This document shows, piece by piece, positions 1 to 64,000 of a DNA stretch of 64,000 nucleotides (its first letter is position 1; the number at the start of each line of letters is the position of its first letter). The notes under the pieces are model-generated. The model did no database searches. It saw only the letters and a program-made list of their open reading frames with translations, and had not been told where the DNA came from. The position numbers and the translations under genes were made by a program. The stretch spans positions 2,150,001-2,214,000 of the forward strand of contig NZ_CP053562.1 in the NCBI RefSeq assembly GCF_002085925.2, given 5' to 3'. This stretch comes from Thioclava electrotropha. GTDB taxonomy: Bacteria; Pseudomonadota; Alphaproteobacteria; Rhodobacterales; Rhodobacteraceae.

Positions 1-2967
1 ATCGTCGGGGCTCTAGGCGATGACGTGCTCTATGGCGACGAGGGCAACGACCGCATCGAAGGCGCACAGGGCAACGACCACATCTATGGCGGCGACGGCG
101 ACGACTACATCACCGATTACGAGAATGACGACTTCATCCTCGGCGGTGCGGGCAACGACACGATCTTTGCCGGGCCCGGTGTGCTCGATACCTCGCACGG
201 CAATGAGGGCGATGACGAGGTCCATGGCGGCGACGGCATCGACGAGGTCTTCGGCGACGATGGCGATGACCGTCTCTATGGCGAGGGCGACACCGACCTG
301 ATGATGGGCGGTGACGGCAACGACTACATGGATGGCGGCGACAGCGTCGACGAGATGTTCGGCGGCAACGGCGCGGACTGGATGGTCGGCGGCGTGGGCG
401 ACGACAACATCAACGGCGGCTCGGGCAACGACCTGCTCGAAGGGGGGCTTGGCCCGACCGCGAACGATGGCGACCGTCTCAATGGCGACAGCCCCGCGCA
501 GCTCAACCCGGTGATCGAGTTCAACGGAGACGGCACCGAGGGCGACATGGATATCGGCTCCTACGAGGACGCCTATATCAACGTGGTCGCGAACCTGCAG
601 ACTTCGAACAACGCAGGCACCGGCTCGGTCCTGATGGACCAGTATGCCTTCCTCGAAGGGCTTGTCGGTTCGCAATACAATGACGATCTGACCGGCGCGG
701 ATGAGAACGGCATCGGCTCGAACGGGATGAACAACTACCTCGTGGGCGGCGGCGGAGACGACCGTCTGACCGGCTTGGGCGATGGCGGAGACGAGACCAC
801 GGGGCAGGCCGATTTCATCTTCGGCGACAGCGTGATCGTGGACTCGAACCTCTACTGGATCGGCGACAACCGCCACGACCAGAGCGTGACCGTCACCGGC
901 TTTATCGAGAACTGGTACGGCACGGGCGACACCCGCGTCCAGTTCTCGGACGGCTCGCTGGGCCATATCCTCGGCGATACCGGGACGGAGGGCACCGATA
1001 CCGCGCTCTATACCGGCAACCGCGTCGATTACCGCATTGAGTTGATCGCGATGAACGGTCAGCAGGCGGTTCGGATCACCGATCTGCGCAGCGGCACCGA
1101 CAACCAGGGCAACCCGGTCGCGACCGATGGGGTGGATATCCTCGTCGGCGTCGAATGGGCCGAGTTCGCGAATGGCGAGACGATTTCGCTCAATCCCGAT
1201 CCGATGTCGGACATCATGTGGAACGCGACCGGCAGCAGTGGCGGCGGCACCATCGCCCGGCTGAGCGCGGATGTGCCCTTCGGCGGTCAGGCGACCTACG
1301 AGCTGCTTTCCGGTTCGCCGGAGGTGCGGCTTGGCGGTTTCAATGACGATCAGGTGCGCATTCAGGGCGGGCTTGGCGACAACGAGGCGCTCACCGCCAC
1401 GATCCGCGCGACCGACGCGTCTGGTACGCAGGTCACCGAGACCTTCGATATCGTCACCGGCGATGCGACGGACGAGGTGATCGACCTGACCGGCGCGACG
1501 AATGACACCACGATCTACGGTCGCGAAGGCAATGACACGATTACCGGCGGGGATGGCAACGACACCATCGTCTGGAACGTGACCAATCTGCGTCGCAACC
1601 AGCCGGAACGGCCCGACGGGCGCGATTTCGTGGATGGTGGAGCAAATGGCACCGCGGGGGACCGCTTCGTCGTCACCGGCAACAACACCCGTGAGAACTT
1701 CGTGATCTATACAGTCGCGGCTGCGATGGCTGCCAATATCACGGTGCAGAACGCGGCCGCCGAAATCGTCATCACCCGCGATGGCGAGGTGATCGCCGAG
1801 CTTGCCAATATCGAGGAGATCACGATCAACACGCTCGACGTGACCGCCGATAACGGCAATGGCGGGCTCGACGGTGGCAATACGGGCGGGTGGCGCGGCG
1901 ACAATGTCGAAATCGTCGGCGACTTCACCGGCACCAGCCTGAACTACTCGACAATCACGGTGAACGGCGATGATGGCGACGATGTCGTGGACATCTCGCA
2001 ACTCGAATCCGATCACCGCATCGTCTTCCACGGTGGCGGCGGCGACAACGTTCTGGTCGGCGGAACGCGGTCGCAGGACGTGCTTGTCGATGCACGCCAC
2101 GGCGCGCGTCCGGACAATACGAACCCGGACGGCTCGGATAGCGGCAGTGGTAGCGATGACGGCTCCGACAGCGCGATGCCCGACGGGCTGGTGCTGGTCG
2201 GCGACGACACCGCCGAGACCTTCATCGGCATGGAGGGCAATGACGTCATCTTCGCAGGCGGCGGCGCGGACAATGCGCTCGGCAACGAAGGCGACGACAT
2301 GATCTTCGGTGACGGCGGCGCGGATCGTCTCTTCGGCGGCGAGGGCGACGACGTGATCGAGGCTGGCAAAGGCCGCGACATGGTCTTTGCCGATGACGGC
2401 GACGACACCGTGATCGCGACCGAAGACGACGGGGCCGACAGCTACTGGGGCGGGGAGGGCTCGGATACGCTCGACTACGCCGCGATCCAGGCCTCGGTCG
2501 AGGTCTATCTGGGCCACGGCACGAACGGCCACGGTCAGGTGATGATCGGCGAGACTGCGGATCAGATCTACAGCTTCGAGAATGTCATCACCGGCAGCGG
2601 CGACGACACGATCATCGCCAACAGCGCGGTCAACGTGATGGATGGCGGGGGCGGTCACGACACTTTCGTGTTCACCTCGGCGGCCGATGCCGATGGCGAC
2701 CGGATCAACGGTTTCGCACCGGGCGACAAGATCGACCTGAGCGGGATCGACGCCGATCAGGGCGCGGCCGGTTCGCAATCCTTCGTCCTGTTCGCGGCGG
2801 GCGATTTTAGCGCCGCGGGCGAGCTGCGGGTCTCCTACGAGATGCGCGACGACGGCGAGCACACGATTGTCGCGGGCAATGTCGACGACGATCTGGATGC
2901 CGATTTCGAGATCGACATCGCAGGCCGTCACATGCTCGACGCCTCTGATTTCAACGGGGTGAACTAA
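1..2967 (+). CDS. RTX calcium-binding repeat protein, 5'-truncated by window edge
   Basis: The frame is open from base 1 (reading I-V-G-A-L-G-D-D), so the true start lies upstream; about 988 codons are visible. Blocks of glycine/aspartate nonapeptides of the GGxGxDxLx type dominate the first 150 residues and return around residues 740-830; in this family they form Ca2+-binding parallel beta-rolls. Between them lie beta-rich non-repeat segments. The last ~110 residues (GHDTFVF...GDKIDLSGID...) resemble the serralysin M10 C-terminal domain that carries the uncleaved type I secretion signal. No protease HExxH motif is visible, so the catalytic or adhesive part, if any, is outside the window. The exporter ABC gene starts 73 bases downstream, behind a strong terminator. 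Most likely a secreted substrate of the adjacent system; its biochemical activity is unknown. Confidence 0.85.
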   Translation: MVGALGDDVLYGDEGNDRIEGAQGNDHIYGGDGDDYITDYENDDFILGGAGNDTIFAGPGVLDTSHGNEGDDEVHGGDGIDEVFGDDGDDRLYGEGDTDLMMGGDGNDYMDGGDSVDEMFGGNGADWMVGGVGDDNINGGSGNDLLEGGLGPTANDGDRLNGDSPAQLNPVIEFNGDGTEGDMDIGSYEDAYINVVANLQTSNNAGTGSVLMDQYAFLEGLVGSQYNDDLTGADENGIGSNGMNNYLVGGGGDDRLTGLGDGGDETTGQADFIFGDSVIVDSNLYWIGDNRHDQSVTVTGFIENWYGTGDTRVQFSDGSLGHILGDTGTEGTDTALYTGNRVDYRIELIAMNGQQAVRITDLRSGTDNQGNPVATDGVDILVGVEWAEFANGETISLNPDPMSDIMWNATGSSGGGTIARLSADVPFGGQATYELLSGSPEVRLGGFNDDQVRIQGGLGDNEALTATIRATDASGTQVTETFDIVTGDATDEVIDLTGATNDTTIYGREGNDTITGGDGNDTIVWNVTNLRRNQPERPDGRDFVDGGANGTAGDRFVVTGNNTRENFVIYTVAAAMAANITVQNAAAEIVITRDGEVIAELANIEEITINTLDVTADNGNGGLDGGNTGGWRGDNVEIVGDFTGTSLNYSTITVNGDDGDDVVDISQLESDHRIVFHGGGGDNVLVGGTRSQDVLVDARHGARPDNTNPDGSDSGSGSDDGSDSAMPDGLVLVGDDTAETFIGMEGNDVIFAGGGADNALGNEGDDMIFGDGGADRLFGGEGDDVIEAGKGRDMVFADDGDDTVIATEDDGADSYWGGEGSDTLDYAAIQASVEVYLGHGTNGHGQVMIGETADQIYSFENVITGSGDDTIIANSAVNVMDGGGGHDTFVFTSAADADGDRINGFAPGDKIDLSGIDADQGAAGSQSFVLFAAGDFSAAGELRVSYEMRDDGEHTIVAGNVDDDLDADFEIDIAGRHMLDASDFNGVN

Positions 2968-2976
2968 GGGGGTAGC

Positions 2977-3009
2977 GCCCGGCGGAGGGGTCCGCCGGGC
3001 GTGATTTTT
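2977..3009 (+). terminator. Rho-independent terminator after the RTX gene
   Basis: A perfect 10-bp stem GCCCGGCGGA/TCCGCCGGGC with a GGGG loop is followed by GTGATTTTTC. It sits 10 bases after the RTX stop and before the exporter gene, so it should lower read-through and favour substrate over exporter expression. Confidence 0.8.
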
Positions 3010-3040
3010 CAAAGTCTCAAGATCTTGGTGGGAGGATCAC

Positions 3041-4813
3041 ATGAGCAATGCACGTCGCCGTTTCCAAGCCAGCGAAGAGCTCGTCTCCGAACGTCTCGGC
3101 CGCTATCGCGGGCTGATCGTCTTTCTTCTCGGCCTGTCCTTCGTGATCAGCCTTCTGGCGCTGACAGGCTCGTTTTACATGCTGCAGATCTACGACCGGG
3201 CGCTGACCAGCGGCTCTGTGCCGACGCTGCTGGCGCTCTCGGTTCTCGCCATCGCGCTCTACCTGTTTCAGGGGCTGTTCGATGTGCTGCGCAACCAGAT
3301 CCTCGTGCGCGTCGGCGCACGGATCGACAACCGCCTCGCGCCGCTCACGCATCGCGTCGCGATCGAGATGCCGCGTTTCGGCTATTCGACCTCCGAGGCT
3401 CTGGAGCGGGGCCGCGACGTCGACACGATCCGCAGCTTCGTCTCGGGGGCCGGGGCCATCGCGCTTCTGGACCTGCCGTGGATGCCGCTGTTTCTCGGCT
3501 TCGTCTATCTGCTTCACCCGCTGCTGGGGCTGATGACCATCGGCGGGGCCTGCGTTCTGATCACGCTGACCGTCATCACCGAAATGATGTCGCGCCGCTC
3601 GGGTCGGGAGCTGCAGAAGGCCTCCATCGCCCGCGCGATGATCGCCGACACCAACACGCGTAACGCCGATGTGCTGCACGCGATGGGCTTCGGTCGCCGC
3701 GCGGTCGAGCGGTTCGACACCGCCAATGCCGAGCATCTGCGCCTGCACGCGCGCACCAGCGACATCACCGGCACGCTCAGCGGCCTGTCGAAGGTCACCC
3801 GGATGATGCTGCAATCGGCATTGCTGGGCCTTGGCGCTTACCTGACCATCGTCGGCGAGCTGTCGCCCGGTGCGATCATCGCTTGTTCGGTGGCCGCGTC
3901 GCGCGCGCTGGCGCCGGTGGAAATGGCGATCGGCAACTGGAAGGGTTTCGTGGCGGCGCGTCGCAGCCATGCGCGGCTGCGCGACACGCTCGCGACGCTC
4001 GAGGATGACGACACAATGGTCGCCTTGCCCGCGCCGACCGAGAGCTTCACCGTCGAGGGGATGACGGTCGTCGCGCCGGGCTCCGGTGCAGTGCTGCTGG
4101 GCGACGTCAGCTTCGATCTGAAATCGGGCGATGCGCTCGGCCTGATCGGGCCCTCGGGCTCGGGTAAAACCACGCTCGCCAAGGGGATCGTCGGCATCTG
4201 GCCGCTGCTGCGGGGCCATGTCCGCTTCGACGGGGCGGCGCTCGATCAGTGGCGGGTGGACCTTCTGGGCGATCATATCGGCTACCTGCCGCAGGAGGTT
4301 TCGCTGATGGAAGGCACGGTCGCCGAGAATATCGCGCGCTTTGCCCCCGATGCGACGGATGCGGATGTCGTGGCGGCGGCGAAGGCTGCGGGCGCGCATC
4401 AGACGATCATCCATCTGCCCGACGGCTACCAGACGCAGCTTGGCCCCTTCGGCACCTCGCTTTCCGCGGGCCAGCGTCAGCGCGTCGGGCTTGCGCGCGC
4501 GCTCTATGGCGCGCCGTTCCTCGTGGTGCTCGACGAGCCGAACTCGAACCTCGACGCCGATGGCGAAGCGGCGCTCAGCGCGGCCATCGCATCGGTCCGG
4601 GCGCGCGGCGGCATCGTCGTGGTGATCGCGCATCGCCCCAAGGCGCTGGAATCCGTCAATCTCGTGGGCTTCGTTCAGGGCGGCAAGCTGGTGGCCTTCG
4701 GTCCGAAAGACGAGATCGTCAATCGATCCGTCGGGCTCAAACCGCTGCCCAAGGGCAAACGCCCCGCAGCAGCGGCGGAGCTGGGGGACAGCATCGAGCA
4801 GGCGGTGGGCTGA
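3041..4813 (+). CDS. Type I secretion ABC exporter (PrtD-like permease/ATPase)
   Basis: Inner-membrane half-transporter of 590 residues that powers export of RTX proteins together with an HlyD-type fusion protein and an outer-membrane TolC-like pore. Hydrophobic helices lie at about residues 25-48, 60-80, 135-180 and 255-285. The nucleotide-binding domain shows Walker A GPSGSGKT (370-377), the signature LSAGQ (474-478; Ala replaces the usual Gly, as in PrtD relatives), Walker B LVVLDEP (494-500) and a switch His (IAHRP). There is no N-terminal C39 peptidase domain, so substrates keep their C-terminal signal. A GGGAGGA ribosome binding site precedes the ATG. The next gene starts 3 bases after its stop, indicating an operon. 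Confidence in the family is high; the cognate substrates are inferred from context. Confidence 0.93.
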   Translation: MSNARRRFQASEELVSERLGRYRGLIVFLLGLSFVISLLALTGSFYMLQIYDRALTSGSVPTLLALSVLAIALYLFQGLFDVLRNQILVRVGARIDNRLAPLTHRVAIEMPRFGYSTSEALERGRDVDTIRSFVSGAGAIALLDLPWMPLFLGFVYLLHPLLGLMTIGGACVLITLTVITEMMSRRSGRELQKASIARAMIADTNTRNADVLHAMGFGRRAVERFDTANAEHLRLHARTSDITGTLSGLSKVTRMMLQSALLGLGAYLTIVGELSPGAIIACSVAASRALAPVEMAIGNWKGFVAARRSHARLRDTLATLEDDDTMVALPAPTESFTVEGMTVVAPGSGAVLLGDVSFDLKSGDALGLIGPSGSGKTTLAKGIVGIWPLLRGHVRFDGAALDQWRVDLLGDHIGYLPQEVSLMEGTVAENIARFAPDATDADVVAAAKAAGAHQTIIHLPDGYQTQLGPFGTSLSAGQRQRVGLARALYGAPFLVVLDEPNSNLDADGEAALSAAIASVRARGGIVVVIAHRPKALESVNLVGFVQGGKLVAFGPKDEIVNRSVGLKPLPKGKRPAAAAELGDSIEQAVG

Positions 4814-4816
4814 GCC

Positions 4817-6714
4817 ATGGAACAGGACAAGCTCAAGCTCGGTATCCCGGATGACGAAGCGGCCCTCGCGCCGATACAGAAATACCGTGCGCCCGAGCGG
4901 CGCTCGGTCTGGCCCGGCCGCGTGGCGGTGGGGCTGGTAGCCCTTGCCTGGGCGGCGCTCGCGCGCAAGCTCTTCGGCACGGATGCGGCGCAGGCGGAAG
5001 GTGTTCAGGACGGCCCGGCCCACCCCCGGCAGATCCCGACGCCCCCGCCGGCCCGCAGACGCCGAACGCGCATCACATCCCCGAAATGGGGTCGAGCGCG
5101 GCACTGGCGCAAGAGGAGGAGCAGCCCGATCCCTTGCCCGACAACGTGATCCTGTTCCCGGGCGCAAATCCGGCACCTTTCGCGCTCTCTCCGCAACGCT
5201 GGCACGCCAAGCACAAGGCGACGGTGGATGCGCAGGACGATACGCTGTTCTTCCCCGAGTCGATCGAGGTGAAGGAGTTCGATTTCCCGAAAGTTCCGGT
5301 CTTCTCCTCGACCCGTGCCGCGGCGCGCAAGGCGCGCGAGAGCGGGGACCGCGCGCCTGATGAGCCCCGTCCGCCGGGTCCGGCGCCCGAGGTCCCGCGC
5401 AACCGCGCGCCCGAGACGAATGGCCCGGTGCGCCTTTCGCCCGGCCGGCGCGACGAGAGCTTTTTTATCGTCGCGGCGGTGCTGCTAAGCGGGGCGAGCG
5501 ATCCCGACGGCGACCCGCTCTCGATCCTGTCGATGCAAGCCCAAGGGGGCGAGGTGATCGCCCATGGCGAGGGCGAATGGCTCATCAAACCCGATCTGGG
5601 GTTCGAGGGCGAGTTGGTCATCACCTACGACCTCAGCGATGGCGAGCTGGCAATCGGCCAGACCGCGACGGCGCTGATCCTGCCGCCCGACTATCATGAC
5701 GTGATCGGCACCGCCGAGGCCGATCTGCTGCTCGGCACGCCCGACCGCGACGCGATCCGGGGCGAGGCGGGCGACGATATCCTCTATGGCCGGGAAGGCG
5801 ACGACATGCTCGACGGCGGCGATGGCTGCGACGTGCTGATCGGCGGTGTGGGCGCGGATGTCATCTATGGCGGTGCCGGCAATGACACCGTCTTCGCTGG
5901 CGCGGGCGACGATATCGTCTTCGGCGAGGCGGGCGCGGATGCGCTACATGGCGAAGACGGCAACGACTATCTCGACGGCGGCATGGGCGCGGACAGCCTC
6001 GATGGTGGCGCGGGCAACGATACGCTGATGGGCGACGAGGGCTGCGATCTGCTCGACGGGGGCGCAGGCGAAGACCTCGTCTCCGGCGGCGCGGGCGAGG
6101 ATCGCATCGTGGTCGCAGAGATCTCGCAGGCCTCGGGCGACAACTACGATGGCGGCGAAGGCTCCGACACGCTCGATCTCAACCGCATCGCGGAATCCGT
6201 CACCGTCGACCTGTCTGCCGGGACGATGACGAGCGCTGCGGGCGAGACGACGCTCGTCAGCATCGAGAACGTCACCTCCGGCGCGGGCGACGATCAGCTG
6301 GTCGCAAGCGATGCCTGCAACCTCTTCGCCGGTGGCGCGGGAGAGGACGTCTTCGTCTTCCGCTCGCTCGCCGCGATCCAGAACGCGGGCCAAGGCCATG
6401 ACCGCATCACCGATTTCGAACCCGGTGACAGGATCGACCTCTCGCAGATCGACCCGTTGGGCGAAGGCTATGGCGAGATGCGCCTGTTCTTTGCAGGCGC
6501 CACCGGCGAGGTTCCCGAGGCGCGCGGCGGCGTTTTCGTAGCCTACGAGATCGAAGACGGAGACGACGCGCATGAATTCACCGTCGTGAAAGCGAAGCTG
6601 AGCGCGCAGCACGAGGATGGCAGCATCGAGGATTACGATTTCGAGATCGAACTCGACGGCCATCTCACGCTCGAAGAAACCAATTTCCTGTTTGATTGCG
6701 ACGTGCCCGCCTGA
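4817..6714 (+). CDS. RTX protein with N-terminal hydrophobic segment; apparent one-base frameshift
   Basis: Two overlapping frames read as one gene. The first starts at ATG 4817 (MEQDKLKLGI...), has a hydrophobic stretch at about residues 32-50 and then degenerates into an Arg-rich tail ending at 5149. The second frame is open from 4855 but has no start codon until ATG 5086, which has no ribosome binding site, and runs to 6714. Adding one C to the C5 run at 5023-5027 joins ...QDGPAHP to PADPDAPAGPQ. The joined product (~631 residues) has a Pro/acidic linker, a cadherin-like stretch (GASDPDGDPLSIL), RTX nonapeptides (about 210-330 of the 5086 frame) and a serralysin-like C-terminus. It lies between exporter and fusion-protein genes, so it is probably a secreted or membrane-retained partner. 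Either a sequencing error or a real mutation explains the break. Confidence 0.75.
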
Positions 6715-6752
6715 CGGGCTGCGCGCGAATTTTTGGTGGGGGGAAACCGAAA

Positions 6753-8045
6753 ATGACAAAGACTCACAACGATCCGGCCCTGTTCTCGATCCGTGCGCGC
6801 ATCCTGTTCGCGACGGCGTTTCTGGGCGCGCTGATCCTCGTCTTCGGGGGCTGGGCGGCGCAGGCGAAACTCTCCGGCGCGGTGATCGCGCAGGGACAGG
6901 TTGCGGTGAAATCGCAACTGAAGGTCGTGCAGCATCCCGATGGCGGCGTGATCCGCGATATCCGCGTCGAAAACGGTGATCTGGTGCAGGCGGGCGATGT
7001 GGTGGTGCTGCTGGACGATACGCAGCTGCGCTCGGAACTCGGGATCGTCGAGACCCAGATCCGCGAATTCACCGGCCGGCGCGCGCGGTTGATCGCGGTG
7101 CGCGACAGCGCGGCCGAGATCGTGTTCCCGGACGGATTTGAGACCGCCGAGGAGACCGCCGCGATTGCCGATGGCGAACGCCAGCTTCTGGCGCATGACC
7201 GCGCGATGCAGGATTTGCGTCGCGACCAGCTTCTGTCCCAAGTCGACCAGTTTGACGAGGAAATCCGTGCGCTCGAAGCGCAGCGCCAGTCGAACGAGAT
7301 CGAACGCCGTCTGCGCGGCGAAGATCATGACCGGCTGCAGAAGCTGCTGAAGAAGGGCCTGACCGAGAAGGGCGCGATCACCGAGGTCGAGCGTGACATG
7401 GCGCGGCTCGATGGGGTCTCGGGTGAAATCGAGGCCAATATCGCGCGGGTGAAGGGCCAGATCAGCGAGTCGAACCTGCGCATTCTCGAACTCGACCATC
7501 AGGCCCGCACCGCTGCGCAAAAGGAACTGCGCGACATTGACGCCCAACTGGCCGAGCTTCACGAACGCGCCGTGGCCGCGCGCGACCGACTCTCGCGCAC
7601 CGAGATCCGTGCGCCGATTGCGGGCGTGGTGAACGAGCTGGGCGTGCATACGGTGAACGGTGTGATCGCACCCGGCGAGCGAGTGATGGCGATCGTGCCC
7701 GATGGCGAGCTGATCGTGGAGGCGCGGCTGCGCACCACCGATATCGATCAGGTCATGCCGGGCCAATCGGTGCGCCTGCGCTTCACCGCCTTCAACCAAC
7801 GCACGACGCCGGAAGTGGCGGGAGAGGTGCGCGTGGTCGCTGCCTCGGCGACGAAGGACGAAAGCGGCGGAAGCTATTACCTCTGTGCCGTCGCGCTGAC
7901 CGAAGCGCCGGTGCTGCCCGACGGGCGCGGCCTGCGTCCGGGGATGCCGGTTGAGGTGTTCTTCCAGACCGGAGAGCGCACCGCGATCTCCTATCTGCTC
8001 AAGCCGGTCGCCGATCAGGTGCAGCGCACGATGCGCGAGGACTGA
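6753..8045 (+). CDS. Type I secretion membrane fusion protein (HlyD/PrtE family)
   Basis: Periplasmic adaptor of 430 residues linking the ABC exporter to a TolC-like channel. ATG 6753 was chosen because GGTGGGGGGAAA lies just upstream and the protein then begins with a short cytoplasmic tail and one transmembrane helix (about residues 17-36). The lipoyl-like segment GQVAVKSQLKVVQHPDGGVI and its partner IRAPIAGVVNELGVHTVNG flank a long charged alpha-helical hairpin (about 110-270). A beta-barrel domain ends the protein. No TolC homologue is in the window, so that component must be encoded elsewhere. It is the last gene of the secretion operon. Confidence 0.93.
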   Translation: MTKTHNDPALFSIRARILFATAFLGALILVFGGWAAQAKLSGAVIAQGQVAVKSQLKVVQHPDGGVIRDIRVENGDLVQAGDVVVLLDDTQLRSELGIVETQIREFTGRRARLIAVRDSAAEIVFPDGFETAEETAAIADGERQLLAHDRAMQDLRRDQLLSQVDQFDEEIRALEAQRQSNEIERRLRGEDHDRLQKLLKKGLTEKGAITEVERDMARLDGVSGEIEANIARVKGQISESNLRILELDHQARTAAQKELRDIDAQLAELHERAVAARDRLSRTEIRAPIAGVVNELGVHTVNGVIAPGERVMAIVPDGELIVEARLRTTDIDQVMPGQSVRLRFTAFNQRTTPEVAGEVRVVAASATKDESGGSYYLCAVALTEAPVLPDGRGLRPGMPVEVFFQTGERTAISYLLKPVADQVQRTMRED

Positions 8046-8055
8046 GGCTCAAACT

Positions 8056-8083
8056 GGGGCGGGCCTGCGTCCGCCCTGCGTTT
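8056..8083. terminator. Probable terminator between convergent genes
   Basis: A GGGCGG/CCGCCC stem with a GCCTGCGT loop is followed by TGCGTTTC between the convergent ends of the HlyD and penicillin-acylase genes. The T-run is short, so efficiency is uncertain. Confidence 0.5.
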
Positions 8084-8092
8084 CAAATCAGT

Positions 8093-10576
8093 TCAATTGC
8101 CCGGTTTCGCCGCGCCTTTCGGCACCAGATGGGTGATCCCCGCCGCCGCCGCGCGTGCCAGCGCTGGATCCAGCGACATCGGGATATATTCGCCCGAACG
8201 CCACAGCTCCGACAGGTCGTCATAATGGCGGCTCAGCGGATGGCCCGATTGCCCGGTCGAGATGATGAAGACCGAACTGTCGGGATCCGCGAAATCGAGC
8301 ACTTCGCGATAACCCGCAGCATGAACATTGGCGAAGCGGTCAGAGCCGTCGCCGCCCTTGGTGCGCCCGCGCATCAGGGTGAAATCGCCGCCCGAGGTCG
8401 ATTGCCGGATATTCACGAACCATTTCAGCCCCGGCACCTTGCCCAGCACCTGATTGTCCTGCTCGGCGATATGCGCGTCGCCCCAGCGCCAGCTCTCGAT
8501 ATTCGGCCCGTATTTCTTCGACAGATCCAAAAGCGCGGCATCAAGCGACTGCCGCGCGATATCGCTGCAGGTCTCTTTCGGAGCCGACTGGATGATGTCG
8601 CACCAATGGCTCGCACCTTGGGTGTCGCGGAAGACCCGCTCGATGAACAGGGGCTCCAGATGGTCGAATTTCTTCGCCAGCGGACCCAGCTCGTCGCGGA
8701 TCAGCCGGTTTTGCAGTTCGCGCATCCAGGCGGCGTAGATCAGCGGCTCGGGGAGGTGCTCGGACATTTCGCCATCCCAGCTCGCCAACATCTCCAACGC
8801 ACGCTGGCGCATCCGCTCGGGCGTGCCGGCGGGGGCGGGATCGCCAGTATACCACAGGTTCGCGCCCACCAGCGGCAGCAGACCGCGCGCGGCAGGCGAC
8901 ACCGTGTCGAGCTGCGCCGAGATGAAGCTGTCGCGCGAATGCACCTCGCGCTCGCCCATCAGTTTCGACAGGCGCTGAATGCGCTGCGTGTCGCCCCAGT
9001 GGAACGAGACGTTATAGGGGAAGGGCCGGTCCACCGTCTTGTTGTTCGTGTTCACGACGATGCCGCTTTTCGGCTCGACGAATTGCGGATTGTCCTTGAA
9101 GGGCAGGAAGCCTTTCCAGCGGTTCTCGGGTTTCCAGCCCGCGTTCGGCATCCGGCCCTGCGTGTCATTCGCTCGGTCGCGCAGCGGGATTTTCCCGGCC
9201 GTGACCAGCGCCACCCCGTCCTTGTCGGCCAGCGTGATGTTCTGCGCGGGTGCGACGATCTTCTTCGCCGCATCCATTGCCTGCGGTATCGAATGCGCCC
9301 GCATCAGGTCCATCGCGCCGGTCATCGTCGTGTCCTGCGGATCGAAGGCGGTCCAGCTGAGCGAAATCACCGAATGCGGCGGCGTGACCGTCGCCAGATC
9401 GAAATGGCTGCCGGGCAGCACCGGGCCGTTATCGGTCCAGCGCAGGGTCAGCGTGACCGGCTTGGCGTCCTTCACCTCGACGATCACACGCTTGGTCTTG
9501 AAACGCTTCCAGCCGTCGGGCGTGCGGTATTTCGTTGGATCGTCGGGATCGATTTCTTCGATATGCAGGTCCTGATCGTCGACATAGGCCGTGGTCAGCC
9601 CCCAGCCCAGATTCTTGTTGCGCCCCGACAGCACCAGCGGCATCCCCGGGATCGTGCCGCCAATCACGCCGCCCGATTGCAGTTGCAGCCGTGCGAGATA
9701 CCAGATCGAGGGCGCCGTCAGACCCAGATGCGGATCGTTGGCCAGAAGCGCGCCACCCGCAGCCGAGCGGTCAGGCCCCGCGGCCCATGCGTTCGATGCC
9801 CCGGCAGAGCCACGTGCGGGGAAGGGAGAGAACGCCCCCGGCGCCCCGTTCTCGGCCGTCTGAATGCCCTTTTGCATGGTCGGGAACAGGCTCGCGTAAT
9901 CGGGCAGGGCAGTGGTGGCCTGTTGCGGATCGTCGGGCATGACGTCGCGCACGAGGTCTTTGCCGACGAGCGACACACGGGCGCGCAGCACCTCGTCTTG
10001 CAGCTGGTTCGATAGCTGCACCGCCATCAGCTTCATAATCGCGAGCGAATCCGCGGGCGTCCAGTAGGAGATCTTGCTGTCGAAGAGGAAGAATTCCGGC
10101 GCGCCGCGCCCCATCGCGCCCTCGTTGACGATCTCGATCCACTGGTTGACGCCCCGCGCATAGGCCTCGAGCGCGGCCTTGGTGTAATCGTCCTGCGAGG
10201 ACACCGAGTCGACCGCCGCCTGATACAGGCCCATCCGTCGCATCAGCTCGTCGGTTTTCAGCGTCTCCTGACCGAACACTTCCGACAGCCGCCCCTGCAC
10301 CGTGCGGCGCATCAGCGTCATCTGCCACAGCCGGTCCTGCGCATGGGCGAGCCCCAGCGCGAAGAACGCATCCGGGTCGTCCTTGCCGAAAATATGCGGC
10401 ACGTCCTCGGTGGAGCGCACGATCTCCACCGGGGCGGTGAGCCCGGTGACTTTATAGGTCGCGTCGTAATCAGGAAGCGAGCGCGAGGCGAAGAAATAGA
10501 TCAGCCCCCCGACGAGCACCACACCCACGATCGCGGCCATGATCAGCCGAACGCCCCATCGAAATGCCTTATACAT
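8093..10576 (-). CDS. Penicillin acylase family protein (Ntn-hydrolase)
   Basis: About 827 residues starting at ATG 10576 (MYKAFRWGVR), preceded by an AGAGGG-like site; a start 15 codons further upstream is possible but less likely. Residues 8-30 are a membrane helix or uncleaved signal, so the enzyme is probably periplasmic. The family hydrolyses amide bonds after autocatalytic cleavage into alpha and beta chains. The expected new N-terminal nucleophile is Ser261 in GASNAWAAG, followed by LLANDPHL, and a conserved NTNNKTVDRPFPY segment sits in the beta chain. The substrate is unknown: the family includes beta-lactam acylases, AHL acylases and other amidases, and neighbours give no clue. It stands alone and converges on the secretion operon. 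Confidence 0.88.
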   Translation of the reverse strand: MYKAFRWGVRLIMAAIVGVVLVGGLIYFFASRSLPDYDATYKVTGLTAPVEIVRSTEDVPHIFGKDDPDAFFALGLAHAQDRLWQMTLMRRTVQGRLSEVFGQETLKTDELMRRMGLYQAAVDSVSSQDDYTKAALEAYARGVNQWIEIVNEGAMGRGAPEFFLFDSKISYWTPADSLAIMKLMAVQLSNQLQDEVLRARVSLVGKDLVRDVMPDDPQQATTALPDYASLFPTMQKGIQTAENGAPGAFSPFPARGSAGASNAWAAGPDRSAAGGALLANDPHLGLTAPSIWYLARLQLQSGGVIGGTIPGMPLVLSGRNKNLGWGLTTAYVDDQDLHIEEIDPDDPTKYRTPDGWKRFKTKRVIVEVKDAKPVTLTLRWTDNGPVLPGSHFDLATVTPPHSVISLSWTAFDPQDTTMTGAMDLMRAHSIPQAMDAAKKIVAPAQNITLADKDGVALVTAGKIPLRDRANDTQGRMPNAGWKPENRWKGFLPFKDNPQFVEPKSGIVVNTNNKTVDRPFPYNVSFHWGDTQRIQRLSKLMGEREVHSRDSFISAQLDTVSPAARGLLPLVGANLWYTGDPAPAGTPERMRQRALEMLASWDGEMSEHLPEPLIYAAWMRELQNRLIRDELGPLAKKFDHLEPLFIERVFRDTQGASHWCDIIQSAPKETCSDIARQSLDAALLDLSKKYGPNIESWRWGDAHIAEQDNQVLGKVPGLKWFVNIRQSTSGGDFTLMRGRTKGGDGSDRFANVHAAGYREVLDFADPDSSVFIISTGQSGHPLSRHYDDLSELWRSGEYIPMSLDPALARAAAAGITHLVPKGAAKPGN

Positions 10577-10726
10577 CGAGCCCTCTGCGCGCCTCACCCG
10601 AAATCCCGCCTCCCGGCGCATGAGTTGACGCGCCCGGTTGGCGCGTTAGTAGTTGAGCCCGACGCTACAATCAACGCGCTCGCGCTACACGGGGCGCGGT
10701 TTCGTATTCACGCAAGGGAGAGGTCG

Positions 10727-11599
10727 ATGGCGAAAGTTGCATTTCTGGGGCTTGGGGTGATGGGCTATCCGATGGCGGGGCATCTCGCATCGGCGGGCCA
10801 TGAGGTCACGGTCTATAACCGCACGGCCGCCAAGGCCAAGAAATGGGTCTCCGAACATGGCGGGTCGGCCGAAGCGACCCCGCGCGAAGCCGCGAAAGGC
10901 GCGGATTTCGTGATGTCCTGTGTCGGCAATGACGACGATCTGCGCGAGGTCTGCCTCGGCAAGGATGGCGCGTTCAAGGGCATGAAAACCGGCGCGGTCT
11001 TCGTCGATCACACGACGGTTTCGGCTGCCGTGACCCGCGAATTGGCGGGCGAGGCGGCGGGCCATGGCGTGGCCTTCATCGACGCCCCGATCTCGGGCGG
11101 GCAGGCGGGGGCCGAGAACGGTCAGCTGTCGGTCATGTGCGGCGGCGACGCGGCGGCCTATGACAAGGCCGAGCCGGTGATCGACGCCTATGCCAAGATC
11201 TGCCGCCGTCTGGGCGAAAGCGGCGCGGGGCAGGTGACCAAGATGTGCAACCAGATCGCGATTGCGGGTCTGGTGCAGGGCCTCGCCGAGAGCCTGAACT
11301 TCGCCGAGAAGGCCGATCTCGACATCGCCGCCGTGGTCGAGGTGATCTCGCAAGGTGCCGCTGGCTCGTGGCAGATGGCGAACCGCTACGAGACCATGGC
11401 GAAGGACGAATTCGACTTCGGCTTCGCGGTGGACTGGATGCGCAAGGATCTGGGGATCTGCCTGAAAACCGGCGACGAGATCGGGGCCTCGCTGCCCGTC
11501 ACGGCGCTGGTCGATCAGTTCTACAAGGACGTGCAGGCGATGGGCGGTAACCGCTGGGATACCTCTTCGCTGATCGCGCGCCTGCGCAAACTGGGCTGA
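10727..11599 (+). CDS. NAD(P)-dependent beta-hydroxyacid dehydrogenase (3-hydroxyisobutyrate dehydrogenase family)
   Basis: A 290-residue soluble oxidoreductase; ATG 10727 was chosen because of the upstream GGGAGAGG and because the protein then starts directly with the Rossmann motif FLGLGVMGYPMAG. The substrate-binding motif DAPISGG is near residue 120 and the catalytic Lys is in GQVTKMCNQ near 170. Relatives reduce or oxidise small 3-hydroxy acids or aldehydes (3-hydroxyisobutyrate, tartronate semialdehyde, succinic semialdehyde, glyoxylate). The sequence alone does not say which. It diverges from the penicillin acylase gene and has no obvious pathway neighbours. Confidence 0.88.
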   Translation: MAKVAFLGLGVMGYPMAGHLASAGHEVTVYNRTAAKAKKWVSEHGGSAEATPREAAKGADFVMSCVGNDDDLREVCLGKDGAFKGMKTGAVFVDHTTVSAAVTRELAGEAAGHGVAFIDAPISGGQAGAENGQLSVMCGGDAAAYDKAEPVIDAYAKICRRLGESGAGQVTKMCNQIAIAGLVQGLAESLNFAEKADLDIAAVVEVISQGAAGSWQMANRYETMAKDEFDFGFAVDWMRKDLGICLKTGDEIGASLPVTALVDQFYKDVQAMGGNRWDTSSLIARLRKLG

Positions 11600-11636
11600 G
11601 CGGGCAGGGCGGCGGGCCATTGGGTCCGCTGCCCGC
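11600..11636 (+). terminator. GC-rich hairpin after the dehydrogenase gene
   Basis: A GCGGGCAG/CTGCCCGC stem starts at the last base of the stop codon. There is no clear T-run behind it, so it may stabilise the mRNA end rather than terminate on its own. Confidence 0.4.
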
Positions 11637-11673
11637 CCTTGCCGCTTCGGCGCCTGGCCCCTAAACCTGCGCC

Positions 11674-12030
11674 ATGCGCATCCTCGAGAACATCATCAGC
11701 GACCGCGGCTCGAAATACGCGGTCTCGGGCGGACCTTGCGCCTCGGAAGAGGAGGCCAAGGCCTTCGTCAAGGAACTGTGCCGGAAGAAGAAATACGCCA
11801 AGGCCACGCATAACACCTGGGCGCTTCTGACGGCGGAAGCCCCGGTGAAGAACGACGATGGCGAGGCGGGCGCGGGAATGGTGATCCTGCGGATGCTCGA
11901 GCGCGAAGAGCTCTACGACCATATCATCGTCGTCACCCGCTGGTTCGGCGGCAAGCATCTGGGCGGCGACCGCTTCCGCCATGTGCAGGAAGCGGTTCGC
12001 ATTTACCTCGAAGATTTGCGCGCGGGCTGA
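11674..12030 (+). CDS. YigZ/IMPACT N-terminal (UPF0029) domain protein
   Basis: 118 residues matching the UPF0029/IMPACT-type fold, with the characteristic segment KKYAKATHNTWA near 45 and the motif VVTRWFGGKHLGGDR near 90-104. Typical YigZ proteins are about 200 residues with an extra C-terminal domain; this one has only the N-terminal domain. The biochemical function is poorly known; links to translation regulation come from eukaryotic IMPACT and may not apply. It ends 9 bases from the convergent DedA/PAP2 gene with no terminator visible between them. Confidence 0.8.
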   Translation: MRILENIISDRGSKYAVSGGPCASEEEAKAFVKELCRKKKYAKATHNTWALLTAEAPVKNDDGEAGAGMVILRMLEREELYDHIIVVTRWFGGKHLGGDRFRHVQEAVRIYLEDLRAG

Positions 12031-12039
12031 AGTGCGCCG

Positions 12040-14076
12040 CTACCGCAGCGCCAGAACCGGGATGTCCGACGCAGCCGTGCCGGAGATCTGGCCCACAGGC
12101 TCGGCCACACCGTTCTGGCTCAACGCCTTCGCAAGATCGGATGCCAGCCGCCCCGCCGTCGACCCGTCGCTCGGCACCAGCCCGTCATCGCGAGTAATCG
12201 CCCCCATCCAGAGCCGCGCACCGGATGCATCGGTATAGCGCGTCTGCCACAGCCGAAGCCGCGGCAGCTTGTCGGTCGCGTCGCCATCCGGCACGCGGGT
12301 GAAGCCAAGCCCGCTCGGCTCGTTCTTCCAGAACAGCGGCGCAAGCGCAGCGCCGGGGCGCATCGTATCGCGCACAGCCCCGAAGGCCGCTCCCGCCAGC
12401 GTCTTGAGCGTCACCGCATCGGCGCGTTGCCAGCCGATCGCGCTCAGCGCCGTCGTGATCTGATCGGCGTTCGTCGCCCATAGCGCTACAGAGAGCGGGA
12501 ACTGTTGATCCGCGTCGAGTGTCTGCGCCATCAGCGGCGCGTCACGCAGCGCCTGCGGCTCGGCCCCTTCGGAGATCACGATCAGCGGTTGCGCCACGGG
12601 GGGCGGGTTCAGCGCCTTGGAATAATCGCGCACGCGAACCATCGTGAAGCCCAGAAGAGCCAGCGTCACGACGCCGATCACGCCCATTTGCCAACTAGGC
12701 CGCGCGCGCGGTGCCCCGGCCCATCGCGGATACAACCACTCGGCCACGGCGATGCCCACCAGCAGGCACATCGCGCCGAGAAGCCAGCCGCCCATCACAT
12801 CGCTCAGGTAATGCTCGACGAGATAGAGCCGGCTCAACCCGATCAGACCGGCGACCAAGGCCGCCAGAAAGCTCGCACTCAGCGCCCCGAGCCGCGTCAG
12901 CCGCCAGAGGAGGAAGACGAGCATCCCGTAAAAGGCGACCGAGAGCGTCGCGTGGCCGGAGGGGAAACTGCCCGAGGTTTCGTGGAAATAGCCCAGGATC
13001 GAGCGCGGCCGCCCGAAGCTTGCCTTCAGGATGATCACCGAGATCAGGTCCAGCCCGAGCGAGACCACGAGCCCCGCCACCAGATCGAACCGACGCAGCC
13101 ACGCGAGCCAGATAAGCGCCAGCACGAGCAGCGCGGCCACGAGCTGGGTATCGCCGAGCGCGGTGATCCAGGTGAAGATCTGAATGAGGCCCGGCGTCCA
13201 GAACAGCCGCATCAGTGCCGCCAGCCGCGCGTCGATCTGCACGATCGGGTCGCTTTGCAGGAAGTCGAGCGACAGCCCGACCAGCACCGAGGCGAGGTAG
13301 AGGAAGGCGAGTGCCAAAAGGCTCAGCGGCAGGCCGGAGAACTTGCTGCGGTCGAGCCTGCGCGCGATCCAGGCTGCCGTTTTCGGATGGCGCCCGCCCC
13401 AGCTGTCGACGCGGGGGTGGCGGGCGATCTCGTCCATCAGCCCGCCTGCCATTGCGAGGAGATAGGGCACCGCCCGGTCGAGCCGTCTCAGAACCCAGAA
13501 GAGCAATGCCGCGATCACGACGAGCCCCAGCAGGAACAAGGTGTTGCGTGTCATCATCGGGCCGAGCTTGGTGAACCCCGCGCCAAGCGCATACCCGAAG
13601 CCGACATGGAAAATCGCGTAAGGAAAGCCGCTCAGCAGGTTCCAGATCCGGAAGCGTCGCGTCTCCATCCCGGCGAGGGCGGCAGCAAAGGGCACGAAGC
13701 CCGCCACGGGGCCGAGAAACCGCCCCATGACGATCGCGAAGCCGCCATGGCGCGCAAATAGCTTCTCCGCGCGGCGATAGGCGGCCATGCCTTCGACATT
13801 CCAGCGCCCGAGCATACCGCGTCGCGCGTGGCGACCAAGCCAGAACGTGGCCTCTCCGCCGAGGACCGAGCCGATCGCTACGAACCACAGAAGGTCGAGC
13901 AGGTCGAGCATCCCCTGCTGAACCATCACGCCGCCGGCATCGACAAGCAGGGTGCCGGGCAGGAAAATCCCGGTCGGCAGGAAGGCCTCCAGCCCCGCCG
14001 CCGCCCCGATCACCCAGTAGCCGAAGATCCCCAGGGCGGCGAGATTCGGGAGCACTTGGTGGATGGCGTCTAGCAT
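12040..14076 (-). CDS. DedA / PAP2 phosphatase / LssY C-terminal fusion protein
   Basis: A 678-residue polytopic membrane protein joining three modules. Residues ~1-200 are a DedA/SNARE-associated domain (GxFLPTGIFLPGTLL, GRFLGPVAGFVPFAAALAGM). Residues ~270-470 are a PAP2 lipid phosphatase with its three motifs KASFGRPR, PSGH and SRLYLVEHYLSD intact. The last ~170 residues match the LssY C-terminal domain. DedA proteins are linked to lipid-carrier flipping and PAP2 enzymes dephosphorylate lipid phosphates or pyrophosphates such as undecaprenyl-PP or phosphatidic acid, so recycling of a lipid carrier is plausible. It follows mprF with a 1-base gap and is surely co-transcribed with it. Confidence 0.9.
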   Translation of the reverse strand: MLDAIHQVLPNLAALGIFGYWVIGAAAGLEAFLPTGIFLPGTLLVDAGGVMVQQGMLDLLDLLWFVAIGSVLGGEATFWLGRHARRGMLGRWNVEGMAAYRRAEKLFARHGGFAIVMGRFLGPVAGFVPFAAALAGMETRRFRIWNLLSGFPYAIFHVGFGYALGAGFTKLGPMMTRNTLFLLGLVVIAALLFWVLRRLDRAVPYLLAMAGGLMDEIARHPRVDSWGGRHPKTAAWIARRLDRSKFSGLPLSLLALAFLYLASVLVGLSLDFLQSDPIVQIDARLAALMRLFWTPGLIQIFTWITALGDTQLVAALLVLALIWLAWLRRFDLVAGLVVSLGLDLISVIILKASFGRPRSILGYFHETSGSFPSGHATLSVAFYGMLVFLLWRLTRLGALSASFLAALVAGLIGLSRLYLVEHYLSDVMGGWLLGAMCLLVGIAVAEWLYPRWAGAPRARPSWQMGVIGVVTLALLGFTMVRVRDYSKALNPPPVAQPLIVISEGAEPQALRDAPLMAQTLDADQQFPLSVALWATNADQITTALSAIGWQRADAVTLKTLAGAAFGAVRDTMRPGAALAPLFWKNEPSGLGFTRVPDGDATDKLPRLRLWQTRYTDASGARLWMGAITRDDGLVPSDGSTAGRLASDLAKALSQNGVAEPVGQISGTAASDIPVLALR

Positions 14077-14077
14077 T

Positions 14078-16684
14078 TCAGTCCTTCGTCAGCAGATTGC
14101 GCGCGCCGCCCGAGATCAGCAGCGTGATTTCGGTGAGCGCGAGATAGGGGGAGGTGCCGGGCGGGAGCGCGACATAATGGGGCCGCCATTCGGGCCGGAA
14201 TTTCTGTTTGAAACGCCGTAACCCTTCGAAGTTATAGAAACTTCCCCCATGACGATAGATCAGATTGCCAAGGCGGCTGGTCAGCCGCGCAGAGGCACGG
14301 TCGGGCAGGCCTGCCAGCGGCGCGAGGCCGAGGCTGAGCTCCGTCGCACCGCGATCTCGCAGCGCCTCGATCAGGCCGATGAACAGGAATTGCATGACGC
14401 CGTCAGCCGCCTCCGGGCGGTACCGCATCAGGTCTATCGCGAAACGCCGTGCATTCGGCCCGCCCAGAAGGTTCGCGAAACCGAGGATCTCACCGCCGCG
14501 CCGGATCAGCGCGATCTCGCAATGGTTGAGGTAGCGCGGATCGAAGCGGCCGATCGAGAAGCCTTTCTCGCGGCCTTTTTGGCCCGCGAGCCACGCGTCG
14601 GACACGTCACGGAGCGTCGCGATCAACTCGTGCGCGTGCGGCGGGGACGCGATCTCAAGCGTGAAACCCTCGCGCAGGGCGCGGTTCTGCTCGGCCCGCA
14701 TCGTCTTGAATTTCGATCCCGTGAGCGAGAATTTCTGAAGGTCGACCACGGCCTCTTCGCCGATCTTGTGCAGCGCGTAGCCCATCTCGATCCAGAGCGG
14801 CAGGTTCTTCGTCGAGACCTCGTAGAAGACGGGGGTGAGGCCTTCGCTCACCGCGCGTTCGTGAAACTCCCACGCCAATTGCCGCGCGGTCTCGGGCGGG
14901 CCGACGGGATCGCCGAGCACGACCCGCATCCCGCCGCGCTGCGCATACATCAGGAAGGCCGAGCGGTCGGGCGAGAACATCACGCATTTGTCGCCCGTCA
15001 GCGCGAACCAGCCTTGCGGCACGTCTTGGGAGGTGAGGATTTCAGCGACCGCGACGTCCTGTTCGGGATCGACGGAAAAGGTGAAGCGGCGCATCGGGCG
15101 CAGCGTGAGCCACAGGAGGAACCCAAGCAGCAGCGCGCTGATCAGGAGCCCGGCCCGGAGCGCCCGTGGTGTGGGTGAACTCGCCGTGAAATCGAGCCAG
15201 AGCGCGTTGGAATACGGATGCGCCGCATAGGCGAGGAAGAAAAACACCGCCGCGGAGGCCACCATCCCCAGAATCACCGCGAACCACAGGGGGCCGTAGC
15301 CGCCCTCGGTCAGAGCGACCCGACGGTGAAAGGCCCCGCGGAACGGCAGCAACACCACCGCGGCGAGCGACAGGACGACCGCGTTGTCGATGTCGAGATC
15401 GGCCGCCAAAACCGAGATCACGCCAAGCACCAGCCCCGCAAGTACCAGCCAATAGGCAAGTCTCACCCGGCGCACCAAGCCATGCGACAGCACGATCAAC
15501 AGCACACCCGCGAGGGCACAAAGCTGCGTGCCGCCTTCTGCGAGAACCGCCGTGATCAGCCCCGGCTCGCCGCCTTGTCGGCCCAGCACCGGCATCAGCG
15601 CGACGATCACCATCCAGAAGCCGAGGCCTAGCACTGCGACCCCGGCGATCCGGGGGGCGAGCCCCTCAATGCCGCTGATCACCGGGCGCATCGGCTCTGA
15701 TATTTCGCCAAAGACGCGCGTAGCCCAGCCGCCGGCAAGCCGCGCCTCGTTCAGCGAGACCACGACGAAGGCGATCACAAAGGGCAGCAGGAAGTAGATC
15801 ATGCGGAAGGCCAGAAGGCCCGCTGCCGCCTCGCCCAAGGGCACGCCCGCGGGCAGGGCGGCGATCACCACCGTCTCGAACACGCCGACGCCGCCGGGCA
15901 CGTGGCTCAGGATGCCGACCATGCTGGCTGCGGCGTAGATCGCGACAAAGCTCGCAAACGGCGGGGTGCCTGCGGGCATCAGGATCCAGAGCGCGCCAGC
16001 CGCCATGGTTGAATCGAACAGCGCCACGGCGAGTTGCCCCACGAGGATGCGCGGCGCGGGCATCGCGATCTCTCGGTTCCGAATACGCAGGGCGCGCCCG
16101 GTATAAGACAGGTAGAACGCCCCGCCCAGAATAAGAGCCGTCGCGGCCAAGGCCCCGATACGGATCACTGGCTCGGGCGCCGAAATTACGCCTGCAAGGG
16201 CTGCCGGATGCACGGAAAGCGCCAAAACGCCAACCATCGTAAGCCCGAGGCCCATGGCGAGCGCGATATAGGACGACAGCGCCGCGACCTCGAAGGCGTT
16301 CAGGCCGGCGGCGGAATAGATGCGGTAGCGCACGGCCCCGCCCGAGATCACGCTGATCCCGACCGTGTTGCCGAAGGCGTAGCCCAGAAACCCGCCAAGC
16401 GCGACGGTGCGCAGCGGCAGCTGTTTCCCAAGGTAATGCAGCGCCCAGAAATCGTAACCCACCAGCGCTAGATAGCCCAAAGCGGTCGCGCCCACAGCCG
16501 CACCGAGCGTGGGCCACGGCGTCGCCTTGATCTGCGCGATCACCTGATGGACGTCGATGCTCGCAAGAAGATGATGCAGCGCCCACAGCCCCATCAGGAA
16601 CAGTAAAAGTCCAAGCCCGATCGGCCAGAGAATTTTCACGCGCGACTGGGGAGGGGCAGTTTGCGCCGGATCAGCGAGAGCCAT
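14078..16684 (-). CDS. mprF: Bifunctional lysylphosphatidylglycerol flippase/synthetase
   Basis: 868 residues from ATG 16684 (MALADPAQTA); an upstream in-frame codon would add 13 unlikely residues. The N-terminal ~540 residues hold about 14 hydrophobic helices (flippase part). The C-terminal ~300 residues are the cytosolic DUF2156 aminoacyl-transfer domain (GWFALTGDKCVMFSPD, GDPVGPPE, YRHGGSFYNFEGLRRFKQKFRPEW). The enzyme transfers an amino acid, classically Lys from Lys-tRNA, to phosphatidylglycerol and flips the product outward, lowering surface negative charge and raising resistance to cationic peptides and acid. The amino acid specificity cannot be read from the sequence. It heads a two-gene operon with the DedA/PAP2/LssY fusion. 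Confidence 0.92.
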   Translation of the reverse strand: MALADPAQTAPPQSRVKILWPIGLGLLLFLMGLWALHHLLASIDVHQVIAQIKATPWPTLGAAVGATALGYLALVGYDFWALHYLGKQLPLRTVALGGFLGYAFGNTVGISVISGGAVRYRIYSAAGLNAFEVAALSSYIALAMGLGLTMVGVLALSVHPAALAGVISAPEPVIRIGALAATALILGGAFYLSYTGRALRIRNREIAMPAPRILVGQLAVALFDSTMAAGALWILMPAGTPPFASFVAIYAAASMVGILSHVPGGVGVFETVVIAALPAGVPLGEAAAGLLAFRMIYFLLPFVIAFVVVSLNEARLAGGWATRVFGEISEPMRPVISGIEGLAPRIAGVAVLGLGFWMVIVALMPVLGRQGGEPGLITAVLAEGGTQLCALAGVLLIVLSHGLVRRVRLAYWLVLAGLVLGVISVLAADLDIDNAVVLSLAAVVLLPFRGAFHRRVALTEGGYGPLWFAVILGMVASAAVFFFLAYAAHPYSNALWLDFTASSPTPRALRAGLLISALLLGFLLWLTLRPMRRFTFSVDPEQDVAVAEILTSQDVPQGWFALTGDKCVMFSPDRSAFLMYAQRGGMRVVLGDPVGPPETARQLAWEFHERAVSEGLTPVFYEVSTKNLPLWIEMGYALHKIGEEAVVDLQKFSLTGSKFKTMRAEQNRALREGFTLEIASPPHAHELIATLRDVSDAWLAGQKGREKGFSIGRFDPRYLNHCEIALIRRGGEILGFANLLGGPNARRFAIDLMRYRPEAADGVMQFLFIGLIEALRDRGATELSLGLAPLAGLPDRASARLTSRLGNLIYRHGGSFYNFEGLRRFKQKFRPEWRPHYVALPPGTSPYLALTEITLLISGGARNLLTKD

Positions 16685-16810
16685 CTTATATTTCCACGTT
16701 TTTTCCAATCTCTGGCGGGACAATCGCAGAAGGAATTTATGGCCTTCTTAAAATTCCGTAAGAAATCGTCCCGAACGCACCTTATTGGCCGAGACCGCGC
16801 GACTTACTAG

Positions 16811-16861
16811 AGAAAGAAAACAGAAACACACGCGGCGCCGAGAGCAAACGCTCCCGACGCC
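16811..16861 (-). terminator. Terminator downstream of the alpha-glucosidase gene
   Basis: On the minus strand a 12-bp stem with two G-U pairs (GGCGTCGGGAGC/GCTCTCGGCGCC, loop GTTT) is followed by a T-rich run (GTGTGTTTCTGTTTTC). It lies about 65 bases after the alpha-glucosidase stop. A second GC-rich hairpin lies between them. Confidence 0.6.
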
Positions 16862-16924
16862 GTCATGGGTCCGTGAGGCGGCGACAGGTCCTGTTCCGGT
16901 CCTGTCCGCCGCGTCTTTGGCTTG

Positions 16925-18511
16925 TCAGATCTTCACCCAGGCCGCGCCATTCGGGCCGAGCGACAGCGTGCCGCCCTCCAGCGTTGCGGCAAGGCAGGGG
17001 CCGACGAGCTCGCCATCCGCCTCGAGCGTCACCGGATCGGGGCCGAGGTTGAAGTAGCAGGCGAATTTCATCGCGCCATCGTCGCGGATGAAGCCGAGCA
17101 CCGGATCGGGCAGGTCGAGGAATTCCGACGTGCCCTCGCGCAGCACCGGGTTTTCCTTCCGGAAAGCCAGAACGCGGCGGTAATAGGCGAGCACCGAGCC
17201 CTCATCGGCCTCTTCCAGCGCGACGGCGCGGGCCGCTTGCGGCGGCTTTACCGGCAGCCACGGCTCGGCCTTGGAGAAGCCCGCATTCGTGCTCTCGTCC
17301 CAGACCATCGGCGTGCGGCAACCGTCGCGGCCCTTGTTCTCGGGCCAGAAGCGCAGGCCGGGCGGGTCGGTCAGCTCGTGATATTCCATCTCGGTCTCGG
17401 TCTGGCCGAGTTCCTCGCCCTGATAGATCCCGATCGTGCCCTGGAAGGATGCGAGCATCGCGATGGCCAGCCGCGCGATGCTGTCCTCGGTGCCGTATTT
17501 CGCCCAGCGGGTGACATGGCGCTGCACGTCGTGGTTCGAGAACGACCAGCTCGGCCAGCCGTCGGGCGCACCCTTGAAGAAGCCCTCGATCTTGCCGCGG
17601 AAATGCGCGGGCGTGAACTTCGGCCCCAGCATGTCGAAGCTGTAGGCCATGTGCAGACGGTCATCGCCGCGGGTGTATTCTTCCATGATGCCGAGCGCGC
17701 GATGGGGAGCTTCACCCACTTCGCCGATCAGCGTGCGCGCCTCGTGGTCGTCCATCACCGCGCGCATCTTCTTGAGGAAGGGGATGTTCTCGGGGCGGTT
17801 CTTGTCGAACTCGTGGTCCTGCATGTCGTAGGTCGAGACCGGCGGCCAACGCTCGGGATCGGGGTCCATCGCCGGATTGTCGCGCAGCTCGGGGTCGTGG
17901 AAGTAGTAGTTCACCGTATCGAGGCGGAAGCCGTCAACGCCGCGATCCAGCCAGAAGCGGAACACGTCGAGCAATTCTTCCTGCACCTCGGGATTGTGCA
18001 GGTTCAGGTCGGGCTGCTCGATCAGGAAGTTATGCAGGTAATACTGGCCGCGCTCGGGGGCGTATTCCCATGACGAGCCGCCGAACACCGCCTGCCAGTT
18101 GTTGGGCGGGCTGCCATCGGGCTTGGGGTCGGCCCAGACATACCAGTCCTTCTTTGCGCCGCCCTTCTTGGCGTCCTTGAACCACGGATGCTGATCGGAG
18201 CTGTGCGAGATCACCTGATCGATCACGACTTTCAGGCCCAGCTCATGGGCGCGTGCCACCAGCGCGTCAAAATCCTCCAGCGTGCCGAATTGCGGATCGA
18301 TGCCGCGATAATCGGAGACGTCATAGCCCATATCGGCCATCGGCGAGGTGAAGATCGGCGACAGCCAGATCGCATCGACGCCCAGCGAGGCGACATGATC
18401 GAGCCTGCGCGTGATCCCCTTCAGATCACCGATCCCGTCGCCCGAGTCGTCTTGAAAGCTACGCGGATAAATCTGGTAGATAACCGCCCCGCGCCACCAA
18501 TCCTTCGCCAT
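16925..18511 (-). CDS. Alpha-glucosidase (GH13, oligo-1,6-glucosidase type)
   Basis: A 528-residue cytoplasmic GH13 hydrolase starting WWRGAVIYQIYPRSFQDD. Conserved GH13 regions are visible: region I DQVISHSS, region II GFRLDTVNYY with the nucleophile Asp, region III with the acid Glu in IGEVGEAPH, and region IV FSNHDVQR. It would cut short alpha-glucans or related disaccharides to glucose. It diverges from glgP across 166 bases, so it probably processes oligosaccharides released from glycogen or taken up from outside. The exact bond preference (1,4 or 1,6; isomaltose, trehalose or sucrose) is not decidable here. Confidence 0.9.
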   Translation of the reverse strand: MAKDWWRGAVIYQIYPRSFQDDSGDGIGDLKGITRRLDHVASLGVDAIWLSPIFTSPMADMGYDVSDYRGIDPQFGTLEDFDALVARAHELGLKVVIDQVISHSSDQHPWFKDAKKGGAKKDWYVWADPKPDGSPPNNWQAVFGGSSWEYAPERGQYYLHNFLIEQPDLNLHNPEVQEELLDVFRFWLDRGVDGFRLDTVNYYFHDPELRDNPAMDPDPERWPPVSTYDMQDHEFDKNRPENIPFLKKMRAVMDDHEARTLIGEVGEAPHRALGIMEEYTRGDDRLHMAYSFDMLGPKFTPAHFRGKIEGFFKGAPDGWPSWSFSNHDVQRHVTRWAKYGTEDSIARLAIAMLASFQGTIGIYQGEELGQTETEMEYHELTDPPGLRFWPENKGRDGCRTPMVWDESTNAGFSKAEPWLPVKPPQAARAVALEEADEGSVLAYYRRVLAFRKENPVLREGTSEFLDLPDPVLGFIRDDGAMKFACYFNLGPDPVTLEADGELVGPCLAATLEGGTLSLGPNGAAWVKI

Positions 18512-18565
18512 GAATCGCTCCTCTTTCAGTTTCCTGTTGCCCGTTATCGCGGCAAGGGTAGACTT

Positions 18566-18577
18566 GTTAGCGCAAAC
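18566..18577. promoter_or_regulatory. Candidate LacI-family operator between alpha-glucosidase and glgP
   Basis: GTTAGCGCAAAC is a near-perfect dyad of the form GTTnGCGCnAAC, the CG-centred pattern typical of LacI-family sites in sugar regulons. It lies 55 bases upstream of the alpha-glucosidase start in the divergent region. No LacI regulator gene is in the window. Confidence 0.4.
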
Positions 18578-18612
18578 GGCAACCGCCGCTCAGGCCGTTT
18601 CTGCGCCTTCGC

Positions 18613-18642
18613 TTGACCTTGAGCAGGGGGCGGCACATCAAT
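18613..18642 (+). promoter_or_regulatory. Weak sigma70-type promoter candidate for the glycogen operon
   Basis: TTGACC at 18613-18618 and ATCAAT at 18637-18642 are 18 bases apart and lie 36 bases before the glgP start. The -35 box is good and the -10 box is poor. Confidence 0.3.
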
Positions 18643-18677
18643 CAATTGCTATCTGACGCGTTCCGGAGACCTCCCCC

Positions 18678-21074
18678 TTGAAAGACACCCAATTGCCCAG
18701 TGCCGAGACAGTTCGCGAAGAAATTCTGCACCACATCACTTTTTCGATGGGCAAGGATCCCGATCACGCCTCGGTCTATGACTGGCGCATGGCGCTGTCT
18801 CTGGCGATCCGCGACCGGGTCGTGGCGCCGTGGTTCGCAGCGACCCGGCGGACATGGGAAGAGGGGCGCAAGCGCGTCTATTATCTCTCGATGGAATTCC
18901 TGATCGGGCGGATGCTGGAGGATGCCGCGATCAACCTCGGTCTGCGCGCCACCTGCCGCGAGGCGATGGAGGCGCTTGGACAGGACTGGGAGGCCGTGGT
19001 CGAGAACGAACCCGACGCGGCGCTTGGCAATGGCGGGCTAGGGCGGTTGGCCGCGTGCTACATGGAGAGCATGGCGACGCTGGGCTGTCCCGGCTACGGT
19101 TATGGCATCCGCTATGAACACGGTCTCTTCAAGCAGCGCTTCGAGGGCGGGCGACAGGTCGAGACGCCGGAGGACTGGCTCAAGCAGCGCCACCCGTGGG
19201 AATTCGAGCGTCCCGAAGCCGCCTATGAGATCGGCTTCAAGGGCCATGTCGAAACGCTGGACGGCAAGCCGCATTGGGTGCCGGGCGAGACCGTTCTGGC
19301 CGAGGCCTATGACATGCCGATCATCGGCTGGGAGGGCAAATGGGCGAACACGCTGCGGCTCTGGTCGGCCAAGCCCACCGAGCAGTTTGACCTCGCGCGG
19401 TTCAATCATGGCGATTACGCCGCCGCGGCCGAACCCGAGGCGCTGGCGCGCACGCTATCTCGCGTCCTTTATCCCGATGACACGACCTATGCGGGCAAGG
19501 AATTGCGCCTCAAGCAGGAGTATTTCCTGACCTCCGCCGCGCTGCAGGACATCATGCGCCGCCATCTGGCCGCCGGGCATACGATCGAGGAACTGCCGGA
19601 GTTCGTCGCGATCCAGATGAACGACACGCATCCGGCGATCGCGGGGCCGGAGCTGATCCGCATCCTCACCGATCTGCATGACATGGAGTTCGACGCCGCG
19701 CTCGACATCACCATGCAATGTCTGGGCTACACCAACCACACGCTGTTGCCTGAGGCGCTGGAGCGTTGGGCGACCTATCTGATGGGCACCGTGCTGCCGC
19801 GCCATATGCAGATCATCGAAAAGATCGACAGCTGGCACCGGCGCAAATTCCCCAAACGCGCGCATTACGTCGGCATCGTGAAGCATCAGGAAGTGCGGAT
19901 GGGCGAGCTGGCCTTCATCACCTCGCATAAGGTCAACGGCGTCTCTGCGCTCCATACCGAGCTGATCAAGCGCAACCTGTTCCCGGAACTCGACCGGCTG
20001 CATCCCGGACGCATCATCAACCAGACCAACGGGATCACGCCGCGCCGCTGGCTGCGGATGGCCAATGGCGAACTGTCGCATCTGATCATCGACACGATCG
20101 GCGATGGGTGGGAGGCCGATCTCGACAAGCTGCGCGGGCTGGAGGCTTACGCCGAGGATGCGAGCTTCCGCGACGCTTTCATGGCCGCGAAACGGCGCAA
20201 CAAGGTGCATCTGGCGGATTGGGTGCGCGACACGCAAGGGATCACCCTCGACCCCGATGCGATCTTCGACATTCAGGTCAAGCGCATCCACGAATACAAG
20301 CGCCAGCTGCTCAACATCCTGCAGACCATTGCCGAATGGCACGCGATCCGCGAGAACCCGCAGGCCGAGTTCCAGCCCCGCGTGAAGATCTTCGGCGGCA
20401 AGGCGGCGCCGGGCTATCACACCGCGAAACAGATCATCCGGCTGATCAATGACGTGGCCGAGGTGGTCAATAACGACCCTTACGTCGACGGGCGTCTCAA
20501 GATCGTCTATCCGCCGAACTACAATGTCTCCATGGCCGAGCGGCTGATCCCGGCGGCGGACCTGTCAGAGCAGATCTCGACCGCGGGCAAGGAAGCCTCC
20601 GGCACTGGCAACATGAAATTCGCACTGAACGGCGCGCTGACAATCGGCACGCTCGATGGCGCGAATGTGGAAATTCGTGAACAGGTTGGCGCGGAGAACT
20701 TCTTCCTCTTCGGCATGACCGCCGATGAGGTGATGGAGCGCCGGCGCGATCCCGAACATGCGCGCCACGCCATCCTTGCAAGCCAGCCTTTGCAGGACGT
20801 GCTGCAGATGATCGCCGAGGGACGGTTTTCTCCTGAGGAACCGGAACGCTATCACGATCTTGTTCATAATATGTGGCACAGCGATTATTTCCTCGTGGCT
20901 TCCGATTTCGACGCCTACGCGGCGGCCCAGAAAGAGGTGGACACAGCCTTCGCCGATCGCGCAGGCTGGGCGAAGATGGCTGTTTTGAACACCGCGCGGA
21001 TGGGGTTCTTCTCCTCCGACCGGGCGATCAAGGGCTACATGGACGAGATCTGGACCACGCAATCGGCCCTGTGA
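18678..21074 (+). CDS. glgP: Glycogen phosphorylase
   Basis: A 798-residue cytosolic PLP enzyme that releases glucose 1-phosphate from the non-reducing ends of glycogen. The start is TTG 18678, preceded by GGAG nine bases upstream; the next in-frame Met would remove 23 residues including conserved sequence. Recognisable family segments are YYLSMEFLIGR, GNGGLGRLAACYMES, NQTNGITPRRW and the PLP-lysine region SGTGNMKFALNGALTIGTLDG. It is the first gene of a six-gene glycogen operon, followed 13 bases later by glgB. Full length and intact. Confidence 0.96.
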   Translation: MKDTQLPSAETVREEILHHITFSMGKDPDHASVYDWRMALSLAIRDRVVAPWFAATRRTWEEGRKRVYYLSMEFLIGRMLEDAAINLGLRATCREAMEALGQDWEAVVENEPDAALGNGGLGRLAACYMESMATLGCPGYGYGIRYEHGLFKQRFEGGRQVETPEDWLKQRHPWEFERPEAAYEIGFKGHVETLDGKPHWVPGETVLAEAYDMPIIGWEGKWANTLRLWSAKPTEQFDLARFNHGDYAAAAEPEALARTLSRVLYPDDTTYAGKELRLKQEYFLTSAALQDIMRRHLAAGHTIEELPEFVAIQMNDTHPAIAGPELIRILTDLHDMEFDAALDITMQCLGYTNHTLLPEALERWATYLMGTVLPRHMQIIEKIDSWHRRKFPKRAHYVGIVKHQEVRMGELAFITSHKVNGVSALHTELIKRNLFPELDRLHPGRIINQTNGITPRRWLRMANGELSHLIIDTIGDGWEADLDKLRGLEAYAEDASFRDAFMAAKRRNKVHLADWVRDTQGITLDPDAIFDIQVKRIHEYKRQLLNILQTIAEWHAIRENPQAEFQPRVKIFGGKAAPGYHTAKQIIRLINDVAEVVNNDPYVDGRLKIVYPPNYNVSMAERLIPAADLSEQISTAGKEASGTGNMKFALNGALTIGTLDGANVEIREQVGAENFFLFGMTADEVMERRRDPEHARHAILASQPLQDVLQMIAEGRFSPEEPERYHDLVHNMWHSDYFLVASDFDAYAAAQKEVDTAFADRAGWAKMAVLNTARMGFFSSDRAIKGYMDEIWTTQSAL

Positions 21075-21087
21075 ACCAAGGAGCGCT

Positions 21088-23232
21088 ATGACACTTTCCC
21101 GCGACGAGGCCGAAGCGCTTATCCACGCGCAACATCCCGATCCGTTTTCCGTGCTGGGGCTGCATGACGGGGAAATCGTGGCGCTTGTGCCCGGCGCCGA
21201 AGAGGTCTGGGCGCTTGGCAAGACAGAGGTCGCGCTGGAGCCCGTCGTGCCGGGGATCTTCATCGGCAAATGGACCGAGGAAACCTACCGTCTGCGCGCG
21301 CGGCACGATCAGACGACATGGGATTTCGACGACCCTTACGGCTTCGCGCCGGTGCTCGGCGCGATCGACGAATACCTGATCGGGGAGGGGACGCATACGC
21401 GGCTCTGGGAGAAGCTCGGCGCCCATGTGATTACCCATCAGGACGTCGAAGGCGTTCATTTCGCGGTCTGGGCGCCCAATGCGCGCCGCGTCTCGGTCGT
21501 GGGCGATTTCAATTTCTGGGACGGCCGCCGCCACCAGATGCGCCGCATCGGCGCGTCCGGCGTGTGGGAGATTTTCGTTCCCGGCATCCATGCAGGCGCG
21601 CTCTACAAATACGAGTTGCTCGACACCGAAGGCACGGTGCTGCCGCTGAAGGCCGACCCGGTCGGTTTCGGCGCAGAGCACCCGCCCGCGCAGGCCTCGG
21701 TCGTGCGCAAGCTTGGGCGGCATCGCTTCGGCGACAGTGCATGGTGTCAGACCCGCGCCGAGGCGCAGGAACGCCACGCGCCGATCTCGGTCTACGAGGT
21801 GCACCTGGGCTCTTGGATGCGGGTCTGGGACGAGGGGGGCAGGCCGCTCTCGTATCACGAACTGGCCGAGAAGCTGGTCGATTACGTCTGCGACATGGGC
21901 TTCACCCATATCGAGCTGCTTCCCATTACCGAACATCCGTTCGACGGCTCCTGGGGCTATCAGCCGATCGGGCTTTACGCGCCGACGATCCGCCACGGCC
22001 GCCCCGAGGAATTCGCGGAATTCGTGGATGCGGCGCACCGGCGGGGCCTCGGTGTGATCCTCGACTGGGTGCCCGGGCATTTCCCGACCGACGATCACGG
22101 GTTGAGACATTTCGACGGCACGGCGCTCTATGAACATGCCGACCCGAAAGAGGGTTTCCATCAGGACTGGAACACGCTGATCTACAATTACGGGCGGCGG
22201 GAAGTGTCCAACTACCTGCTCGCCAACGCCTTGTTCTGGCTGGAGGAATATCACCTAGACGGGCTGCGCGTGGATGCGGTTGCCTCGATGCTCTACCGCG
22301 ACTACTCGCGCGCGGCCGGCGAATGGGTGCCCAACAAATATGGCGGGCGCGAGAACCTCGAGGCGATCGAATTCCTGCAAAACATGAACGCGGCCTCTTA
22401 TGGCGGCGCGGAAGGCATCATGACGGTGGCGGAGGAAAGCACCGCCTATCCCGGTGTCACGCGCCCCGTGCATGAGGATGGGTTGGGCTTCGGCTACAAG
22501 TGGAACATGGGCTGGATGAACGACTCCTTGCGCTATTTCGCGCGCGATCCGCTCTATCGCAAGTTCCACCACAGCGAGTTGACCTTCGCGAGCTCGTACA
22601 TTTACAGCGAGAATTTCATCCTGCCGATCAGCCATGACGAGGTCGTCCATGGCAAGGGCTCGATGCTTGGCAAGATGCCCGGCAACGACCCCGAGAAATA
22701 CGCCAATCTGCGCGCCTTCTACGCCTTCCAATGGGCGCATCCGGGCAAGAAGCTTTTGTTCATGGGGCAGGAATTCGGCCAATGGTCGGAATGGAGCCAT
22801 GAGCGCGAGCTGGACTGGTATCTGCTCGACGATCCGCGCCACGAGGGGCTGCGCGCGCTGGTACGCGATCTCAACCGGCTTTACCGCGAGACGCCCGCGC
22901 TGCATTGGGGCGATTGCGAGCCGGAGGGGTTCGAATGGATCTCCGCCGACGATTCCGAGGCCTCAGTCTTCATCTTCGAACGCCGCGCGCCCGGGTCCGA
23001 TCCGGTCGTGGTGGTCGCGAACCTGACCCCGGTCGAACACAGCTACCGCATCGGCCTGCCGCTGGACGGCGAGTGGTGCGAGATACTCAACACGGATTCC
23101 GGTTTCTACGGCGGCGAGAACCGCGGCAATCTCGGTGCGATCCGCGCCGAAGACCACGCGCAGGGGCGCTGCGCCCAGAGCGCGGAGGTGTATCTGCCGC
23201 CGCTGTCAGTCGTGATGTTCACGCCCGCGTAA
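21088..23232 (+). CDS. glgB: 1,4-alpha-glucan branching enzyme
   Basis: 714 residues with an N-terminal CBM48-like domain ([25 protein letters not shown]) and a GH13 catalytic barrel. Catalytic regions are visible: [12 protein letters not shown] with the nucleophile Asp, MTVAEEST with the Glu acid, and [14 protein letters not shown]. It makes the alpha-1,6 branches of glycogen by transferring cut alpha-1,4 chains. It lies between glgP and glgC, 13 bases after glgP and 26 before glgC, so the genes are co-transcribed. Typical length for the short-N-terminus class. Confidence 0.96.
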
Positions 23233-23258
23233 GCGGTGCCCAGAGGAGGGGGAGGAAT

Positions 23259-24530
23259 ATGAAACCACAGCCCAACACACGCCTGAGCGCGCAGGCCATG
23301 GCCTTCGTGCTGGCGGGCGGCCGGGGGAGCCGCTTGAAGGAACTGACCGACCGGCGCGCGAAACCCGCCGTCTATTTCGGCGGCAAGACCCGGATCATCG
23401 ATTTCGCCCTGTCGAACGCGCTCAACTCCGGCATCCGCAAGATGGCGATCGCCACGCAATACAAGGCGCATTCGCTGATCCGCCACATCCAGCGCGGCTG
23501 GGACTTCTTCCGCGCCGAGCGGAACGAATATCTCGACATCCTGCCCGCGAGCCAACGCGTGGCCGACAGCCGCTGGTATGCAGGCACTGCCGACGCGGTG
23601 GCGCAGAACATTGATATTATTGAAGATTACGGCGTGAAATACGTCATCATCCTCGCCGGTGACCACATCTACAAGATGGATTACGAGGTGATGCTGCGCC
23701 AGCATGTCGACACCAAGGCCGATGTCACGATCGGCTGTCTGACCGTGCCGCGGATGGAGGCGACCGCTTTCGGCGTGATGGCGATCGACAAGACCGGACA
23801 GATCACCGATTTCCTCGAAAAGCCCGCCGATCCGCCCGGGATGCCCGGCGATCCCGATCATGCTCTGGCCTCGATGGGGATCTATGTCTTCGATTGGCAA
23901 TTCCTGCGCGAATTGCTGATCCGCGACATGGAAGACCCGAATTCGTCCCATGATTTCGGCCATGACCTGATCCCGCAGATCGTCAAACACGGCAAGGCGA
24001 TGGCGCATAAGTTCTCGGATAGCTGCGTGACGACGGGGCTCGAGACAGAGCCGTACTGGCGCGACGTGGGCACGGTGGATGCCTTCTGGCAGGCCAATAT
24101 CGACCTGACCGATTTCACGCCGAAGCTCGACCTCTACGACACCGAATGGCCGATCTGGACCTATGCCGAGATCGTGCCGCCCGCGAAATTCATCCATGAC
24201 GAGGATGGCAGACGCGGCTCGGCAATCTCCTCGCTGGTCTCGGGCGACTGCATCGTGTCCGGCGCGGAGGTGCGCAATTCGCTGCTCTATACCGGCGTGC
24301 GCGCGCATAGTTTCGCGAGCCTGGAGGAGGCCGTGGTGCTGCCTTACGTCGATATCGGGCGGCATGCGCGGCTGAGCCAATGCGTGATCGACCGCGGCGT
24401 GCATATTCCCGAAGGACTCGTCGTGGGCGAAGACCCGGAGGAGGACGAGAAGTGGTTCCGCCGGTCGGAAGGCGGCGTCGTGCTGATCACGCAGACTATG
24501 CTCGACAAACGCGCGGCGGCATTGGACTAA
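23259..24530 (+). CDS. glgC: Glucose-1-phosphate adenylyltransferase (ADP-glucose pyrophosphorylase)
   Basis: 423 residues; makes ADP-glucose from ATP and glucose 1-phosphate, the committed step of glycogen synthesis. ATG 23259 follows a strong GAGGAGGGGGAGGA site; in-frame upstream codons overlap glgB and are not real. The nucleotide-binding loop [13 protein letters not shown], the FVLAGG start and [19 protein letters not shown] are present, as are [11 protein letters not shown] and [12 protein letters not shown]. Enzymes of this family are allosteric (fructose 6-phosphate or pyruvate in this group). A dispersed repeat hairpin separates it from glgA. Confidence 0.96.
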
Positions 24531-24540
24531 CGGGGGCAGA

Positions 24541-24587
24541 GAGCGGGGCGCTGCCCCGCGCCCCGGGATATTTGGAAAGAGCGAAGA
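24541..24587 (+). repeat. Dispersed GGGATATTT intergenic repeat, copy A
   Basis: A stem GCGGGGC/GCCCCGC with triloop GCT is followed by GCCCCGGGATATTTGGAAAGAGCGAAG. It is in the same order and orientation relative to the upstream gene (glgC) as copies at 53731-53794 and 58539-58585. Its end also supplies the purine-rich stretch before the glgA start. Confidence 0.7.
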
Positions 24588-24588
24588 T

Positions 24589-26006
24589 ATGAAACGCGTG
24601 CTCTCGGTTGCGTCAGAAGCGGTTCCGCTGATCAAGACGGGCGGTCTGGCCGATGTGGCAGGCGCATTGCCCGCCGCCCTCAAAGGGCAGGGCTGGGAGA
24701 TGCGGGTGATGATCCCGGCCTATCGCGGGATTCTGAAAAAGCTGAAATCACCGAAGCCGGTATGGGAAAGCGAGAGCCTCTATGGCGGCCCGGCGCGGCT
24801 GGTGCTGGGCAAGACGGGTGGCATCGAGGTTCTGGCGCTGCAGGCCGACCACCTGTTCGACCGGGACGGGGGGCCGTATTCGCAAGACGGGCGCGACTAC
24901 CCCGACAATGCCGAACGCTTCGCAGCGCTCAGTTTCGTCGCAGCCGAGATCGCGCGCGAGGGCGCGGGCAAATGGCAGCCCGATCTGGTGCATTGCCACG
25001 ATTGGCAGACCGGGCTCGTGCCATGGTATCTGCGCGGCACCGGCATCCCGACCGTGATGACCATCCACAATATCGCATTTCAGGGCCGGTTCGGCCGCGA
25101 CAAGCTGGCGGCGCTCGGGCTGCAGACCTGGGATTTCACCCGCGAGGGTGTGGAATTCTGGGGCGACATCTCGACGCTGAAAGCCGGGCTGGTTGCGGCG
25201 AGCGCGATCACCACGGTCAGCCCGCGCTACGCAGAAGAGCTGATGCGCGGCGAGTTCGGCATGGGGCTGGAAGGTGTCATTCAGGCGCGCGCGGGCGATC
25301 TGCACGGTATTCTCAACGGCATCGATCTGGATGTCTGGAACCCCGAGACCGATCCGGAAGTAACGTCTTTCTCTGCGGCGAAATCCGGCGGAAAATCGAA
25401 GAACCGCAAAGCCTTGGAGGCCGAATTTGATCTCGATGTGCCGGGACCGCTGGCGATCCTGATCTCGCGCCTGACGCCGCAGAAGGGGATCGATTTGCTC
25501 GCTCCGGCGCTCGGGCCCTATCTCGAGGCGGGCGGCGGTCTTGCGGTGCTGGGATCGGGCGATGGCTGGGCGGAAGATGCGATGCGCGACCTTGCCGCGC
25601 GCCACCCCGGCCGGGTCGGCGTGAAGATCGGTTATGACGAGGCGCTGAGCCACCGGATGTATGCAGGCGGCGACGCGGTGCTGGTGCCCTCGCGCTTCGA
25701 GCCCTGCGGGCTGACCCAGCTCTACGGGCTTCGCTATGGCTGCCTGCCGGTGGTCTCCGCCGTGGGCGGCCTCGCCGATACGGTGGTGGGCGCGACGCCT
25801 GCGACCGAGGCTGCAGGCGCATCGACCGGGATCGTCTTCCATCCCGTCGACGATCTCGCGTTGCGGCAGGCGCTGATGAAGCTGATCGCGCTCTATGCCG
25901 ATCGCAAGGGCTGGGCCGCGATGCAGCGCCGAGCTATGAAGACCGACTGGGGCTGGGACGGATCGGCCGCACGCTACGCCGCGCTTTATGACGCGCTTCT
26001 CGCCCG

Positions 26007-26010
<4 letters not shown>
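24589..26010 (+). CDS. glgA: Glycogen synthase (ADP-glucose type)
   Basis: 473-residue GT5 glucosyltransferase that adds glucose from ADP-glucose to glycogen chains. The family signature KTGGLADVAGALP is at residues 15-27; HDWQTGLVPWYL, SPRYAEEL and the C-terminal SRFEPCGLTQLYGLRYG motif are present. It begins just after a dispersed repeat whose tail provides the ribosome binding region, and its stop overlaps the glgX start (ATGA). Confidence 0.96.
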
Positions 26011-29647
<3,637 letters not shown>

Positions 29648-29683
29648 TCCCGGCAGGCGGTAAATCCAGCCGAAAAACAAAGT

Positions 29684-29711
29684 CGGGGGGCTGAAATCGC
29701 CCCCCGTTTTC
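29684..29711 (+). terminator. Rho-independent terminator of the glycogen operon
   Basis: A GGGGGG/CCCCCC stem (29685-29690 with 29700-29705) with a 9-base loop is followed by GTTTTC. It lies 37 bases after the pgm stop. Confidence 0.75.
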
Positions 29712-29722
29712 ATACCACATTG

Positions 29723-29739
29723 ATACCGATAATCGGTAT
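29723..29739. promoter_or_regulatory. AT-rich 8-bp inverted repeat between convergent genes
   Basis: ATACCGAT-A-ATCGGTAT is a perfect 8-bp inverted repeat with a one-base spacer in an AT-rich island between the ends of pgm and the quinone oxidoreductase gene. It looks like a protein-binding dyad but has no start codon nearby. Role unknown. Confidence 0.35.
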
Positions 29740-29770
29740 TATGTAAATTATGAATGCGATTTGACACCCA

Positions 29771-30742
29771 TTATGGGGTCAAAACCGTGCTCCCGACCGT
29801 TTTCCGGCCCTCCAGCGCCTCATGGGCTGCAGCGACATCCTCTAGAGAAAAGCTCTGCGGCACGTCGATCTTGATCTCGCCTTTCCCAATCATCTCAAAG
29901 AGTTCTGCGGCGGAGTTGCGCAACCAACCCGGTTGATCCGTGTGCTGGAACAAGGTCGGACGCGTCAGGAACAGCGAGTTGCGCGCCAAATCGTTGATCT
30001 TGAACTGATCCGCCGGCCCGGAGCTTTGCCCGAAGCACACCAGCGTGCCGAACCGCTTGAGCACATCGAGCGACGTCATCACCGTATCCGCGCCGACCGA
30101 GTCATAGACCGCTGCGACGCCCGCGCCATCGGTGAGCCGTTTGACCTCTGCGCCGAAATCCTCGGACCGGTAATCAATCACCGCGTCATAGCCGTGCTCG
30201 AGCGCACGCGCGCATTTCTCAGATCCGCCAGCCGTGCCGATCGCGCGCACGCCCTTGGCCTTCAGCCATTGTCCCGCGATCGAGCCGACGCCACCCGCGG
30301 CCGCATGGAAAAGCACGGTGTCGCCAGACTTTACGGGATATGAGTGATGGATCAGGTAATGCACGGTCAGACCTTTGAGCATCACCGCCGCCGCGACCTC
30401 ATCGGAAATATCGTCCGGGATCGGCACGACGTTTTTCGCGGCCATCACCCGGTGGCTCGCATAAGCGCCGTTGGGCTGCGTATAGGCCACGCGTTGGCCG
30501 ACTTGCAGATCGACGCCGTCGCCGACCGCCTCGATGACGCCCGCCGCTTCGCCGCCGGTGATCAGATCGCTCTCGACCGGCCACGGATAAAGCCCGGTGC
30601 GGAAGTAAACATCTATGAAATTCAATCCGATAGCGGTATGTCTTAAAGTGACTTCGCCGGGACCCGGCTTGGGGACCTCGATCTCGATCTTGTGGAACTG
30701 GTCGCGCCCGCCGGGGCGCGAGATTGCCATCGCATAAGCCAT
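29771..30742 (-). CDS. qor: Quinone oxidoreductase (zeta-crystallin type, NADPH)
   Basis: 323 residues from ATG 30742 (MAYAMAISRPG), chosen for the GGAGGATAAC site directly upstream. A medium-chain dehydrogenase/reductase without the structural zinc Cys cluster; the NADPH motif AAAGGVGSIAGQ is near residue 150. It reduces quinones or enones by one- or two-electron transfer. It lies 47 bases downstream of cbbR on the same strand and may be transcribed with it, though no functional link to carbon fixation is evident. Confidence 0.9.
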   Translation of the reverse strand: MAYAMAISRPGGRDQFHKIEIEVPKPGPGEVTLRHTAIGLNFIDVYFRTGLYPWPVESDLITGGEAAGVIEAVGDGVDLQVGQRVAYTQPNGAYASHRVMAAKNVVPIPDDISDEVAAAVMLKGLTVHYLIHHSYPVKSGDTVLFHAAAGGVGSIAGQWLKAKGVRAIGTAGGSEKCARALEHGYDAVIDYRSEDFGAEVKRLTDGAGVAAVYDSVGADTVMTSLDVLKRFGTLVCFGQSSGPADQFKINDLARNSLFLTRPTLFQHTDQPGWLRNSAAELFEMIGKGEIKIDVPQSFSLEDVAAAHEALEGRKTVGSTVLTP

Positions 30743-30789
30743 GTTATCCTCCCTGTTGCCGCGCAAAGGTACTGCGCGCGGCCCCGGCG

Positions 30790-31719
30790 TCAATCCGGGA
30801 TCGGATGCGGCAGGAAGGCGCCGTTCATCTCGACGATCTCATCCCAGACGCGCAGCGCCAGTTCGCGCGGGCGTTCGCTCTCGCGGCGCACGAGGAACCA
30901 GTGGCGCATCAGCGGCAATCCCGGCGCCGGAATCAGCGCCAGGCGTCCGGTCTCCAACTCGTCCGTCACCGTGTGCAGGCTGAGAAACGCGATGCCGAGA
31001 CCCGCCATCACCGCTTGCTTGATCGTCTCGTTGCTGTCCATCTCCAGCGTGTCGTAGAGCCGCCCGTCGCCGACCCGGTCGAGCCAGCGCGACATCAGGA
31101 TGCGCGTCCCCGACCCTTCCTCGCGCGAGATGAAGGTCTCGCCGAAAAGCTGCTCCAGATCGTCGGCCTTGGAAATCAGCGGATGGTCCGGCGGCGCGAC
31201 CAGCGCATGCGGATGCTGGCCGATCGGCTCGGCCACAACGGGCGGATGGCGCGGCGGACGGCCCATCACGGCGATGTCGAAACTGCCGCGCTCGATCCCT
31301 TCGATGATGGCCGAACGGTTGCCCACGCGCAGTGCGACCTCAATCTCGGGATGGGCGTCTTGCAGCATCTTCACCAGCCGCGGCGCGAAATATTTGCCGG
31401 TCGAGACGACGCCGAGCGTGATCCGACCCACCTGCCCGCGCGCGATGGCGCTCAAGGTCGCCTCAGCCTGCGACAAGTTGTCCTCGATCCGCAGCGCGGT
31501 TTCGCGCAGCGCCTTGCCGGCCTCGGTCAGCTCGGAGCCCGCACCGTCGACGGCGCGCTGGATCAACTTCATCCCGACCGCATCTTCCAAACCCCGAATT
31601 TGCGTATGAATTGCGGGCGTTGTGAGGTTCAGGCTTTCCCCGGCGGCCGTCAGAGACCCGCCCCGCGCCACCGCATCAAGCGCGCGCAATTGCTTCAGCG
31701 TTACAGCGTTCATCCGCAT
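30790..31719 (-). CDS. cbbR: LysR-type regulator of the Calvin cycle operon
   Basis: 309 residues from ATG 31719 (a second ATG at 31713 is equally possible). The N-terminal winged helix-turn-helix is clear (LKQLRALDAVARGGSLTAAGESLNLTTPAIHTQIRGLE, residues ~8-45; only described here as the HTH) and is followed by a LysR effector domain. Divergent position 107 bases from cbbF is the classical arrangement for CbbR, which activates cbb operons in response to RuBP, NADPH or related metabolites. Other LysR functions are unlikely given the context. Confidence 0.9.
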   Translation of the reverse strand: MRMNAVTLKQLRALDAVARGGSLTAAGESLNLTTPAIHTQIRGLEDAVGMKLIQRAVDGAGSELTEAGKALRETALRIEDNLSQAEATLSAIARGQVGRITLGVVSTGKYFAPRLVKMLQDAHPEIEVALRVGNRSAIIEGIERGSFDIAVMGRPPRHPPVVAEPIGQHPHALVAPPDHPLISKADDLEQLFGETFISREEGSGTRILMSRWLDRVGDGRLYDTLEMDSNETIKQAVMAGLGIAFLSLHTVTDELETGRLALIPAPGLPLMRHWFLVRRESERPRELALRVWDEIVEMNGAFLPHPIPD

Positions 31720-31755
31720 AGCGTTTCAAATTCCCTTAACGCATATTCCCTTTAT

Positions 31756-31768
31756 TTAAATTTCATAA
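31756..31768. promoter_or_regulatory. Candidate CbbR binding half-site
   Basis: TTA-N7-TAA (TTAAATTTCATAA) fits the TNA-N7/8-TNA consensus reported for CbbR and the general T-N11-A rule for LysR proteins. It lies 59 bases upstream of the cbbF start in the AT-rich middle of the cbbR-cbbF intergenic region. Confidence 0.5.
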
Positions 31769-31826
31769 AAATTCGATCCGGGCAATGGTCTGGCTCACAA
31801 GAACATCGACTTTGGAGGAGGAGAAG

Positions 31827-32822
31827 ATGTCCGTGAGTTTCGACGGCCTCGGTATTTCTGCCGATCTTGCCGACACCATGACCCGCCTGACCAGCGTCGG
31901 CGCCCAGCTTGCCCGCATGATTGCGCGCAACGGGCTTGAGGGAAATCTGGCGGAAGCCGCAGGCACCAACGCCGGTGGCGACGGTCAGAAAGCGCTCGAC
32001 GTGATCGCGGATGAGGCCTTCATGGATGCGCTGCGCGGTGGCGCGGTTCGCCATTACGCCTCGGAAGAACAAGACGAGGTGGTCGATTTCGGGACCGGCA
32101 CGCTCGCGCTTGCCATCGATCCGCTCGACGGATCTTCCAATATCGACGTGAATGTCTCGATCGGCACGATCTTCTCGATCTTTGAGGCTGCCGACGACAT
32201 GGATGCCAGTTTCCTGCGCCCGGCCAATGAGCAGATCGCGGGCGGCTACATCATCTTCGGGCCGCAGACCGCGCTGGTCGTGACCTTCGGCAAGGGTGTG
32301 CAGCAATGGGTTCTCGAGCCCGGCAGCGATATTTGGCGCCGCGTGGCCGATCCGAAGCCCCTGCCCTCCGAGACCTCGGAATACGCGATCAACGCGTCGA
32401 ACTATCGCCACTGGCCCCAGCCGATCCGCGCCTTCATCGACGATCTCGTCGCCGGTGCCGAAGGTCCGCGCGGGCGCAATTTCAACATGCGCTGGATCGC
32501 CTCTCTGGTGGCCGAAACCCATCGCATCATCTCGCGCGGCGGCGTCTTCCTCTATCCGGGCGACGACCGCGACGGCTACGAGCGCGGCCGTCTGCGCCAC
32601 GTCTACGAATGCGCGCCGATCGCGATGCTGATCGAGCAGCTCGGTGGCGAGGCCACCGACGGCGCCGATCCCATCATGTCCGCGACGCCAGACCGGCTGC
32701 ATGCCCGCACGCCCTTCGTCTTCGGCTCGGCCAGCAAGGTCGCCCGCGTCGCCGCCTATCACGACTTGCCGCAGGATGAAGCCCACGCGCTCTTCAACAC
32801 CCGCGGCCTCTTCCGGAGCTAA
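31827..32822 (+). CDS. cbbF: Fructose-1,6-bisphosphatase (class I), Calvin cycle
   Basis: 331 residues from ATG 31827, which follows TTTGGAGGAGGAGAAG. It dephosphorylates fructose 1,6-bisphosphate and probably sedoheptulose 1,7-bisphosphate, as bacterial CbbF enzymes do. The metal/phosphate motif [16 protein letters not shown] (near 96-112) and the C-terminal GGEATDG segment are present. First gene of the cbb operon, 3 bases before cbbP. Confidence 0.95.
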
Positions 32823-32825
32823 TCC

Positions 32826-33698
32826 ATGTCCAAGAAACACCCCATCATTTCCGTCGTCGGTTCTTCCGGTGCAGGCACCTCGACGGTGAAATCGACCTTC
32901 GATCAGATCTTCCGTCGCGAAGGGATTTCCGCGGTCTCGATCGAGGGGGACGCCTTCCACCGCTACAATCGCGCCGACATGAAGGAAGAGCTGCAAAAGC
33001 GCTATGACGCGGGCGATCAGGGCTTTTCGCATTTCTCCTATGAAGCCAATGAACTCAAGGAGTTGGAGCGCGTCTTTCGCGAATATGGCGAGACCGGCAA
33101 GGGCAAGACGCGCCATTACGTCCATGACGATGCCGAGGCCGAGAAATGGGGCACGCCGCCCGGTCATTTCACCGAATGGAGCGATTTCGAAGACGAATCC
33201 GACCTGCTTTTCTACGAAGGTCTGCACGGCTGCGTGGTCAATGACGAGGTGAACCTCTCGGCGCTGGCCGATCTGAAGATCGGCGTGGTTCCGGTGATCA
33301 ACCTCGAATGGATTCAGAAAATCCACCGCGACCGCGCCTCGCGGGGCTACACGACGGAAGCGGTCACCGACGTGATCCTGCGCCGCATGCATTCTTACGT
33401 GAACTGCATCACCCCGCAATTCACCGAGACGGATATCAACTTCCAGCGCGTGCCGGTCGTCGACACCTCGAACCCGTTCGTGGCGCGGTGGATCCCGACG
33501 GCGGATGAGAGCCTCGTGGTGATCCGCTTCAAGAACCCGCGCGGCATCGATTTCCCCTATCTCACCTCGATGATCAACGGCTCCTGGATGAGCCGCGCGA
33601 ACTCGATCGTCATTCCCGGCAACCGTCAGGATCTGGCCATGCAGCTGATCCTCACCCCCCTCATCGAGCGCATCGTGCGTGAATCGAAGCGGGCTTGA
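32826..33698 (+). CDS. cbbP: Phosphoribulokinase
   Basis: 290-residue bacterial-type PRK that phosphorylates ribulose 5-phosphate to RuBP, the step unique to the Calvin cycle. The P-loop [13 protein letters not shown] lies at residues 10-22; [23 protein letters not shown] and [10 protein letters not shown] are conserved. Octameric bacterial PRKs of this kind are usually activated by NADH. Located 3 bases after cbbF. Confidence 0.96.
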
Positions 33699-33715
33699 GA
33701 AGGATGAACAAGGTG

Positions 33716-35689
33716 ATGAAAGACATTCAAATCACTCAAGAAACGCGCATGGCGAATGCAATCCGTGCGCTTACGATGGATGCGGTGCAAAAGGCCAATT
33801 CGGGCCATCCCGGGATGCCGATGGGCATGGCGGATGTGGCGACCGTTCTGTTCAACCGCTTCATGAATATCGATCCCACCGCGCCGAAATGGCCCGACCG
33901 CGATCGCTTTGTTCTGTCGGCGGGCCATGGCTCGATGCTGATCTACGCGATCAACCATCTGCTGGGCTATGAAGACATGGGCATGGACCAGATCAAGGCG
34001 TTCCGCCAGCTGGGCTCGCGCACCGCAGGCCACCCGGAATACGGCCATGCCGATGGGATCGAAGTGACCACAGGGCCGCTCGGTCAGGGGATCGCGACCG
34101 CGGTCGGGATGGCGATTGCCGAGAAGATGAAGAACGCGCGTTATGGCTCTGATCTTGTGGATCATTTCACCTATGTAATCGCTGGCGACGGCTGCCTGAT
34201 GGAAGGGATCAGCCACGAGGCGGTCGACCTCGCGGGGCATCTCGGGCTCGGCAAGCTGATCGTGATGTGGGACGACAATTCGATCACCATCGACGGTGAC
34301 ACGGATCTGTCGACCTCGATGGATCAGAAGGCGCGTTTCGCGGCGGCTGGCTGGCACGTGCTCGAATGCGACGGCCATACGCCCACCGAGATCGCCGACG
34401 CGATCGAGGCCGCCCGTCAGGATCCGCGCCCCTCGATGATCGCCTGCCGCACTATCATCGGCTTCGGCGCGCCGAACAAGCAAGGCGGCCACGATGTGCA
34501 TGGCGCACCGCTGGGCGACAAGGAAATTGCCGCCGCGCGAAAGCAGCTGCATTGGGATCACCCGCCCTTCGACATCCCTGCGGCGATTTACGACGAATGG
34601 GGCCGGATCGCGTCGCGAGGCGCGCGGGCGCGGGCGGAGTGGGAACAGCGGTTGAACACCGCAACCGCCCGCGCCGAATTCCTCGCCGCCGAAGAGGCTG
34701 ACACCAGCCCCCTGACCGCCGCGATCGCCGCCTACAAGCGCAAGCTGTCGGAAGACAAACCCAAGGTCGCGACCCGCAAGGCGAGCCAGATGGCGCTGGA
34801 AGTGGTCAACGCCACCCTGCCCTTCACCGTGGGCGGCTCGGCCGATCTGACCGGCTCGAACCTCACGAAATCCTCGGGCATGAAATCGATCACGCCCACC
34901 GATTTCACCGGCGATTACATCCATTACGGCATTCGCGAGCACGGCATGGCCGCCGCGATGAACGGGATCGTGCTCCATGGCGGGCTGCGCCCCTATGGCG
35001 GCACCTTCATGGCCTTCGCGGATTACTGCCGCCCCGCAATTCGTTTGTCGGCGCTGATGGGCGTGCCGACCTGCTATGTCATGACCCATGACTCGATCGG
35101 CCTCGGCGAGGACGGTCCCACCCATCAGCCGGTAGAGCATTTGGCCTCGCTCCGAGCCATTCCAAACTTGCTCATCCTCCGGCCGGCTGATGCGGTGGAG
35201 ACCGCCGAGGCCTGGGAAATCGCCATGACCTCGACGGCCACGCCGACGATGATCGTGGCCTCGCGTCAGGGTCTGCCGACGGTTCGCACCGAACACACGG
35301 ACGAGAACCTCACCGCCCGCGGCGCTTATCTGCTGCGTGCCCCCGAGGCCCGCGACGTGACGCTGATCGCCACCGGGTCCGAGGTCGAGATCGCGATGGC
35401 GGCAGCCGACCAGCTGGCCGAGCAAGGGATCAACGCGGCGGTCGTCTCCGCACCGTGTTTCGAGCTCTTCGAGAAGCAGGACGCGGCGTATCGCGCCGAG
35501 GTTCTGGGCGATGCCCCGCGCGTCGGCTGCGAGGCGGCGATCCGTCAGGGCTGGGATCTCTTCCTGCGGCCCGAGGACCGCTTCGTCGGCATGACCGGTT
35601 TCGGGGCCTCGGCCCCTGCCCCGGCGCTCTACAAACACTTCAACATCACGTCCGAAGCGATTGTTTCGGAAGCAAAAGAACTGATCTGA
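33716..35689 (+). CDS. cbbT: Transketolase, Calvin cycle
   Basis: 657 residues from ATG 33716, preceded by AAGG at good spacing; an ATG at 33704 would add four residues. It moves two-carbon ketol units to make xylulose 5-phosphate and ribose 5-phosphate for RuBP regeneration. ThDP-binding [20 protein letters not shown] with [10 protein letters not shown] and the pyrimidine-domain [14 protein letters not shown] (catalytic Glu) are present. It starts 17 bases after cbbP and is 13 bases ahead of gap. Confidence 0.95.
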
Positions 35690-35702
35690 GGGACTAACGA
35701 GA

Positions 35703-36704
<1,002 letters not shown>

Positions 36705-36748
36705 CCGCGGTTCGAACCGTTTGGCCCACAACGTAAGGAACACCTGAT

Positions 36749-37828
36749 ATGGCATTGATTACGCTTAGACAATTGCTCGATCACGCCGCGGAATACGGCT
36801 ACGGCGTGCCGGCGTTCAACATCAACAACATGGAACAGGGGATCGCCATCATGAAGGCGGCGGCGAAATGCGACGCCCCCGTCATCATGCAGGCCTCGCG
36901 CGGCGCGCGTAGCTATGCCGGCGACATCATGCTGCGCCACATGATCCAGGCGCTGTCGGAGATGTATCCCGATATCCCGCTCTGCATGCATCAGGACCAC
37001 GGCAATAACGAGGCCACCTGCCTCACCGCGATCCGCCACGGCTTCACCTCGGTGATGATGGACGGCTCGCTGAAGGAAGACATGAAGACCCCCGCCGATT
37101 GGGACTACAATGTCGCGATCACCAAGCGCGTGGCCGACATGGCCCATTGGGTCGGCGCTTCGGTCGAGGGCGAATTGGGCGTGCTCGGCAATCTCGAGAC
37201 CGGCGAAGCGGCGGAGGAAGACGGCTCGGGCGCGGTTGGCAAACTCAGACATGACCAGCTGCTGACCGATCCCGACGAGGCGCTCGATTTCGTCAAGCTG
37301 ACCAAGGTCGACGCGCTGGCGATCGCCTGCGGCACCAGCCACGGCGCCTACAAGTTCTCGCGCAAGCCCACGGGCGACATCCTCGCGATCAGCCAGATCG
37401 AGAAGATCCACGCGAAGATCCCGAATGTGCATCTGGTCATGCACGGCTCGTCCAGCGTTCCGCAATATCTGCAGGACCTGATCAACGAATCCGGCGGCGA
37501 GATGCCCCAGACCTACGGCGTCCCGGTCGAAGAGATCGAGCGCGGCATCAAGTCGGGCGTGCGCAAGGTCAATATCGACACCGACAACCGCATGGCGCTG
37601 ACGGCGCAGTTCCGCAAGGTCGCCCAAGACAAGCCGACAGAGTTCGACCCGCGCAAATTCATGATCCCCGCGATGGAAGAGATGGAGAAGCTCTGCCTCG
37701 ACCGGTTCCAGCGCTTCGGCACCGCCGGGAATGCCAGCAAGATCAAGGTGATCGACCTCGACGACATGGCCAAGCGCTATGCCGACGGATCGCTCGACCC
37801 GGTGATTTCGGCTGCAAAAGCCGCCTGA
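36749..37828 (+). CDS. cbbA: Fructose/sedoheptulose bisphosphate aldolase, class II
   Basis: 359 residues. Zinc-dependent class II aldolase of the Calvin subtype: MHQDHGN near 88-94, [14 protein letters not shown] near 140 and [11 protein letters not shown] are characteristic, and [17 protein letters not shown] lies near the C-terminus. It condenses triose phosphates to fructose 1,6-bisphosphate and, with erythrose 4-phosphate, sedoheptulose 1,7-bisphosphate. It lies 44 bases after gap and 71 before cbbL. Confidence 0.95.
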
Positions 37829-37899
37829 CACACCCGCGATCCCGGCAGTCGAGCGCCCGGGGCCGCAGATATCGGATTTAGGGAGATAAGGAGACCCCG

Positions 37900-39333
37900 A
37901 TGAACCAGCATGCAAATCCCGGTAAATACAGCGCCGGCGTCAAAGAGTACCGTGAAACCTACTGGGAGCCGAACTACACCCCCAAGGACAGCGACGTGCT
38001 CGCCGTCTTCAAGATCACGCCGCAGGCCGGCGTCCCGCGTGAGGAAGCCGCAGCCGCCGTCGCCGCGGAATCCTCGACCGGCACCTGGACCACCGTCTGG
38101 ACCGACCTGCTGACCGATCTCGACTACTACAAGGGTCGCGCCTATGCGATCGAGGACGTGCCGGGCGACGACGAGAGCTACTACGCGTTCATCGCCTACC
38201 CGATGGGTCTGTTCGAGGAAGGCTCAGTCGTCAACGTCTTCACCTCGCTCGTGGGCAACGTGTTCGGTTTCAAGGCCGTCCGTGCACTGCGTCTGGAAGA
38301 TGTGCGCTTCCCGCTGTGGTTCGTGACCACCTGCGACGGCCCGCCCCACGGCATTCAGGTCGAGCGCGACAAGCTCGACAAATACGGTCGTCCCTTCCTC
38401 GGCTGCACGATCAAGCCGAAGCTCGGTCTGTCGGCGAAGAACTACGGCCGCGCGGTCTATGAGGCGCTACGTGGCGGTCTCGACTTCACCAAGGATGACG
38501 AGAACATCAATTCGCAGCCCTTCATGCGCTGGCGTGACCGTTTCGAGTTCTGTCAGGAAGCGATCGAGAAAGCCGAGCGCGAGACCGGCGAGCGCAAGGG
38601 CCACTACCTGAACGTCACCGCGCCGAACATCGAAGAAATGTATAAGCGCGCCGAGTTCGCCAAGGAAATCGGCTCGCCGATCATCATGTCGGACTACCTG
38701 ACGATGGGCTGGGCCGCGCAGGCCTCGCTGAGCCGCTGGTGCCGCGATAACGGCATGCTGCTGCACGTCCACCGCGCGATGCATGGCGTGATCGACCGCC
38801 ACCCCAAGCACGGCATCAACTTCCGCGTTCTCGCGAAGATGCTGCGCCTTCTGGGCGGCGACCACCTGCATTCGGGCACCGTCGTCGGCAAGCTCGAAGG
38901 CGACCGCGAAGCGACGCTGGGCTGGATCGACCTGATGCGCGACAAATACGTCAAGGAAGACCGCTCGCGCGGCATCTTCTTCGATCAGGACTGGGGCCAG
39001 ATGCCGGGCGTGCTCCCGGTGGCCTCGGGCGGCATCCACGTGTGGCACATGCCCGCGCTGGTCAACATCTTCGGCGATGACAGCTGCCTTCAGTTCGGCG
39101 GCGGCACGCTGGGCCACCCCTGGGGCAACGCAGCCGGCGCAGCGGCCAACCGCGTCGCGGTCGAGGCCTGCGTCAAGGCACGCAACGAGGGCCGCGATCT
39201 CGAGAAGGAGTCGAAAGACATCATGACCTCGGCCGCCAAGCACTCGCCCGAACTCAAGATCGCCATGGAGACGTGGAAAGAGATCAAGTTCGAGTTCGAC
39301 ACCGTGGACAAGCTGGACGTGGCGCACCGCTAA
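37900..39333 (+). CDS. cbbL: RuBisCO large subunit, form IA (green type)
   Basis: 477 residues; carboxylates (and oxygenates) RuBP. Catalytic positions are intact: Lys172 in TIKPKLGLS, the carbamylated Lys198 with Asp200/Glu201 in [10 protein letters not shown], His291 in HVHRAMHG, and loop-6 Lys331 in [11 protein letters not shown]. The green-type assignment rests on the N-terminal sequence ([15 protein letters not shown]), on the short small subunit and on cbbQ/cbbO downstream instead of cbbX. GGAGATAAGGAGA precedes the start. No carboxysome genes follow, so it is the non-carboxysomal, Q-associated subtype. Confidence 0.97.
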
Positions 39334-39374
39334 GGCGCGCCCCTCCCACCAACGCCTGAGAAAGGACTGACACC

Positions 39375-39740
39375 ATGAGTGAAATGCAAGATTACGGCTC
39401 GCGTATTTCGGACCCGAACAGCCGCAAGATGGGCACCTTCTCCTATCTGCCCCAGCTCAACGACGACGAGCTGCGCAAGCAGGTGGAATACATCGTCTCG
39501 AAAGGCTGGAACCCGGCCATCGAGCATACCGAGCCCGAGAATATGCGGTCGAACTTCTGGTATATGTGGAAGCTGCCGATGTTCGGGGAAACCGATGTCG
39601 ATGCGATCTTCCGCGAGATCGAGATGTGCAAGAAGGCGAACCCGGGCAACCATGTCCGCCTCGTCGGCTACGACAACTTCAAGCAGACGCAGGGCACCTC
39701 GATGGTGGTGCACCGCGCCGACATGTCGGCCTCTGCCTGA
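39375..39740 (+). CDS. cbbS: RuBisCO small subunit, form I
   Basis: 121 residues with the conserved core [43 protein letters not shown] and [15 protein letters not shown]. It lacks the C-terminal beta-hairpin extension seen in red-type small subunits, agreeing with a form IA holoenzyme (L8S8). It is 41 bases after cbbL and is followed by a strong hairpin and T-run. Confidence 0.97.
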
Positions 39741-39748
39741 TCTGACAC

Positions 39749-39793
39749 CGGGGCGGGCTGCCGATCGCGGCGGCCCGCCCTGCCCCATTTTTC
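39749..39793 (+). terminator. Terminator-like hairpin between cbbS and cbbQ
   Basis: A long stem (GGGGCGGGC...GCCCGCCCTGCCCC, with an inner TGCCG/CGGCG part and ATCG loop) is followed by ATTTTT. It begins 8 bases after the cbbS stop. It probably terminates part of the transcripts or protects the cbbLS mRNA 3' end, giving an excess of RuBisCO over its activase. Confidence 0.75.
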
Positions 39794-39823
39794 CGGATTT
39801 TCCAGCGCGACGGAGAGCCACCC

Positions 39824-40660
39824 ATGAGCGATATCGACCCAGACCAGTTCCGTGTGAAGACCGAGCCCTATTACCGGCCCGTCGGCAACGAGATCGAGCA
39901 ATATGCCGCCGCCTATGACGTGCGCATGCCGGTGATGCTCAAGGGCCCCACGGGCTGCGGCAAGTCGCGTTTCGTCGAATATATGGCGTGGAAGTTGCAG
40001 CGTCCTCTCATCACCGTGGCCTGTAACGAGGACATGACCGCGTCCGACCTGATCGGGCGGTTCCTCCTCGATATCAACGGCACCAAGTGGCAGGACGGCC
40101 CGCTGACCGTCGCCGCGCGGATCGGCGCGATCTGTTATCTCGACGAGGTCGTGGAGGCCCGTCAGGACACCACCGTCGTGATCCACCCGCTGACCGACCA
40201 CCGCCGCCAACTGCCGCTCGAGAAGAAAGGCGAGCTGGTCGACGCGCATCCCGATTTTCAGGTCGTGATCTCGTATAACCCCGGCTACCAGTCGATGATG
40301 AAGGACCTCAAGCAATCGACCAAGCAGCGCTTCGGCGCGATGAGCTTCGACTACCCGCAGGCCGCGACCGAGGCCGAGATCGTGAGCCACGAGGCCGGGA
40401 TCGACCTCAAGACCGCCGAACGCCTCGTTCAGGTGGCCGAACGCTCGCGCAACCTCAAGGGCCACGGCCTCGACGAGGGCATGTCCACGCGCCTTCTGGT
40501 CTATGCGGGCCAGCTGATCTCGCAGGACATTCCCGCGCCCGCCGCCTGCCAGATGGCGCTGGTGGAGCCGCTGACCGATGACGCGGATATGCGCGACACG
40601 TTGCAGGCGGCCGTCCAGACCTTCTTCCCCGAGATCACCGACAGTTCGAAGGTGGCGTAA
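39824..40660 (+). CDS. cbbQ: RuBisCO activase AAA+ ATPase subunit CbbQ
   Basis: 278-residue MoxR-type AAA+ protein. Walker A GPTGCGKS (41-48), Walker B ICYLDE (103-108) and the following EARQDTT segment are clear. With CbbO it forms a hexameric motor that removes sugar phosphate inhibitors from form IA RuBisCO. Its presence right after cbbLS, and the absence of cbbX, support the green-type RuBisCO call. It is 12 bases from cbbO. Confidence 0.95.
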   Translation: MSDIDPDQFRVKTEPYYRPVGNEIEQYAAAYDVRMPVMLKGPTGCGKSRFVEYMAWKLQRPLITVACNEDMTASDLIGRFLLDINGTKWQDGPLTVAARIGAICYLDEVVEARQDTTVVIHPLTDHRRQLPLEKKGELVDAHPDFQVVISYNPGYQSMMKDLKQSTKQRFGAMSFDYPQAATEAEIVSHEAGIDLKTAERLVQVAERSRNLKGHGLDEGMSTRLLVYAGQLISQDIPAPAACQMALVEPLTDDADMRDTLQAAVQTFFPEITDSSKVA

Positions 40661-40672
40661 GGAGCGCGTCCG

Positions 40673-43000
40673 ATGAAGGTCGATCTCGACGATTACGCCG
40701 CCGATCTGATCAAATCCGCGCCGGAGCTGGAGGAGACCCTCGACGGGCTCTTCCACGAGGCGGCGCGGATGATGTCGCCCGCCGGTCTCAAGGATTACAT
40801 GGACGGCGCGAAGGCCATGACCTCGCTCGGCAAGGGCCCGCGGCTGCTGATCTCCTATCTCGACGAGATGCCGCAGGTCGCCAAGGAATGCGGAGAGGAC
40901 GTGATCCGCGATGTCGTGGGCGCGGTCCTGAAACTGGCCTCGATGGTCTCGGGCGAGATCCTGGTGCTGATGCTCGACACGCTGCCCGGCGCCGCCAACC
41001 GCTTCGGCGACCCGGAACTGCTGCGCGGCTATCTCGCGCTGCTGCACCGGCTGGCGGCCCGCGCGCCGCGGGGCCTGCGTCCGATGTTCGGCGTGCTCGA
41101 AGAGCTGTTGAGCAAACTCACCCTCTCGGGTCTGCGCCGCTGGGTGGATTTCGGGGCCGAAGCCTATCGCCGCGACCTGCCGAAACAGGCGGATTACTTC
41201 GGGCTTGTTTCGGAAGACAGCCGTGCGGTGCTCAAACAGGAACGCCGCGGCACGCTATTCATCGACAGCCAGCGTCGCTTGAACTTCTACCTCCGCGCCT
41301 TCTGGGCCCGCGATTTCTTCCTGCGTCCCTCTGCCGCCGACTTCGAAGGCTTCCGCCCCTTCATCGAGGACGGCGCGCTGCATCTGCCCGATGCGGTGGA
41401 CGGGATCAACGGCGCCTCCGGCCTCGATCTCTACCGCGCGATGTGCGCCCATATGGCGGCCCATATCGTCTATTCCGATCACGGGCTGGGGCAGGAAGCG
41501 CTGAACCCCGCGCAGATCTTCCTGATCGGCATGATCGAGGATGCGCGCGTCGAGTATTGCGCGACGCAGGCCTTTCCGGGGCTGCGCGCGATGTTCGACC
41601 GGCTGATGCCGGACACGCCGCACGGAGCTTACGAGCACGAGACGATGTATCTGCTGGAAATAGTCGCCCGCGCGCTCAACACGCCCGGCACCCGCACCGG
41701 TGATCTGGAGATCGACAATCTCGTCGAGACCTTCCACAGCGAGATTGCGGGCAATGCGCGCGAGACGATGTTCTCCTGGTCGCTCGGGGTCGAGCTGTTC
41801 AACCTGCTGGCGCAGCGCCGCGCGGTGCCGTCCCTTCGCATTCTCGAATCTCTGAAAATTCCGTATCGCGACGACAACCGCTTCATCTGGTCGCTCTCGG
41901 ATTACGACTGGTCGAACCAGAACGCCTACCAGCCCGCGCAGGGTCAGGTGCGCAAGCGCGTGGGCCTGATGGAATTCGTCAACGAGGTCGATGTCGAGAC
42001 CGCAGGTGACGATGCGCAGGAGGTCTGGGTGCTGTCGTCAGAGCTGTTCCCCTACGAGGATGAGGGCGTCAGCTATAACGAGATGGAGGGCAAGGCCCCG
42101 ATCTCGGACCCGTTTCATTACGGCGAGTGGGATTACAAGGTGCAGCTGATGCGCCCATCCTGGTCGACCGTCTATGAACACCGCCCGCCGATGGGCGACC
42201 CGGACGAGATCGACACAATCCTGACTGCGCATCGCGGCATCCGGCATCGCATCAAACAGATCGTCGACCGGCTGCGCCCGCAGGGTATCTCGCGCCAGCG
42301 GCGGCTGGAGGATGGCGACGAGTTGGATATCAACGCCGCCGTCGATGCGATGGTGATGCAGCGGATCGGGATGCAGCCCGACATGCGGATCACCATGCGC
42401 AACGTCATCAACCGGCGCGATCTGGCGGTCTGCATCCTGCTCGACCTGTCGGAAAGCACGAACGAAACCGTGCGCGGCTCGGACAAGACCGTGCTGGAGC
42501 TGACGCGCGAGGCCTCTGCGCTCGTGGCCTCGGCAATCTCGGGCATCGGCGACCCGTTCGCGATCCACGGCTTTTCCTCGGACGGTCGCCACGACGTGCA
42601 GTACCAGCGCTTCAAGGATTTCGAGCAGAAGCTCGATTCCGAGGTCAAAGGCCGCCTCGCGGGCATGAAAGGCGGGCTCTCGACCCGGATGGGCGCTGCG
42701 ATGCGCCATGCCGCTCATCACCTGAGCCTGCGCCCCGAGGCGCATAAGCTGCTTCTGATCGTCACCGATGGCGAACCGGCCGATATCGACGAGCGCGACC
42801 CGCAATATCTGCGCATGGATGCCAAGAAGGCGGTTGCGGAACTCCAGCAGATCGGCATTAACAGCTATTGTCTGACGCTGGACCCCGAGGCCGACGCCTA
42901 TGTGTCGCGCATTTTCGGGGCCAACAACTTCACCGTGATCGATCAGGTCGAGCGCCTGCCCGAGAAACTGCCGACCCTGTTCGCGCAACTGACGAAATGA
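40673..43000 (+). CDS. cbbO: RuBisCO activase adaptor CbbO (VWA domain)
   Basis: 775 residues. The long N-terminal part is the CbbO-specific region; the last ~200 residues are a von Willebrand factor A domain with MIDAS motif DLSES, then GLSTRMG and VTDGEPAD. In known CbbQO activases the VWA domain docks CbbO on the RuBisCO large subunit, and CbbO sits on the CbbQ ring. Full length, with CbbQ immediately upstream and cbbE 15 bases downstream. Confidence 0.94.
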   Translation: MKVDLDDYAADLIKSAPELEETLDGLFHEAARMMSPAGLKDYMDGAKAMTSLGKGPRLLISYLDEMPQVAKECGEDVIRDVVGAVLKLASMVSGEILVLMLDTLPGAANRFGDPELLRGYLALLHRLAARAPRGLRPMFGVLEELLSKLTLSGLRRWVDFGAEAYRRDLPKQADYFGLVSEDSRAVLKQERRGTLFIDSQRRLNFYLRAFWARDFFLRPSAADFEGFRPFIEDGALHLPDAVDGINGASGLDLYRAMCAHMAAHIVYSDHGLGQEALNPAQIFLIGMIEDARVEYCATQAFPGLRAMFDRLMPDTPHGAYEHETMYLLEIVARALNTPGTRTGDLEIDNLVETFHSEIAGNARETMFSWSLGVELFNLLAQRRAVPSLRILESLKIPYRDDNRFIWSLSDYDWSNQNAYQPAQGQVRKRVGLMEFVNEVDVETAGDDAQEVWVLSSELFPYEDEGVSYNEMEGKAPISDPFHYGEWDYKVQLMRPSWSTVYEHRPPMGDPDEIDTILTAHRGIRHRIKQIVDRLRPQGISRQRRLEDGDELDINAAVDAMVMQRIGMQPDMRITMRNVINRRDLAVCILLDLSESTNETVRGSDKTVLELTREASALVASAISGIGDPFAIHGFSSDGRHDVQYQRFKDFEQKLDSEVKGRLAGMKGGLSTRMGAAMRHAAHHLSLRPEAHKLLLIVTDGEPADIDERDPQYLRMDAKKAVAELQQIGINSYCLTLDPEADAYVSRIFGANNFTVIDQVERLPEKLPTLFAQLTK

Positions 43001-43015
43001 TCCCCGGAGGACCCC

Positions 43016-43717
43016 ATGAGCTTTGACCGTTCCATCAAGATCGCGCCCTCGATCCTGTCGGCCGATTTCGCCAATTTCGGCGCCGAGATCCGCGCCATCG
43101 AAGATCAGGGGGCCGATTGGGTCCATGTCGACGTGATGGACGGGCATTTCGTGCCGAACCTCACCTTCGGCCCGCCCGCCGTGAAAGCGTTCCGCCCGCA
43201 TGTGAAGACCTTCATGGACGTCCACCTGATGATCGCGCCTGTCGATCCCTACATCGAAGCCTATGCCGAAGCGGGCGCCGATATGATCGTGGCGCATTGG
43301 GAGGCCGGCCCGCACCCGCATCGCACGCTGCAGGCGATCAAGGCGCAGGGCGTGAAATGCGGCATCTCGCTGAACCCCGGAACGCCTGCCAACGTGATCT
43401 CGGAACTGCTCGACCTCGTCGACATGGTTCTCGTGATGAGCGTGAACCCCGGCTTCGGTGGTCAGAAATTCATCCCCTCCAGCATCAATAAGGTCCGCCA
43501 AGTGCGCGAAATGATTGGCGATCGCGAGATTCACATTCAGGTGGATGGCGGCGTCGATCCGACCACGGTCGGCCCGCTGGTCGAAGCCGGCGCGGATTGC
43601 TTCGTGGCTGGCTCGGCCGTCTTCAAGGGCGGTTCGGTCGACAAACCCGAGGTCTATGGCGCGAATATGCGCGCGATCCGCGAAGCGGCACAGGGGGCCC
43701 TCAAAGCGGCGCAATGA
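43016..43717 (+). CDS. cbbE: Ribulose-phosphate 3-epimerase, Calvin cycle
   Basis: 233-residue TIM barrel converting xylulose 5-phosphate to ribulose 5-phosphate for phosphoribulokinase. Signature segments: [56 protein letters not shown] and VDGGVDPTT. The start follows CCGGAGGACCCC. A dyad follows the stop, and then comes the MBL module. Confidence 0.95.
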
Positions 43718-43730
43718 CGAGCAGAACGAC

Positions 43731-43776
43731 GCAGGGCGGCGCGGTCGCAAAACCGTGATCTGACCGCTTGCCCTGC
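43731..43776 (+). terminator. Large interrupted hairpin after cbbE
   Basis: Two stems GCAGGGC/GCCCTGC and GCGGTC/GACCGC enclose a 15-base loop in the 112-base gap between cbbE and the next gene. No T-run follows, so it is more likely a processing or stability element, or a weak attenuator, than a full terminator. Confidence 0.4.
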
Positions 43777-43829
43777 CGCCGCCTCTCGTTCATATTCGTG
43801 GAATTGAATACCAGTAAGGGAGGACTGGC

Positions 43830-44738
43830 ATGACTTTCACGCGACGCACCATTCTGCGCGGAGGGCTGGCGATGGGCGCCATGACCGCCCTTCCCCGGCT
43901 CAGCTTCGCCGCCCAGACCCTCGAAATGGGATCGGCCCGGCTCGACACGCTGTCCGATGGCAATCTCGTGCTGCCGATCGGCTTCGTGACCGATAACCCC
44001 GAGGCCAAGCCGATCCTTGAGAAATACGGCATCACCGGAGACTCGGTCGAGCCGCCCTGCAATGTCACGCTCTATCGCGACGGGACCAACACGGTGCTGT
44101 TCGACGTGGGCTCGGGCAATGATTTCATGCCCTCGGCGGGCAAGCTGATGGAAGCGATGGATGCGCTCGAAGTCGCGCCCGATGACGTGACCCATGTCGT
44201 CTTCACCCATGGCCACCCGGATCACCTCTGGGGTGTGCTCGACGATTTCGACGAGCCGTTCTTCGCTAACGCCCAGCACATGATGGGCAAGGACGAGTTC
44301 GAATATTGGCTGAATCCCGAGACGCTCGACACGATCGACGATGGCCGCAAGACCTTCGCGGCCGGCGCGCTGCGCCGCCTCGAAATCCTTGAAGATCAGA
44401 TCGACACTTTCGGCGATGGCGCGGAAATCCTGCCCGGCATCATGGCGCAGATGACCCCCGGCCATACGCCCGGTCACATGTCCTTCCACATCAAGAACGG
44501 CAACACGCAGGCCTTCATCATCGGCGATGCGATCGTGAACCACTACCTCGCCTTCGCGGCGCCGGGCATGGAGGCGGGCTCGGATCAGAACCCGGAGCTG
44601 GGCGCAAAGACCCGCGTGGCGCTGCTGGATCAGCTTGCGACCGATAAGCTGCCGATCATCGGCTATCACCTGCCCGAAGGTGGTCTGGGCCGGGTCGAGC
44701 GCGACGGCGACGCCTATCGCTACGTGCCGGAGGTCTGA
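43830..44738 (+). CDS. Tat-exported MBL-fold metallohydrolase
   Basis: 302 residues starting with a twin-arginine signal (TRRTILRGG, hydrophobic core, cleavage likely after LSFA, about residue 27), so it should fold in the cytoplasm and act in the periplasm. The canonical metal motif HGHPDH is at 127-132, with further ligands in TPGHTPGHM and IIGDAI. The specific substrate is unknown; the fold covers lactonases, thioesterases, sulfur dioxygenases and others. It lies 112 bases after cbbE and only 2 bases from the next MBL gene, so it opens a coupled set (MBL, MBL, thioredoxin-fold, phosphoglycolate phosphatase, cbbY). Confidence 0.85.
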   Translation: MTFTRRTILRGGLAMGAMTALPRLSFAAQTLEMGSARLDTLSDGNLVLPIGFVTDNPEAKPILEKYGITGDSVEPPCNVTLYRDGTNTVLFDVGSGNDFMPSAGKLMEAMDALEVAPDDVTHVVFTHGHPDHLWGVLDDFDEPFFANAQHMMGKDEFEYWLNPETLDTIDDGRKTFAAGALRRLEILEDQIDTFGDGAEILPGIMAQMTPGHTPGHMSFHIKNGNTQAFIIGDAIVNHYLAFAAPGMEAGSDQNPELGAKTRVALLDQLATDKLPIIGYHLPEGGLGRVERDGDAYRYVPEV

Positions 44739-44740
44739 GG

Positions 44741-45697
44741 GTGAAAAAACTTCTTTTGACCAGCGTCTTGGCGGGGCTTCTTCATGTAAGCCCCGCGCTC
44801 GCCTCGGAGGACGTGCCGGACATGTATCCCGGCTCGGTTCTCTATTCGAAGCCCTATGAGGTGATCCCCGGCGTCTGGACTTCGATCGGGGCCACCGCGC
44901 CGCCGACCTATGAGAATTCGGGCCATAACAACAATCTCAGCTTCATCGTCACCGGCGATGGCGTGGTCGTGGTGAATTCCGGCGCGTCCTATCAGCTCGC
45001 CCGCGCGCTGCATGACGAGATCAAGGCGGTGACCGATCAGCCGGTGAAGCTGGTGATCAACGAGAACGGTCAGGGCCATGCGATGCTCGGCAATAATTAC
45101 TGGATCGAACAGGGTGTGCCGGTGCTCGCCCATGTCGATGCGGCGGCCGAGTTCGAGCAGGACGCAGGCGGCGCTTTCGAAGCGCTGAAGTCTTACGGCA
45201 AGGAGACCGCCGAGGGCACCGATCCGAAACTGCCCACCGAGACCTTCGAGGACAAGCGCGTCATCGAGATGGGCGACATGACCATCGAAGTGATGCATCT
45301 CGGCCCCGCGCACAGCCCCGGCGACACGCAGGTCTGGCTGCCGGAGCAGAAGTTCATGATCGCGGGCGATATCGCCTTCTCCGAACGGATGCCGCCGATC
45401 TTCTCGGGCACCTGCACGAGCTGCTGGATCGAGACCTTCGAGACCAAATTCGCGCCGCTGGAGCCCGCCTTCATCATCCCCGGTCACGGCCACCCGACCA
45501 ATCTCGACAAGGTCACGCGGGGCACGACAGGCTACCTGAAATACCTGCGCGGCAAGATCGGTGAGCATATCGACAATGGTGGCGATCTGACCGAGGCCTA
45601 CTACGTGGATCAGAGCCCCTACAAAAACCTCGACACGTTCGAGGAACTGGCGACGAAGAACGCGGGCGTCGTCTACGAGGAAATGGAATTCGAATAG
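44741..45697 (+). CDS. Exported MBL-fold protein with degenerate metal motif and CxxC (SoxH-like)
   Basis: 318 residues from GTG 44741 with a Sec signal (MKKLLLTSVLAGLLHVSPALAS, cleavage near 22). The overall order of strands and the later ligand positions are MBL-like: His191 in GPAHSPGD, Asp210 in IAGDIAF, His249 in IIPGHGHP. The first motif, normally HxHxDH, reads NENGQGHA at 107-114 in an otherwise good context (INENGQGHAMLGN versus the usual VNTHxHGDHxLGN). A CTSC pair sits at 225-228. The protein may bind one metal, none, or use different ligands. It resembles exported MBL proteins near sox genes in Rhodobacteraceae, but a sox role is only a guess. Confidence 0.78.
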   Translation: MKKLLLTSVLAGLLHVSPALASEDVPDMYPGSVLYSKPYEVIPGVWTSIGATAPPTYENSGHNNNLSFIVTGDGVVVVNSGASYQLARALHDEIKAVTDQPVKLVINENGQGHAMLGNNYWIEQGVPVLAHVDAAAEFEQDAGGAFEALKSYGKETAEGTDPKLPTETFEDKRVIEMGDMTIEVMHLGPAHSPGDTQVWLPEQKFMIAGDIAFSERMPPIFSGTCTSCWIETFETKFAPLEPAFIIPGHGHPTNLDKVTRGTTGYLKYLRGKIGEHIDNGGDLTEAYYVDQSPYKNLDTFEELATKNAGVVYEEMEFE

Positions 45698-45705
45698 GAG
45701 GTCTC

Positions 45706-46260
45706 ATGGCCGTCACACCCCCCGTCTGCGATTTCGGCTGGAAGGCTCCGGGCTTCACCCTGCCCGGCACCGATGGCAAGCAATATAGCTTTGAAGACAT
45801 CCGTGGCCCCAAGGGCACGCTCGTGATGTTCATCTGCAACCATTGCCCCTATGTCCAGTCGATCCTCGACCGCATCCTGCGCGATGCGGCGGAGTTGCAG
45901 AAAGCGGGGATCGGGGTCGTGGCGATCTCGGCCAACGATGTCGACGACTACCCCGAGGACAGCTTCGAGAACATGGCCAAACTGGCCGAGGAGAAGGGCT
46001 TCCCCTTCCCCTATCTCTATGACGAAAGCCAGGCGGTGGCGAAGGCCTACGGCGCCGCCTGCACCCCCGATTTCTTCGGTTTCAACGCCGATGACGGGCT
46101 GCAATATCGCGGGCGTCTCGATGCCTCGACCAAGCAGGCCGCTGCGGCAGACGCCAAGCGCGAGCTTTACGAGGGCATGATGATGGTCGCGGAAACCGGC
46201 GAAGGCCCGCGCGACCAGATCCCGTCGATGGGCTGCTCGATCAAGTGGAAAGCCGCATGA
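45706..46260 (+). CDS. Thioredoxin-fold (redoxin/PRX-like) protein with CNHC site
   Basis: 184 residues without signal peptide, so probably cytosolic. The N-terminal APGFTLPGTDGKQYSFEDI and the active-site segment FICNHCPYVQSI (Cys-Asn-His-Cys near 44-47) place it in the PRX_like1 group of the thioredoxin/AhpC superfamily. Such proteins may act as thiol reductases or peroxidases; no function is established for this one. It starts 8 bases after the degenerate MBL gene and its stop overlaps the next gene, so it is tightly coupled to both. Confidence 0.85.
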   Translation: MAVTPPVCDFGWKAPGFTLPGTDGKQYSFEDIRGPKGTLVMFICNHCPYVQSILDRILRDAAELQKAGIGVVAISANDVDDYPEDSFENMAKLAEEKGFPFPYLYDESQAVAKAYGAACTPDFFGFNADDGLQYRGRLDASTKQAAAADAKRELYEGMMMVAETGEGPRDQIPSMGCSIKWKAA

Positions 46261-46919
46261 GCGACGCCCCTTCCGTCATCTTCGACCTCGACGGGACGCT
46301 GATCGACTCCGTGCCCGCGATCCATGCCGTCTCGAATGCCGTGCTGACCGAGATGGGCTTCGAACCGCTCTCGCTTCCAATGATCCGTAGCTTCGTCGGC
46401 AAGGGCGTGCCCAACCTCGTGCGCCAGTTGCTGATCACCTCGGGCGAAGATCCGGACGGGCCGCTTTTCGCCCGTGTGGAGCACGCGCTGATCGCGCGCT
46501 ACGAGACGGACGTGGAGGGCAACGTGCCCTATCCCAACGTGATCGCCGCGCTCGACACGCTCAAGGAGATGGGCTGCCGGATGGCCGTGTGCACCAACAA
46601 GCCCTTCGCGCCCGCCGAGGCCGCTTTGCGCCATGTCGGTCTCTGGGAGTATTTCGAGCTGACGCTGGGCGGGGATTCCATGCCCACCCGCAAGCCCGAG
46701 CCGCAGATGCTGCACCATTGCCATCAGGCGCTCGGCGGCGGCGCGATGATCTATGTCGGGGACTCCGAGGTCGATGCGGAAACGGCGGTGAACGCGCAGG
46801 CGCCCTTCGCGATCTATTCCGAGGGCTATCGCAAGACGCCGCTGACCGAAGTGCCCCATGACGTGGCCTTCTCGGATTGGGCGATGCTGCCCGGTCTGGT
46901 GGAGGGCTGGAAATGGTGA
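46257..46919 (+). CDS. gph: Phosphoglycolate phosphatase (HAD family)
   Basis: 220 residues from ATG 46257, which overlaps the previous stop (ATGA); a GTG four codons upstream is less likely. HAD motifs: VIFDLDGTLIDS, CTNKPF with the second-motif Thr, KPEPQML Lys, and YVGDSEVDAETA acid pair. It hydrolyses 2-phosphoglycolate made by the RuBisCO oxygenase side reaction. In cbb operons this gene is named cbbZ. It overlaps cbbY by 7 bases. Confidence 0.9.
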   Translation: MSDAPSVIFDLDGTLIDSVPAIHAVSNAVLTEMGFEPLSLPMIRSFVGKGVPNLVRQLLITSGEDPDGPLFARVEHALIARYETDVEGNVPYPNVIAALDTLKEMGCRMAVCTNKPFAPAEAALRHVGLWEYFELTLGGDSMPTRKPEPQMLHHCHQALGGGAMIYVGDSEVDAETAVNAQAPFAIYSEGYRKTPLTEVPHDVAFSDWAMLPGLVEGWKW

Positions 46920-47614
46920 GCGCGCTGATCTTCGACGTCGACGGCACGCTGGCCGAGACCGAAGAAGCGCATCGCCGCGCCTTCAACGAGACCTTCGCGG
47001 CGCGCGGCGTCGACTGGAACTGGTCGCAGGAAACGTACCGCGAACTCCTGAAGACCACCGGCGGCAAGGAGCGCATGGCGCGCCACCGCGAGGTCATGGG
47101 CTTCGGCCCCTCTGACGACGAAATCGCCGAACTGCACAAGATCAAGACCCGGCGTTATGTCGAGATCATAACCGACGGCGAGGTGCCGCTGCGCCCCGGC
47201 GTGGCGCGGCTGATCGCCATTGCGCGCGACGCGGGATTGAAGCTCGCCATCGCCACGACCACGAACCGGCCCAATGTCGATGCGCTGATCCGCGCGACGC
47301 TGGGCGCCGATCCCGATCACCTGTTCGACGCGATCGCAGCGGGCGACGAGGTGGAGACAAAGAAGCCCGCGCCCGACGTGTTCGAGCTGGCGCTGAACCG
47401 GTTGCATCTGCCGCCCGAGGCCTGCATCGCTTTCGAGGATAGCGAAATGGGTCTACAATCGGCGCAAGGGGCTGGGCTTCGCGTGCTGATAACCCCTTCG
47501 GCCTATACCGACGGGGGCGATTTCTCGAGCGCGGAGTGGGTTCTTCCCGACCTCTCGCATGCCTTACCGCCCGAGATCACGGAAGGGCTGGGACAGAGTG
47601 CCGCAATTTCATAA
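46913..47614 (+). CDS. cbbY: Xylulose-1,5-bisphosphate phosphatase CbbY (HAD family)
   Basis: 233 residues; ATG 46913 (MVSALIFDVDGTLAETEE) was preferred over an upstream codon because it begins directly with the HAD motif. Further motifs: ATTTNRPN, KKPAPDVFELAL and AFEDSEMGLQSA. In autotrophs CbbY destroys xylulose 1,5-bisphosphate, a potent misfire inhibitor of RuBisCO, and so works with the CbbQO activase encoded upstream. It ends the coupled block; the next gene starts 45 bases later. Confidence 0.9.
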   Translation: MVSALIFDVDGTLAETEEAHRRAFNETFAARGVDWNWSQETYRELLKTTGGKERMARHREVMGFGPSDDEIAELHKIKTRRYVEIITDGEVPLRPGVARLIAIARDAGLKLAIATTTNRPNVDALIRATLGADPDHLFDAIAAGDEVETKKPAPDVFELALNRLHLPPEACIAFEDSEMGLQSAQGAGLRVLITPSAYTDGGDFSSAEWVLPDLSHALPPEITEGLGQSAAIS

Positions 47615-47659
47615 GATTATCCCCGGCACTATCTGCTGGGCAGGTTAACGGAGGCCGCC

Positions 47660-48526
47660 ATGATCAAACCTGACGTCAAAGCGTTTTTCGACACCGCGAC
47701 TTTCACCGTCTCTTACGTGGTGAAAGATCCGGGCAGCAAATCCTGCGCCGTCGTCGATAGCGTGCTCGATTTCGACTATTCCTCGGGTCGCACGGATACC
47801 AAATCCGCCGACGAGGTCATCGCCTATGTGCAGGAAAACGGTCTTGAGGTGGAATGGATCCTCGAGAGCCACGTCCATGCCGACCACCTCTCCGCCGCGC
47901 CCTATATTCAGGAGCGCGTCGGCGGCAAGATCGGTATCGGCGACCGCATTCAGGTCGTGCAGGACACGTTCGGCAAGATCTTCAACGAAGGCACCGAATT
48001 CCAGCGCGACGGCTCACAGTTCGACAAGCTCTTCAAGGAAGGCGACACGTTCACCGTGGGCGCACTTGAAGGCAAGGTCCTGCACACGCCGGGCCACACG
48101 CCCGCTTGCCTCACCTACGTGATCGGCGATGCGGCCTTCGTGGGCGATACGCTCTTCATGCCCGATTTCGGCACCGCGCGCTGCGACTTCCCCGGAGGGT
48201 CGGCAGAAACGCTCTATTCCTCGATCCAGAAAATCCTCACCCTGCCCGACGAGACCCGCATCTTCGTGGGCCACGACTACAAGGCTCCGGGCCGTGACGA
48301 ATACGCGTGGGAAACCAGCGTGGCCGAGGAAAAGGCGCGCAACATCCATATCGGCGGCGGCAAGTCCGAGGCCGAATTCGTCAAGATGCGCACCGAGCGC
48401 GACGCGACGCTGGCGATGCCGAAGCTGATCATCCCCTCGCTGCAGGTGAACATGCGCGCAGGCCAGATGCCGCCCGCCGATGACGAGGGCAAGACCTATC
48501 TCAAAGTTCCGGTGAACGGGCTCTGA
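47660..48526 (+). CDS. Persulfide dioxygenase-like MBL-fold protein (Blh MBL domain type)
   Basis: 288 residues, no signal peptide, cytosolic. Metal ligands: HVHADH (71-76), His146 in HTPGHTPACL, Asp163 in VGDTLF, and His205 in VGHDYKAPGRD. The GTARCDFPGGSAETLYSSIQ stretch is typical of the ETHE1/Blh group, which oxidises glutathione persulfide to sulfite. The gene following encodes a DUF442 sulfurtransferase, which is fused to this domain in Blh proteins. The pair probably detoxifies or oxidises sulfide. An alternative glyoxalase II role is less likely because of the neighbour. Confidence 0.85.
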   Translation: MIKPDVKAFFDTATFTVSYVVKDPGSKSCAVVDSVLDFDYSSGRTDTKSADEVIAYVQENGLEVEWILESHVHADHLSAAPYIQERVGGKIGIGDRIQVVQDTFGKIFNEGTEFQRDGSQFDKLFKEGDTFTVGALEGKVLHTPGHTPACLTYVIGDAAFVGDTLFMPDFGTARCDFPGGSAETLYSSIQKILTLPDETRIFVGHDYKAPGRDEYAWETSVAEEKARNIHIGGGKSEAEFVKMRTERDATLAMPKLIIPSLQVNMRAGQMPPADDEGKTYLKVPVNGL

Positions 48527-48594
48527 GACCATAAGAGAGCGGGCGGGCATGATCCCGCCCGTCTCCATCTAAAGGCAGGATAACAGGACAGATT

Positions 48595-49035
48595 ATGGAA
48601 CTGCGCAAACTTACCGACGAGTTTTCCGTCGCCCCGCAGATCGAGCCCGAGGACGTGCCGAAGCTCGCCGAAATGGGCTTTCGCACGCTGATCATCAATC
48701 GCCCCGACGAAGAGATCGAGGACGCGGATCAACGCTCGGACGCAATCGCGGCGCTGTGCCAGTCGCATGGCCTCACCCCCTATTACCTTCCCTATTATCC
48801 CGGCGAACTGAGCCTGGAACTGGTCGACGATTTCGCAACGATCATGGATGCCGCGGAAAAGCCCGCCTTGGGCTATTGCCGCTCGGGCACCCGCTCGTCG
48901 CATCTGTGGGGGGTCAGCCAAGCGGGGGAAATGGAGATCGACAAGATCGTCGCCACGGCGGCCGAAGCGGGCTATGACCATTCCTCGCTGGTGCCGGTGA
49001 TGCAGTATTACGCCAGCCGCCGCGATCAGGCCTGA
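48595..49035 (+). CDS. TIGR01244/DUF442 sulfurtransferase (Blh N-terminal domain type)
   Basis: 146 residues with a phosphatase/rhodanese-like P-loop CRSGTRS (95-101), the catalytic Cys being residue 95; FRTLIINRPDEE near 29-40 is typical. This family equals the N-terminal domain of Blh and transfers sulfane sulfur, for example to glutathione to make the persulfide used by the dioxygenase. It is 68 bases after the dioxygenase gene, across a GGGCGGG/CCCGCCC hairpin (48541-48560) with no T-run, and 24 bases before the SulP gene. Confidence 0.85.
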   Translation: MELRKLTDEFSVAPQIEPEDVPKLAEMGFRTLIINRPDEEIEDADQRSDAIAALCQSHGLTPYYLPYYPGELSLELVDDFATIMDAAEKPALGYCRSGTRSSHLWGVSQAGEMEIDKIVATAAEAGYDHSSLVPVMQYYASRRDQA

Positions 49036-49059
49036 TCCGCGCCTAATCCGAAGACCGAG

Positions 49060-50811
49060 ATGCTCAAACGCTACCTGCCGATCCTCAGCTGGGGGCGCGA
49101 CTACGATCGCCCGACCTTCGAGGCCGATCTGATCGCGGCTGTGATTGTGACGATCATGCTGATCCCGCAATCGCTGGCCTACTCGCTGCTGGCTGGCATG
49201 CCGCCGGAATACGGGCTTTACGCCTCGGTACTGCCACTGCTGATCTACGCAGTCTTCGGCACCTCGCGGCCTCTGGCCGTGGGGCCCGTCGCGGTGATCT
49301 CGTTGATGACCGCTGCCGCGGTGGGCAAAGTCGCGGCACAGGGCACGCCTGAATATATCGCCGCCGCCGTGGCGCTGGCCTTCCTGTCGGGCGTGATGCT
49401 GGTGATCATGGGCTTCCTGCGGATGGGCTTCATCACGGCCTTCCTCAGCCACCCGGTTCTGTCGGGCTTCACCTCCGCCGTGGGCATCCTGATCGCTGCG
49501 GGTCAGATGAAGCATTTCTTCGGCATTCAGGGCGAAAGCGGCGGCATTTTCGACATTCTCGGCGGGCTCTGGGCGCATCTCGGCCAGACCAACGGCTACA
49601 CGGTCGTCATCTCGATCCTGTCGCTGGTCTTCCTGTTTTGGGCGCGGCGCGGGTTGAAACCGCGCCTGCTGAAGGCGGGGCTGTCCGAGCGGCTCGCGGC
49701 GATCCTGACCCGCGCGGCCCCCGTCTATGCGGTGGCCGCGACCATCCTGATCACCTGGCTCTTCGGGCTGGAGGGGCGCGGCGTCCGCGTGGTGGGCACC
49801 GTGCCGCTCGGCTTCCCGACGCCGAGCCTTCCGCCCGCCGATCTCGCGCTCTGGAAGGAACTCTTTGTCCCGGCGCTGCTGATAGCGATCATCGGCTATG
49901 TCGAGACGATCTCCGTCGCCCAGACACTGGCCGCGAAGAAACGTCAGCGCATCGACCCGGATCAGGAATTCATCGCATTGGGCGGCGCCTCCATCGGCTC
50001 CGCGATCTCGGGGTCCTTCCCGATCACGGGCGGGTTCGCGCGCTCCGTCGTCAGTTTCGAGGCCGGCGCGACAACGCCCGCCGCCGGGGCCTTCACCGCG
50101 ATCGGGGTGGCGCTCGCGACCTTCACCCTGACCCCTGCCCTCTATTATCTGCCGCAAGCGACGCTCGCGGCCACGATCTTCGTCTCGGTGCTGACGCTGG
50201 TCGACACCAAAGCGCTTAAGCGTACGTTCAAATACGCACCGCGCGAAGGCATTGGCATGGCGCTGACCGTGCTGGTCACGCTGATCTGGGGCGTCGAGGA
50301 CGGCATCGCCTTCGGCGTCATTCTCTCGATCGCGCTGCGGCTATGGGCCAGCTCGCGCCCGCACGTGGCCGAACTGGGTCAGGTTCCCGGCACCGAGCAT
50401 TTCCGCAATATTCAACGCCACCGCGTGAGCTGCGCGCCGGGCATCCTCAGCCTGCGCATCGACGAGAGCCTGTGGTTCCCGAATGCCCGCTTCGTCGAGG
50501 AGATGATCTACGACCGCATCGCCAGCGACGAGACGATCAAGCATGTCGTGCTGAACTGCCCCGCGATCAACCATATCGACATGTCCGCGCTCGAGGCGCT
50601 GGAAGAGGTGAACGACCAGCTCAACGATGCGGGCGTGCGGCTGCACCTGTCCGAAGTGAAGGGTCCGGTGATGGACCGGCTCACGCGCTCGGACCTGATC
50701 ACGCATCTGACCGGGCAGATCTACCTCACCCATTATGACGCGCTGGCGACCCTTGCCCCCGAGACCACCCAAGGTTGCGCGCACGAGAGCCGCATCGAGA
50801 CCCATCGCTAA
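49060..50811 (+). CDS. SulP family anion transporter with STAS domain
   Basis: 583 residues. The N-terminal ~400 residues form the multi-helix SulP permease (signature AYSLLAGMPPEYGLYASVLPLLIYAVFGTSR); the last ~120 are a cytosolic STAS domain (LSLRIDESLWFPNARFVEE..., NCPAINHIDMSALEALEE). SulP proteins carry sulfate, bicarbonate, carboxylates and others, generally by H+ or Na+ symport or exchange. Next to sulfur oxidation genes sulfate is plausible, while bicarbonate uptake would suit the carbon-fixation operon; the sequence does not decide. The ribosome binding site is weak (GAAGACCGAG). Confidence 0.9.
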   Translation: MLKRYLPILSWGRDYDRPTFEADLIAAVIVTIMLIPQSLAYSLLAGMPPEYGLYASVLPLLIYAVFGTSRPLAVGPVAVISLMTAAAVGKVAAQGTPEYIAAAVALAFLSGVMLVIMGFLRMGFITAFLSHPVLSGFTSAVGILIAAGQMKHFFGIQGESGGIFDILGGLWAHLGQTNGYTVVISILSLVFLFWARRGLKPRLLKAGLSERLAAILTRAAPVYAVAATILITWLFGLEGRGVRVVGTVPLGFPTPSLPPADLALWKELFVPALLIAIIGYVETISVAQTLAAKKRQRIDPDQEFIALGGASIGSAISGSFPITGGFARSVVSFEAGATTPAAGAFTAIGVALATFTLTPALYYLPQATLAATIFVSVLTLVDTKALKRTFKYAPREGIGMALTVLVTLIWGVEDGIAFGVILSIALRLWASSRPHVAELGQVPGTEHFRNIQRHRVSCAPGILSLRIDESLWFPNARFVEEMIYDRIASDETIKHVVLNCPAINHIDMSALEALEEVNDQLNDAGVRLHLSEVKGPVMDRLTRSDLITHLTGQIYLTHYDALATLAPETTQGCAHESRIETHR

Positions 50812-50933
50812 AGCACTTCGCGGCCTAGATCGGCGCCCATGCGGGTTGCCATAACGCCCAGAAAATAGGACATTCGGATATATCTTCCGGAGCGGAGAAT
50901 TCGCGCGCTGGAATAGTAGTAACGAGCTACGCG

Positions 50934-50952
50934 ACCTACCTAATTGTGAGGT
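50934..50952 (+). promoter_or_regulatory. Lux-box-like dyad upstream of the LuxR gene
   Basis: ACCT-N11-AGGT (ACCTACCTAATTGTGAGGT) has the outer spacing of a lux box but a poor interior. It overlaps the GAGGTG ribosome binding region of the luxR gene, 8 bases from its start. It may be chance. Confidence 0.25.
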
Positions 50953-50960
50953 GAAACGCG

Positions 50961-51728
50961 ATGTTATCCTTTTGCGAGGCAGTCTTACGCGCGAAATCGG
51001 TGCAGGAGATCTGGTCACGTCACTGCCAAGAAATGGAACGCTACGGGTTCCATCGTTTGATCTATGGCTTCACAAGTTTCCGAAAGGGCAACAATTTCGG
51101 CCACGAAGACGATTTGTTGATCCTATCGAACCACCCGAAGGAATATCTCGATATTTTTGTCGGGGAGGGAAAATACCGCAACGCCCCGATGGTTCAGTGG
51201 GCAGCGCAGAACGACGGCCCCTGTTCATGGCGCGTGGTGGCAGACCGTGCGATGCGGGGCGAGCTCACTCCGGGCGAGATCGAAGTCATCGAAATCAACC
51301 ACCGCTTCGGAATCCGTACGGGCTACTCGATCGGATTTTCCGATCCGCTCTCCTACGCGCGCGGCGCGATCGGCCTCGTGGGGCGGCCGGGGTTGAGCCA
51401 GGACGAGATCGACCGCATCTGGCGCGAGAACGAGCGCGAGTTGATGGTGATGAACAGCCTCGTACATCTGCGCATCTCCACCATGCCCTATTCCACCGGA
51501 CGCCGCCCGCTGACGGATCGGCAACGTGAAGTGCTCGAATGGGTGGCCGAAGGGAAGACGACCGCCGATATCGCGATCATCATGGGGCTGACGCCATCCA
51601 CGGTGGAGAAACACCTGAGGCTGGCGCGCGAAGCGCTCGATGTCGACACCACCGCGCAGGCGGTGATGAAAGCCTCGGTGCAGAAGCAGATCTTCCTCAA
51701 CGCCTCGCATGCGGCGGCGGCACGTTAA
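50961..51728 (+). CDS. LuxR family regulator (autoinducer-binding domain), solo
   Basis: 255 residues: N-terminal autoinducer-binding-like domain (about 10-165) and C-terminal LuxR helix-turn-helix (LTDRQREVLEWVAEGKTTADIA, about 184-240). No luxI gene is in the window, so it is a solo or acts on a distant synthase. Aligned by a constant offset of 5 to TraR, Trp57 and Tyr61 become Tyr62 and Phe66, Asp70 becomes Ala75, while Pro71 and Trp85 are kept (Pro76, Trp90). Loss of the Asp that binds the AHL amide suggests another ligand or none. Targets are unknown. Confidence 0.85.
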   Translation: MLSFCEAVLRAKSVQEIWSRHCQEMERYGFHRLIYGFTSFRKGNNFGHEDDLLILSNHPKEYLDIFVGEGKYRNAPMVQWAAQNDGPCSWRVVADRAMRGELTPGEIEVIEINHRFGIRTGYSIGFSDPLSYARGAIGLVGRPGLSQDEIDRIWRENERELMVMNSLVHLRISTMPYSTGRRPLTDRQREVLEWVAEGKTTADIAIIMGLTPSTVEKHLRLAREALDVDTTAQAVMKASVQKQIFLNASHAAAAR

Positions 51729-51757
51729 GTTCGCCGCGCAACGCCTTGCCCGCAAAC

Positions 51758-51792
51758 GAAAAACGCCGCCCCGATCAGGGCGGCGTTTCTAA
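51758..51792. terminator. Bidirectional Rho-independent terminator (luxR / tsf)
   Basis: A perfect 11-bp stem AAACGCCGCCC/GGGCGGCGTTT with loop CGATCA between convergent genes. On the minus strand it ends in TTTTTCG behind tsf and on the plus strand in TTTCTAATTTC behind the luxR gene. Confidence 0.85.
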
Positions 51793-51813
51793 TTTCAAAG
51801 AAGAGGCGCGGGC

Positions 51814-52695
51814 TTAGTTGCCAGCTGCGGTCTTCGCCACTTCGGCAGCGAAATCTTCTTCTTTCTTCTCGATGCCTTCGCCGACTTCCATCCGGACGAA
51901 GCCGGTGATTTCGACGCCAGCTTCTTTCGCAGCCTGACCGACGGTGAGGTCGGGGTTGACGACGAATTGCTGGTTCAGCAGCGTGACTTCCGCGGTGAAT
52001 TTCTTCATGCGGCCTTCGATCATCTTCTCGATCACCTGCTCGGGCTTGCCCGATTCACGTGCGATGTCGATCTGAACCTGCTTTTCCTTCTCGAGGACCG
52101 CGGGGTCGAGATCGGCTTCGGACAGCGCGGCCGGGTTGGTCGCCGCGATATGCATCGCGATCTGCTTGCCGATGCCGTTGTCGGCGCCGTTCAGCGCGAC
52201 GAGCACACCGATCTTGCCCATACCGTCGGCGGCGGCGTTGTGCACGTAATGCACCAGCGTGTCGCCTTCGAGGATGTGCATGCGGCGCAGGTTCATGTTC
52301 TCGCCGATACGCGCGATGGCGTCGGTGATCACGTCTTCGACCTTCTTGCCGTTGAGATGCGCAGCCTTAACGACTTCGACATCTTCACCGGTTTCCAGAG
52401 CGACTTCCGCGATGTCCGAGACCAGCTTCTGGAAATCAGCGTTCTTCGCGACGAAATCGGTTTCCGAGTTCATCTCGATCGCGACGCCCTTGCCGTTGTT
52501 CACGGCGACAGCGACGAGACCTTCAGCCGCGACGCGGCCGGATTTCTTCGCGGCTTTCGCGAGGCCCTTGGTGCGCAGCCAGTCAACGGCGGCGTCCATG
52601 TCGCCATCGGTCTCGGTCAGCGCTTTTTTCGCGTCCATCATGCCTGCGCCGGTAGCTTCGCGCAGTTCCTTCACCTGAGCGGCGGTAATCGCCAT
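51814..52695 (-). CDS. tsf: Translation elongation factor Ts
   Basis: 293 residues starting [26 protein letters not shown], the family signature; TDFVAKN near 81 is the second. It exchanges GDP for GTP on EF-Tu. GAAGGAGATCC precedes the start. It follows rpsB in the usual order, 73 bases downstream, and is ended by a strong terminator. Confidence 0.97.
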
Positions 52696-52768
52696 GGTCG
52701 GATCTCCTTCAAGAACTCTGCGAGGGCGGGATACCCCGCCCTCATGTCATCTGGGTGACGGCCGTGGC

Positions 52769-53536
52769 TTACTGAGCCTCAGCCTCGGTCAGCGCCTCTT
52801 CGACCGGGGTCTCGGTCAGGGCACCGACGTCCACGCCTGCGGCGCCCATCTGGGCCGACATGCCGTCGAGAGCTGCGCGCGAAGCGAGGTCGCAATAGAG
52901 CGCGATGGCGCGCGCCGCGTCATCGTTGCCCGGGATCACGTAATCCACGCCGTTCGGCGGGCAGTTGGTGTCGACCACGGCCACGACCGGGATGCCGAGC
53001 TTCTTGGCTTCCGCGATGGCGAGGTCTTCCTTGTTCACGTCGATCACGAACAGCAGGTCCGGCAGACCGCCCATTTCGCGGATACCGCCGAGCGACGCCT
53101 GAAGCTTCGCCTGGTCACGCTCCATGCCGAGACGCTCTTTCTTGGTCAGGCCCTCAGCGCCTTCCGCGAGCTTCTCGTCGATCTCGTTGAGACGCTTGAT
53201 CGACTGGGAGACGGTCTTCCAGTTGGTCAGCGTGCCACCGAGCCAGCGGTGGTTCATGTAATACTGTGCGCATTTCTCAGCGGCTTCAGCGATCGGGCGA
53301 GCAGCCTGACGCTTGGTGCCGACGAAGAGAACGCGGCCGTTTTTCGCAACGGTGTCGCGGATGACCTGCAGAGCCTGATCGAGCATCGGAACGGTCTGCG
53401 TCAGATCGATGATGTGGATGCCGTTACGCTCGCCATAGATGTACTGACCCATACGGGGGTTCCAACGCTGCGTCTGGTGGCCAAAGTGAACGCCAGCTTC
53501 CAAGAGCTGACGCAGGGAGAATTCAGGAAGCGCCAT
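52769..53536 (-). CDS. rpsB: Small ribosomal subunit protein uS2
   Basis: 255 residues from ATG 53536 ([21 protein letters not shown]), preceded by AAAAGGA; a TTG two codons upstream is not needed. Conserved segments [33 protein letters not shown] and [12 protein letters not shown] are present. First gene of the rpsB-tsf operon with a promoter about 110 bases upstream. Confidence 0.97.
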
Positions 53537-53652
53537 GTCCAATTCCTTTTCCGGTTTGCGCCTGAGCGGAGGGTCTCAGGGCAGATGCCCCAACCGGTGG
53601 ACCTTTGAGGATGTCTCCCCCATCGGCCCGCCTCCGCCTGTGAAGTGCGCGC

Positions 53653-53681
53653 GATATAGACCCATCGCGCAGGCTTGGCAA
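53653..53681 (-). promoter_or_regulatory. Sigma70 promoter of rpsB-tsf
   Basis: On the minus strand TTGCCA and TATATC are exactly 17 bases apart. Transcription would start near 53646, giving a leader of about 110 bases before rpsB with a CCTGAG/CTCAGG hairpin that could serve feedback control. Confidence 0.6.
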
Positions 53682-53730
53682 CCCCTCCGGTCACGTCACG
53701 CACCGCGAAAAACTTCCCACGCGGCCCGCT

Positions 53731-53794
53731 TCGGCTTGGTGAAAATATCCCGGGGTGAATTCGCGTCAGCGAAGAGGGGCAGCGCCCCTGCCCC
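53731..53794 (-). repeat. Dispersed GGGATATTT intergenic repeat, copy B
   Basis: On the minus strand a GGGGC/GCCCC stem with triloop GCT is followed by CCCCGGGATATTTTCACCAAG. It lies directly behind the hflX stop, matching the position of the other two copies behind their upstream genes. Confidence 0.7.
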
Positions 53795-53806
53795 GGTCGA
53801 CCCAGC

Positions 53807-55093
53807 CTACAGCGCCCGGAACCGGTTGCGCTGGCTGCCGGTCCATTCGACCTCGAAACTCCAGCCCTCTTCGGTCTGGGTCTCGCCGCGGATCACGTTT
53901 TGCTCGTGCAGCCAGGCGCGCTTGCGCCCATCCGCAAAGCGGAGCGTGATTTCCTCTTGGTAGCGTTCTTCCGAGAGCTTCTCGTCGATCGCCGTCAGAA
54001 GCGCGTCGAGCCCGTCGCCGGTCAGCGCCGAGATCGCCTGCAGATCGGGCTCGCGGGCTTCCTGCACCATCAGCGCGCGGCGCTGATCGGGCGGGACGGC
54101 GTCCATCTTGTTCCAGACCTCGATCAGCGGCACTTCCTTGGCGACGCCCAGCTTGGCGAGAATGTCGTTCACATCCTCCGCCTGCTCTTCGGTCTCGGGA
54201 TGCGAGATGTCTCGGACATGCAGGATCAGATCGGCTTCGAGCACCTCTTCCAGCGTCGCACGGAAGGCGGCGACAAGCTGCGTCGGCAGGTCCGAGATGA
54301 AGCCCACCGTGTCGGACAGGATCACCTTGCGCCCGGTCGGCAGCTCCAGCCCGCGCATCGTCGGGTCGAGCGTGGCGAAGAGCATATCCTTCGCCAACAC
54401 TTCCGCCCCGGTCACGCGGTTGAACAGCGTGGACTTCCCGGCATTGGTATAGCCCACAAGCGCCACGATCGGGAACGGCACCTTGCGGCGCGCGGCCCGG
54501 TGCAGCTCGCGGGTCTTCACGACCTTCACAAGCTGGCGGCGCAAGCGCACGATCTGCTCGTCGATGGCGCGGCGGTCGGCCTCGATCTGGGTCTCGCCGG
54601 GGCCGCCGACGAAGCCGAGCCCGCCCCGCTGACGCTCGAGGTGGGTCCAGGCCCGCACCAGCCGCGTGCGCTGATAGCTCAGCGCGGCCAGTTCCACCTG
54701 CAGCACACCTTCACGGGTGCGCGCACGGTCGGCGAAGATTTCGAGGATCAACCCGGTCCGGTCGAGGAGCTTCACCCCCCATTCCTTCTCTAGGTTACGC
54801 TGCTGCACGGGCGTCACCGGCCCGTCGATGAAAACGAGGTCGATCTCGTTCGCTTCCAGCCGCTCCTTGATCTCGGCGAGCTTGCCCTGGCCGAACAGCT
54901 TGCCCGGCTCGGGCTTGCGCAGCTTGACGATCTCCTCGCCGATGACCTGCAGATGCGGCAGGGCGGCGGCCAGCGAGACCGCTTCGGACAGCGCGAATTG
55001 GGGCAAGTGCCGTTGGCCCTCTCGCGACGGGATGTCGGGATGGATCACGTAGGCCCGGGTATCGGGCGTCTCGGTAGAGGTCGTTTCGCTCAA
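53807..55093 (-). CDS. hflX: GTPase HflX
   Basis: 428 residues. G motifs: VALVGYTNAGKSTLFN (P-loop), DTVGFISDLP (G3) and VWNKMD (G4), behind the HflX N-terminal domain with the GPGETQIEADRR segment. HflX binds ribosomes and splits or rescues stalled ones after stress. The start is a TTG at 55093; no in-frame ATG lies nearby and no good ribosome binding site is visible, so translation may depend on coupling to hfq 33 bases upstream. Confidence 0.94.
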   Translation of the reverse strand: MSETTSTETPDTRAYVIHPDIPSREGQRHLPQFALSEAVSLAAALPHLQVIGEEIVKLRKPEPGKLFGQGKLAEIKERLEANEIDLVFIDGPVTPVQQRNLEKEWGVKLLDRTGLILEIFADRARTREGVLQVELAALSYQRTRLVRAWTHLERQRGGLGFVGGPGETQIEADRRAIDEQIVRLRRQLVKVVKTRELHRAARRKVPFPIVALVGYTNAGKSTLFNRVTGAEVLAKDMLFATLDPTMRGLELPTGRKVILSDTVGFISDLPTQLVAAFRATLEEVLEADLILHVRDISHPETEEQAEDVNDILAKLGVAKEVPLIEVWNKMDAVPPDQRRALMVQEAREPDLQAISALTGDGLDALLTAIDEKLSEERYQEEITLRFADGRKRAWLHEQNVIRGETQTEEGWSFEVEWTGSQRNRFRAL

Positions 55094-55126
55094 GATATGT
55101 ATCGCTAAAGCCGCGTGTCGCGACGC

Positions 55127-55360
55127 TTAGTCGTCGCCTTCGTAAAGCGAAATAGGCTGTCCCGGCATGATCGTCGAGATCGCATGCTTGTAGACAAGCT
55201 GAGATTGCCCATCGCGGCGCAGAAGCACGCAGAAGTTGTCAAACCAGGTGATGACACCCTGCAGCTTCACCCCGTTGATCAAAAATATCGTGACCGGAAC
55301 CTTCGTTTTGCGAACGTGATTGAGGAATGCGTCCTGCAGGTTCTGTCTATCGCCAGCCAT
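55127..55360 (-). CDS. hfq: RNA chaperone Hfq
   Basis: 77 residues from ATG 55360 ([26 protein letters not shown]), with AAGGG about 10 bases upstream; the frame is open 33 codons further but those residues are not Hfq. Sm1 ([21 protein letters not shown]) and Sm2 ([12 protein letters not shown], with the YKHA core) are intact; the acidic tail is short, as usual in alphaproteobacteria. It promotes sRNA-mRNA pairing. Order hfq-hflX is conserved. Confidence 0.96.
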
Positions 55361-55509
55361 ATTGTTCTTGCCCTTGTTCGTGTCTCGCGTCCGGGCGCCT
55401 GCGTCAAAGACACCCATTTGATTCAAGTATGCAGTGCAGAGCGGGAGATTCCAGCCCAAAAAACAGTTTGTTAGGCCCTGAGCCAGAATTTGCGTATCAA
55501 ATCCGGGAT

Positions 55510-57033
55510 TCAGGAGCGCCAGAACTCGGGGTTGAAGAGCGCGATGATGGCCAGCGTCTCGAGCCGCCCAAGCACCATGGCGAAGGCGAATATGGCCTTG
55601 ATGGGCTCGCTCAGATGGGCCCAGCTCAGCGGCACATCCGCCGCAATCCCCGCCAGCGGACCGGTATTCGACAGCGCCGCGATCGTCAGAATCGTCGCCG
55701 GTTCGAAAGACAGGCCGAACAGCGAGACTGCCATCATCACCCCGCCGATCGAGATCGCGAACAACATGAACACGATCCAGCTGATATAGGCGCCCTCCCG
55801 GCGCAACCGGCGCGCCATCATGCCACCGCCCGCGATGGAGTTCGGGTAGATCAGCTTGTCGAGCTCGCGCTCGCCGTGGCGCAGCAGTGCATAGACCCGC
55901 AGCAGCCGCACGCCGCCCGCCGTCGTCGCGACCCCGCCGCCGATGATCGCAAGCCCCGCGAGGATCAGGCCCGGCGTGCCCAGACCCGACCAGTCGCGCG
56001 CGTCATGCCACGCCGACGATTCGAAGCCGGTTGTGGTCAGGAAGGACAGCGAGGTGAACAGCGACCCCCAGATCGATTTGAAGATCGCGCCGAAATCGCC
56101 CGGCGTGCGCACTTCCAGCGCCGCGATCCAGTGACGGATGAAGAGAAACAGCGGCACGAGGATCACCAGCGCTGCAGCCAGACGCAGTTCGGGATCGTCG
56201 ATCAGCTTCGGCGAGGCGCGCAGCTCGCCCCCGCCCGGCCAGAGCCTGCGCGACAGCGCGGGCAGGAAGAACACGAAGATCACCATCTCGCCCGCCATGC
56301 CGGAGCGCGCATTGGCCATCCCGCCGACCGGCGAAATCCCCGAGGTCGACAGTGTGGACATCGCATGGATCAGCGCCGTCAGCGACCGGTCCCCCGCCAT
56401 CAGCAGGCAGACCCACAAGAGCACCGTCAGCCCGGTATAGATCGGCGCGAGCGACACCGCGTAATGGGCGATGCGCTCGGACATTTCCGCCCCGCCATCG
56501 GCCGCCGGGGCCGCAGCGGCCGGTGCGCCGGAAGGACCGCCCGAGAAGAACACCTCGAACCCACCCAGCCGCATCGGCGCCAGCACCGCGATCGCCATCA
56601 CGAGGATGAAGAACCCGCCCATCCAAGCGACCAGCCCGCGCCACAGATGGACCGACCCGACCAGCCGGGTGGGCTCGTAGAGCGTGCCGCCGGTGGTCGT
56701 GAAGGCCGAAACCATCTCCCACCAGCTGTTGAAGAACGAGGTGTCGCGCACCGCGATATAGAACGGCACCGCCAGCATCAGCGGCAGCACCGTGAAGGCG
56801 GCAAGCATGATCAAAAGGCTCGCCCGCCCGGCGCGCGCAGGCCGCGGGTTCGACCCGTTGGCTAAGCCGATCAGCGCGGTCGCGAAAAGAAACAGCGTGG
56901 CCGAATAGAAGAAGGACCGCGCCGTGTGGTGATGGTGGGTCAAAAGCGCATGGATCGCGGGCACATACATCGCCAGCGCCGAAACTCCCATCAGGAGGAT
57001 CGGCAGCGGCAAGGCCTTGATCATGCGTTCCAT
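55510..57033 (-). CDS. trkH: Potassium uptake protein TrkH
   Basis: 507 residues from ATG 57033 ([11 protein letters not shown]); an upstream start would overlap trkA. A polytopic membrane protein with four pore loops, recognisable by [30 protein letters not shown] and SNTGPLAGI, which form the K+ filter. It works with the cytosolic gating subunit TrkA encoded 13 bases upstream. Confidence 0.94.
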
Positions 57034-57046
57034 CGGGGACCCGCCC

Positions 57047-58423
57047 TTAGAAGAAGTCGATGGAGACCTGCAACAGGCGCTCCACTTCGGGCACATCGGA
57101 GGTCAGCGCGAACAGGACCACGATATCGCCTTCTTCGATGCGGGTATTGCCGGTGGGTTTGACGATCTTGTCGCCCTTGCGGATCGCGCCGATCAGCACG
57201 CCTTCGGGGAAATCGACGTCGCGCACCGCCTTGCCCGACATCGGCGAGGTGCCCATCACCTGCGCCTCGATCGCCTCGCCCTCGGCATCCCCGATCGAGT
57301 AGATCGCGCGCACCCGGCCATGCCGGATATGGCGCAGGATCGAGGACACGGTCGTCGCGCGCGGGTTGATATAGGCGTCGATATCGAGCGCACTCAGCAA
57401 GGGCGCCAGCGTGGGATCGTTGATCAGACAGATCGCCATCCGGCAGCCCGCCTGCTTGGCGCGCACCGAGACGAGGATGTTGGTCTTGTCGTCATCGGTG
57501 ATTGCCAGAACCGCATCGGCGGTGGCGATATTCGCCTCCTCCAGCAATTCCGAGCTCATCCCGTCGCCATTGAGCACGATGGTCCGGTCCAGTGCATCGG
57601 CGGCCTTCTCGGCCTGCGCGCGCGAGCGTTCGATGATCTTGGCGCGCACCCGCTCGGTCCGCGCTTCGAGCGCCTTGGCCACGCTGAGACCCACATTCCC
57701 GCCGCCGATGATGACGATGCGTTCCTGCTTCTGGGTCGACTTGCCGAAGATATCGAGCGTCCGGTTCACGTCCTCTACATGGGCGAAGACATAGATCTGA
57801 TCGCCCGCAAACAGCTGATCGCCCGGCTCGGGCGCGAACAGCCGCCCCTCGCGGCGAATGCCCACCACGACCGCGCGCAGCGTCGAAAACAAATCGGTGA
57901 GCTGGCGCAGCGGCGTGTCGAGCACCGGACAATCGGCATCGAGCTCGATCCCCAGCAGCTGCAGCTGCTCGTCGAGGAAGCTCTCCGTGTCGAAGGTCGA
58001 GGGTGCCGCCAATCGGCGCAGCGCGGCCTCGGCCACCTCGCGCTCGGGCGAGATGATCACGTCGATCGGCAGGTGGTCGCGACGGTAAAGATCGGAATAT
58101 TGCGGCTGCAGATAGCTTTGCGCCCGGATGCGGGCGATCTTGCGCGTGATCCCGAAGACCGACATCGCGACCTGACAGGTCACCATGTTGACCTCGTCGG
58201 AATGGGTCGCGGCGATCATCAGATCGCAGTCGCGCGCGCCGGCCTGCTCGAGAATATCGGGATGCGAGGCGAACCCCACCACACCCTGGACGTCGAGCGT
58301 ATCGGCCGCGCGCCGCACCAGCTCGGGATTGGAATCGACCACCGTGACGTCGTTGCGCTCGCCCGCCAGATGGCGCGCGATCTGCCAACCGACCTGACCC
58401 GCACCGCAGATGATGACCTTCAT
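57047..58423 (-). CDS. trkA: Trk potassium transporter regulatory subunit TrkA
   Basis: 458 residues made of two RCK_N/RCK_C repeats. NAD-binding loops are ICGAGQVGWQIA at residues ~5-16 and IIGGGNVGLSVA near 240. It binds NAD(H) or nucleotides and gates TrkH. It heads the trkA-trkH-hfq-hflX segment common in Rhodobacteraceae; there the genes upstream are usually ntrYX, but here an ABC transporter lies upstream. Confidence 0.95.
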   Translation of the reverse strand: MKVIICGAGQVGWQIARHLAGERNDVTVVDSNPELVRRAADTLDVQGVVGFASHPDILEQAGARDCDLMIAATHSDEVNMVTCQVAMSVFGITRKIARIRAQSYLQPQYSDLYRRDHLPIDVIISPEREVAEAALRRLAAPSTFDTESFLDEQLQLLGIELDADCPVLDTPLRQLTDLFSTLRAVVVGIRREGRLFAPEPGDQLFAGDQIYVFAHVEDVNRTLDIFGKSTQKQERIVIIGGGNVGLSVAKALEARTERVRAKIIERSRAQAEKAADALDRTIVLNGDGMSSELLEEANIATADAVLAITDDDKTNILVSVRAKQAGCRMAICLINDPTLAPLLSALDIDAYINPRATTVSSILRHIRHGRVRAIYSIGDAEGEAIEAQVMGTSPMSGKAVRDVDFPEGVLIGAIRKGDKIVKPTGNTRIEEGDIVVLFALTSDVPEVERLLQVSIDFF

Positions 58424-58538
58424 GGCAAATGCCTCCGCGCCTCACTTGGCCCCTATCTAGGCCGCGTTGCCGGGGGTGGTCAAATGGCAAACGTGCAAGG
58501 CGCACGTCGCGGCGAAAACCAAAGCCCCTTCCTCTTGG

Positions 58539-58585
58539 GTAAAATATCCCGGGGGGCTCCCGCAGGGAGCGGGGGCAGCGCCCCC
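58539..58585 (-). repeat. Dispersed GGGATATTT intergenic repeat, copy C
   Basis: On the minus strand GGGGGC-GCT-GCCCCC is followed by CCCGGGATATTTTACCCAAGAGG. It lies about 55 bases behind the stop of the ABC ATPase gene, before trkA. The region nearest that stop holds another GC-rich hairpin (GGGGGC...GCCCCC). Confidence 0.7.
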
Positions 58586-58640
58586 TCTTTGTTGATCGAC
58601 TGTCGCCCCCCGGCAACGGGGGCAACGCCCCCTGCCCGGT

Positions 58641-59732
58641 TCACCGGAACAGAACCAGCGCCCCGGGCGACCATGCGACGCGGGTGCGGGTGCCGACCTC
58701 CAGCACGGGACGCCCGAAGACGTTGCGCATCGAGATGCGGACCGGCTTTTCGGTCCCGTCCAAGCGCACGTCGTAATAGGTCATGTCGCCGTAATAGACG
58801 ACCTCGTCGATCGTGCCGGGTGCTTCGCGATCCGAGGCCTGTTGACCTTCGTAAAGAAGCGTTAGAGTTTCCGGACGGAACCCCACCGCCGCCCCATCGC
58901 CAGCAGGCGCGCTCGAAATCTGGCTCGGCGCGACCTCTAGTCGCCCGAGACCTGCGACCTCCGCCGTGACCGCATCGCCCGGCCCATCCGTCACCGAGGC
59001 GGGCAGGAAGTTCATCACCCCGATGAAATCGGCCACGCGGCGCGAATTGGGCCTGCCATAGAGCACTTCGGGATCGGCAAGCTGGGCGATCTCGCCTTCG
59101 AACATCACCGCGATCCGGTCCGACATGACCAGCGCCTCTTCCTGATCGTGGGTCACCAGAACGAAGGTGATGCCGACCTCGCGCTGCAGCTTGATCAGCT
59201 CGACCTGCATCTGCTCGCGGATCTTGCGGTCGAGCGCCGAGAGCGGCTCATCGAGCAACAAAACCTTAGGCTTGAGGATCAGCGCACGGGCCAGTGCGAC
59301 GCGCTGGCGCTGCCCGCCCGAGAGCGCATGGGCCGCGCGGGCGCCATAGCCGGAAAGCCCGACCATCTCGAGCGATTCCTCGACCAGCTTGGCTTTCTCC
59401 GATTTCGAGCGCGGATCGCGGCGCAGGCCGAAGCCCACATTCTCGGCCACGCTCAGATGCGGGAAGATCGCGTAGGACTGGAACACCATGTTGGTGGGCC
59501 GCTTGTTCGGCGGCACGCCCACCATCGTCTTGCCGTCGATCAGCACCGCGCCTGAGGAAATCTCCTCGAACCCCGCGATGGTGCGCAGAAGCGTGGTCTT
59601 GCCACAGCCCGACGGACCGAGCAGCGAGAAGAACTCACCCGCGCGTATCTCGGCGGTGATGCCGCGCAACGCGTGATAATCGCCGTAATATTTATGAACG
59701 TCCTGAAAGGCGATCATCGGTTTGTCGGTCAC
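58641..59732 (-). CDS. ABC transporter ATPase, spermidine/putrescine type
   Basis: 363 residues. Walker A GPSGCGKTTLL, signature LSGGQRQRVALARAL and Walker B VLLLDEPLSALD are present; the C-terminal ~120 residues are a TOBE domain (GFRPETLTLLYEG). It powers the two permeases encoded just upstream, with which it overlaps by 4 bases. PotA-like, but related systems take up other small cations or carboxylates, so the substrate is not certain. Confidence 0.9.
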   Translation of the reverse strand: MTDKPMIAFQDVHKYYGDYHALRGITAEIRAGEFFSLLGPSGCGKTTLLRTIAGFEEISSGAVLIDGKTMVGVPPNKRPTNMVFQSYAIFPHLSVAENVGFGLRRDPRSKSEKAKLVEESLEMVGLSGYGARAAHALSGGQRQRVALARALILKPKVLLLDEPLSALDRKIREQMQVELIKLQREVGITFVLVTHDQEEALVMSDRIAVMFEGEIAQLADPEVLYGRPNSRRVADFIGVMNFLPASVTDGPGDAVTAEVAGLGRLEVAPSQISSAPAGDGAAVGFRPETLTLLYEGQQASDREAPGTIDEVVYYGDMTYYDVRLDGTEKPVRISMRNVFGRPVLEVGTRTRVAWSPGALVLFR

Positions 59733-60538
59733 AGGAAACCTCCGGTATCCTTGGCGCCGGTCCGTTTGACCCCGCGCCGACGGAAGAATTCGGCCACGCT
59801 CAGAAGCAGGATCGAGGCCGCGACGAGGCAGGTGCCAAGCGCCATGATGACCGGGATCGCCGACGGGAAACGCAGCTGGGAAAAGATATAGGTGGGGAGC
59901 GTGGGCTGGTTGCCCGCAAGGAAGAAGGCCACGATGAATTCGTCGAGCGAGATCGTGAAAGAGATCAGAAAGGCCGAGATGATTCCGGGCATCACCAGTG
60001 GCAGAACGATGAGCCGAAAGGTCGACATGCGGGTTTCGCCCAGATCGACCGCCGCCTCTTCCAGCGACTGATCCAGCGTCGCGAAAGCCGTTTGCAGCAC
60101 CGCGATCGCATAGGGCAGCGAGATGATCACATGGCCCAAAATCACCGTCGCAATCGACAGGTTCACCTTCAGCACTTCGAGCATCACCAACAGCAGCGAC
60201 ATCCCCATCAGGATATCGGGCAGCACCATCGGCAGCAGGATCAGCCCCATGATCCCGCCCTTGCCCTTGAAGCGATAGCGCGTCGAGGCGCGGGCGGCGA
60301 AAATCGCAAAGATCGTGGCCCCCGCCGAGGAGGTCAGCGCGATGATCAGCGAATTCGACAGCGCGTGGCGCAGCGTGTCGTTCTCGGCCATCTTCGCGAA
60401 CCAGTCGGTCGTGAAGCCCTTCAGCGGAAAGGCGATGATCGTGCCGTCATTGAACGCAAACAGCGGCAGCAGGAAAATCGGCGCATAGAGAAAGATTAGG
60501 TAAGCGATCGCGTAGATCTTGAGGGACGGGATTTTCAT
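59729..60538 (-). CDS. ABC transporter permease, PotC-like
   Basis: 269 residues with six hydrophobic helices and the EAA loop (EEAAVDLGETRMSTFRLIVLPLVMPG near 165-190, mentioned as its position). Inner-membrane channel half of the spermidine/putrescine-type importer. It is 7 bases behind the PotB-like permease and overlaps the ATPase gene start (ATGA). Confidence 0.9.
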   Translation of the reverse strand: MKIPSLKIYAIAYLIFLYAPIFLLPLFAFNDGTIIAFPLKGFTTDWFAKMAENDTLRHALSNSLIIALTSSAGATIFAIFAARASTRYRFKGKGGIMGLILLPMVLPDILMGMSLLLVMLEVLKVNLSIATVILGHVIISLPYAIAVLQTAFATLDQSLEEAAVDLGETRMSTFRLIVLPLVMPGIISAFLISFTISLDEFIVAFFLAGNQPTLPTYIFSQLRFPSAIPVIMALGTCLVAASILLLSVAEFFRRRGVKRTGAKDTGGFL

Positions 60539-60545
60539 GCGAGGC

Positions 60546-61442
60546 TCACTTTCCGACCTTCAGGAAGCGGCGATTGAGCCACAAGAACACCAGCGACAGC
60601 GCGGCGACCACCAGAAGCGAGCTGACCGCGATGGCCGAGCCCATCGGACGGTTGTCCAGGGGCAGCATCTGCGCCTGAATGAGGTTCGCGACCATCGGCA
60701 TCTTGCCGCCCCCGATCAGCTCAGGCGTGACGTAATCGCCCACCGTCGGGATGAAGACGATCAGGGTCGCGGCCACCACGCCCGGCATCGCCAAGGGCAA
60801 CGTCACACGCAGGAAGGTGCGCCAGCGGCTCTCGCCCAGATCCTGCCCCGCCTCCAGCAGCGAGCGGTCGATCTTCTCGAGGCTCACGAAGATCGGCAGG
60901 ATCGCGAAGGGCGCATAGGCATGGGCCAGCGTCAGCGCGATCGCCCCCACCGAATTGAGCATCTGCAGCGGGTCCGCGATCAGCCCGTTCGGCCCGATGA
61001 TCCCGATACTTTCCAGAGCCGAGTTGATCACGCCGTTATAGCCAAGGATCACCTTCCACAGGAACACGCGGATAAGATAGGAGGTCCAGAAGGGAATCGT
61101 GATCAGGAAGATCCACCGGGCCTTCTGGTTCGGTGCCAGACCGAAGCTCAGATAATAGGCAATCGGGAAGGCCAGCGCGACCGTGATCAGCGTCACCAAC
61201 CCTGCCACGAAGAGAGAGCGGACCAGAATCACGCGGAAGATCGGATCGGTCCATGTGGCGATGTAATTCTGCAGGGTGAATTCATGCACCACCGTCAGAT
61301 AGCCGTCCTGGAAGAAGGAATAGGCAAGGATCGTGACCAGCGGCGCGGCCAGCAAAAGAACGGCATAGAGGAAGGACGGCGAGATCAACGCATAGCCCTG
61401 CGCGGACTCGCTGCGCAGCCAGCTCTCCCCTTTACCCGCCAT
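60546..61442 (-). CDS. ABC transporter permease, PotB-like
   Basis: 298 residues with six hydrophobic helices and an EAA-type loop (LLEAGQDLGESRWRTFLRVTLPL). GGGAGAG precedes ATG 61442. First gene of this transporter operon. The periplasmic binding protein normally encoded with it (PotD/PotF-like) is missing from both sides, so it must lie elsewhere. A MocR-type regulator gene lies 163 bases upstream on the same strand; that gap shows no gene. Confidence 0.9.
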   Translation of the reverse strand: MAGKGESWLRSESAQGYALISPSFLYAVLLLAAPLVTILAYSFFQDGYLTVVHEFTLQNYIATWTDPIFRVILVRSLFVAGLVTLITVALAFPIAYYLSFGLAPNQKARWIFLITIPFWTSYLIRVFLWKVILGYNGVINSALESIGIIGPNGLIADPLQMLNSVGAIALTLAHAYAPFAILPIFVSLEKIDRSLLEAGQDLGESRWRTFLRVTLPLAMPGVVAATLIVFIPTVGDYVTPELIGGGKMPMVANLIQAQMLPLDNRPMGSAIAVSSLLVVAALSLVFLWLNRRFLKVGK

Positions 61443-61605
61443 CCATCTCTCCCGATTTGCACCCGTCTCGGGCGTCGTTGGATGTCACGAAAGCACAAGG
61501 TCGCGGGCGTGAAAAGAGGGCAACCGCCCCTACTCGCGTAAGAGCAAGGCAGGTGCCGTAAATTTGTGCAGTACGCTTCGGCGGCGATGCGTGAGGCTTA
61601 GGCCA

Positions 61606-63024
61606 TCAGACGGGCAGATCGTCGGGCATCCGCTCCAGCAGACCCGTCAGCGTGCGCAGCGCCGTGCGGAAACGCTCCTCCGGCACCGAGCCCGCCATCG
61701 CTATACGCACCGCGTTGGGCGCCTGCCCGTCCTGCACGACATACTCGTCGGCCGAGCGCAGCAGCACGCCTTCCATCTCCGCCATGCGCGCGAAGGTGGA
61801 GCCGCGCCAGCCCATCGGCAGTTTCAGCCAGAGGAAGCTCAGCCCCGGCAGCCAGTTGAAGTCCTGACCCGCCAGCGATTGCACCGTCATCTGCAGCCGC
61901 CGCCCCATCTCCTCCTGCGCGGCGTAACGCAGGCGCATCGCCTCGCCGCTCTCGAACAGCAGCGCGACCATGTCAGTGATCGGACGCGCGAGACCGAAGA
62001 AACTGTGCTGGGCCGCCAGCCGCCCCACCTCGCCCATGCCCTCGGGCGCGGCCACAACGCCGAAGCGCATGCCCGCCGAGATCGTTTTCGACAGCGAGGT
62101 GACATGCCAGCTGCGCTCCGGCGCGATGACGCGGAAGCTCGGGAGACCCGTGACCGGCGCAGTGTAGCAATCGTCCTCGATGATCTGCAGATCGTGGCGG
62201 CGCGCGACCTCGGCCAACGCTTCGCGACGCGCGGCGTCCATCCGCCCCGCCGTGGGGTTCTGCGCATCGGGCGTGATGCAGACGATCTGGCCGCCATGTT
62301 TGCGGCAGGCCGCGTCGAGCGCATCGGGGATCATGCCTTGTGCGTCGATCGCGACCGGATGCACCTCGGCGCGGTTCAGCCGCGCCGCGTGCCGGAACCC
62401 GGGATAGGCCAGCTCCTCGATATAGACACCGGGGCGGTCGCCCCGCAGGCAGGTCTGCATCACGAGGTTGATCCCGTTCTGCCCGCCATGGGTCAGCACG
62501 AGGTCGTCGGCATTGAGCTCCGACGCGAGCGAGCAATCTTTCGGAAACCAGTCCATCACCGCCTCGCGGCAATAGGCGTCGCGGCGCAGGCCGGGATATT
62601 GCAGATAAGTCTTGCCGATGTCGCGGGCGGCTTCGGTCATCGCCCATTGTAGCGCTTTTGTCTGGCCGACATCGGGCAATTGTGGCGATCTGAGATTGAC
62701 CAGATCGTCCGGGGTGGCGTCGATATCCTCTCCGGTATGGCGATAAAGCGGCTCTCGAGGACCGAGTCGCTGGGTTTGTGTCGATACAAAGGTGCCGCGC
62801 CCCACCTTGGCCTCCAGCAACCCTTCCTGCGTGGCGATCTGATACCCCCGCGCCACGGTGCCCGGCGTGACCCCCAAAGACCATGCCAAGTCCCTGACCG
62901 TAGGGAGTTTTGTGCCCGGCTTGAGGTCGCCGCGGCGGATGCCTTCGCGCAGCGCACGGACCAGCGCGAGATATTTCGGGCCGGAGATATGGGCGAGTTC
63001 GGGAGACCAGCTTGTATCAGTCAC
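61606..63024 (-). CDS. MocR-type regulator (GntR HTH fused to aminotransferase-like domain)
   Basis: 472 residues from GTG 63024. Residues ~15-80 are a GntR winged helix (LKPGTKLPTVRDLAWSLGVTPGTVARG); the rest is a fold-type I aminotransferase-like domain with the PLP lysine in SLSKTISAGMRFG near 310. Relatives (PdxR, GabR, TauR, EhuR) sense PLP adducts and bind spaced direct repeats. It is divergent from the DUF1127 gene and upstream of the polyamine-type transporter, either of which could be its target. Confidence 0.92.
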   Translation of the reverse strand: MTDTSWSPELAHISGPKYLALVRALREGIRRGDLKPGTKLPTVRDLAWSLGVTPGTVARGYQIATQEGLLEAKVGRGTFVSTQTQRLGPREPLYRHTGEDIDATPDDLVNLRSPQLPDVGQTKALQWAMTEAARDIGKTYLQYPGLRRDAYCREAVMDWFPKDCSLASELNADDLVLTHGGQNGINLVMQTCLRGDRPGVYIEELAYPGFRHAARLNRAEVHPVAIDAQGMIPDALDAACRKHGGQIVCITPDAQNPTAGRMDAARREALAEVARRHDLQIIEDDCYTAPVTGLPSFRVIAPERSWHVTSLSKTISAGMRFGVVAAPEGMGEVGRLAAQHSFFGLARPITDMVALLFESGEAMRLRYAAQEEMGRRLQMTVQSLAGQDFNWLPGLSFLWLKLPMGWRGSTFARMAEMEGVLLRSADEYVVQDGQAPNAVRIAMAGSVPEERFRTALRTLTGLLERMPDDLPV

Positions 63025-63052
63025 AATATTTCTCTGGTTGCCTAAAAGGAGT

Positions 63053-63092
63053 CATTGTATCCCTTCTATAGCAACAAAGATCACATTGTATC
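63053..63092. promoter_or_regulatory. Direct repeats in the MocR / DUF1127 divergent region
   Basis: CATTGTATC occurs at 63053-63061 and 63084-63092, 31 bases start to start (about three helical turns). A third TTGTATC lies at 63012-63018 inside the 5' end of the regulator gene, and TGTAT-CA-ATACA forms a dyad at 63087-63098. The pattern fits operators known for MocR proteins such as GabR and PdxR. Confidence 0.5.
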
Positions 63093-63111
63093 AATACAGA
63101 AAGGTATCGCA

Positions 63112-63300
63112 ATGTTTACCCTGTCGCGGACCCGTCCCGTTCCCGCCCGTCATGGCCGTCTGAGCCTGATCGCGCGCGTTGCGCGCGTCCTCGAAGCGCG
63201 CCGTTCGCGGATGGCGCTGGGGAAACTCGATGACCATCTGCTCGAAGATATCGGAATCAGCCGGGAGATTGCCCGGCAAGAAGGGCGCCGCTTCCTGTGA
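63112..63300 (+). CDS. Small DUF1127 protein
   Basis: 62 residues from ATG 63112 (MFTLSRTRPVP) with AAAGG upstream. The C-terminal LDDHLLEDIGISREIARQEGRR is the DUF1127 (YjiS-like) motif, Arg-rich and basic. Some small alphaproteobacterial proteins of this type bind RNA and affect phosphate, sRNA or carbon control. Divergent from the MocR regulator; followed by a strong terminator. Confidence 0.88.
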   Translation: MFTLSRTRPVPARHGRLSLIARVARVLEARRSRMALGKLDDHLLEDIGISREIARQEGRRFL

Positions 63301-63342
63301 CGCGAACGATCCGGGCAATTCCCCTGACCGGAATCGTATTTT

Positions 63343-63371
63343 AGCCGGGCCTCGCGCCCGGCTCTTTTTTT
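63343..63371 (+). terminator. Rho-independent terminator after the DUF1127 gene
   Basis: An AGCCGGGC/GCCCGGCT stem with a 5-base loop is followed by CTTTTTTT. Confidence 0.9.
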
Positions 63372-63387
63372 GCCGTTTAGTGGAAGC

Positions 63388-64000
63388 TCACTCGCTGGAC
63401 TGCATCTCGGCGGGTGCGGCCCCCGCATCGCGCCGCGAAAGATCGGGACGTAGCGACAGCAACTCCGCCCGCTGCGCCGCATCGAAACCTGCCAGCATGG
63501 CGGTCTCGGGCCGGAAACTCTCGACCCACAAACCTTCGCAAAGCAGCATCTCCGGCGCGTCGAGCAGCAGCTGGAGATAGCGCACGCCGCCCTCCGCGTG
63601 ATCGACCTCCACCCCGTCCAACCCGACAAGCTCCTGTGCCATAACGACATTTCCGCGCAACGGCGCAAGCAACCGGTGATTGGGCGAGACGCGCAGATCC
63701 TGCGCGGGATGCCCTTCGCCAAGCGCGCCCGCGCGGATGCACACCGGGCGCAACAGCGGATTGAGCGCGAGATCGGCTTCGGTGAAGACCCGCGATCCGA
63801 TCCAGCGCAGCACCTGAACGCCGGAATCCCGGGTCACGAGCCGGGCGCCGGGGCGCAGATCGCCCGCCGCGACGCCACCGGCCTCGGTCGCTACGCTCGT
63901 CTCAGGTGTGACGCAGGGAATGGACGCGCGGAACGCCGCGATCGAGCCGGAAAACACCGTCTCGCCCGCCGCGTCATAGCCGCTGATATGGCCGTCGGTT
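63388..64000 (-). CDS. Hint-domain protein, N-terminus beyond the window
   Basis: The frame is open to the right edge (reading TDGHISGYDAAGETVFSGSIA into the domain), so the start lies outside; about 204 residues are seen. The Hint (hedgehog/intein) domain begins at IPCVTPETSVATEAG with the catalytic-type Cys, continues with GDLRPGARLVTRDSGVQVLRWIG, and has the conserved RVSPNHRLL block. In Rhodobacteraceae such Hint modules often end secreted or RTX-type proteins. There is no intein C-terminal HN-Cys splice site in view, so protein splicing is not indicated. Function otherwise unknown. Confidence 0.8.
   Translation of the reverse strand, partial: TDGHISGYDAAGETVFSGSIAAFRASIPCVTPETSVATEAGGVAAGDLRPGARLVTRDSGVQVLRWIGSRVFTEADLALNPLLRPVCIRAGALGEGHPAQDLRVSPNHRLLAPLRGNVVMAQELVGLDGVEVDHAEGGVRYLQLLLDAPEMLLCEGLWVESFRPETAMLAGFDAAQRAELLSLRPDLSRRDAGAAPAEMQSSE

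Follow-up and report, generated by a model that had tools for sequence, protein, structure and literature searches.

The genes soxFGH were reportedly described by Rother et al. in 2001. In the available parts of the literature, SoxG and SoxH are termed thiosulfate-induced periplasmic zinc metallohydrolases (PMC10221251, in part), SoxG carries the same label together with that of a "potential thiol esterase" (PMC11508158, in part), and some Sulfitobacter are described as having both genes away from the sox cluster (PMC10221251 and PMC11034169, both in part). Both the proteins and such a location are already in print, while a soxG or soxH gene in a cbb operon was not found described in the open-licence literature searched. 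SqrR, BigR and SoxR are persulfide-sensing repressors, and the deduced SqrR site is ATTC-N8-GAAT in the available part of PMC9774250. Neither "ATTC" nor "GAAT" occurs in the text of two papers on Hyphomicrobium SoxR (PMC10451225, PMC12423496).

The window analysed here is a stretch of 64,000 nucleotides from the Thioclava electrotropha genome. It holds a run of cbbR, fbp, prk, tkt, gap, fba, rbcL, rbcS, cbbQ/X, cbbO and rpe, names that come from reading of the open reading frames, with RubisCO confirmed by a Pfam match. Downstream of rpe (cbbE; 43016-43717, plus strand, as for all genes bounded below) lie soxG (MBL1; 43830-44738, 302 aa), soxH (MBL2; 44741-45697, 318 aa, GTG start), a PRX-like thioredoxin-fold protein with a CNHC motif (45706-46260, 184 aa), pgp (phosphoglycolate phosphatase, cbbZ; 46257-46919; TIGR01449 at 164.1 bits, just below the curated cut-off of 180) and a cbbY-type HAD hydrolase (46916-47614). 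As the preliminary description had claimed, soxG and soxH are 2 bases apart and soxH and PRX 8, PRX overlaps pgp by 4 bases (pgp ATG at 46257) and pgp overlaps cbbY by 4 (cbbY ATG at 46916), and one Tat-type and one Sec-type exported MBL protein, judged by reading of the sequences, precede a cytosolic CNHC protein. Its statement that carbon-fixation genes flank the trio on both sides is correct upstream and as far as pgp and cbbY, but not beyond. There, the same gene run continues with a persulfide-dioxygenase-type MBL (47660-48526), a BLH-type sulfurtransferase/phosphatase-like protein (48595-49035; TIGR01244 at 138.8 bits, above the cut-off of 85.85) and a SulP anion permease (49060-50811; TIGR00815 at 445.8 bits, above 380.45). 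The dioxygenase-type MBL matches NF040641 at 413.9 bits over model positions 141-422 of 423, which is the dioxygenase half of Blh; the cut-off for the fused protein is 625. Gene order from gap to a LuxR gene of AHL type at 50961 is identical in four other Thioclava genomes (L132-L135), so the arrangement is no assembly accident. A terminator between rpe and soxG was considered and rejected: the terminator scan called none, and the hairpin at about 43731-43776, which does fold (z -1.97 for the stretch; 10 of 200 shuffles equally good), has no T-run and lacks its first arm in T. pacifica and T. marina.

Judged by orthology, the two exported MBL genes are soxG and soxH, encoding sulfur-oxidation accessory proteins, because the same pair directly follows soxF in Paracoccus pantotrophus, in the same order, with near-zero spacing and with 54% and 70% identity. 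The SoxG N-terminus reads MTFTRRTIL, with both arginines invariant among 28 aligned sequences including that of the window. Its HxHxDH motif is intact, and the binuclear MBL metal ligands (H127, H129, D131, H132, H212, D233 and H280) are invariant across 48 close sequences. The printed label of zinc metallohydrolase would predict HxHxDH in SoxH too, but all 39 SoxH sequences examined have NGQGHA at the expected position of this textbook zinc motif, as does P. pantotrophus SoxH, while H191, D210 and H249 are kept. The protein is thus SoxH by orthology, with its zinc-enzyme label unproven.

Directly in front of soxG we find a new composite element, in which a promoter-like TTGCCC-N17-CATATT (43768-43796, plus strand) overlaps at its -10 a candidate SqrR/SoxR-type operator, ATTC-N8-GAAT (43794-43809), called from a position weight matrix (PWM) and an upstream survey. 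The joint string TTGCCC-N17-CATATTC-N8-GAAT is an exact match in the window and in L132-L135. The promoter-like part has 8 of 12 consensus bases by our own count, which is below the threshold of the promoter scan, and that scan listed no promoter in the window. The operator-like site has the best PWM score in the window (23.5), from a matrix built without the window yet including T. pacifica and T. marina. The window letters of the site alone prove nothing, with three matches against 0.99 expected and at least as many in 6 of 100 shuffles.

The upstream survey is more informative. Omitting window near-copies (L132, L133), identical upstream stretches and MBL matches below 45% identity, ATTC-N8-GAAT precedes SoxG at 41 of 65 loci (the exact site is missing in the other 24) and SoxH in first position at 14 of 15, as opposed to SoxH behind SoxG (0/29), PRX (0/47), rpe (0/32) and pgp (0/40). 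The background rate is about 0.006 per 150 nt; wrong spacings gave three matches in all, and five other palindromes none. Anchored on ATTC, T, T and G stand at -26, -25 and -24 in 29, 29 and 29 of 41 loci, and the 7-nt bin there contains "TTG" at 29 of 41 loci, compared with 2, 6 and 0 for three bins taken as controls, a count that additionally leaves out L136 and L147 as likely copies of L038 and L065. By hand count over 48 survey loci, the site occurs at 14 of 18 SoxG genes in the rpe-PRX-pgp block, 15 of 25 in sox clusters and 2 of 5 elsewhere. It is absent from all seven loci with SoxG directly after soxF or soxD (L039, L045, L059, L075, L131, L162, L163) and from 6 of the 18 loci where rpe lies 10-572 nt upstream, one of the six (L136) being a likely copy of L038. 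It also lies upstream of soxB in 7 of 25 loci; some PWM rows, which place soxB more than 7 kb away, arise from slicing at contig starts and do not enter the count.

Across the T. electrotropha genome, the matches listed for ATTC-N8-GAATT number 19, and CATATTC-N8-GAAT is exact at five places. Two of these precede sulfur genes, namely soxG and a second persulfide-dioxygenase-type MBL (L154); the others, by reading, lie at an RND adaptor, at a cytochrome b561-like gene and about 550 nt from a universal-stress-like gene. In the genome's own sox region (L111) the exact site was not found, and the best PWM match there is 17.2. The SoxR of this genome matches 6o8k (E 2.9e-46) with two Cys stretches present. 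By the presence of ATTC-N8-GAAT at its putative promoter, soxG is a candidate member of the SqrR/SoxR regulon.

Among 149 family genomes, SoxB, scored above its cut-off, is present in all 49 with a close SoxG, against 44 of the remaining 100, and in all 58 with a close SoxH. PRX tracks RubisCO and not SoxB, whereas no RubisCO association was seen in these 149 genomes for SoxG (p 0.5) or SoxH (p 1), with RubisCO defined by matches of at least 390 bits, a level we chose and which excludes the fragmentary matches of G110 and G108, and with p-values that overstate independence because the genomes are related. The rpe-PRX-pgp block also exists without MBL genes. At 21 PRX loci outside SoxG regions, a subset of 61 PRX matches, rpe is at most two genes from PRX in 15, and a close SoxG or SoxH was found in none of the stretches taken. 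PRX itself scores 75.9 against Pfam AhpC-TSA (cut-off 26), 31.4 against thiol peroxidase (cut-off 140) and 30 against ResA (cut-off 170), and so falls within the first model and outside the other two. Since SoxG and SoxH track SoxB, and PRX tracks RubisCO and stands without MBL genes, PRX is a member of the rpe-PRX-pgp block and not of the soxGH module, and the trio is two joined modules.

SoxG could be placed in 48 genomes (the window and 47 others; G060, among the 49, is not included): 18 copies are in the rpe-PRX-pgp block, 25 in sox clusters and 5 elsewhere. L040, L046 and L073 were moved from the last class to the block class before the AU test because their downstream neighbour is pgp, pgp (with fbp upstream) or PRX. 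Block-located copies do not form one clade (AU p 0.0006), which suggests that the slot between rpe and PRX was entered, or left, more than once. The 20 kb taken around the T. electrotropha soxB (C1:2902700-2904379) contain no close soxG or soxH. All 49 genomes carry just one close SoxG, pointing to relocation and not duplication; second matches, in G072, G075, G082 and G142, reach only 142.9-172.5 bits, and duplication was rejected. A class-wide search of 385 genomes (E<=1e-75) returned SoxG in two, T. electrotropha and G075 of the same family, and a plasmid search added one in Ciceribacter thiooxidans (58.6%), following soxF.

We therefore consider it probable that the locus is composite. In this reading the cbb operon ends in an rpe-PRX-pgp(-cbbY) block, and a soxG-soxH module of the Sox (thiosulfate-oxidation) system occupies the place between rpe and PRX, equipped with a putative sigma-70-type promoter of its own and, over the -10, a candidate operator for a persulfide-sensing ArsR repressor of the SqrR/SoxR type. 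In the mechanism we propose, a repressor, for which the best candidate would be SoxR from the genome's own sox cluster as the one closest to SqrR structures, would block the soxG promoter until sulfane sulfur accumulates, and soxG-soxH would then be expressed on top of CbbR-driven transcription. Assumed read-through would also express PRX, pgp, cbbY and the genes for the persulfide dioxygenase, the sulfurtransferase and SulP. Exported in folded form together with its metals, SoxG would most likely act in the periplasm as a hydrolase, perhaps as a thiol esterase, and release or repair thiols that have been loaded with sulfur in the Sox cycle. SoxH, whose site is remodelled, would work as the partner of SoxG. 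Of the whole proposal, the catalytic step is the least secure part. More tentatively, a persulfide-sensing promoter inside a Calvin operon may let sulfane sulfur raise soxGH and the operon tail independently of CbbR, and SoxH may hold a new metal site made of Q111, H113, H191, D210 and H249. The tail in that reading consists of PRX, the phosphatase, CbbY and the three sulfur-type products behind it.

Alternatively, soxGH could have arrived with its own promoter as a passenger that gains nothing from its location. The promoter-operator letters accompany soxGH in sox clusters, in the block and, for SoxH, at pntAB loci, and the published Sulfitobacter cases already place these genes outside the sox cluster. 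The apparently repeated use of the rpe-PRX slot and the three sulfur-type genes downstream in the window speak against this, and we regard it as somewhat unlikely.

The preliminary description had instead read the three proteins as one envelope-to-cytosol redox system, undescribed and serving autotrophic growth. The close packing and overlap of the genes in the window, conservation across five Thioclava genomes and the higher frequency of RubisCO in genomes with a block-located SoxG (7/18 versus 3/31 for SoxG elsewhere, p 0.025) are consistent with it. Yet 11 of the 18 block genomes have no RubisCO match of at least 390 bits (two of them, G108 and G110, have fragmentary matches), and the co-occurrence patterns, as well as the PRX loci without SoxG or SoxH, argue for separate modules; a single three-gene system was rejected on the co-occurrence. 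The adjacent MBL1-MBL2 pair is moreover mostly away from cbb genes (by hand count over 48 SoxG loci, 17 in sox clusters, 6 in the block, 1 elsewhere), a promoter-like signature precedes the set, and the two exported proteins are already in print as SoxG and SoxH. We consider the one-system reading very improbable; what does survive of that account is an exported, sulfur-linked pair that is no standard Calvin-cycle component and is embedded in a real cbb operon.

Two readings of the individual enzymes fare no better. MBL1 could serve as a lactonase in quorum quenching or be a phosphotriesterase-like enzyme, perhaps tied to the LuxR gene at 50961 with its Autoind_bind match, given that its best NCBIfam model is the AidB AHL lactonase (NF047979) and its PDB relatives are 7y7u and methyl parathion hydrolase; however, the score of 139.6 bits is far below the cut-off of 360, and the constant company of SoxB and the placement in sox clusters make this reading highly unlikely. 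That MBL2 is a quinoprotein-relay metallohydrolase acting with PQQ enzymes is the least likely of all, since its top NCBIfam matches, TIGR04559 (137.8 bits) and TIGR04558 (127 bits), miss the curated cut-offs of 280 and 300.

The composite reading recasts what seemed an orphan envelope system as a wiring scheme open to experiment, in which sulfur oxidation and carbon fixation would be connected through one internal putative promoter, and it provides the little-studied SoxG and SoxH with a regulatory signature by which their partners can be sought. Compared with known systems, the window pair matches the soxEFGH cluster of P. pantotrophus in proteins, gene order and spacing, but in the window it is flanked by rpe and PRX within a cbb operon and stands behind its own putative promoter-operator. 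The closest curated model of SoxH, over residues 40-318, is TIGR04559 (quinoprotein relay system zinc metallohydrolase 2), but a plasmid-annotated protein of that family has HVHPDH where SoxH has NGQGHA. Both halves of the bifunctional sulfurtransferase/persulfide dioxygenase Blh are present at 47660-49035, though as two separate genes in reversed order. Finally, the candidate operator for a repressor of the SqrR/BigR/SoxR kind shares its letters and spacing with the SqrR site (PMC9774250, in part) and, as is usual for repressor sites, extends over the -10, but it lies inside a Calvin operon.

Close homologs of the first exported MBL-fold gene (MBL1; 43830-44738) were placed by two tblastn neighborhood surveys, one of the window genes against 60 regions around these homologs, with clustering of the ORFs of the regions, and one of the window genes plus a panel of sox genes against 100 regions. 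Over the fetched regions there are two main kinds of neighborhood: among 48 genes of known place, 25 lie in sox clusters, 18 (the window included) in a block of the rpe-PRX-pgp type, where PRX is the thioredoxin-fold gene at 45706-46260, and 5 elsewhere. The sox names in the panel come from ORF reading, backed by the annotated plasmid of Rhodobacter sp. CZR27, on which soxX-Y-Z-A-B-C and an NAD(P)/FAD oxidoreductase gene are followed by MBL1. The genes of P. pantotrophus DSM 11072 are arranged as soxV-S-Z-A-B-C-D-E-F-MBL1-MBL2, which is the soxEFGH order. In Sulfitobacter, an excerpt of PMC11034169 places genes for DUF302, 5-aminolevulinate synthase and YeeE between soxF and soxH, and the ORF order of one fetched locus (L048) matches the arrangement in that excerpt. 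Because of these gene orders and the sox-cluster neighborhoods, MBL1 is, as judged from sequence, SoxG, and MBL2 (44741-45697) is SoxH. Separation from the sox cluster is described in excerpts on Sulfitobacter for soxG/soxH or soxH (PMC10221251, PMC11034169) and on a Rhodovulum strain for SoxH, which lies apart from soxABCXYZ (PMC9230146).

The preliminary description, whose ORFs, spacings and export signals agree with our ORF reading, had proposed the three genes as a candidate undescribed system, with an envelope-linked redox or sulfur/thiol function tuned to autotrophic growth. Their distribution was compared in a single set of 149 family genomes, in which kinship inflates the p-values; SoxG was carried by 49 genomes, SoxH by 58, PRX by 61, SoxB over the cut-off by 93 and RubisCO by 26 at a limit of 390 bits, which was our choice (any PF00016 match, 54). 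SoxB was present in all 49 SoxG genomes (p 1.1e-13) and all 58 SoxH genomes (p 5e-17), with no association of SoxG (p 0.5) or SoxH (p 1) with RubisCO. PRX, in contrast, was associated with RubisCO (p 3.5e-4) and not with SoxB (p 0.39). However, RubisCO genomes were somewhat commoner where SoxG is located in the block (7/18) than where it lies elsewhere (3/31; p 0.025), which counts against our own reading. The large-subunit matches of Jhaorihella thermophila (L136) and its likely copy (L038) are in two pieces, which we read as a frameshift or assembly error.

PRX belongs with the block. By hand count over 21 PRX loci outside SoxG regions, a subset of the 61 PRX matches, 15 had rpe no more than two genes away from PRX and six had none, 14 had pgp adjoining PRX, and 5 had RubisCO on that stretch. 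SoxG, alone or together with SoxH, occupies the place between rpe and PRX. The CNHC motif of PRX is invariant (37/37 sequences), and its PDB relatives are 2ywi, 3u5r and 2cvb, of which the fullest functional label is 'probable thiol-disulfide isomerase/thioredoxin'. Rpe is an iron enzyme, and protection of Rpe by PRX is a guess. In several relatives, the dioxygenase half of Blh lies downstream of pgp/cbbY, in many cases accompanied by the second half and by SulP; in the window, Blh is two split genes at 47660-49035 in reversed order. Downstream of SulP, here and in four other loci (L031, L033, L073, L091), lies a LuxR-type gene whose product has an autoinducer-binding domain (50961-51728 in the window).

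Each of the 49 genomes has a single close SoxG, and support for the SoxG clade is 100/100 in a tree whose bootstrap had not settled. Forcing the 18 block rows to be monophyletic costs 96 log-likelihood units (AU p 0.0006), and since these rows are not one clade, either entry of soxG into the rpe-PRX slot or its exit from there would have happened more than once. The six block rows split over two places in the SoxH tree, whose bootstrap was likewise not settled. Of 13 loci with a first-position SoxH apart from SoxG (L113, L114, L116-L125, L127), 12 have it upstream of pntA/pntB, read from the ORFs as an NAD(P) transhydrogenase; a methyltransferase-like gene often intervenes.

Upstream of soxG, the promoter-like TTGCCC-N17-CATATT overlaps ATTC-N8-GAAT (43794-43809), the deduced site of SqrR in an excerpt of PMC9774250. 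Gene order from the Calvin-cycle gene gap to the LuxR gene is the same in all four nearest Thioclava relatives, T. sp. JE_KL1 and T. sediminum (SoxG identity 97%), T. pacifica (86%) and T. marina (85%); across the rpe-soxG gaps of the five Thioclava genomes, TTGCCC-N17-CATATTC-N8-GAAT is constant and the first arm of the hairpin at about 43731-43776 variable. Within 150 nt upstream of each gene, the site was found before SoxG in 41/65 cases and before first-position SoxH in 14/15, and in 0/29 before SoxH behind SoxG. It was absent before the block genes PRX (0/47; 25 + 22), rpe (0/32), pgp (0/40) and cbbY (0/25), and occurred before soxB (7/25), soxC (2/32), cbbR (2/8), fbp (1/9) and LuxR (1/8; 50899-50914 in the window), with none before the remaining panel genes. 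In the same stretches, spacings of N6, N7, N9 and N10 gave three matches in total (SoxG, one N6; soxE, one N9; fbp, one N10) and five other palindromes gave none; the background is 90 sites in 2.25 Mb, genuine ones counted in. Since the window alone holds three matches against 0.99 expected, which is not significant, the case for an operator rests on conservation across loci. The genome matches listed for ATTC-N8-GAATT number 19.

By hand count over 48 survey loci, the site precedes SoxG in 14/18 block, 15/25 sox and 2/5 other locations. It is missing from all seven SoxG genes that immediately follow soxF or soxD, two of them on plasmids, as transcription from the sox operon would predict; one SoxG behind soxT does carry it. 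A TTG at -26 to -24 relative to ATTC, in 29/41 loci, is a putative -35 at the proper distance, outside the criteria of the motif search. At soxB, the site lies 36-42 nt upstream (L051, L054, L060, L061, L064, L070, L139), and these sequences suggest a wider regulon. In L035 and L097 it lies upstream of cbbR in the cbbR-fbp gap, the main cbb promoter region; the gap of the window has a degenerate PWM match only (31742-31763, score 11.5). Elsewhere in this genome, CATATTC-N8-GAAT closely precedes a second MBL gene of the persulfide-dioxygenase type (L154, G000:C1:182295) and also stands before an RND adaptor gene (L156, G000:C1:1272364); the gene at L046:6685-7671, near SoxG, looks like a comparable adaptor.

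A candidate repressor, as we infer, is the ArsR protein encoded in the sox cluster of this genome (L111). Among PDB entries it matches 6o8k best (E 2.9e-46), one of the entries 6o8k-6o8o that we take to be R. capsulatus SqrR, followed by 3pqj (BigR) and, lower, 3cuo (YgaV). Cysteines lie in ILCHL and DMFCA, with a third in the stretch before the likely start at residue 34. A search for close paralogs found none, giving one weak ArsR match (36.1 bits). A weakness of this assignment is that L111 has no exact ATTC-N8-GAAT, its best PWM score being 17.2 at 13372-13393; the apparent counterpart in the sox cluster of another family genome (G126, L130) scores 20.7. Most likely, sulfane sulfur would relieve SoxR/SqrR-type repression of soxGH, and derepressed transcription would cover soxGH and then read through into the operon tail, including the persulfide dioxygenase, sulfurtransferase and SulP genes.

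In SoxG, HxHxDH and the remaining MBL ligands are all conserved (48/48), and the protein would be a thiol-ester-type hydrolase; an excerpt of PMC11508158 calls it a 'potential thiol esterase'. SoxH has NGQGHA instead (39/39), where a TIGR04559 protein of Sagittula has HVHPDH. Across SoxH and the sox-linked paralog of this genome (37 aligned), G110, Q111, H113, H191, D195, D210 and H249 are invariant. SoxH may be a one-metal protein, may use a different metal or may be metal-free. A third MBL in this genome's sox cluster (L111:17406-18317) is 39% identical to SoxH, with GGQDH at the motif position; a relative on a Hoeflea plasmid adjoins ArsR, permease, thioredoxin and OsmC genes. In the portions of the literature searched, we found no SoxG/SoxH in a cbb operon, no conserved soxG/soxH promoter-operator and no non-canonical SoxH site. 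SoxG, SoxH and SqrR-type control are themselves of known kinds.
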